This document shows, in pieces, positions 1-29,356 of a stretch of DNA of 29,356 nucleotides. Within the stretch, counting starts at the first letter, position 1. The number at the start of each line of letters is the position of its first letter. Where the stretch lies: positions 1 through 29,356 of IMG/VR virus record IMGVR_UViG_3300049893_000819, one strand, 5' to 3'. Origin of the DNA: a virus. Made by a program: the position numbers and the translations under genes. The notes under the pieces were generated by a model. It ran no database searches, had not been told where the DNA came from, and saw nothing but the letters and a program-made list of their open reading frames with translations.

Positions 1-2562
1 TTCAGTATAGGGGTTGACTAGCCCACTACTACCATCAGTACCAGCCAGTCCGAACCCAACCGGTGCGCTGGCTTTGGCTTTGCGTACGCGCCATTTGTAG
101 CCAGCTCCAGCCAATACTGACCACGCCTGACCACTGTCTCCATATCCGACAGCTCCTGATGGCCTATTACCTTTGTTACCAAAGAATACTTTTACATCTG
201 TGGTATTTAATATGGAATGAGCAATACCGTAATATGATGTATTAAATACTAGGTTTGATAGGAGAGCATCCGCATCTTTCCACCCTACGCCATCATATAT
301 CTGTACAGTTATGATGTCATCCGACTGAATAGGGTATTGAAATCTTACAGTGAAATCTGTCTGCCCATTGGCAGTAGTAGAATCCACGTTAATAATAGCT
401 GCTCCAGCTGGTCCTGATACGGAGTTGGACACCGAGTTTGAGCCGTTAGCTGTAGTAGTACTGCCCGTATTATACGCGTACTCCACCTGCGCACCAGGCC
501 CTAGATTCACCGTGCCTGAGCCGGACCATTCTGAGATGGGTATGCGTGCTTGTATTTTTACATTTAAGGTTGCCGAATCAGCGAACCCATAATAACTACT
601 TCCCCAAGCAGCCATAGCACTAGATATAACTCTTATAGAATTAGTAGCCTCGCAATCTACAAAACCCATTAACTCAGTAGTACCGTTATATAAATAAGCT
701 TCGCCAATTCTGCTATATACTGGGGCTTTTGTAGTATCAATATTATACCCGCCTGGAATAGTTATAAGGTAGCTACCACTACCATCGGTACCAGCGACAG
801 TTTGCGACATGCTATATTGTATTTCCATGCTTGAGCCTACTCGTCTATATGCAGCAACCGTCGTATTAGTTCCAGGAGCACCGGTGGAATATGTCGGTGT
901 AAACGTCTGCCACTCACTGATGGCCGCGCCTTGCGCGATGGTGCCTGGGCCAACGATGAAGCTATCGAAGTAGAGGTTGACTGCTGTTGCCGTAGTCACT
1001 GCCCAGTGGAATATCAAACGGTAACTAGTAGATGTAGTACTGTCGAAGGTTATGCTGTAATTACTCGCACCAACTTTAGGTAAACTAGTGCTGCTAGGCG
1101 TAATGAGAGTTGCATTCGTCACGTCATAGACGTACATAACAACATCTCCAGCTGTATAGTTGGAGTCGTTACTGTTCAGGTCAAAGCTAATTGACAACTT
1201 CTTAGACTTGTCAGGGGTCTTGATAGTGAAGTCATAGCTAAAACCTTCACCCTGACTGTTGGAAGCACTCTTAGCAACCTTGAAGTCGTAAGATCCACGC
1301 ATAGGGCTTGAGCTGTTTGCGCTAAGTGTAAGGGTGGTTGGAGAACCTCCAGTACCGTCTACAGGGGTGGCTGCTGCGGCATCCTTGTAAGTAGCCCAAC
1401 CAGTTGTTGCACCAGTCTCAAAATCAGGGTTGCTTATGTAGTTGATTAGACTTGTACCGCCTGCGCCTAACTCTGACTCAGTACCGTTACTATCCTTCTT
1501 GTATATCTTCTTATCGTTCTTAGCGTAGATAGCCACCTTACCCGATGCTGGGGTTGAGGGTGCTGAGGTCTCTGTAAACAGAGTATAGTCACTAAACGTA
1601 GGACTAGCTATAGACGGACTTGTGCCGAATACATTAGCCCCCGTGCCGGTTTCATCTGTGAGTGCCGCTGCGAGGTTAGCACTGGAAGGCGTGGCTAGGA
1701 ATGTCGCAACGCCTGTACCTAATCCACTAACGCCCGTCGATATTGGAAGACCTGTGGCATTAGTTAAAGTTGCGCTGCTGGGTGTACCTAAAGCCGGTGT
1801 AACTAATGTTGGGCTGTTTGAAAATACTAATGATCCTGTACCCGTTTCATCAGTAACCGCTGAGGCCAGGTTAGCGCTGGAAGGGGTAGCTAAAAATGTC
1901 GCCACTCCAGCACCAAGGCCGCTTATACCAGTAGAGACTGGCAGACCGGTCGCGTTGGTTAAGGTAGCTGAACTAGGGGTACCTAATGCCGGTGTCACTA
2001 ATGTAGGACTAGTAGCGAAGACTAGCGAACCCGAGCCGGTCTCGTCACTGATAACACCGGCTAATTGTGAGGAAGTAGTACTACCAAACTGAGCTAAGGT
2101 ACCCGCTGTAGTGGCTCTAGTGTCAATATCTGATTGCAATTCATTAAGCGCGGCCTGTACGTCTGTAGCGGCTAGATTACCCGAGGCTACCGAGGATATG
2201 GCACTTGCGTCGTGTGCGTCTGTAGTATCTGCTAAATGATCACTAATCGCAGTGGCATTAGTATTTAGTTGTGTTTGGACGGCCGAAGTCACCCCTGACA
2301 AATAGGCTAATTCAGTAGAGGTAACAGAACTAGAAGCCAGTTTTTTGCTGCCGTTAGATACTACCGCTCTGTCCGCGGTAAGACTGGAGTCCGTGTAGCC
2401 TGCCGCGGTAACTTCGCCGCTGTCATTGATAGTAGCGCCGCTATTCTGTAGTTGCTCACCTAGTGTGCCGTCCCAGCGGACTATGGCGTTGTCTGTACTA
2501 GATCCAGGGCCCGTTGTTGTGCCGGGCAAACTCCCACTAGGAGGGGATTTAAATTCTGACAT
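1..2562 (-). CDS. Tail fibre / receptor-binding protein, 3' end missing
   Basis: An open frame runs from an ATG at 2562 to the window edge, at least 854 codons, behind a strong site (AAGGAGGG). It should form the distal tail fibre that contacts the host surface. The N-terminal ~120 residues are Ser/Thr/Ala rich. Residues ~173-320 hold a 65-residue repeat with the motif SPTLVTPALGTPSSATLTNA, which is common in phage fibres. Around residues 370-530 there is a module starting NPDFETGATTGW that looks like a carbohydrate-binding beta-sandwich. The rest, rich in Gly, Thr and Ser, looks like fibre shaft or tip. There is no stop before base 1, so the tip domain and any chaperone are not seen. It is the last gene of the minus-strand structural cluster. 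Fibre class is clear from composition and motifs; the receptor is unknown. Confidence 0.85.
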   Translation of the reverse strand, partial: MSEFKSPPSGSLPGTTTGPGSSTDNAIVRWDGTLGEQLQNSGATINDSGEVTAAGYTDSSLTADRAVVSNGSKKLASSSVTSTELAYLSGVTSAVQTQLNTNATAISDHLADTTDAHDASAISSVASGNLAATDVQAALNELQSDIDTRATTAGTLAQFGSTTSSQLAGVISDETGSGSLVFATSPTLVTPALGTPSSATLTNATGLPVSTGISGLGAGVATFLATPSSANLASAVTDETGTGSLVFSNSPTLVTPALGTPSSATLTNATGLPISTGVSGLGTGVATFLATPSSANLAAALTDETGTGANVFGTSPSIASPTFSDYTLFTETSAPSTPASGKVAIYAKNDKKIYKKDSNGTESELGAGGTSLINYISNPDFETGATTGWATYKDAAAATPVDGTGGSPTTLTLSANSSSPMRGSYDFKVAKSASNSQGEGFSYDFTIKTPDKSKKLSISFDLNSNDSNYTAGDVVMYVYDVTNATLITPSSTSLPKVGASNYSITFDSTTSTSYRLIFHWAVTTATAVNLYFDSFIVGPGTIAQGAAISEWQTFTPTYSTGAPGTNTTVAAYRRVGSSMEIQYSMSQTVAGTDGSGSYLITIPGGYNIDTTKAPVYSRIGEAYLYNGTTELMGFVDCEATNSIRVISSAMAAWGSSYYGFADSATLNVKIQARIPISEWSGSGTVNLGPGAQVEYAYNTGSTTTANGSNSVSNSVSGPAGAAIINVDSTTANGQTDFTVRFQYPIQSDDIITVQIYDGVGWKDADALLSNLVFNTSYYGIAHSILNTTDVKVFFGNKGNRPSGAVGYGDSGQAWSVLAGAGYKWRVRKAKASAPVGFGLAGTDGSSGLVNPYTE
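1590..2046 (-). repeat. 65-residue tandem repeat inside the tail fibre gene
   Basis: Two full copies (2046-1852 and 1851-1657) and a partial third (from 1656) occur at an exact 195-base period. Each begins DETGxG and carries LVTPALGTPSSATLTNATGL followed by GVATFLATPSSANLA. The protein copies are almost identical, but synonymous bases differ widely, for example different codons for the LGTPSS segment. This points to an old duplication kept under protein-level selection. Confidence 0.85.
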
Positions 2563-2574
2563 AGTATTCCCTCC

Positions 2575-2913
2575 TTATATAGTCTTGGCCATTACATGGG
2601 CGTTAAGGGTTCCAGTTCCTGATGTTCTATCATAAAATACCCTAATCTTTCTATAGGGGATTTGTGTCATGTTTAAAAGGTGGGTATCAGCCGACCCTGC
2701 AGCAGACGGAGTAGAATCGAAAGATAGGTTAGACCAATTTGTTCCATCAATAGTCCCCTGAACGTAGAATACTCCGGTGGGAGAGCCAGTAAAAATAAGT
2801 TGTATCCCCACATTATCACTGTAGGTTACATCTACTGGGTCAGAGGTTACGTCTGCCCCCATACTTTCATCAACAATTAAATGGTACGGTTTAATAATGT
2901 TCTTCAAAGCCAT
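2575..2913 (-). CDS. Small beta-sandwich structural protein of unknown role
   Basis: This 112-residue protein has a strong site (AAGGAG) before its ATG. The pattern VDVTYSDNVGIQLIFTGSPT, then VQGTIDGTNWSNL, then IRVFYDRTSGTGTLNA is an alternating beta-strand protein of a kind I recognise as frequent in phage structural clusters, usually annotated as hypothetical. It has no signal peptide and no membrane segment. It lies 12 bases upstream of the tail fibre gene, in the same transcription unit, which suggests a minor virion or fibre-attachment protein. A decoration role is also possible. Its exact job cannot be read from the sequence. Confidence 0.7.
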   Translation of the reverse strand: MALKNIIKPYHLIVDESMGADVTSDPVDVTYSDNVGIQLIFTGSPTGVFYVQGTIDGTNWSNLSFDSTPSAAGSADTHLLNMTQIPYRKIRVFYDRTSGTGTLNAHVMAKTI

Positions 2914-2952
2914 AAAAATCTCCTTGATAGGTGCGCCCTTGTTCGGGCTAGA

Positions 2953-3714
2953 TTAAACAGGCGCATTCAACGCCTGAGTATCGGTTACGTTTGCCATTGC
3001 GACTTGAGGGGCTTTACTGCCTTCTGGACGTCCTGGTCTATTTGCGGGATAGTTCCCTTGCCATGCCATAATATCTGAGAAACTCTTGACTGGTGCCCCG
3101 GCTAGCGCACTTAAGCCAGCTAATTGCCAGCCGGATAAGGCGCCGTAGGGAGTGTCTATTAAATATTGGATTGTTGCTTGCATATATTCTAGGACAATGG
3201 CCATAACTAAGTCCGGGTATACTTCTCTAGCCGCCATTGCTTCTACTTCAGTAAGACACCCAGCATCTAAAAGATCAAACAAAATCATCGGATTATTTAA
3301 TATGTCTGCCGCCCACAAAAACTTTAATTTTTCTGTATCTGACGCAGGTAATTCGTAAGCAAATAATCCTCCAGAAAGTTTTACCGCGGGTTGGTTTAAA
3401 TTTAACCACCCCCTAATATCTAGATATTGTGCTACAAGTTCTAGTTGTAATTCTTCGTCCAACCCAGAAATATCGGGATTAGCGTCTAATGGGCTATCTA
3501 ATGCTGCAATTAGTAAATCAAATTCTGGTAATGTATATTCTTTTTTAGGGGGTTGTTTAGGGGATCTCAAATTAACCCAAGCCTTGGCTCTTGCGGTTAT
3601 TGTTTTTTCAATATTTTCCGCGTGTTTTATCATTGATTGGGTGACTTTGGGGCGCTTATTACCAAAAAAAGTTTTGAGTCCTAACTGGCTAAACAGGGCG
3701 TCATAATATAGCAT
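2953..3714 (-). CDS. Probable internal virion protein, 253 residues, unknown family
   Basis: The start codon shares one base with the stop of the upstream 562-residue gene (TAATG), so translation is probably coupled. The protein is mostly helical with no membrane segment. Its N-terminal third is basic (KTFFGNKRPKVTQSMIKHAE), followed by a Pro/Lys linker and an acidic, leucine-rich middle (residues ~65-150). The last ~40 residues are rich in Gly, Pro and Ala and probably disordered (NRPGRPEGSKAPQ). I do not recognise the family. Position after two coiled-coil/Ala-Gln-rich proteins and before the fibre, as in podoviruses with ejection proteins, suggests a virion component. This is inference from order only. 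Confidence 0.6.
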   Translation of the reverse strand: MLYYDALFSQLGLKTFFGNKRPKVTQSMIKHAENIEKTITARAKAWVNLRSPKQPPKKEYTLPEFDLLIAALDSPLDANPDISGLDEELQLELVAQYLDIRGWLNLNQPAVKLSGGLFAYELPASDTEKLKFLWAADILNNPMILFDLLDAGCLTEVEAMAAREVYPDLVMAIVLEYMQATIQYLIDTPYGALSGWQLAGLSALAGAPVKSFSDIMAWQGNYPANRPGRPEGSKAPQVAMANVTDTQALNAPV

Positions 3715-5402
3715 TATTTACCCTCTTCAAAATAGAATTTGATGCCGCTATTTGAGATCGTCCTTGCAGTTCTTAAATAGCGTCGTCGCGCATCTCTAGA
3801 TACTTGTAAGTCTTTATCTCGCGCTGCGCCGGATAAATTATCGCTACCAGGTTTAGGCAATATGACGCGCAATAAATTACCCTCTTCATTTGCGGCAATC
3901 GCGGCCCCTGTTTTTTCCCTTAATAACTCTTCCAAATACTGATTATTCATTCGGTCATATTCAGCTAAATCTGGATTAGCTGCTAAAATCGCCCGCAATT
4001 CTGGATCTGAATTCATTAATCCTTTTACACTGGAGTATAATTCTCCCCCCATACGTCCCGATGCAAAGAGTTCTAAATGGCGTTGTTTAGCCTTATAATA
4101 ATCTGTATATGCTTGAGTATTAGTTATTTGTGCTTTATCTTCTAGTTGAGACAATATATGTTCGGCCTCTCCACCGGTCAAAACTAGCGCGTGTTTTTTA
4201 GATTGTTCAACGGACATAGGCTGCCCATTAACTTGATATGGCGCTTTAGGGTCTGCAACAACTCCAGTCACCCCTTTAATAAAGTCTGTACGAGTAGTAC
4301 GTTGCAAAATATCTTTTTCTAATTCTGCCTGCTTTTGGGTTATATCCGCTTGAATTTTTGTCCTAGCGTCAATAATTTTTAATCGCTCATTCTCTGTTTT
4401 AACTTTTGATTCAAGAGAACCCAGCATTGCGTCAAGTTTATCACGTTGTGCGATATCTAACGCTTTTAACGAAGTGAATTGATTATTAATGACTTTTTGT
4501 GCGTCAACTGAATAGTTTTGAAGCAACGATAATTCACTTTCCACCTGTTTAAATTTTTGTTTTTGTAGTGAATCATGTTCTTCCATATTTTTCATTAAAA
4601 GGGCTAGTCCTATATTCTGACCGCCTATTTCCGCTTGTCCCCATGCCCCTAATCCGACACTTAATGCTAGCATTATTTTGTCTGCGGCAGATTTAGACCC
4701 CCAAAAAGTTTCGGGTTTCATGGAGGCTAACTCTTGACGTTTTTGTTCAATCTCATTCCGATAATATTGTCGTTCAGATTCTGCTTGTGAATATAATCTT
4801 TGTGCTTCCGCCGCTATTTTTTGTCCTTCTTCAGACCTTACTGCATCTAATTTAGCCTTATCATCTGCGATAGCAGTGATTTCATTAACGACTTTTTGAG
4901 CTGCGTCAGATTGTTCTTTTTTAATAGCGTCAATTTCTTTTATCCGCTTATTAAGTTCGGGAGATCTCTGATATGAGGTTGTCTGTTCCTCTCCAACTTT
5001 TTCGGTAAGTTGCACCGGAGCACGTTCGATAAACGTATTTTCTGCAGAGGTAGGGGTAATAGTACCTTCTAATTTAGTGGCCCCCGTAACGGGATCTAAT
5101 ATTGGATTAAAAGATGTCATTACCTGATTCGCTACAGGGGTTACTAATCCTTTTGGATTAACTGCCTCTTGTGCTAAAAAGTCGGGTATCAATGGTACTC
5201 CGCCAACGGCAGCATTAGGATTAATTTTTGTAGGCTCACCATATGGGGTTGTTACGGCCCCCATAGGGCCGGCAGTGGGCACTGCTTCTATTACTTGTTC
5301 ATTAAGCGCCGGTAACTCTTCCGGCAATTGAGCTGCTAATTCATCAATCTTTTCGGCTTCTGCAGCAAACTCTGGATCGTCAAATATTGTCTTGTCGGCC
5401 AT
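3714..5402 (-). CDS. Coiled-coil internal virion (ejection-like) protein
   Basis: The 562-residue product begins MADKTIFDDPEFAAEAEKID. Residues ~1-140 are Pro/Thr-rich and probably disordered. Residues ~145-240 are a long charged coiled coil rich in Lys, Glu, Gln and Ala. A hydrophobic Ala/Gly stretch follows near 245-275 (KIMLALSVGLGAWG), which could be a membrane-active helix. A second coiled coil spans ~275-375, and the C-terminal part is helical. Phage ejection proteins that are released with DNA often show this mix of coiled coils and a hydrophobic patch. The gene sits 3 bases after the 308-residue gene and is coupled to the next. The class call is by architecture and context, not by a recognised domain. 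Confidence 0.6.
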   Translation of the reverse strand: MADKTIFDDPEFAAEAEKIDELAAQLPEELPALNEQVIEAVPTAGPMGAVTTPYGEPTKINPNAAVGGVPLIPDFLAQEAVNPKGLVTPVANQVMTSFNPILDPVTGATKLEGTITPTSAENTFIERAPVQLTEKVGEEQTTSYQRSPELNKRIKEIDAIKKEQSDAAQKVVNEITAIADDKAKLDAVRSEEGQKIAAEAQRLYSQAESERQYYRNEIEQKRQELASMKPETFWGSKSAADKIMLALSVGLGAWGQAEIGGQNIGLALLMKNMEEHDSLQKQKFKQVESELSLLQNYSVDAQKVINNQFTSLKALDIAQRDKLDAMLGSLESKVKTENERLKIIDARTKIQADITQKQAELEKDILQRTTRTDFIKGVTGVVADPKAPYQVNGQPMSVEQSKKHALVLTGGEAEHILSQLEDKAQITNTQAYTDYYKAKQRHLELFASGRMGGELYSSVKGLMNSDPELRAILAANPDLAEYDRMNNQYLEELLREKTGAAIAANEEGNLLRVILPKPGSDNLSGAARDKDLQVSRDARRRYLRTARTISNSGIKFYFEEGK

Positions 5403-5405
5403 GGC

Positions 5406-6332
5406 TTATCTCCCGCGACGTGGGTTAAGTGCATAACTTGGTTTTTTAGTACTTGGTTGGGTCGGTTGGCGCCCGGTTAGCGCCATTCCTTGTCCTGCGT
5501 CATATTGTTGGGTATACCCAGAAGGAGATTCTGTTTTTACTGCGTTTGTTGCTGCCGCGGTTGCGGCTCCGGCTCCTGGGCCTCCGGCATACGTAGCGGC
5601 GGCAGTTGCGGCCATTGGCAATATAGTCTCTAGCAACCCCTTTGATTTAGATGATGGTCGCCCCATTCGAGCAGCTTCTATCTGTGCTTCTCTATTTAAA
5701 AATCCGCCGTAATACCCCGAAGTATCTTCTAATAGGCCGGATTGAATGCCTGCTTGAAGTGCTTGATTTTTGGCGATTAAGTCAGCGTTCGTTTGGGCTA
5801 AAGAGACGTCTTGTCCTCTAAGTTCTGTCATACCTTTTTGGCCTTGAGCCAGTAGGTTGGCAAGTGCCCCCTGAGCATCTTGCTGCTCCTTAAGTCGGGC
5901 CATACCAGACTCGGCAGCTAGGTTGCCCATTAGGTTAGTGGTGGCCAATGCTGCAGTACGTCCTGCAAGCGCTGGATTGGCTCCTGTAGCCGCTCTAATT
6001 GCCCCTAAGGACTTTTGTAGAGCAGTGTTTCCTGCCTGTTGGAACTGCATTTGCGCGAGGCTAGGACCCTCTCCCTTAGCGCGGGCCTCAAGATCTCCGA
6101 CAAGGGCTTGTTGTTTTTGTGACCAAAATGGGTCAATTGCGGGAGCGGTTGCTTGTGCCGCTGGTTGTTGGGCTACTGATTGAAGAGCCTCTCTCCCCGT
6201 TTGGCGCTCTTTTTCATATTTCTCTAAGAAGTCTTTCTTTGCCGCCCCGGCCTTGTCTTGTTTGATTTTATTGGTAGCTTCTGTCGCACTTTTCATTGCT
6301 TTTGTCAATGACTTGTTCATCGATATCGGCAT
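5406..6332 (-). CDS. Ala/Gln-rich internal virion protein
   Basis: This 308-residue protein is very rich in Ala, Gln and Gly. It has a Lys-rich start (MPISMNKSLTKAMKSATEAT), helical repeats around residues 80-195 (such as LGAIRAATGANPALAGRTAA and GALANLLAQGQKGM), and a hydrophobic Ala/Gly stretch near 228-258 (ETILPMAATAAATYAGG). Its C-terminus is Gln/Pro-rich and basic. The helical block plus small-residue hydrophobic segment is typical of podovirus internal core or ejection proteins placed after the tail nozzle gene. It lies 8 bases downstream of the 1022-residue gene. It probably acts with the next two gene products in DNA ejection, inferred from composition and order. Confidence 0.6.
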   Translation of the reverse strand: MPISMNKSLTKAMKSATEATNKIKQDKAGAAKKDFLEKYEKERQTGREALQSVAQQPAAQATAPAIDPFWSQKQQALVGDLEARAKGEGPSLAQMQFQQAGNTALQKSLGAIRAATGANPALAGRTAALATTNLMGNLAAESGMARLKEQQDAQGALANLLAQGQKGMTELRGQDVSLAQTNADLIAKNQALQAGIQSGLLEDTSGYYGGFLNREAQIEAARMGRPSSKSKGLLETILPMAATAAATYAGGPGAGAATAAATNAVKTESPSGYTQQYDAGQGMALTGRQPTQPSTKKPSYALNPRRGR

Positions 6333-6340
6333 ATATTACC

Positions 6341-9300
6341 TCACGTGTTGTTTGGTCCAGTATATTGTTTATATGTAGTATCTTTCACACCGATTTCCGC
6401 TGTAATACCTTGTAATGTAAAGCTAGACGCGGGATTAGACGCTTGTTCTGTATAAATGCGGATTTTAAACGCCTCGCATTTTTGTTTGGGGCTTGATAAT
6501 TTAATAGTCCCATTGTTAGAGGTTAGTGTCGAACCCGCAAAATTCCAGGTATACACGGCAGTATCACTATAATCAGTATATAAATCAATTATATACGTTC
6601 GAGAAGATATAAATGCATTTTCAACTTTTAAAAGAATATTGTAAAGCCTTTGGTACCCCTGAATTGATCCCAGCCGTATCCATGGGGAGGTATAACTAGT
6701 AACATTCTCATATGTAGTGGTTGGATAGTATAGAAAACTTTCCGCCACCATTAACAATTGGTCATTTGCGGAAGAAATGTGTGTCGCTGCGTCATTCGTT
6801 CCCGCCAATCTCGCTGCCCGATACCACTCATTATGAACATAATCATACGTCCATAAAATATTATATTGGTCGACGGTATTGGGGTCTATCGCAGTATCCA
6901 GATCTTCAAACAAGAAAGATACTTCTCCTTGCTCGCTATCTATGTGGTGCCCTAATACCGTTCTGGCCCGGTCCTCAAATGGCCCATCACCAATATATAC
7001 TAGTTCTTGGTTACGCAGGATTAAATAAAACCCCTTTTCTGAATGGAATACTATCCCTTTAGGGGTTAGTACTAAACTATGGGGGTCTCTGCACCCTACC
7101 CCGTTAAATCGAATTTCCGGATTGCTTAATGTACTATTTTCACCAGTTGCACCCGCGGGATCCCCATAGATAGTAAACACTTGGTTTTTTGTAAACGCGT
7201 ATAAGACGCCATCCATTGAGATAATTGCGGTTAGGTCTGATTCGGCTTGGGGGATACTGATATTTAACCCTATCCTAAACGTTGGGAACTCGCCATCTTG
7301 GATAGGTCCGGTATACCATATTTCTCGAGAATTGTCTGCCGGCAAAATTGCAATCCGAGATTTCCACATACAAGATGCTCGAGGACTGGGTGCTATTGCA
7401 GCAGGGAGCTCTCCACTACTAGATGCTAAAGGACGAGAAGTATCTACGTTATTATCTGGGTCGATATCTTTATACGTATCACTTGGCAGCATAGATTGAT
7501 CAAAATATAAAATAGACCCGTTTAATTCCGTTCGATAAATATTAGTTATACTTTTATTAGTACTATCTGGATAATACATTAATAAAGAATGACTAGAATT
7601 ATTTTCCATTCGTATGCGTTCATAATTTACATTTTTATCCACCCATTGAATAGGAGCGGATTCTACTCGACGCCTATTACCATAACTATCCGTCCATATG
7701 CGCTCATACACAATAATACAAGTATCGTTTAATACTATTGCTCCAGAAGCATTTGATACGCTATAGATTAATGGGGTTTGGTTGGGCCATAATTGGCCGG
7801 GAGTGATGCCGTTACCATCAACCCCATACACATTATTAGTTATTAATACTTTGGACGTGCCTACATTATACCCCCGCATTTGGGGTTGTTGTGTGGTGTC
7901 GTATATAAACACACATGCAGCGGAGTAATATAGTTGATGTATATAATTAGCGTCTATACCCCCTGGGTCATACGTCGAGGAGGATCGAAACTCTGCCAGT
8001 TTTAAAGAGGGTATAAAAAACCTGCCGCCGGAAATAACAATACGAGTACCAGAGGGTAGTTGATATATATTCGATAGCGCCTGGAGGGACAACGGCAAAT
8101 ATGCATCATTAGCAGACCATGCCGTTATAAAAGCGCAATCATTCGCCCCAGCGGTTGTGGGACGTGCCGTTGCGGTATTTAAAAAACAAATCAAGGCGCT
8201 TGTCTGATAAGAATTTGTGGCGATGTCTACGCATGAAGCATAGAGCGCGCCATTATGTACAAACGGTTTACTAGTAATCAAAAAGTTGTGTTTCGCCGTA
8301 CTATTTAGATGTGCTGTTGGGGACCCCGTGTAATTAACTTCCCAAGTATTAACATATGTATAAATATTCCATAATGATGAAGTAGCCAATGATTCACTTG
8401 GCATATTACCCACAAGAGCATAAACACTATCTGTGGTTGATGAGAGTGCGAACCCAATGCTAGCTACTACAGATGCCGCATCTACACTGGCAGATGTGGT
8501 TAATGTTTTTGTGGCCTGTAATGTTAAACTTGTGTTATAATATTTAGCCTCATGAGAGGAGGTACCGGCGTATAACGCGCCTATCAATATATAATTAGTA
8601 GTGCGAATAATATCTAATGATACTACTGTAGAAGTAGATACTGATACTGGAGTTATCGCGGCGCTTACGGTTGATCCAGATATTGTGTATTTTGATACAT
8701 ATGTATTTGGTCCAGTTACGTAATAAGTTATCCACCATGCGGTGTCCGTACTAGAATATACTACTGCTAGTTTTTGTAAGTTGCTGACTGAGGGCACTGT
8801 TAGGGTAGTAACCACATTTGCAGTAGTTATCCGGATAGCGGCCAACGCGGCGCTGGCATTTCTATACCATATATAAACCCCATCAGCTCCGGAAGTTAAT
8901 TCATAAAAAAGAAACGTGCTCCCGGCACTAACTAAGGTAGTGGCCCCACCACTTAATTTTTCGCCATCTAGTGTCATCCATTGCCAACCAATTCCGTATC
9001 CATTAGTACTATCTTGAATTCGCCATGTAATACAAACATAGTTACCAAAAACAACTGATGATGTTTGATCAATATTTATATTTTGCTTGGCTCCTAGTAA
9101 AACTCGTTTCCCTACTCCTGGTACTGAGACTATCTGGGCGGATTCACTGCTATATTCATTTGTTAGTGTCTCAATCATACTTGTAGTATTTAAATAAATT
9201 TTATCATCGAGTTCTGTGGCCATTAGAGGGGTACCATACGGAGTTAATGCCGCAGATGTTAGTGCATTAATGGTTGATAAATCCCCGGGACTAGTAAACT

Positions 9301-9409
9301 GCATATTTACGATGTCCGTGTTCTTTTGGGCCCCTGGACCCCCTTCTCCTGACCGGGTGTCCACCCCAGCGGCAAGGGGAAAGTCTACCAATTGTTTATT
9401 CAATGCCAT
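6341..9409 (-). CDS. Large tail protein, nozzle/propeller-like
   Basis: At 1022 residues this is the longest complete product in the window. The start MALNKQLVDFPLAAGVDTRS matches the opening (LxxGVDT) common to podovirus tail proteins placed after the adaptor. The body is almost wholly beta-strand, with repeating segments that look like propeller blades; a well-formed one near residues 690-830 contains WKSRIAILPADNSREIWYTG and VLYAFTKNQVFTIYGDPAG. Nozzle proteins of short-tailed phages, such as T7 gp12 and the gp10-like proteins of P22-type phages, have similar size and fold class, and form the tube below the adaptor ring. Position right after the adaptor-like gene supports that role. I cannot assign a specific family by eye. 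Confidence 0.7.
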   Translation of the reverse strand: MALNKQLVDFPLAAGVDTRSGEGGPGAQKNTDIVNMQFTSPGDLSTINALTSAALTPYGTPLMATELDDKIYLNTTSMIETLTNEYSSESAQIVSVPGVGKRVLLGAKQNINIDQTSSVVFGNYVCITWRIQDSTNGYGIGWQWMTLDGEKLSGGATTLVSAGSTFLFYELTSGADGVYIWYRNASAALAAIRITTANVVTTLTVPSVSNLQKLAVVYSSTDTAWWITYYVTGPNTYVSKYTISGSTVSAAITPVSVSTSTVVSLDIIRTTNYILIGALYAGTSSHEAKYYNTSLTLQATKTLTTSASVDAASVVASIGFALSSTTDSVYALVGNMPSESLATSSLWNIYTYVNTWEVNYTGSPTAHLNSTAKHNFLITSKPFVHNGALYASCVDIATNSYQTSALICFLNTATARPTTAGANDCAFITAWSANDAYLPLSLQALSNIYQLPSGTRIVISGGRFFIPSLKLAEFRSSSTYDPGGIDANYIHQLYYSAACVFIYDTTQQPQMRGYNVGTSKVLITNNVYGVDGNGITPGQLWPNQTPLIYSVSNASGAIVLNDTCIIVYERIWTDSYGNRRRVESAPIQWVDKNVNYERIRMENNSSHSLLMYYPDSTNKSITNIYRTELNGSILYFDQSMLPSDTYKDIDPDNNVDTSRPLASSSGELPAAIAPSPRASCMWKSRIAILPADNSREIWYTGPIQDGEFPTFRIGLNISIPQAESDLTAIISMDGVLYAFTKNQVFTIYGDPAGATGENSTLSNPEIRFNGVGCRDPHSLVLTPKGIVFHSEKGFYLILRNQELVYIGDGPFEDRARTVLGHHIDSEQGEVSFLFEDLDTAIDPNTVDQYNILWTYDYVHNEWYRAARLAGTNDAATHISSANDQLLMVAESFLYYPTTTYENVTSYTSPWIRLGSIQGYQRLYNILLKVENAFISSRTYIIDLYTDYSDTAVYTWNFAGSTLTSNNGTIKLSSPKQKCEAFKIRIYTEQASNPASSFTLQGITAEIGVKDTTYKQYTGPNNT

Positions 9410-9417
9410 GTATCACC

Positions 9418-9723
9418 TCAAAATATATAAAGGTCCACTGTTGTTGATGAGCTGGCAATTAGAGTTAAAAATTTAGTTGTATCCGATTGGGTTGTTTCAT
9501 ACGGAACAACTGAACTTGTGCGACTTGTAACCATCCATCCCCGCCAAGCTCTCCCTAATTTGTGGGTAATTTCTGTGGCGGTGGTCCCGATTGTGACGTC
9601 TTTTAAAATAATGTAATCTAATAAGGGGTTTAACTCTAATTGTCTAGCGAATTCAGCCATTGCGTTTATAACGGCTTGTAACTCTGGGTCTTTTTGACTA
9701 ATTCGTTTAAACCCTTTAATCAT
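9418..9723 (-). CDS. Small tail-associated beta protein
   Basis: This 101-residue protein overlaps the end of the adaptor gene by 8 bases. A helical start (residues 1-35) is followed by NPLLDYIILKDVTIG and then THKLGRAWRGWMVTSRTSS. The combination of a 'H-x-LGR-x-x-x-GW-x-V' segment with a strand-rich end (LIASSSTTVDLYIF) is one I recognise from many phages, always next to connector or tail genes and usually without an assigned function. It probably belongs to the short tail or caps the nozzle. The family recurrence is knowledge; the function is inference. Confidence 0.7.
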   Translation of the reverse strand: MIKGFKRISQKDPELQAVINAMAEFARQLELNPLLDYIILKDVTIGTTATEITHKLGRAWRGWMVTSRTSSVVPYETTQSDTTKFLTLIASSSTTVDLYIF

Positions 9724-10402
9724 TAGAGAGGTCTCCCCACAGGTTTAAATTAGCTAAATTAGTAATCCTTTCGGGCTGATCCGAGTTTCTATTAGTTGAC
9801 ATAAGGATAATACGCTGAGCTAATTCAGCTTTTTGGGCTGAAAGATCCCTAACATCTTGTTCTTGTTTGACAAGGGCCTTAATAGCCGCGTATAGCACTA
9901 TATACTCCTCCCATCCAAACTTACTGAACGTAGTCGAGATTGAGTCCCCTCCAGCAGATAATTCAGTTACTGAGGGTACATACCATACTCTATACGTTCC
10001 AGGGGCCTTGTCCGCTGGTGTTACATGCAGCGAATCAAGTATAACCCTATATCGGCGGGTAGGGTCATTTCCTTGAGAGGAATGTAGAAATTCTACCGAT
10101 CTATTTCTGTCTTGAAAGCTAAATAAGGGTACATTTATATAGTTATCTGAGGATAGTTGATAGTCAACTCCCCGTAATTTATAGAAAGTAGAGGGAAGAC
10201 TTGCTGAACTATTGCCCGCGGTTATAGTGGCTGTGGTGGACGTAGTAAAATAATCTTCATTGGCGGCTACAACAATATCATATAGTTCTTTAAGTCCGCC
10301 GTTAATCCATGTTGTCCATTCAGTTGATGATACAAATGCGCTATCTACTAAATCCGCAACTTGTTTTGCGCGATCTGTTAAATTAGTTAAAGTGACTGCC
10401 AT
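9716..10402 (-). CDS. Head-tail adaptor-like protein
   Basis: This 228-residue protein would link the portal ring to the tail nozzle. The start (LTNLTDRAKQVADLVDSAFV) and the WTTWINGGLKELYDIVVAAN segment resemble adaptor proteins of short-tailed phages (T7 gp11, SU10/phiEco32-type adaptors), where an N-terminal helix pair with W-x-x-x-x-G-x-x-E-L-Y/W-D is followed by a beta domain. Here strands follow at ~55-150 and a helical C-terminus at ~165-205 (YIVLYAAIKALVKQEQDVRD). The order capsid, small genes, adaptor, small tail gene, nozzle is standard. It is preceded by a terminator-like hairpin, so it may be less expressed than capsid. Confidence 0.7.
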   Translation of the reverse strand: MAVTLTNLTDRAKQVADLVDSAFVSSTEWTTWINGGLKELYDIVVAANEDYFTTSTTATITAGNSSASLPSTFYKLRGVDYQLSSDNYINVPLFSFQDRNRSVEFLHSSQGNDPTRRYRVILDSLHVTPADKAPGTYRVWYVPSVTELSAGGDSISTTFSKFGWEEYIVLYAAIKALVKQEQDVRDLSAQKAELAQRIILMSTNRNSDQPERITNLANLNLWGDLSND

Positions 10403-10421
10403 ATTTACTCCATGTTAAAAT

Positions 10422-10447
10422 GGGGGCAAGGGATAACCCTCACCCCC
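10422..10447 (-). terminator. Minus-strand-specific hairpin between the 79-residue and adaptor genes
   Basis: Read on the minus strand, the RNA GGGGGUGAGGG, loop UUAU, CCCUUGCCCCC forms an 11-pair stem: nine Watson-Crick pairs and two adjacent G-U wobbles. AUUUUAA follows. On the plus strand the two wobble positions become C-A mismatches, so the structure is favoured only in the transcribed direction. It is probably a partial terminator or RNA-stability element separating the capsid group from the tail group. The U-run is short, so read-through is expected. Confidence 0.6.
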
Positions 10448-10452
10448 GAAAA

Positions 10453-10692
10453 TTACTCTTCGCTTTCAGTTTCTTCGCTCTCTAACAGAGCCAAAATGTT
10501 GCGAAGACTCATCACTACGGCCTTAGCATCATTTGCTTGAATGCCGGAGAGGAGGCGTGCAGCCGCAGCCTCTAGACCAGATTGCAGATGTTCTTTCATA
10601 TCGAACTCTGGGGGCCCTGGTTCGCCCATTTTTTGTACAAAGCCTGGCTTCCCGATTAAAGAACCGGGCTTAGGCTTCCATGAGAGCATCAT
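10453..10692 (-). CDS. Small protein downstream of the capsid genes, unknown
   Basis: This 79-residue product has two in-frame ATG codons in tandem. The AAGGAG site lies 5 bases from the first and 8 from the second, so either may be used. The N-terminus is Pro/Gly/Lys-rich (KPGSLIGKPGFVQKMGEPGP); residues 30-70 form a helix with GLEAAAARLLSGIQANDAKA, and the end is acidic (SEETESEE). Small proteins of this layout are often found between capsid and connector genes in podoviruses. No function is known to me. It is the last gene before the strand-specific hairpin. Confidence 0.65.
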   Translation of the reverse strand: MMLSWKPKPGSLIGKPGFVQKMGEPGPPEFDMKEHLQSGLEAAAARLLSGIQANDAKAVVMSLRNILALLESEETESEE

Positions 10693-10701
10693 AGACGCTC
10701 C

Positions 10702-11097
10702 TTAAACTGAAGTGTTCTTCAGACAGAAAGTTAAATATAAAGTAGCGCCGTTATCCGGGTCTGTTGCTGCCAGCGTAGTTGTGCTTGAGTTGGTAGCGGC
10801 CAAAGTCCAAAAATCTATTGTCTTCGCGCCATCAACATCTTCGGCCTTAATCTGTACTTTATTATGTTGGCTTATACTAGAGTGTAGTATAACTGCCTCT
10901 ACACCAATCAAACTTGTATATTTGTTGGATAGAGTTAACTGATATAGTCCTGCACTAGTCCTGGTCACAGAAGCGACTCCGAGGCTAGCGGCAGCATTAA
11001 GGGTGGGGGCGCCAGATGCACCGATTGCTATTTTTGCATGAACCATTTTAAGTTCACGTTGGCGGGATTGAGTAGTCCAAAACATTGCATTTGCCAT
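10702..11097 (-). CDS. Decoration-like minor head protein
   Basis: This 131-residue protein follows the major capsid gene after a 65-base gap with two hairpins. It contains KMVHAKIAIGASGAPTLNAA, then GVASVTRTSAGLYQLTL and a strand-rich C-terminus ending TLYLTFCLKNTSV. This 'ASGAPTL...GVASVxRxxxGxYxxTL' layout recurs in small proteins beside phage capsid genes. Decoration or head-stabilising function is plausible by position and beta-rich nature but is not shown by any catalytic or binding motif. Confidence 0.65.
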   Translation of the reverse strand: MANAMFWTTQSRQRELKMVHAKIAIGASGAPTLNAAASLGVASVTRTSAGLYQLTLSNKYTSLIGVEAVILHSSISQHNKVQIKAEDVDGAKTIDFWTLAATNSSTTTLAATDPDNGATLYLTFCLKNTSV

Positions 11098-11110
11098 TTA
11101 AATTCTCCAC

Positions 11111-11155
11111 GGGGTTCACCACCCCAACAGCTAAAGAGGGGGCCGTAACCCCCTC
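11111..11155 (-). terminator. Two hairpins after the major capsid gene
   Basis: In the minus-strand direction the first hairpin is GAGGGGG, loop TTACGG, CCCCCTC (11155-11136), a perfect 7-pair stem followed by TTTAG. The second is GGGGT, loop GGTGA, ACCCC (11125-11111), a 5-pair stem. They fill the gap between the capsid stop (11163) and the next start (11097). The first resembles a weak intrinsic terminator; together they could attenuate downstream transcription or protect capsid mRNA 3' ends. Confidence 0.5.
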
Positions 11156-11162
11156 AAGTTAA

Positions 11163-12389
11163 TTAAAGAGTAACTCGGATGTTAAATCCAGGAGCTCTAC
11201 AGCCAACTTGGCCGTAGAAGCCGTAACGAACTTCAACGCCGTCACTAGAAGCTTGGCGAAGCATTTGAAGACCGTCAGTGTCGATTACGCGGATAGCTTT
11301 TCCAAGGGTGTAAAGCTTCCAAGTATTCAACTGAAGACCCCATGCAACGTCAGACTGACAGTTCTGGTCAGGAACAACATTGATTGGGCCGCGTGGTCCG
11401 TTGATCTGGATACCGCGGAAACCAACTTCTGCAGTAGCTTTCAAGTCAACGTATTGAACTTTAGCGCCAAGGGCCTTTTGAAGTTCACTGTAGGTTTCAT
11501 AGTTAACGAAATAGTGATCAATTTTAGCACCTTCACGAGCAGCGCGTGCAGCGCCTTCGATCAATGCTTCTTCGATTGGAAGAGCAGAGCCGTCATAGCG
11601 GTTACCGCCCAAACGGACAGTATCAGCAGTACGGTCAACGCCGAAGAAAGAAGTAGCACCAGGAGCAGAGGTTGGACACCATGCTTCAAGACCACTTACT
11701 TTGGCGCCGCGGTCACCGTTAACGAATAAGTAGTCGTTAGCAGCGATAGTACCAGAAGAGGTATAAGTCTCATCCAAAGTGATGGTACCGGCAGAACGGT
11801 CAACAGCAGTAATAAGCGCCGTAGAAACACCAGTATCGTAAAGACGAGAAGATCCACCGCTTTCAGCAGAATGGATAACGATTTGCTGACCGACTTCGAA
11901 GTTAGTCACATCGTTAGCTTCTTTAAGGGTAATTACAGTATCAGAAGCTTCAGCAGGTTCTGCGTTAACTTGGCCGATAGCGCCGCTACCAGAGCGGTAC
12001 ATAGCGATTGCAAGTGAACGTGTAAGTGCGTTAATTGCGCCATCAATCTCTGTAGTCGCCGCTTCCATAAAGGCGTTGGCGTTGCCTTTGCTGGCTTCCA
12101 ACGTCTCGTTGTCTATCGTAGCAACTGCGTAGTCTTTTACGCGAGTAAGAACAAAGTCTTCAACCTTAGAAGACGATGATGCCCCACGAGTTTGAGCGGT
12201 CGAGAAAGTAGCCGACCGACCTTGTGGGTTACCATACAAAATTGGTATAGGAAGGTTTTTTCCGCCGAACGACTCCATTTTTGGCATAAGTGCCAGTAAT
12301 GGATTGTCTTTGTAGGTGAGGTTCATCACCATATCATCTGTATAGTGTGCTTTCAACGCTGAATCAAAACTGGTCATATCTAAAGCCAT
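11163..12389 (-). CDS. Major capsid protein (HK97-fold type)
   Basis: This 408-residue protein forms the icosahedral shell. After an N-arm (MALDMTSFDSALKAHYTDDM) there is an extended loop region (~50-80, including GNPQGRSATFSTAQTRG) and a long spine-like helix (~95-135, with EAATTEIDGAINALTRSLAI). Residues ~140-225 look like an inserted beta-barrel (VGQQIVIHSA, then AVDRSAGTITLDE). The C-terminal part is the P/A-domain region, ending GQVGCRAPGFNIRVTL. Length and order fit the HK97 fold. The site AAAGGAG before ATG is strong and hairpins follow the stop, as expected for the most abundant product. It lies directly downstream of the scaffold gene. Confidence 0.88.
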   Translation of the reverse strand: MALDMTSFDSALKAHYTDDMVMNLTYKDNPLLALMPKMESFGGKNLPIPILYGNPQGRSATFSTAQTRGASSSSKVEDFVLTRVKDYAVATIDNETLEASKGNANAFMEAATTEIDGAINALTRSLAIAMYRSGSGAIGQVNAEPAEASDTVITLKEANDVTNFEVGQQIVIHSAESGGSSRLYDTGVSTALITAVDRSAGTITLDETYTSSGTIAANDYLFVNGDRGAKVSGLEAWCPTSAPGATSFFGVDRTADTVRLGGNRYDGSALPIEEALIEGAARAAREGAKIDHYFVNYETYSELQKALGAKVQYVDLKATAEVGFRGIQINGPRGPINVVPDQNCQSDVAWGLQLNTWKLYTLGKAIRVIDTDGLQMLRQASSDGVEVRYGFYGQVGCRAPGFNIRVTL

Positions 12390-12400
12390 TTAAATCTCCT

Positions 12401-13114
12401 TTATTTCCATTTAATTAATTTAGCAGCTTCGGCAAGGGACTCTTCATATGATAATTTTCTAGGTACGGATCCATGAGGACTTGATACAGAACTTCCAGTC
12501 AATGTCGGGCTTGGCTCTTTTGGACTTTCTTTTTGCTGAAATAATGAACTGATCTTTTTTGTTCCTGTGACCTTTTGTACCTGATCATATAAAAACTTTT
12601 CAACTTGCTCGGCAGCGGTTTTGGGATCAAGCTCTTCTTGATGTTCCCTATAATGATCTACCATCAAATCAAAAACCATATCAGTACTGTCAAATGCGTT
12701 TATTAGCTCATACGCGTCTTTATCTGAAGTGACAAGTGTTTTGATATCATTCTTGATCTGGGAAGTAGCCTTTTCTCTATTTTCGCTTTCGCGTTCTTGG
12801 CGTAGCGCCTCAATCTCTTTCTTTAGACTTGAATAATGTTCGTCTTGTGGGTTGGCGGGATCTGGTAACTCCTCTGGACTAGCGCCTAATAACTCGCGTA
12901 GTTTATTTCGGTCTGATTTCCAGTAGTTTACAATATCATCTTTTTTGAGATACCCTTGTTGATCCTTTTTAAAGCTCTCCATCTTTTGTTGTAACTCGCG
13001 CTCTCTCCGAGCGATAGCTACAAGCCTAGAGTCTAATTGTGGGTCCGCAGCAGGGGCTGCAGCAGGTTGGGCCGCGGGGGCCTGTGGTGCTTGAGATTGA
13101 TTATCGGCGCTCAT
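12401..13114 (-). CDS. Capsid scaffolding protein
   Basis: This 237-residue acidic, helical protein sits between portal and major capsid genes, the usual place for a scaffold. The N-terminal 25 residues are Ala/Pro/Gln-rich and disordered. Residues ~28-60 and ~90-120 are charged coiled coils (such as RERELQQKMESFKKD and KKEIEALRQERESENR). The C-terminus is Ser/Pro-rich and ends in a short basic helix (LAEAAKLIKWK), resembling the capsid-binding helix-turn-helix tail of podovirus scaffolds. It would direct shell assembly around the portal and then leave. No protease motif is present in it. Confidence 0.8.
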   Translation of the reverse strand: MSADNQSQAPQAPAAQPAAAPAADPQLDSRLVAIARRERELQQKMESFKKDQQGYLKKDDIVNYWKSDRNKLRELLGASPEELPDPANPQDEHYSSLKKEIEALRQERESENREKATSQIKNDIKTLVTSDKDAYELINAFDSTDMVFDLMVDHYREHQEELDPKTAAEQVEKFLYDQVQKVTGTKKISSLFQQKESPKEPSPTLTGSSVSSPHGSVPRKLSYEESLAEAAKLIKWK

Positions 13115-13124
13115 GTATTAACTC

Positions 13125-14972
13125 CTATTGTGGCGCGAAAGGCAATAAATCCGACTGTGGTCTAGTTTCAGGTGTCGCTAAAGGCGCTCCGGTTACATCC
13201 ACAGGCGGGGCAGGAAGCATAGACTTAACTACTTCTGCCCATCTTGTTAACATGTCAATATTTTCATCACTAACATTATTGAGGCGGGCCTCTATAATTC
13301 GTTTCTGAGCAGTTATACGGGCCTCTTCAAGATCCATTTCCGGCTCAGGACTCATCCAGACACCTTTATCAAGAATGCTGTCTATCATCTTATTAGTCAA
13401 GTCAGTACTTGACAAATTCTTATTCATTGTAGACGCTAAGTCAGGGAAGTCAACTAATTTACGCCCCTCTTCCATAGATAACCAACCGGCTTGTACCAGT
13501 TCTTGGACCTTTTGCAAGCGTCCTGCAGGTTGTGTAGGAAGAATATTGGCGGCAAAACACCTAAGTACATAAAGATCTTTCTTCATGTCGACCTCTGACC
13601 ACTGAATAGAGTCCATAAACCCTTTTCCAGCTACCTTAACTTTTGCGTTAATCTTTTGATCTTTATACATATCCCCAGTCATATCAACACAAATCTCAGC
13701 ACACTTTAAGAAAAACTCTTCCCAACGTTGACCAACTACTTGGAATCTTTCGGACTCGATATCTTGGTATTCTCTAAGTGCCACAGCTGACTCAAGCCCG
13801 GCTGGTTTCTGAGAAGTTGCAGAAAGTTGGCTAATTCCTGTCTGCTCATAAGCTGAATTAATGAGCCAGCGTAAATGTTCGTAGATCTCAGATGACATCG
13901 CGGATGGTGTATAAAATTTGGGTTCTGTACCAGTATACTTGACCACCGACCCGATTTCGTTATTGATATGGGACGCAGACACAACCGAACCGTTCGCGAT
14001 CCACACCCGGGGCACCGCCACAAGGTGTTGGGCAAGTTGAATATTTCGAAGTAATCTGTTGATTTCAAGTTGAGTTCCGTACAATTCTTCGGCGAGGCCC
14101 ATACCCCAGAACCCAGCGACCCTAGGAGTCCAGTGCCAGAAAACAAAGGGGAAGTAGTCTTTTTTGTATTCTTCGGAGAAAAGGGTAGCCGTCTCAATAT
14201 TGATTGTATGGAGGCCATCACCCGCATCTTCACCCGATGGTATATGCCAGCTTTCATATACTTTTACCAAATCAGGGGTTGTTGTTTGGCCCGGTAGCGT
14301 TGTAAAAGCTAGTGGGGCGGCCAATATAGCATCTTTATGTTTTGGGAATTGTTCAATTAATACATCACGGTTTATATATTTACGTTGGTGTAATTGGCGG
14401 GGACAACCGTAAATTGCCTCTCCGTCATCGACAAAGAGCTCATCACAAAGAACTTTTTCACAATTCACGATACCTTTAGCCGAGTCAACGTAAAACTTAA
14501 GAGCTCCGGTTCCGAATATCCCACCATCTCTAAATACTGCAGCGGCCTTAGTATACAAATTCATCGCATCAAACGCCCCGTCTGTAAACTGGGTAAGGCG
14601 CTTGGCCCGTGTTTGCTGTTTATAATTACCGTCATCCGTCAAAAAGAGCGGACGAGGGCGCGATTTGCCGATCTTAGATGTAGCAGTATCAATACAAGAT
14701 TTTACTACGTTAACTGCAGGAGCGTCTTTTAGACCAATCATGCTCATCGCACTAGTATTGACACCGTTAAAGAACCCCATAGGATTCTGATTTTGGTATA
14801 GCCTAGCGAATTGAAGCCATTGAAGACGGCGGTTAGATTGATTTTGTTCTAGATTTCTAAGGTACCCAAAAATGTGTTTAAACACGTCGGCGGGCTTTTC
14901 TTTCCACCAACGCGGGTTACCTGATTGTTCTATCGCGGTTTTGTTATAATAAATAACAGGAATATCTGCCAT
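13125..14972 (-). CDS. Portal protein
   Basis: The 615-residue protein would form the dodecameric ring through which DNA enters and leaves the head. The start has RRLQWLQFARLYQNQNPMGF, followed by a region with VNVVKSCIDTATSKIGKSRP. This matches the 'N-x-x-x-S-x-x-D-x-x-x-S-x-x-x-K-x-x-P' stretch seen near the start of many podovirus portals. The middle contains FWHWTPRVAGFWGMGLAEEL and then a long stem helix region. The C-terminal helical part has EEARITAQKRIIEARLNN. It lies between TerL and scaffold, as in many tailed phages. Size and order agree well with the portal assignment. Confidence 0.88.
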   Translation of the reverse strand: MADIPVIYYNKTAIEQSGNPRWWKEKPADVFKHIFGYLRNLEQNQSNRRLQWLQFARLYQNQNPMGFFNGVNTSAMSMIGLKDAPAVNVVKSCIDTATSKIGKSRPRPLFLTDDGNYKQQTRAKRLTQFTDGAFDAMNLYTKAAAVFRDGGIFGTGALKFYVDSAKGIVNCEKVLCDELFVDDGEAIYGCPRQLHQRKYINRDVLIEQFPKHKDAILAAPLAFTTLPGQTTTPDLVKVYESWHIPSGEDAGDGLHTINIETATLFSEEYKKDYFPFVFWHWTPRVAGFWGMGLAEELYGTQLEINRLLRNIQLAQHLVAVPRVWIANGSVVSASHINNEIGSVVKYTGTEPKFYTPSAMSSEIYEHLRWLINSAYEQTGISQLSATSQKPAGLESAVALREYQDIESERFQVVGQRWEEFFLKCAEICVDMTGDMYKDQKINAKVKVAGKGFMDSIQWSEVDMKKDLYVLRCFAANILPTQPAGRLQKVQELVQAGWLSMEEGRKLVDFPDLASTMNKNLSSTDLTNKMIDSILDKGVWMSPEPEMDLEEARITAQKRIIEARLNNVSDENIDMLTRWAEVVKSMLPAPPVDVTGAPLATPETRPQSDLLPFAPQ

Positions 14973-14980
14973 TTAAGACC

Positions 14981-15175
14981 TCAAAGATTGGTTGTTTCTA
15001 TAAATAATAGGGCGTCTAAATCTTGAGGCCGTTCTATAATCGTCGGCTTGACCTCAGGCGCAGGCGCTAATTCTGGTTGTACCGGAGTAGCGAATTTGAC
15101 GGTATACTCTACGGTTGATATCTCAATGGCTCCACGTTTACGGAGCTCATCCACTAAGGTTAAAAATCCATCCAT
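14981..15175 (-). CDS. Small protein between terminase and portal, unknown
   Basis: This 64-residue product overlaps the end of TerL by 16 bases and ends 8 bases before the portal start. The N-terminus is a helix plus strand (LTLVDELRKRGAIEISTVEY) and the C-terminal half is Pro-rich and acidic (PVQPELAPAPEVKPTIIERP). Similar tiny proteins are common at this spot in podoviruses, but I know no function. Its tight packing between two essential genes supports it being real. Confidence 0.65.
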   Translation of the reverse strand: MDGFLTLVDELRKRGAIEISTVEYTVKFATPVQPELAPAPEVKPTIIERPQDLDALLFIETTNL

Positions 15176-16563
15176 TCTATATCTCCTTGTTTTACTTTCT
15201 CAATTTGATCGCCTTGCTCACTCCACCACTTATCTACAATTCCCTCTTCAGTAAGCGCTGCGGGCTTTGTTGTCGCAGTGTAATTATAAGACCAACGCCA
15301 CATATATAGGGCGGCGTCAGCGGCGTGGTTTTCACATTTAGCGTGTTCTACCCAATTATTTTTCTTGCGTTGATTATCATCCCATACTAGATTGGACCAT
15401 TCGTCGATCAGCGCGTCGCAACCAGGCAGCAATTTAATCTTTCCTACCTGCAAATCAGTATTCATTTGTTCAATAAAATCTCGCTTATGGGACTTCTCAG
15501 TACATATAATAGGCAGTTGATATCTGGCCTTGATCTCTTCGACCGCCTGTTTAGCGGCACCGTCAATCACGACTTGCCCGATATTGTATCTATTTAACAA
15601 ATTATTTATTGTTTCCGCCACATCAGTTAGAAGCATTTTGCGCTCTTTTATAACGAGGCGGATATATAGATTGGGGTCATAAAATGAGTAGGCCCCCAAC
15701 ACAAATGCTGTGGCGTCTTCGTATCCTAAATCGACCCCCAATACATGGTGGTATATGTGATCTAATGGAAGTGTCGGGGCCGAGTTTTTAACCGGATTGT
15801 ATTTGTATACAAGAGCCGACAAGTCCACGCACCACTCGCCCAGATAATGTTGCTTAAACCTTGGTGTCGTTTCTATGCCGGGCTGGTTAGTTGCTAGAAA
15901 CGATATCTCCTCTTCCCACTGTTCTTTCATGTGGGGGTTATCATAGGCGGTCCATTTATGTGTAGACCAACCCGCCTCTTTACCTGTAGTTATATCAAAA
16001 AAGAGGGAGTTTGTGTAGTTAGACGGCGTTCCTATCATAGCTATGGTGCCCCGATAGTCGGCCACGGCGGGCTTTAGGATCCCGTACACAAGTTCTCTAA
16101 GGTCGATATTTGTATACATTGACGATTCGTCTATAATAACCAATTTAAATTTCTGGCCGAGCAATTTCAGCATCTCGGCTTCGTCCGAGTCCGCACCGAC
16201 AAGGTATAAGACGGATCCGTTGGGGAAGTTCATCGAAAGTTCTGTTTTGTTAAAAGTCGCTCCGAGCTTATAGTTTCTATTTATGACGCTCAGAACGTCT
16301 TTAATATATATTTTCTTAATTGAGTCGCGCGTCAAACCGATAATCACTACGGAGACATTCGGAGTCTCGACACAAGTCTTACAGGCGTATTCTCCCATGC
16401 CGTAAGATTTACCGGCTCGACGCGTACACAAGGCGGCCTTTAAACGGGCCCCATCTTCAATAAAGTCTGATTGTTGTTTAAAGCTGGTTTTCAACCATGG
16501 AATTTGGTTTGATTTTCTTCGCTGTTTTTCTCGTAGTATCGCCTGTATTTGGCTGTGGTTCAT
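15160..16563 (-). CDS. terL: Terminase large subunit (packaging ATPase and nuclease)
   Basis: This 467-residue protein drives DNA into the prohead and cuts the concatemer. The ATPase domain has a Walker A variant CTRRAGKS (46-53), Walker B LVIIDE (141-146) and a coupling motif IGTPS (178-181). The RNase H-like nuclease domain has acidic residues at D278 (VLGVDLG), D334 (VVIDGA) and D416 (AADAALY). N-terminal KSNQIPWLKTSFKQQ resembles the adenine-binding region of other TerLs. The site AGAGGT precedes the ATG. The first ~29 codons overlap the preceding 98-residue gene in another frame. Both domains look complete. Confidence 0.93.
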   Translation of the reverse strand: MNHSQIQAILREKQRRKSNQIPWLKTSFKQQSDFIEDGARLKAALCTRRAGKSYGMGEYACKTCVETPNVSVVIIGLTRDSIKKIYIKDVLSVINRNYKLGATFNKTELSMNFPNGSVLYLVGADSDEAEMLKLLGQKFKLVIIDESSMYTNIDLRELVYGILKPAVADYRGTIAMIGTPSNYTNSLFFDITTGKEAGWSTHKWTAYDNPHMKEQWEEEISFLATNQPGIETTPRFKQHYLGEWCVDLSALVYKYNPVKNSAPTLPLDHIYHHVLGVDLGYEDATAFVLGAYSFYDPNLYIRLVIKERKMLLTDVAETINNLLNRYNIGQVVIDGAAKQAVEEIKARYQLPIICTEKSHKRDFIEQMNTDLQVGKIKLLPGCDALIDEWSNLVWDDNQRKKNNWVEHAKCENHAADAALYMWRWSYNYTATTKPAALTEEGIVDKWWSEQGDQIEKVKQGDIEWMDF

Positions 16564-16774
16564 TTACAACCTCTAATGGTATATACCAACAGGTATTAAA
16601 TAACGTCGCATGCGTCTTTTTGCCGGTATGTCGATTTTTTATGACAATTTCGACTTGTTGTAGCGAAATTTCATAATGCTCATCTCGTACCGTTGTTGAT
16701 AGTGGCGACCGCTTATCCGCCTGTGAGATTGGTAGTGGAATCGGTTGAAAAAAACAAACGCTTTCGAGTCTCAT
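16478..16774 (-). CDS. Unknown 98-residue protein overlapping TerL start
   Basis: The ATG overlaps the stop of the GNAT gene as ATGA and is preceded by a purine-rich site (GGGGGAAAT), suggesting coupled translation. The frame continues 86 bases into TerL. Without it there would be a 207-base hole in an otherwise packed operon. The middle (HYEISLQQVEIVIKNRHTGK) looks like beta-strands, and the overlapped end is basic and polar (TRKTAKKIKPNS). I do not recognise it. A small terminase role is conceivable by position but no DNA-binding helix is evident. Confidence 0.6.
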   Translation of the reverse strand: MRLESVCFFQPIPLPISQADKRSPLSTTVRDEHYEISLQQVEIVIKNRHTGKKTHATLFNTCWYIPLEVVNEPQPNTGDTTRKTAKKIKPNSMVENQL

Positions 16775-17184
16775 ATTTCCCCCTGATACGGGTTATATAG
16801 ATGGCGAAATTTGGCTGACAATTCTGGCCAACCCGGGCAACTATAGGATGCTTCAATAGTCTTTTTATATAGTTGTGGGTGCATCGCCTCGATTAACTTC
16901 CTGCCGTACCCCATTTTGCGATACGGGAATTTCATATAAATAAAATGTGTTACTTTGTCCGGGGTTCCAATTATATATCCAAATAAATGATCGGGGTGCT
17001 CAGAATTACACAACACCAATGTTTTAGATGACCTTAGAAGTTGTTGTAATACTTTCGTTTGTTCTGGGAAATAGAGCTCATTGACAATATTTTCAAATCT
17101 TTTGTTCGATCTTTGGGACCGAAGGAAAGAATTTAGTATAAAATTTAAGTCGGCGCGGTCGGCCTTTCTTACAATCGCTTGCAT
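16771..17184 (-). CDS. GNAT-like N-acetyltransferase
   Basis: This 137-residue protein has the GNAT layout: an N-terminal VRKADRADLNFILNSFLRSQ segment (strand 1 and helix 1), a central strand LFGYIIG (68-73), strand 4 VTHFIYMKFPYR (78-89), and the acetyl-CoA pyrophosphate loop R-K-M-G-Y-G (89-94) leading into a helix. The C-terminal part (ASYSCPGWPELSAKF) is less typical. GNATs move an acetyl group from acetyl-CoA to an amine; the acceptor here is unknown. Related small GNAT-like genes occur beside terminase genes in other podoviruses. It is coupled to the next gene by ATGA. Confidence 0.75.
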   Translation of the reverse strand: MQAIVRKADRADLNFILNSFLRSQRSNKRFENIVNELYFPEQTKVLQQLLRSSKTLVLCNSEHPDHLFGYIIGTPDKVTHFIYMKFPYRKMGYGRKLIEAMHPQLYKKTIEASYSCPGWPELSAKFRHLYNPYQGEI

Positions 17185-17195
17185 GTATTTCTCTC

Positions 17196-17507
17196 CTATC
17201 CGTGTACTCGGTAAACGACTCTAAATGACTGAAGGGCCGATTCCATCGCAACTGCTATACTTTCTTCTACCGGGGAGCTCAGTTTTTCTGATATCCCAGA
17301 TACCCCTAGTATTGCATGCATGATTTCATGGATCAAAACCCGACGAAGTTGCTCTAATGGTAGGGAGTTATCTAGATGTATCTCTCTACGACTTGTATAT
17401 ACAACCCCTTCACAGTTTTCTTCCATTTCGTCTGGGGGGAGGTATTTGATTTTAAATTTCTGGCCCAATACTTTAACTGACCTTGGTCTTGTTCGTTTAA
17501 CACTCAT
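17196..17507 (-). CDS. Small HExxH zinc metallopeptidase-like protein
   Basis: This 103-residue protein carries HEIMH at 60-64 inside VLIHEIMHAILGVSG, with a Glu pair at 81-82 (VEESIAVAMES) placed to give the third zinc ligand, as in gluzincins. The N-terminal ~45 residues are beta-rich (VKVLGQKFKIKYLP, REIHLDNSL). Small single-domain zincins of this kind are known in phages; targets are generally unproven. There is no signal peptide, so it acts in the cytoplasm or virion. It could process a virion or host protein. The zinc site is clear; substrate is unknown. Confidence 0.8.
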   Translation of the reverse strand: MSVKRTRPRSVKVLGQKFKIKYLPPDEMEENCEGVVYTSRREIHLDNSLPLEQLRRVLIHEIMHAILGVSGISEKLSSPVEESIAVAMESALQSFRVVYRVHG

Positions 17508-17515
17508 TTTATCTC

Positions 17516-17779
17516 CTAGTCTTCTAAATTTGTCTCCTGGTACTGTTCTGCTTGCTTGGCTATCGCGTCTAGTTCTTCATCTGTCATTGCTGCCGGATTA
17601 AACCCTCTGAGGGCGTCTCTTTGGTCTTTGGCAAGTACGGCCAACGTTTTTGCATAGTTTTGTATTATGATGGCGCTGACGGCGGCGACCTGTGGTTGTT
17701 CTAGTAATTGTGAGAGGTGTCGATCAATTAGCTCGAGAGCCTTCTGTTGTAATTTACTAGCATCATAATATGTACTCAT
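17516..17779 (-). CDS. First gene of the structural arm, possible small terminase
   Basis: This 87-residue, all-helical protein begins MSTYYDASKLQQKALELIDR and ends NPAAMTDEELDAIAKQAEQY followed by a short tail. The middle helix (SAIIIQNYAKTLAVLAKDQR) could oligomerise. The helical core plus a 'M-T/S-D-E-E-L-D/E-A-I-A' end occurs in some small terminase subunits, and no other TerS candidate is visible. However, no clear DNA-binding helix-turn-helix is seen and TerL is four genes away. It is the promoter-proximal gene of the minus arm, 9 bases from the next. The TerS idea is a low-confidence inference. Confidence 0.6.
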   Translation of the reverse strand: MSTYYDASKLQQKALELIDRHLSQLLEQPQVAAVSAIIIQNYAKTLAVLAKDQRDALRGFNPAAMTDEELDAIAKQAEQYQETNLED

Positions 17780-17803
17780 ACAATATCCTATATATTATAC
17801 TAT

Positions 17804-17885
17804 ATTATATATTAACAAATTCTTAGATTTTGTATTGTATTACTTATTATATATATTAACAATATCTAGATTTTGTATTATATTA
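17804..17885 (-). promoter_or_regulatory. Tandem AT-rich elements, probable leftward promoters
   Basis: Two imperfect direct repeats 44 bases apart (about 17804-17842 and 17846-17885) share, on the minus strand, the box AATACAAAATCTA, then TTGTTAATATATA, then a TATAAT hexamer (17809-17804 and 17851-17846). The box-to-TATAAT geometry is the same to within a base. The AAAATC upstream hexamer is a poor match to a bacterial -35, so these may need an activator or another polymerase. They lie just upstream of the structural arm. They could also be origin iterons. Confidence 0.45.
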
Positions 17886-17925
17886 TTAAGATCTTATTCT
17901 TTATCTCAGATCTCGGTTTCGTCGA

Positions 17926-17990
17926 ACCCTCGATAAAACCAATAGAGGGTAATCCACCCCAATCGTGTTTAACGTGTTGGAATGATTGGG
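17926..17990. promoter_or_regulatory. Two adjacent inverted repeats
   Basis: ACCCTC (17926-17931) pairs with GAGGGT (17945-17950) across 13 bases, and CCCAATC (17958-17964) pairs with GATTGGG (17984-17990) across 19 bases. Both are perfect. The second left arm overlaps CCACCCCAAT, a 10-base match to the end of the 34-base repeats further right. They could be operators or structured leader RNA; no protein partner is identified. Confidence 0.35.
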
Positions 17991-18116
17991 TTATTCAGTT
18001 TTCGAAGCGAAATCGTGATAAGTACCTGTGTAACTACTTGGTTTCCTTTATAAAATTGACTCCAAATCTCACTGCAGTTAGAAAAAGTTCCATAATCCTC
18101 ACAAAATAGGGAAAAT

Positions 18117-18150
18117 TCCTCCTCCCGTTGGATACGACCACCCCAATATA
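18117..18150 (+). repeat. 34-base direct repeat, copy 1
   Basis: This copy starts TCCTCCTCCCGTTGGATACG and ends ACCACCCCAATATA. It is identical over 34 bases to copy 2, which lies 95 bases downstream. It lies 108 bases before the first right-arm gene and is likely a promoter or control element for that arm. The segment ATACGAC also occurs in the T7-type promoter core, but downstream bases differ and no phage RNA polymerase is in the window. Confidence 0.75.
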
Positions 18151-18191
18151 GCGTAAAATTAATTTAGATTAAAGAAAATTAATTTCTTGCC

Positions 18192-18213
18192 GATAACCAT
18201 ACTAGAGGTTATC
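18192..18213. promoter_or_regulatory. Perfect 7-base inverted repeat between the 34-base repeats
   Basis: GATAACC (18192-18198) and GGTTATC (18207-18213) are separated by 8 bases. The right arm runs into the first bases of repeat copy 2. The 22-base span is right for a dimeric repressor operator; as RNA it would be a modest hairpin with no U-run. An operator is the simpler reading given its position just upstream of copy 2. Confidence 0.4.
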
Positions 18214-18245
18214 CTCCTCCCGTTGGATACGACCACCCCAATATA
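18212..18245 (+). repeat. 34-base direct repeat, copy 2
   Basis: This is an exact copy of 18117-18150. It ends immediately before the ribosome binding site (AGGCAGGA) of the first right-arm gene at 18258, leaving 12 bases between the repeat and the ATG. If the repeat is a promoter, the transcript leader would be very short. If it is a binding site for a repressor or for the phage's own protein, it would block initiation at this gene. Confidence 0.75.
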
Positions 18246-18257
18246 AGGCAGGAAAAA

Positions 18258-18818
18258 ATGCAGTGGACTGAAGAAAAATTAAAAGACCTGGCAGCGAGGG
18301 CACTTACGCGATTTCCATACCCCCTTGGCCCGACACGCCGCAATTTAATCACAAAGTCCAGGTACCGGCCAAAGTCGCAAGATAAGGCAGCATGGCGACA
18401 ATACCATATAGGATTAAGGGCTTATATAGTTTTATTTGACACTATGTTGACGGGTTGTAGACATAGTGCACAATGGCTACTTCCAGACGACCCCGAAAAG
18501 GCGCATCGTATATATCGAGAATTACGACAAAATCAATACGAATACAATAATGATATTGTTAATGACCCCGATTGGGATCTGCGCGACGCAGAGAGACACC
18601 CAAACTACTCCCCTCTTGATATTTCCGTCGAATTTCCTGATGACGTTGACGTGGCAAAGCAGAGATATAAAAAATTAAATATGCCTATTGATGTGCGATT
18701 ATCAGAAGAGGATCGCCCACCTGCACCGGTAAAACGGCTAACCGCCGAAGAATATTATAAAATAAAAAAATTAGAACAAGAGGCTAAAGAAAAATCACAA
18801 AATACCGATAAGGTTTAG
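18258..18818 (+). CDS. First right-arm protein, unknown, with C-terminal PVK-LT-EEY motif
   Basis: This 186-residue, charged, soluble protein starts at an ATG behind AGGCAGGA. Residues 1-55 are basic and helical (TEEKLKDLAARALTRFPYPL). A middle helix holds a single Cys at 67 (TGCRHSAQW), and a long acidic middle follows (~95-155, with NDPDWDLRDAERHPNY). The C-terminal 30 residues carry PVKRLTAEEYYKIK (157-170) and a charged helix. The next gene ends in nearly the same motif. I recognise no family. First genes after a phage's early control region are often host-takeover or transcription-control proteins, but that is inference from place only. Confidence 0.7.
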   Translation: MQWTEEKLKDLAARALTRFPYPLGPTRRNLITKSRYRPKSQDKAAWRQYHIGLRAYIVLFDTMLTGCRHSAQWLLPDDPEKAHRIYRELRQNQYEYNNDIVNDPDWDLRDAERHPNYSPLDISVEFPDDVDVAKQRYKKLNMPIDVRLSEEDRPPAPVKRLTAEEYYKIKKLEQEAKEKSQNTDKV

Positions 18819-18819
18819 G

Positions 18820-18842
18820 TATACGGTGATAACGCCGGTATA
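18820..18842 (+). other. Small hairpin between the first two right-arm genes
   Basis: TATACGG (18820-18826) can pair with CC-GTATA (18835-18842, one bulged G) across an 8-base loop, just after the stop codon at 18818. There is no U-run, so it is more likely an RNA-processing or stability hairpin than a terminator. It lies 12 bases before the next ATG and could also affect that gene's translation. Confidence 0.3.
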
Positions 18843-18854
18843 GGAATTTAACTT

Positions 18855-19070
18855 ATGAAACGGAGAGATGTTGTGGATTTTATTAATGATTTAATTAGCG
18901 GGACGCGCCCCTTAGTTAAGCCGATCGAGTTGCCCCTCCCACAAGTGCGACTACCGAGCTATGACGGCCCCTATTGGGGTCCAGTTAAGCAATTAACGCC
19001 TGAGGAGTATTTTAAGGCTAAGGAACAAGAAAAAGCGCAGGCGGCGGCAAAGGTATTGCCCGCTAAATAA
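18855..19070 (+). CDS. Unknown 71-residue protein sharing the PVK-LT-EEY motif
   Basis: The product is basic with an N-terminal helix (MKRRDVVDFINDLISG), a Pro-rich extended middle (IELPLPQVRLPS), and a C-terminus with PVKQLTPEEYFKAK (43-56) followed by an Ala/Lys/Glu helix. The motif matches the end of the preceding 186-residue protein at 10 of 14 positions. This suggests both bind the same partner or the same site. AGGA lies 9 bases from the ATG. No known family is recognised. Confidence 0.65.
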   Translation: MKRRDVVDFINDLISGTRPLVKPIELPLPQVRLPSYDGPYWGPVKQLTPEEYFKAKEQEKAQAAAKVLPAK

Positions 19071-19102
19071 AATGGCTCAAACGCTCGATTTAGGGCCTTA
19101 AA

Positions 19103-20062
19103 ATGGAATTATCACGCATGATAGGAAAGAGACGATTAAGCCCATCAAAAGCCGCCTGGGTTGTGGGCGACAAGGTAGATACGAACTACCCAAAGTCCTG
19201 TCTAAGATATACCGTCTGGGAACGTCGATTCAGTAAAGATAATGAGATTGACCCGGTATATACGGCGCTAGGCGCCATCGATGAGACGCGATACGCCACA
19301 AAATTAGCCCGGGATAAGATCCCGTTTCGTAGAGAGGTGGAAATCACACACCCAATTGGAAGCACTGGGATAAATATAGAAGGCCGGATAGATTTTTATA
19401 TTTCTACCGAACCGCCTCGATTAGTCGAAAAAAAGTCAGTAATATCAGTATCTAGAACTAAAAAAATAATACAAGATGGTACTATAGACCCCGCTCATCT
19501 TGCTCAGCTGTTAACATATATGGCAGTGTCCAAAATACCAACCGGTAGTATCGTAATAACTTCCTGGGGCTGGGACGAAGATATAGACGCATTAGTGGTT
19601 ACCGGGGAAAGGGAGTTTTTAATAGAACTAACTCCACAAGGCGAAATAAGGGTTGACAATACCCCATATCCAGCGCATATTAAACAATTGCAGGCATGGT
19701 TTCATTCAGCCGCCACTGCGATGAACAACGCCGAGACCCAACTACCTGCGCGCCCGATGTTTAAACAGGGTTGGAACAATCCTTGCAATAAGTGCCCATT
19801 GAATGCAGCCTGCGAACAATATGATAAACATCAAAACGCTAAAGTTTTTTGGCAAGAAACCGAAATATTAGAACCTGAGCCGGGCCCCAAAGCACAGATC
19901 CCGGAACCTAAACGAAAGAAAGGAAAACGACATGACAATCAAGTTTCAAACAGCGTCAACCCCAACAATGACTCCGGAAGAATTTCAAGCAAAGAAAACC
20001 TCTTCGGGCGGCAAATTCATTCGCGAGCCGGGGACCTATTCACTGATAGTGACGGGGATTGA
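19103..20062 (+). CDS. Cas4/RecB-like nuclease with iron-sulfur cysteines
   Basis: This 319-residue protein has PD-(D/E)xK nuclease features: an acidic residue near E61 (GAIDETRY), D97 (EGRIDFYI), E109-K110-K111 (LVEKKSV) and Q135 (AQLLTYM). C33 (KSCLRYTVWER) together with C228, C231 and C237 (NPCNKCPLNAAC) match the four-cysteine iron-sulfur arrangement of Cas4, AddB and related exonucleases. It probably resects DNA ends in replication or recombination, next to SSB and a Sak4-like protein. The last 44 codons, a basic polar tail after KRKKGKRHD, overlap the next gene by 131 bases. No CRISPR array or cas1 is present, so an adaptation role is not indicated. Confidence 0.82.
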   Translation: MELSRMIGKRRLSPSKAAWVVGDKVDTNYPKSCLRYTVWERRFSKDNEIDPVYTALGAIDETRYATKLARDKIPFRREVEITHPIGSTGINIEGRIDFYISTEPPRLVEKKSVISVSRTKKIIQDGTIDPAHLAQLLTYMAVSKIPTGSIVITSWGWDEDIDALVVTGEREFLIELTPQGEIRVDNTPYPAHIKQLQAWFHSAATAMNNAETQLPARPMFKQGWNNPCNKCPLNAACEQYDKHQNAKVFWQETEILEPEPGPKAQIPEPKRKKGKRHDNQVSNSVNPNNDSGRISSKENLFGRQIHSRAGDLFTDSDGD

Positions 20063-20585
20063 ATCAAAAGGACCAAACCAATTTGATAATGACTGGTATG
20101 ACTTTGTGATGCAGCTAGAGAATTCGGACGGCCAATCCACTTCTCACTATATTACAATCCCAACTACCGCGCAAAAATCATTTATGTTTGGATCAAAAAA
20201 GTCTTTGGCTGAATACGCCAAACTTGAAAAACTCTTATTGGGATTTGGTATTAAATTAGAATATAGTAATGCTATCACTCAAATCGCCACATTATTTAGT
20301 GACGCTGCAGCCAACTTTGTCGGCAAACAAGTCTCTATGCGCTTAGGGTACAACTCTAATCACCTCAAGTTTATTGGTAAGAACGGAGAAGTTTCCGAGT
20401 ATAAGATCCTAGATAAAAAAGGTGATGAAGTTACCCCCCTAGTGTTTGCTGGTTTTGAGGCCGGGGAACAGTACGCCAAAGAAAATAATATTAAGTTACA
20501 AGCGTTCATCCGAGTACAAGAAGTTGTACCATCAACGGTAGCCACAATTTCATTGGCCGCTAACGATACTAGTTTACCTTTCTAA
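19932..20585 (+). CDS. SSB-like single-stranded DNA-binding protein
   Basis: This 217-residue protein opens with a polar start (MTIKFQTASTPTMTPEEFQA). A beta-rich core of OB-fold size follows at ~30-155, with PGTYSLIVTGIESKG and WYDFVMQLENSDG; the end is DTSLPF. The LPF tip after an acidic residue is like the C-terminal peptide by which bacterial SSBs recruit partners. It would protect single-stranded DNA and organise the replication proteins encoded beside it. The start lies inside the nuclease gene but has a good site (AGAAAGGA). The OB fold is inferred from strand pattern and context; the tail is the most specific clue. Confidence 0.65.
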   Translation: MTIKFQTASTPTMTPEEFQAKKTSSGGKFIREPGTYSLIVTGIESKGPNQFDNDWYDFVMQLENSDGQSTSHYITIPTTAQKSFMFGSKKSLAEYAKLEKLLLGFGIKLEYSNAITQIATLFSDAAANFVGKQVSMRLGYNSNHLKFIGKNGEVSEYKILDKKGDEVTPLVFAGFEAGEQYAKENNIKLQAFIRVQEVVPSTVATISLAANDTSLPF

Positions 20586-20590
20586 TTAAC

Positions 20591-20606
20591 GGGGGAGCGA
20601 TCCCCC
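20591..20606 (+). other. GNRA-capped hairpin after the SSB-like gene
   Basis: GGGGGA, loop GCGA, TCCCCC makes a perfect 6-pair stem closed by a GNRA tetraloop, 6 bases after the stop and 16 bases before the primase ATG. Only ATTTCT follows, so it is at best a leaky terminator. It could stabilise the upstream SSB message or lower primase expression. Confidence 0.45.
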
Positions 20607-20621
20607 ATTTCTGAGGTTAAA

Positions 20622-21428
20622 ATGTACTACGTAGAATATGCATTAGAACCTTATAAACGCTCCGGAGTAATGATCCCTGTTTCCGCCCTACCGGCGCTAT
20701 ATGAACGCCCAGACGCAGGATATTGCTCTTATTATTGGTTTAACAAGGAATCCGCCGATGCAATCCGATCAGCACGAAAGTCTGTGGGACTTTCTAGTTA
20801 TCCTGTTTATACTAGGTACCTTGTATTGGATATTGACCGCGAACATGACATAAATCAAGCCCTACGCGATATGGAACAATATTCATTAGAACTACAGGCC
20901 GAAAATATTAAACACTCTGTGTGGGTGTCAGGAGGTAAAGGGTTTCATGTGTATATCTCTTGCGAAGCTATGGAAGGACTTCATGTCCCTTTCTCCCAGC
21001 TTGAATGGGTCCGAGCGCGTAATTGGAACGTGGACAAATCTCTCTATCAACACGGAAGGCTTCTTAGTAATCCCGGACGGAAGTCAAAGAAAACTGGAAT
21101 ACGGAAACATAAGATTCGCGAGTTTGACGGACAACTCTTGCGAGTGCCCGCAGTGCAACCCCCCGAGCGAGAAACCAAAAATCTCGAAATTACAGACGCT
21201 GATAAATTACGTCTCGCGTTTTTCCGCCTCCAAAAGATTCTTGAAAGTGATCCTGATAGTCGACATACTACTATTTGGAGCACTGCTATGTTATGTGCAG
21301 CAGCTGGGTTAAATCAAGATCTGACAACACAACTAATACAAGTGGTAAACAACCAATGGACAAACCCAAAAGACCAAGAAGGACTCCTGCGAGCAATCCA
21401 GCAGGCGTATTCCCAGATATCCCCGTAG
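20622..21428 (+). CDS. Archaeo-eukaryotic-type primase
   Basis: This 268-residue protein would make primers for replication. It shows the primase superfamily signature: D70-x-D72 in YLVLDIDRE, then S103-G-G-K-G-F-H109 (VWVSGGKGFHVYI), then a basic motif near 146-157 (GRLLSNPGRKSKKTG). The C-terminal ~70 residues are helical (AMLCAAAGLNQDLTTQLIQV), like a PriCT accessory domain. It has no zinc finger or fused helicase. This gene replaces the DnaG/T7-type primase found in many podoviruses. It lies in the replication cluster after SSB, and its end overlaps the HNH gene by 73 bases. Confidence 0.85.
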   Translation: MYYVEYALEPYKRSGVMIPVSALPALYERPDAGYCSYYWFNKESADAIRSARKSVGLSSYPVYTRYLVLDIDREHDINQALRDMEQYSLELQAENIKHSVWVSGGKGFHVYISCEAMEGLHVPFSQLEWVRARNWNVDKSLYQHGRLLSNPGRKSKKTGIRKHKIREFDGQLLRVPAVQPPERETKNLEITDADKLRLAFFRLQKILESDPDSRHTTIWSTAMLCAAAGLNQDLTTQLIQVVNNQWTNPKDQEGLLRAIQQAYSQISP

Positions 21429-21919
21429 GAGTAACAGAAAGTTCTGCATGGACTTACTCATATTTTAGGGGGCTGATTAGAGGTGCACTGCGTAGAATAT
21501 ATTTTAGATGGCCTGGACGCACCGCTGCATTGGCTAGAGTAAGAGTAGAGGTACCCGCAGTAACCGCTAAAGGTATTCCGAAGAAAAGGCCCGAAGTCTG
21601 GTATAAATGCGAAATGTGCAGTGCGCTAGGAAAGGCACAAGTTAGTAAGAAAAACCCAAAAGGTTATTTGAGAGTTTGGGTTGATCATGACCCCCCACTA
21701 GTACCACTGGACCGACCGTATTTACCTTGGTCTGAGTATGTGGAACGACTTTTTTGCACCGCAGATAAATTAAGGATATTATGTGATAACTGCCACTACA
21801 CAGTCACCCAGGAACAAAACGCTCAGCGTAGGGAGTATAGACGTGCTGCTAGACGGCAAGAAACCGGCGAAACAGAACCAAATCCAACTGATTCAACAGA
21901 TTCAGGTGGCACTGAGTAA
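21356..21919 (+). CDS. HNH-type zinc-binding nuclease-like protein
   Basis: I chose the ATG at 21356 (187 residues, MDKPKRPRRTPASN) over an upstream TTG at 21275. The N-terminal 80 residues are basic. C85-x2-C88 (YKCEMCSA), D110-H111-D112 (WVDHDPP) and C143-x2-C146-H147 (CDNCHYTV) form the two zinc-binding pairs and central DH of a Cys-type HNH endonuclease. The acidic tail is Glu/Thr-rich. It may nick or cut DNA in replication, recombination or packaging, or be a relict homing enzyme. It overlaps both primase and helicase genes, which argues against it being a recent intruder. Ribosome site is weak, so expression may be coupled. Confidence 0.7.
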   Translation: MDKPKRPRRTPASNPAGVFPDIPVGVTESSAWTYSYFRGLIRGALRRIYFRWPGRTAALARVRVEVPAVTAKGIPKKRPEVWYKCEMCSALGKAQVSKKNPKGYLRVWVDHDPPLVPLDRPYLPWSEYVERLFCTADKLRILCDNCHYTVTQEQNAQRREYRRAARRQETGETEPNPTDSTDSGGTE

Positions 21920-23216
21920 GTACGATGTAGTCGGGGTTAATGCCCCTCCTGGCTGGGGTAAAACATACATATCTAGAGCGATTCAATTACAACAACCTAG
22001 ATGCGACATTATTGTTTCTAGTAATCACTTAATGGACCAAATGACCCGCGACTATCCTGAATTGGCCGCGGCTAAAGGAAAAGCAAATTATGAGACCGCA
22101 AAAGACTACCAGACTGCCAGACGTGTTGCCGGGACGGCGGCGCATGCAATATTTAATCCTATGTCTGCTTTATTCACCGTCCCCCGAGAAGGCCGCAAAG
22201 TTGCCCTTACCATCATCGATGAGGCGCATACTCTTAGCGAAGTTTTGCGAAATGCGGCTACCAATACTTTCGATACCAATAAAGCGGGTATCCCGGCGAC
22301 ATGTAGAACCGAATATGATTTAGTCACGTGGGCCAAGGACAGATTTAAATTACTACAGCAAAAATTTATTGCTGGAGAACTAAGTCCTGCCATGGTCAAT
22401 CAATTTGAACAAGTTGGTATGATTTATTACTCAGTTATTGGTCAAGAAATGCGGTCAATTTTTAAAATTAGTAGGGGCGGTAGAGTTGTACGTGGGAGAT
22501 CTGTGGAGACATTATCTGTAACAGCGCTAGAATGCCCGCAAGGCATATTAAATCGGTTGTACGGCGATGGTAAGGTATTATTACTATCTGGGTCTCTTAC
22601 ACGTTCTGAAACAGAACTACTCGCAGCAGGTCGGTCATTTACATGGTTATCAGTACCTTATTTGGCCCCGCCGGAGAATAGACCGGTATACATTAGATCG
22701 GTCCCACGGGAATTGCGACGAGACATCCCCACGTTGGCCAATATGATACGTACAATTTATATTGAAAATAGTATGGCACCTACGCTAGTACATGCTACCT
22801 ACGCAGATCAAACTTTATTGGCGCAAGCCCTTGCTGATCTGACACCGATAACTAACTCCCCGACCACTAAATTAAAGGCCGAAAAGAAATTTAAGGCTGA
22901 TGGTGGGATTTGGATCGCCGCAGGGTGCTCCGAGGGGGTTGATTTACCCTATGATGACTGTGAGGTGGTAATATTACCCACCCTCCAATTTCCAAATAAA
23001 GGAGATTTATATGTCCAAAAAAGGTTGGGCCAGCCTGGGGGAGCTCGCTGGTATGCTATCAAAACGTTGGAAAACACTGTACAACGACTTGGTAGAGGTA
23101 TGCGAGGTCATGATGACTATTGTAAACATTTTATTATCGATCCCTATTTCCCGCAACTCTGGGCAGAATACAAACAAGAATTTGAACCACTCAACGTCGT
23201 CTGGGGACAAGAATGA
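21843..23216 (+). CDS. Superfamily 2 DNA helicase, DinG/XPD-like without the Fe-S cysteines
   Basis: The start is taken as GTG 21843 (457 residues) because AGGGAG lies 7 bases before it; the open frame extends to a GTG at 21783. Motif I is NAPPGWGKTY (33-42), motif II IIDEAH (124-129) and motif VI VQRLGRGMRG near the C-terminus. The segment ANYETAK (81-87) sits where DinG/XPD enzymes have 'NYxC', the first iron-sulfur cysteine. Only ~20 residues without cysteine separate it from AHAIFNPMSAL, so the cluster domain appears lost. The protein should unwind DNA with ATP in phage replication or recombination. It overlaps HNH by 77 bases and the next gene by ATGA. Confidence 0.83.
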   Translation: MLLDGKKPAKQNQIQLIQQIQVALSKYDVVGVNAPPGWGKTYISRAIQLQQPRCDIIVSSNHLMDQMTRDYPELAAAKGKANYETAKDYQTARRVAGTAAHAIFNPMSALFTVPREGRKVALTIIDEAHTLSEVLRNAATNTFDTNKAGIPATCRTEYDLVTWAKDRFKLLQQKFIAGELSPAMVNQFEQVGMIYYSVIGQEMRSIFKISRGGRVVRGRSVETLSVTALECPQGILNRLYGDGKVLLLSGSLTRSETELLAAGRSFTWLSVPYLAPPENRPVYIRSVPRELRRDIPTLANMIRTIYIENSMAPTLVHATYADQTLLAQALADLTPITNSPTTKLKAEKKFKADGGIWIAAGCSEGVDLPYDDCEVVILPTLQFPNKGDLYVQKRLGQPGGARWYAIKTLENTVQRLGRGMRGHDDYCKHFIIDPYFPQLWAEYKQEFEPLNVVWGQE

Positions 23217-23929
23217 AAATCAAGTTTAATTTTTTAAATAAAGTAATTTTATTCATTTCTGACATGCATTTGCCATATCACCATAAAGACGCGCTTAAGT
23301 TTTTGAAAAAGCTCAAGGCGATATATAAACCGGACCTGGTAATTAGTGTCGGAGATTTAGGAGACTTTCACAATATAAGCTTTCATAAGTCGGACCCTAT
23401 GCTGCCCAATGCTAACGAAGAACTAGAGGCGCTTCAAAAGTATTCAAGAGAGTTAGAGTCAATATTCCCTGAAATGTATATCACGTTAGGGAATCACGAT
23501 CAGCTTCCAACAAGGAGGCTATTTGATCAAGGAATCCCGTCTTCCTTCTTGAAACCGTATAATGATATTTACGGGGTTGGTAAGGGGTGGAAGTTCGTGG
23601 ATGATTTGGTTATACAGGATAAAAATGAGATTCTATATGTCGCGCATGGAATTGTGAAAGACGGTAAGAAATTGGCGGCGCAACGAGGAGTACACGTTGT
23701 TCAGGGCCACTATCACACCGAAGGTCGTATTGATTATATTAGTAATCCTAGGAATCTTTTGTGGTCTATGCAAGTGGGGTGTTTAATAGATAAGCAGGCG
23801 CTGGCATTCGCGTATGATAAGCTCAATCTTAACCGCCCCATTATTGGAACCGGTCTTTGCGTTCGAGGCAAACCCCTACTAGTCCCTATGCCGCTTAACG
23901 ACAAAAGCCGATGGACAGGAAAACTATGA
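23213..23929 (+). CDS. Calcineurin-like metallophosphoesterase
   Basis: This 238-residue protein has the complete two-metal set: D17-x-H19 (ISDMHLPYHH), G47-D48 (VGDLGDFHN), G93-N-H-D96 (LGNHDQLP), H145 (VAHGIV) and G165-H-Y-H168 (VQGHYHTEG). It hydrolyses phosphoesters; family members act on nucleotides, nucleic-acid ends or proteins, and the exact substrate is not readable. Its place between helicase and the Sak4-like gene suggests a DNA repair or nucleotide role. The start overlaps the helicase stop as ATGA, with GGGG upstream, and the end overlaps the next gene the same way. Confidence 0.9.
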   Translation: MKIKFNFLNKVILFISDMHLPYHHKDALKFLKKLKAIYKPDLVISVGDLGDFHNISFHKSDPMLPNANEELEALQKYSRELESIFPEMYITLGNHDQLPTRRLFDQGIPSSFLKPYNDIYGVGKGWKFVDDLVIQDKNEILYVAHGIVKDGKKLAAQRGVHVVQGHYHTEGRIDYISNPRNLLWSMQVGCLIDKQALAFAYDKLNLNRPIIGTGLCVRGKPLLVPMPLNDKSRWTGKL

Positions 23930-24120
23930 AAGTATTAATATTTGATATTGTTGCTAGAAAAGCGGCGGGATGGACGTACAATTATGAGACTAATAAAATA
24001 AGAGTAAAGTTTCGTAAGTGGTTTGCCGATAAAAGAGCTAGGGAAGAGAAAGCGGCCACAGAACGTAAAGCACATAACCTCAAAGTCCTAAGACAATACG
24101 GACTTTTACCATGGAGATAA
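23926..24120 (+). CDS. Small basic protein, unknown
   Basis: The ATG at 23926 (64 residues) overlaps the phosphoesterase stop as ATGA and has AGGA 5 bases upstream; an ATG at 23911 would add five residues. The start MKVLIFDIVARKAAGWTY is followed by a very basic helix (VKFRKWFADKRAREEKAATE) and the end LRQYGLLPWR. The high Lys/Arg content suggests nucleic acid or protein binding. No family is recognised. It ends 3 bases before the Sak4-like gene. Confidence 0.65.
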   Translation: MKVLIFDIVARKAAGWTYNYETNKIRVKFRKWFADKRAREEKAATERKAHNLKVLRQYGLLPWR

Positions 24121-24123
24121 ACA

Positions 24124-24933
24124 ATGTTTGATTTTGACAAAGAAGAGACAACCACATTAGCGGAGAGACTGAGTTTGTTAGTAGCTGGCCCCTCTGGGGC
24201 TGGAAAGAGCCATCTGCTCGGGACTCATCCAGGAAAAACCCTTTATTTAACTTGTGGTGCCGAGATTCACGGGATTGATTCAGCTAAGAAGTCCTCCAAA
24301 AATATCCGCGCTATTCGTATTGACGCAAATGCTGAGGGGCCACTTTCCCCTGACCAGGCCCTTGCGCGCCTAGAACAAGCACTTAACCCTGCCGCTGTTA
24401 AACAAGCAGGCTTTCAATTCCTTGTAATTGACGGCCTTACTGAATTGGAGAAACTAGTACGTGAAACAACCAAGTGGAAAAAATATTGCGAAACTAAGAA
24501 CGGGGGTCATGATAACTTTAAAGAGACGGCGGCGACGATCACGCTTATCAATGATATTCTTAGTAAGCTTCGCAATCTTCAGTTTGATCTCGGCATTGAT
24601 ATTGCCGTTACTTGTATCCTTGATGTGACTGAGAAAAATGCTCGCACTGGAGAAATAGAAGCTGCCAAACCTCGCCTGATGCAGTACGGCGTGGCCGAAA
24701 CGTTAGTTCAGCAATTTGGGGACATTATTGTTATTGGTCAAATGACAAAACCAGACGGCACTACTGGTAGAGCTCTTCAAATGAATACTGAATTAGCCCG
24801 GTCTTCTGTTGACGGAAAGACACAAGAAGTTAAAAAGATATTTGGTATTACTCCTAGATTACAGGGCGTTGTTAACGTCCCGGCATTCATTAAAGCAGAC
24901 TTGGGAGAACTACTAAAACTTAAGGGGCGCTAA
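24124..24933 (+). CDS. Sak4-like RecA-fold ATPase (AAA_24 type)
   Basis: This 269-residue protein has Walker A GPSGAGKS (22-29) and Walker B FLVIDG (99-104), with the layout of the phage AAA_24/Sak4 group. These are short RecA-core proteins that bind single-stranded DNA and support annealing or recombination together with a phage SSB. A polar loop (NARTGEIEAAKPRLMQYGVA) and QFGDIIVIGQM resemble the central strands of that fold. It lacks the N-terminal and C-terminal extensions of bacterial RecA. Its co-occurrence with an SSB-like protein and a Cas4-like nuclease suggests a complete phage recombination set. The ATPase fold is firm; Sak4 identity is likely. Confidence 0.8.
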   Translation: MFDFDKEETTTLAERLSLLVAGPSGAGKSHLLGTHPGKTLYLTCGAEIHGIDSAKKSSKNIRAIRIDANAEGPLSPDQALARLEQALNPAAVKQAGFQFLVIDGLTELEKLVRETTKWKKYCETKNGGHDNFKETAATITLINDILSKLRNLQFDLGIDIAVTCILDVTEKNARTGEIEAAKPRLMQYGVAETLVQQFGDIIVIGQMTKPDGTTGRALQMNTELARSSVDGKTQEVKKIFGITPRLQGVVNVPAFIKADLGELLKLKGR

Positions 24934-24934
24934 T

Positions 24935-26065
24935 ATGATTATAGCGATAGATTTAGAGACGATAAACGGAGACGGCAAGTCCGATTTTCGTTGGTGGAAG
25001 CCAGGGTTTAAGATCCAATCTATCGCCCTTTCATGGCGGGACCAGGGAGAAATCGTCTCCTGGTTCTCCTGCGAGTCCGCGGAGATCGATGCGGTAATTA
25101 AGCGATTGCACGAAAAACAACATCCCCTTATCGTACAAAATCTGTCTTTTGAAATGGGGGTTCTTAACACTCTTTACCCGCAATACCCATTAAATTGGCA
25201 TGCAGATACCATGAGACTGGCCCAGCTATGGGATAACGGCGGAGATTGGCGGGATCAAAAGTTTAATGGGGACGAACTAGACGAAGAGAACTCCCCAGAA
25301 CTAGGGATTTCCCTTGAGGCTATCGCGTCTAGGATACTGCAGAAAGACTTTCACAAACATAAAGAACAGAGGGACTCATATCTTAGATCAGTTGGAGTAC
25401 GTAGTAACTTCGGGGGGCATATCCACCTACTCCCCCCGGATATACTTCGCGAGTATAATATCGCCGATACTGTTGTAACTTTAGAAATTTTCGATGCTTT
25501 AACCCCTAAATTATCCGCAATATGGGAGAAAGACTGGGAATTATATAAGACTAGAGTTTTTCACATGAATTCTGCGTATAGACGAGGAATTGTGGTTGAT
25601 TCTAATAAGTTATGGGGCGTTATACAGATAATAGATGCAGAAATCGATAATATTGATGCGGATTTTAGAGAAAAATACTACATTCCCTTAGAAAAATGGG
25701 CAAAAACATTCAATAAAGACCCAAAATCCTTTAATATCTCCTCCACCAAGCAATTATCACAATTATTCATACAGGTTATGGGACTAACAGCTCAACATAC
25801 AACTAAAAAAGGGGAGGAACTGATCAAAAAGAAGGAAATTACCTTTGGAGAGGCGTGCATAAAATACCCAAGTTTAGCCACTAAACACCTTGAAGACTAC
25901 GGAGAGGCCGGGAAACATCTAAAACTACGTAAAAAGCGGCTCCTAGTATTAAGTCAAGCCCTCAGCGCATACGAAATGGCAAAACAGGGTAACGGACGAG
26001 CTCATCCAGAGATTAAGGCATCGGGGACTCGTACAAATAGGGTATCTGGAGGCACATATGAGTGA
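24935..26065 (+). CDS. Family A DNA polymerase, N-terminal half (exonuclease and thumb)
   Basis: This 376-residue protein holds the 3'-5' proofreading exonuclease: D6-x-E8 (IAIDLET), the second motif N69-x-x-F-E73 (QNLSFEMGVL, with Glu where Asp is usual), and Y174-x3-D178 (YNIADTV). A helical thumb region follows (~200-360). It ends just after the polymerase T motif GTRTNRVSG (364-372), before the palm. The palm and fingers are in the next gene, in the +1 frame, overlapping by 8 bases. Proofreading therefore appears intact while synthesis needs the partner polypeptide, or a frameshift. Combined length of the halves, 673 residues, equals a normal phage PolA. Confidence 0.88.
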   Translation: MIIAIDLETINGDGKSDFRWWKPGFKIQSIALSWRDQGEIVSWFSCESAEIDAVIKRLHEKQHPLIVQNLSFEMGVLNTLYPQYPLNWHADTMRLAQLWDNGGDWRDQKFNGDELDEENSPELGISLEAIASRILQKDFHKHKEQRDSYLRSVGVRSNFGGHIHLLPPDILREYNIADTVVTLEIFDALTPKLSAIWEKDWELYKTRVFHMNSAYRRGIVVDSNKLWGVIQIIDAEIDNIDADFREKYYIPLEKWAKTFNKDPKSFNISSTKQLSQLFIQVMGLTAQHTTKKGEELIKKKEITFGEACIKYPSLATKHLEDYGEAGKHLKLRKKRLLVLSQALSAYEMAKQGNGRAHPEIKASGTRTNRVSGGTYE

Positions 26066-26951
26066 TAGGATTGATAAATTCTACGAAAAAGTGGCCAAGG
26101 GGAAGTCCCTAAATATTAATTTACCCGCACTAGCCCGACGTGACGTGCAATTTATGCAATGTTTTTTGGCTGATCCAGGTTGTACATTCGTGTCTCAGGA
26201 TGTGGTTTCTCTTGAGCCGTCGGTCACCGCGCATTTTACACAAGATCCTAATTATCGTTGGGCTACTGTTGACGGTATTGGCAAGACCCCATATATACGA
26301 AATTCCGTATTAATGATTGACGATATCTATTTAATGACGGCTAGTGTGCTCCCTCCGACGCGCCTAGCCATACAGGAGGCATGGGATAATGGGGTATTTA
26401 CCACTTGGAATCAGGATTCTGAGGCGGTTAAGAAGGCGCTTAAGAAGCCGAGGGCGTTCGCAAAGACGGCGGCACTGGGTCTGGGCTACGGAATGGGAGC
26501 AAAAAAGCTCCAAACTTCGTGCGCAGAGGCCGGTTTCCCTATTGATTACAAAGAAGCTAAGCAAGTAAAAGAGATGTACTGGCAGCTTTTTAGCGGCCTA
26601 AGCAGGTTTAAAGAGACGTTAGAACATCGAATTAACGTCGATGGTGCGATTGTTAACCCCTTCTGGTACCGGATAACCCCTGAGCCCCACAAAGCATTTA
26701 ATGCATATATTCAATCTACTGCGTCCGGGGTATTGGATCTGTATTTAGCCATATTAATGAGCAATTACCCAATGATGCACCTAGTAGCTATTATTCATGA
26801 CGAATTAATATATCAGTGCCCAGATGATTTAATTAAAGATCTGCCAAAAATAACCGATAAATGTTCTAGTGAGTTGAACGACACCTTGAAATGGTCAGTC
26901 CCAATTCGCTTTGGTACAGTAACCTGTAAAACCTTTGAGGATTTCAAATGA
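26058..26951 (+). CDS. Family A DNA polymerase, C-terminal half (palm and fingers)
   Basis: This 297-residue protein begins MSDRIDKFYEKVAKGKSLNI then NLPALARR, matching the N-x-P segment that follows the T motif. Motif A is FVSQDVVSLEPSV with catalytic D48. Motif B fits R-x3-K-x7-YG exactly (R132, K136, Y144-G145). A region AFNAYIQSTASGVL matches the helix before motif C, which is IIHDELIYQ (H247-D248-E249). All synthesis residues are here. The ATG has GGAGG 5 bases upstream, formed by the Gly-Gly codons of the first half, so independent initiation is likely. Its stop overlaps the next gene as ATGA. Confidence 0.88.
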   Translation: MSDRIDKFYEKVAKGKSLNINLPALARRDVQFMQCFLADPGCTFVSQDVVSLEPSVTAHFTQDPNYRWATVDGIGKTPYIRNSVLMIDDIYLMTASVLPPTRLAIQEAWDNGVFTTWNQDSEAVKKALKKPRAFAKTAALGLGYGMGAKKLQTSCAEAGFPIDYKEAKQVKEMYWQLFSGLSRFKETLEHRINVDGAIVNPFWYRITPEPHKAFNAYIQSTASGVLDLYLAILMSNYPMMHLVAIIHDELIYQCPDDLIKDLPKITDKCSSELNDTLKWSVPIRFGTVTCKTFEDFK

Positions 26952-27202
26952 AACCATCTAGTGAAATTGTCAACCATGTTCGAAAGCTAGCAAAAAGAGG
27001 AACAAACGCTAAACTTTTAGAAGCACTTGACCGAATATATATAGCAGGAATGGAAGAGGGAATGCGGAAACTTAGTAAACAACTTAAGGAGCGTATAAAT
27101 GCTATCCAAAGCCCTGATAATAGCGCTAGTGTTGACGGAGAGCAACAACAACCCAATAGCAGTAAGCCCACAGAAGGCAGTGGGACTAACTCAGATAACT
27201 GA
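26948..27202 (+). CDS. Small protein after the polymerase, unknown
   Basis: This 84-residue product starts in an ATGA overlap with the polymerase stop, with AGGA upstream. The first ~55 residues form a basic helical domain (EIVNHVRKLAKRGTNAKLLE, then IAGMEEGMRKLSKQLKERIN). The last 30 are Ser/Gln/Asn-rich and disordered, and this part overlaps the lytic gene in another frame. The helical part may bind nucleic acid or the polymerase. No family is recognised. Confidence 0.6.
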   Translation: MKPSSEIVNHVRKLAKRGTNAKLLEALDRIYIAGMEEGMRKLSKQLKERINAIQSPDNSASVDGEQQQPNSSKPTEGSGTNSDN

Positions 27203-27608
27203 GATAGGAATCCAAGAAGTTCAACAACAATATGGTTTTACTGAGGATGTAAACATATTTAGCCCGGAGGTAAACGTAAAATATGGGATACTCTTATTGC
27301 ACTACTATTATTCAATTACCCGTAGTATCACTGAGGCCCTTATTTTATATAATTCGGGCTATGCTGGGCTACGCCGGTATCGCATGGGGGGCCTTAATGC
27401 CCTCCCCCAAGAGACCCAAAAATACGTTCCTAAAGTTTTGTCTATTGCTCGTAGTCATGTCACAATGTACGACGCAATCCTCCCAGAAAAACCTGGAGAT
27501 CTTGACACCCTCGTATCCAATGCCTTTGACGACTTGTATGGATTTGGCATGGGATCTACGCCAGTACTATGGAGACCGGTCGTGCAAGATACTTTATCAA
27601 ATAACTAA
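27099..27608 (+). CDS. SLT-type lytic transglycosylase (endolysin candidate)
   Basis: This 169-residue protein cleaves peptidoglycan between MurNAc and GlcNAc. Catalytic E14 lies in ALVLTESNNNPIAVSP, followed by AVGLTQIT (27-34), a helix with SPEVNVKYG (55-63), LYNSGYAGLRRY (83-94) and QKYVPKVL (107-114), all standard SLT family features. The domain starts at once, with no signal peptide, so export would need a holin. The ~50-residue C-terminal tail is unassigned. AAGGAG lies 7 bases from the ATG. It overlaps the previous gene by 104 bases and a further reading frame at its end. A virion-associated role is less likely, as it is in the replication arm. Confidence 0.85.
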   Translation: MLSKALIIALVLTESNNNPIAVSPQKAVGLTQITEIGIQEVQQQYGFTEDVNIFSPEVNVKYGILLLHYYYSITRSITEALILYNSGYAGLRRYRMGGLNALPQETQKYVPKVLSIARSHVTMYDAILPEKPGDLDTLVSNAFDDLYGFGMGSTPVLWRPVVQDTLSNN

Positions 27609-27789
27609 CAAAACACGTAAGACACTGATAGTTAGATGTGATCAAGATGCCGTAGGATTTTGGGTTAGAGACACATCTCCAGTAAATATTGATCCTTGGT
27701 TTTGTAAACATGTTGAGCGCAGGTGTGTTTGGGATAACAAAACATATTATATATATTATTATACTAAAGAAGAGTTGTGTAGCCGATGA
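27397..27789 (+). CDS. Cysteine-rich probable exported protein overlapping the lytic gene
   Basis: A 130-residue frame starting at 27397 (GGGGG 5 bases upstream) overlaps the lytic gene for 212 bases and continues 181 bases beyond it. The start MPSPKRPKNTFLKFCLLLVV is a classic basic-plus-hydrophobic signal, followed by MSQC at residues 21-24. That could be a lipoprotein Cys, though Gln at -1 is unusual. Six more Cys follow, and the end is aromatic (WDNKTYYIYYYTKEELCSR). Its stop overlaps the next gene as ATGA, and without it there is a 177-base hole. The 3' part is well supported; the start is not, and other ATGs at 27457 and 27538 are possible. Confidence 0.5.
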   Translation: MPSPKRPKNTFLKFCLLLVVMSQCTTQSSQKNLEILTPSYPMPLTTCMDLAWDLRQYYGDRSCKILYQITNKTRKTLIVRCDQDAVGFWVRDTSPVNIDPWFCKHVERRCVWDNKTYYIYYYTKEELCSR

Positions 27790-28043
27790 ATTTAAGTTAT
27801 CCTAAAGACTGTATACCACATGATCTGCGGTGCTCACATCAGGACGCTGTAATGGTACTTCGACCCTGGCTTTGCGAGGACTGTACAGCGGATGACGCAT
27901 ACAGAACGTATCATATCCTGAATACGGCGTATAGACAAGGTGCTCCGTTGGTAAGTGACATCAGGTTTGATAGGTTTGAGATTAGGTGCCGCGAACGATG
28001 GCCAGATGATACCAGATTTAAACAAGTAGGAGATACGAAATGA
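27786..28043 (+). CDS. Small protein, unknown, Cys-rich N-terminal half
   Basis: This 85-residue product starts in an ATGA overlap with the preceding frame and ends in one with the next. It has Cys at 9, 16, 30 and 33 (PKDCIP, LRCSH, LCEDC) with His nearby, which could bind zinc, then a basic Tyr/Arg-rich C-terminal half. No family is recognised. The ribosome site is weak, so it probably depends on coupling to the upstream frame. Confidence 0.6.
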   Translation: MNLSYPKDCIPHDLRCSHQDAVMVLRPWLCEDCTADDAYRTYHILNTAYRQGAPLVSDIRFDRFEIRCRERWPDDTRFKQVGDTK

Positions 28044-28267
28044 TCAGTATGGATAAGAAGTATAAGACGCGCAAGGGTCTCGAAGTTAGATTGCTTTGTG
28101 TAGACGGCCCCAACTCTGCATGTCCGGTAATAGGTATTGTCAATAATATGATATTAAAATGGGGGAGTAGTGGGCAATTTATCGACCACGAAACACAGGA
28201 TGACTTTGACCTCCTCGAAGTACTGCCCGGTGCGGTTGAAATATCACAGCCGAAGGAGACGAAATGA
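28040..28267 (+). CDS. Small conserved-type phage protein, SH3-like beta barrel
   Basis: This 75-residue product has AGGAG 7 bases before ATG, within an ATGA overlap. The pattern KYKTRKGLEVRLLCVDGPNS, then PVIGIVN, then a W-x-x-x-G loop and DDFDLLEV is one I know from many phage and prophage small proteins, likely a compact beta barrel. None has a settled function. It belongs to the accessory gene train downstream of the lytic gene. Confidence 0.65.
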   Translation: MISMDKKYKTRKGLEVRLLCVDGPNSACPVIGIVNNMILKWGSSGQFIDHETQDDFDLLEVLPGAVEISQPKETK

Positions 28268-28452
28268 AACACTATGTATTAGCCACACTCTCATTAGTAT
28301 GGGTATTTTTCTTGGTTGTAGGCGCTGTCTGTTTACTGGATCTTAGTGACAAGTACTTATGGTTTAATGTGTTCCCATGGGGTTTACTATTACTCGGCCT
28401 GATTCTTGTTTTAATATACAACTTAATATTTAATCGGGAGTCCTTTAAATGA
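28264..28452 (+). CDS. Two-helix membrane protein, holin candidate
   Basis: This 62-residue product has two hydrophobic segments, about residues 4-25 (YVLATLSLVWVFFLVVGAVC) and 34-56 (NVFPWGLLLLGLILVLIYNL), joined by a short charged loop, and a short polar C-terminus. AAGGAG lies 5 bases before ATG. Size and topology fit a small class II holin that would let the signal-less lytic enzyme reach the wall. The gene lies 656 bases after the lytic gene. Small membrane proteins of other function are common in phages, so the holin call is tentative. Confidence 0.65.
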   Translation: MKHYVLATLSLVWVFFLVVGAVCLLDLSDKYLWFNVFPWGLLLLGLILVLIYNLIFNRESFK

Positions 28453-28874
28453 CACGTAGCAAAGCAGACCAGTACATAGAAGACTATAGGAAGTTTGAGG
28501 AATATAAGGAACCACATAGTCCAAGTTTCGATATAGATGGAGTACCTACAGTTGTTGTTAGTGCAAAGTGTGGTGACCTTCTTTTTAATTCTAGTCGTGT
28601 AAACAAGGAACACGCGCTCGCTTTCGCTCAATGGATAATTGATACCTATTCCGTCCCTGTGGAACCTGAGCCAGATTGGCACATCCCAGTAGTAGGCAGA
28701 AAGTACAAGACTGAAGGTGGGGAAATGGCCATTGTAATAAGAATATTCACAGATGTGGTGTTAGTTAAGATTGGTGATGATAAAAACTATATATCTTATG
28801 ATAACTTCCCTTCGTATTATTTTAAAGGCGACAGTTCTTTTAATGTTGTCGGTTTTTGGGAGGACGATAAGTGA
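28449..28874 (+). CDS. Unknown 141-residue accessory protein
   Basis: An ATGA overlap and GGGAG support the start. The N-terminal half is charged with DIDGVPTVVVSAKCGDLLFN and a helix (KEHALAFAQWIIDTYSV). After a Pro-rich hinge (PVEPEPDW) the second half looks like a beta barrel (VVGRKYKTEGGEMAIVIRIF). This hinge plus barrel arrangement suggests two small domains. No motif gives a function. It is soluble and acidic. Confidence 0.6.
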   Translation: MTRSKADQYIEDYRKFEEYKEPHSPSFDIDGVPTVVVSAKCGDLLFNSSRVNKEHALAFAQWIIDTYSVPVEPEPDWHIPVVGRKYKTEGGEMAIVIRIFTDVVLVKIGDDKNYISYDNFPSYYFKGDSSFNVVGFWEDDK

Positions 28875-29011
28875 AAGCATTTATTATAGGTCTATTAATT
28901 GCTCCATTGGTAATTATATATGCCACGGGTAGATTGATACGGACCACTATAGAAGGTATACGTTCCTTAGGCGAAGAATTTTTAGAAGGTATAAAGGAGA
29001 ACAAGAAATGA
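28871..29011 (+). CDS. Tiny single-pass membrane protein, 46 residues
   Basis: A GTG start overlaps the previous stop as GTGA, with GGGAGG 7 bases upstream. The product begins MKAFIIGLLIAPLVIIYATG, a clear membrane helix, and continues as an amphipathic helix rich in Glu and Lys, ending EGIKENKK. It ends in an ATGA overlap with the next gene. It could be an accessory lysis protein or a membrane-bound host-control peptide. Its packing between two genes supports reality. Confidence 0.6.
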   Translation: MKAFIIGLLIAPLVIIYATGRLIRTTIEGIRSLGEEFLEGIKENKK

Positions 29012-29226
29012 CCATCGACGAGATGATTGAATATATTGAAGAGTATACAAGTAATAGCGAAGTGTCTGAAAAAATCATAACCACGCTTAGAGCTGGGCAG
29101 GCAATGCGTAATTGTTTTAATCCAATCGACGACGATGATGGTTCCTTTTGGGCCACAGACGTTAAACGCAGCGACCTGAGTGTTGCCGGATTAGCTTGGG
29201 ACGAAGCTACGCAGGAGGAAGTATGA
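29008..29226 (+). CDS. Small acidic protein, unknown
   Basis: This 72-residue product has AAAGGAG upstream and ATGA overlaps on both sides. It begins with a helix (MTIDEMIEYIEEYTSNSEVS), has a middle NCFNPIDDDDGSFWATDV segment and an acidic end. The strongly acidic, small make-up could mimic DNA, as some phage anti-restriction proteins do, but nothing specific supports that. No family is recognised. Confidence 0.55.
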   Translation: MTIDEMIEYIEEYTSNSEVSEKIITTLRAGQAMRNCFNPIDDDDGSFWATDVKRSDLSVAGLAWDEATQEEV

Positions 29227-29354
29227 GCACAGATTTATTAATGGGATTTCTCGCAGGTTTGTCAGCCAGTACTATTATCGATAGGCTTATTAAGTTATAT
29301 ATGAAACCAAAACGTAGCTCTGATGACGATTTAAATAGTGGTAGTTTTGGGTAA
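29223..29354 (+). CDS. Tiny membrane-associated protein, 43 residues
   Basis: The ATG overlaps the previous stop as ATGA and has AGGAGG 4 bases upstream. The product begins MSTDLLMGFLAGLSASTIID, a short Gly/Ala-rich hydrophobic helix, then a basic segment (RLIKLYMKPKRSS) and an acidic Ser/Gly tail. It is complete and ends 2 bases before the window edge. A peripheral or single-pass membrane location is likely; function is unknown. Confidence 0.55.
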   Translation: MSTDLLMGFLAGLSASTIIDRLIKLYMKPKRSSDDDLNSGSFG

Positions 29355-29356
29355 AC

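Follow-up and report, generated by a model that had tools for sequence, protein, structure and literature searches.

The window, that is, the whole 29,356-base stretch of DNA analyzed here, is an IMG/VR record with genes for a terminase, a portal or head-tail connector, and a major head protein. Judged from its sequence, the source is a tailed phage, and the connector match suggests that it is probably a short-tailed one. In this record, a family A DNA polymerase (PolA) is encoded by two overlapping genes, one for an N-terminal (N) chain and one for a C-terminal (C) chain (Table 1). The N open reading frame (ORF) ends in GTRTNRVSG-G-T-Y-E-TGA, its frame reading GTRTNRVSGGTYE-TGA, so the translation bears out the initial annotation, which had the gene stopping four codons after GTRTNRVSG. 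The C gene lies in the +1 frame relative to the N gene, and its ATG at 26058 is the first ATG, GTG, or TTG of that frame past the stop at 25950. The strong ribosome-binding site claimed for this gene is also present. GGAGG stands 5 nt before the ATG, has an anti-Shine–Dalgarno (anti-SD) dG of -9.3 (top 2.9% of the background), and can be seen in the sequence to be formed, as had been proposed, from the conserved Gly-Gly codons of the N gene.

Equivalents of the upstream AAA_24/Sak4-like gene were recognized by eye in the related records L002, L003, L006, L008, and L030. In L003 and L006, an HNH_3 gene is wedged between this ATPase-like gene and the N half, directly upstream of the latter. Soon after the polymerase, at 27099-27608 of the window, comes a lytic transglycosylase (SLT) gene that overlaps an 84-aa ORF, and an SLT-like gene is found by eye at the corresponding place in L003 and L006.

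Table 1. Features of the two-gene polymerase locus in the window, followed by the junctions in the records with the same split.
Feature	Position	Strand	Basis, note, or records
AAA_24/Sak4-like ATPase gene, 1 nt upstream of N gene	24124..24933	+	family match
PolA N chain, 376 aa: 3'-5' exonuclease domain, thumb, first palm strand with GTRTNR	24935..26065	+	ORF, translation
Exo I, D6-x-E8	24950..24958	+	invariant in N-half alignment
Exo II, N69-x-x-F-E73 (NLSFE), Glu replacing the usual Asp	25139..25153	+	N-half alignment
Exo III, Y174-x-x-x-D178	25454..25468	+	invariant in N-half alignment
GTRTNRVSGG palm motif closing the N chain; split just past Gly-Gly	26024..26053	+	N-half alignment
GGAGG ribosome-binding site of C gene	26048..26052	+	formed by N-gene Gly-Gly codons (GGA GGC)
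8-nt overlap of N gene end and C gene start (ATGAGTGA)	26058..26065	+	same overlap size in L006, L002
PolA C chain, 297 aa: remaining palm, fingers, motifs A, B, C	26058..26951	+	ORF, PF00476
C-chain N-terminal helix, about residues 3-13	26064..26096	+	alignment, predicted helix 3-13
Motif A, D48-VVSL-E53	26199..26216	+	D48, E53 invariant (alignment)
Motif B, R132...K136...L140...Y144	26451..26489	+	all four invariant (alignment)
Motif C, H247-D248-E249	26796..26804	+	invariant (alignment)
Junction, 8-nt overlap			window, L006, L002
Junction, 4-nt ATGA overlap			L003, L005
Junction, 1-nt gap			L008
Junction, halves 490 nt apart, HNH_3 gene between			L004
Junction, halves 568 nt apart, HNH-like gene between (by eye; no Pfam match)			L017
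Junction, halves 2328 nt apart, ParB-like and PAPS-reductase/DUF3440 genes between	L018:2663-5008		L018

In Pfam, the N chain matches PF01612 (DNA_pol_A_exo1) and, weakly, the first part of PF00476 (DNA_pol_A), which the C chain matches at 4.4e-17. The N half covers profile positions 20-122 of PF00476 and the C half positions 130-377, and both halves match the phrog_17 DNA polymerase. In the Protein Data Bank (PDB), the N chain matches the Pol I of phage G20c over 390 profile positions, and the C chain also has Pol I matches. Near the end of the N chain, all aligned N halves share G364, T365, R369, G372, and G373. A profile of the N half can be aligned with Klenow up to about residue 670 (E. 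coli numbering, with an assumed offset), and the GTxTxR of the N chain corresponds to the Thr664-Arg668 palm stretch there, from which we take the roles of its residues. An alignment reaching this far places the break inside the palm, past the Thr664-Arg668 strand and ahead of the NLQN segment.

The initial annotation had described motifs A, B, and C as intact. This holds for D48 and E53, for R132, K136, and Y144, and for H247, D248, and E249, all of which are kept, but not for the Ser of motif A or Leu140 of motif B. Motif A reads DVVSLEPS in the window as against DYSQIELR in Pol I, with Ser replacing Arg. The Glu-Pro of EPS, in place of ELR, is found throughout the clade, single-chain members included, and the motif B aromatic residue (Klenow Phe762) is Leu140 in the window. 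In the aligned N halves, the Exo II Glu (NxxFE) occurs in nearly the whole clade, the single-chain L013 among them, and Asp occurs only in L008. The change from Asp to Glu73 leaves the proofreading strength of the N chain uncertain. Since L013 shows the same departures in Exo II and motif A, they are not damage from the split. In line with the view that both halves look undamaged, both frames are open and conserved, and the catalytic residues are invariant apart from clade-wide changes.

Relatives were collected by scanning IMG/VR viral contigs for records encoding both halves, at about 32-66% identity. Finding N-half relatives required alignments, as a single-sequence N-half scan of the viral contigs was unproductive. 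In a phage protein collection, the N half had no match, and the matches of the C half, at about 28% identity, were all to distantly related phage polymerases, most of them from mycobacteriophages; a scan of genome contigs gave nothing useful. The search of relatives, which the initial annotation had named as a check, recovered the same Gly-Gly split in L002, L003, L004, L005, L006/L007, L008, L017, and L018. Besides the window, seven further lineages in IMG/VR (eight records) are counted as split, and the same position is broken in nine records with eight distinct sequences; the split is kept down to about 32-36% identity.

A sequencing or assembly indel in an ordinary single gene is one alternative, as a one-base change would unite the frames in the window. 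This is extremely unlikely given that separate metagenomes yielded eight distinct sequences with the split, one of them identical in two assemblies (L006 and L007, over 4.5 kb), and that three split relatives carry inserted genes. The first of the two genes inserted in L018 has its start on the GGAGG site of the N gene and overlaps the N stop, and the second one overlaps at its end with the C gene; this order is unlike that of a chimeric assembly. We take the ParB-like and PAPS-reductase/DUF3440 pair to resemble IbrB/IbrA.

Programmed +1 frameshifting at GAG-TGA would yield a fused full-length polymerase with or without a short N product. A +1 offset of the frames is indeed seen in the window, L002, L006, and L008, and the split polymerase of cyanophage S-TIP37 is annotated as "frameshift in, or split protein." However, the relation between the frames is +1, +2, or 0 across the clade, with L003 and L005 in another frame, and whole genes lie between the halves in L004, L017, and L018. 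Moreover, different codons precede the stop (TAT GAG TGA, CAT GAG TAG, AAT GCC TAA), and the C genes retain strong SD sequences and start codons. Frameshifting is therefore improbable. As a general cause, a conserved frameshift and the indel, both raised as alternatives in the initial annotation, and also decay are excluded by the varied frames, the inserted genes, and the recurrence of the split.

The anti-SD pairing energy averages -8.83 over nine distinct C-gene starts, compared to -2.69 for background ATG/GTG codons, and none of 20000 random draws had a mean as low. Such strong pairing, at a split that recurs at the same position, is far from chance. Compared to single-chain relatives, the N chains end 1-5 residues past Gly-Gly, and the first residue of the C chains is 3 to about 31 residues ahead of a conserved Asn. 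In the short C chains (L004, L005, L008, L017, and L018), the start codon is three or four residues before this Asn, so no conserved segment has been lost. A longer C-chain start with the extra predicted N-terminal helix is present only in the window, L006, L002, and L003, among which Ile5 and Lys11 are invariant, and is absent from single-chain relatives. No Rfam intron match was found in the loci searched, and there is no intein at the junctions, where the N-chain ends and C-chain starts leave no room for one.

Split genes are often pseudogenes, and the pair could represent a polymerase gene that is decaying and will be lost. This is very improbable because the frames are open, the catalytic residues are invariant across lineages only 32-38% identical, and silent differences far exceed amino-acid changes in both halves. 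Between the window and L006, for example, pN is 0.30 for the N half and 0.25 for the C half, and pS is about 0.8; these are raw values, as silent sites are saturated, which bars a dN/dS ratio for most pairs. The N and C distance matrices correlate with r of 0.78, a value that none of 5000 permutations reached. Both halves are conserved and co-inherited. The proposal of a two-subunit polymerase rather than decay, a frameshift, or an indel is well supported by the relatives that keep the split, three of which have their halves separated by whole genes. A search of 12 records, which are mostly fragments, turned up neither a second family A polymerase nor one of family C, and a PF03175 (PolB) search of the same 12, run without a working positive control, was empty. 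Because most records are fragments, a second polymerase could lie beyond their ends.

The claim that proofreading and synthesis are on separate chains proved too simple, since the thumb and GTxTxR are also on the N chain and synthesis should therefore need both chains. The same feature bears on the idea that the genes encode two independent enzymes, with a proofreading nuclease and a minimal polymerase each acting outside any single complex. It is true that all of the exonuclease belongs to the N chain and that AlphaFold2 (AF2) folds the C chain by itself, with a pLDDT of 87.1 and a pTM of 0.76. Yet a nuclease that keeps the thumb and the palm arginine motif, a cut that crosses the palm rather than following a domain border, and two chains that evolve together leave this idea with only a slight chance of being right.

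In a joined model, the frames were fused by reading TATG as one Tyr, and AF2 was run on an alignment of the halves and L013. The model has a pLDDT of 85.8 and a pTM of 0.80, with residues 364-376, at the join, forming the longest low-confidence stretch and having the lowest confidence. It matches the Pol I of phage G20c, Bst, Taq, and Klenow (PDB best E 4e-20), with a TM of about 0.73-0.76 normalized to the Bst and Taq fragments. As modeled, the joined sequence is a complete exonuclease-thumb-palm-fingers Pol I fold. Being one artificial chain, the model speaks to whether the halves fit, that is, to compatibility, and not to binding of the free chains.

In all likelihood, each of the two ORFs of the window is a gene of its own, and the pair encodes a two-chain family A polymerase of a tailed phage, with the palm common to both chains. 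From the sequence and the models, the chains very probably must associate into one working polymerase. Ribosomes would finish the N chain, and the C chain would start at its own ATG from the SD sequence inside the Gly-Gly codons; the overlapping stop and start suggest that translation is probably coupled. The cut would fall in a palm loop, between the GTxTxR strand and the LNxQ/LNLP segment before motif A. The chains would then associate non-covalently into one normal Pol I fold, with the N chain supplying proofreading, the thumb, and the GTxTxR arginine and the C chain supplying the fingers and motifs A, B, and C, so that the synthetic site is built from both.

Not all relatives are split. 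L013/L014 (735 aa) and L104 are unbroken at the split point (...TGRYAGGGGANIQALGRRD..., ...TGRMAGGGGLNVQGLSRRE...), as are distant phage PolA genes at 20-35% identity where the point is readable. The initial annotation had named a single continuous frame in close relatives as grounds for refutation; within the clade, L013 and L104 are single-chain at this point and L030 is ambiguous. In L030:3947-5864, one base separates the frames of the halves, the C half has a single plausible start, a GTG within the Gly-Gly codons, and the N half stops in CTTAAC. L030 may be newly split, contain a frameshift site, or reflect a sequencing error and was left out of the split count. The best tree places L013 and L104, both single-chain, among the split members. 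With L104 included, grouping the nine split rows in a single clade is not rejected (p-AU 0.237); in an earlier tree lacking L104, p-AU was 0.059 when L030 was omitted and 0.0005 when it was treated as split. On these trees, the history may have been one split followed by re-fusion or several separate splits.

The split probably arose by gene fission at Gly-Gly codons that already resembled a ribosome site, and the split point also accepts inserted genes (HNH, ParB/PAPS-reductase-like). The first break may possibly have come from an inserted homing endonuclease, intein loss, or a plain frameshift. Homing endonucleases favor essential replication genes (PMC2988022), and this preference fits the HNH or HNH-like genes that four of the eight split lineages (L003, L004, L006, and L017) have within or next to the locus; most junctions, the window's included, have no endonuclease gene. 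A distant single-chain phage PolA, L015:4230-7313, has an N-terminal uracil-DNA glycosylase domain and a 158-aa intein at residues 576-733 (TFRS|C...HN|SANAPNVQ; PF14890, TIGR01443), within about three residues of the equivalent of the window's split point. With an intein so near, intein loss, as proposed for archaeal PolB3 (PMC4104785), is a possible origin. More tentatively, and with less than an even chance of being right as a whole, the polymerase may be an obligate two-subunit enzyme with a palm common to two chains that is old in the clade, in which a chain-joining helix evolved in one sub-lineage, the split point docks mobile or cargo genes, and L013 and L104 were re-fused.

Family A polymerases are textbook single-chain enzymes. 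Split phage polymerases are already known, and it is the break site after the palm Gly-Gly that is apparently new, no report of a break at this site having been found in the open-access literature; nor was any found there of family A halves separated by recognizable unrelated genes. In Aeromonas phages 25 and 44RR, a phage replicative polymerase is likewise in two genes, gp43A and gp43B. According to PMC2988022 (citing Petrov et al. 2010), the phage 25 chains, a split family B polymerase, co-purify and are active, and a homing endonuclease gene is at the split. They differ from the present pair in family, fold, and break, and the present clade has mostly directly overlapping genes. The same paper cites NrdA (ribonucleotide reductase) of phage Aeh1, an essential gene split by a homing endonuclease, whose two chains make up an active enzyme; this is another enzyme, and the window's junction is without an endonuclease. 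In Methanobacteriales, PolB3 is likewise a replicative polymerase kept as two polypeptides, split by gene fission that is proposed to have followed intein loss (PMC4104785). PolB3 is an archaeal family B enzyme, whereas here an intein near the equivalent site is found only in the distant L015.

Closer comparisons come from family A itself. The OM43 phages MEP401 and MEP402 have a PolA in two genes, gp13 and gp15, with a small ORF between them (PMC10580990; OP830906). As in the window, the exonuclease, thumb, and first part of the palm are on chain 1 and motifs A, B, and C on chain 2, but MEP401 is cut about 20 residues later, after the NLQN segment and just before motif A. Since MEP401 is by sequence another PolA lineage and the ORF between its genes is uncharacterized, its split is probably an independent event. 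The T7-like cyanophages P-SSP7 (ORF17; PMC3350473) and S-TIP37 (17A/17B) likewise have a family A polymerase in two overlapping ORFs. S-TIP37 and its relatives are cut at the exonuclease/thumb border, whereas the window is cut inside the palm, and so it is in S-TIP37 that proofreading and synthesis are truly on separate chains. This type of split, a separate exonuclease ORF overlapping a thumb-palm-fingers ORF, is seen in relatives of the T7-like cyanophage type, namely L045:3586-5375, L055, L064, L067, L081:3033-4792, and S-TIP37 (L105:698-2472).

A clade with one palm cut, and with the two genes 2.3 kb apart in one genome, offers a natural test of how an active site is assembled from two proteins. 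The Gly-Gly codons of a conserved motif, doubling as a ribosome-binding site, provide a simple possible route to gene fission. Since overlapping, inserted-gene, and single-chain members all exist, the order of events (split, endonuclease, intein loss, and re-fusion) is testable. Annotation pipelines that expect one PolA ORF may label such genes as truncated.
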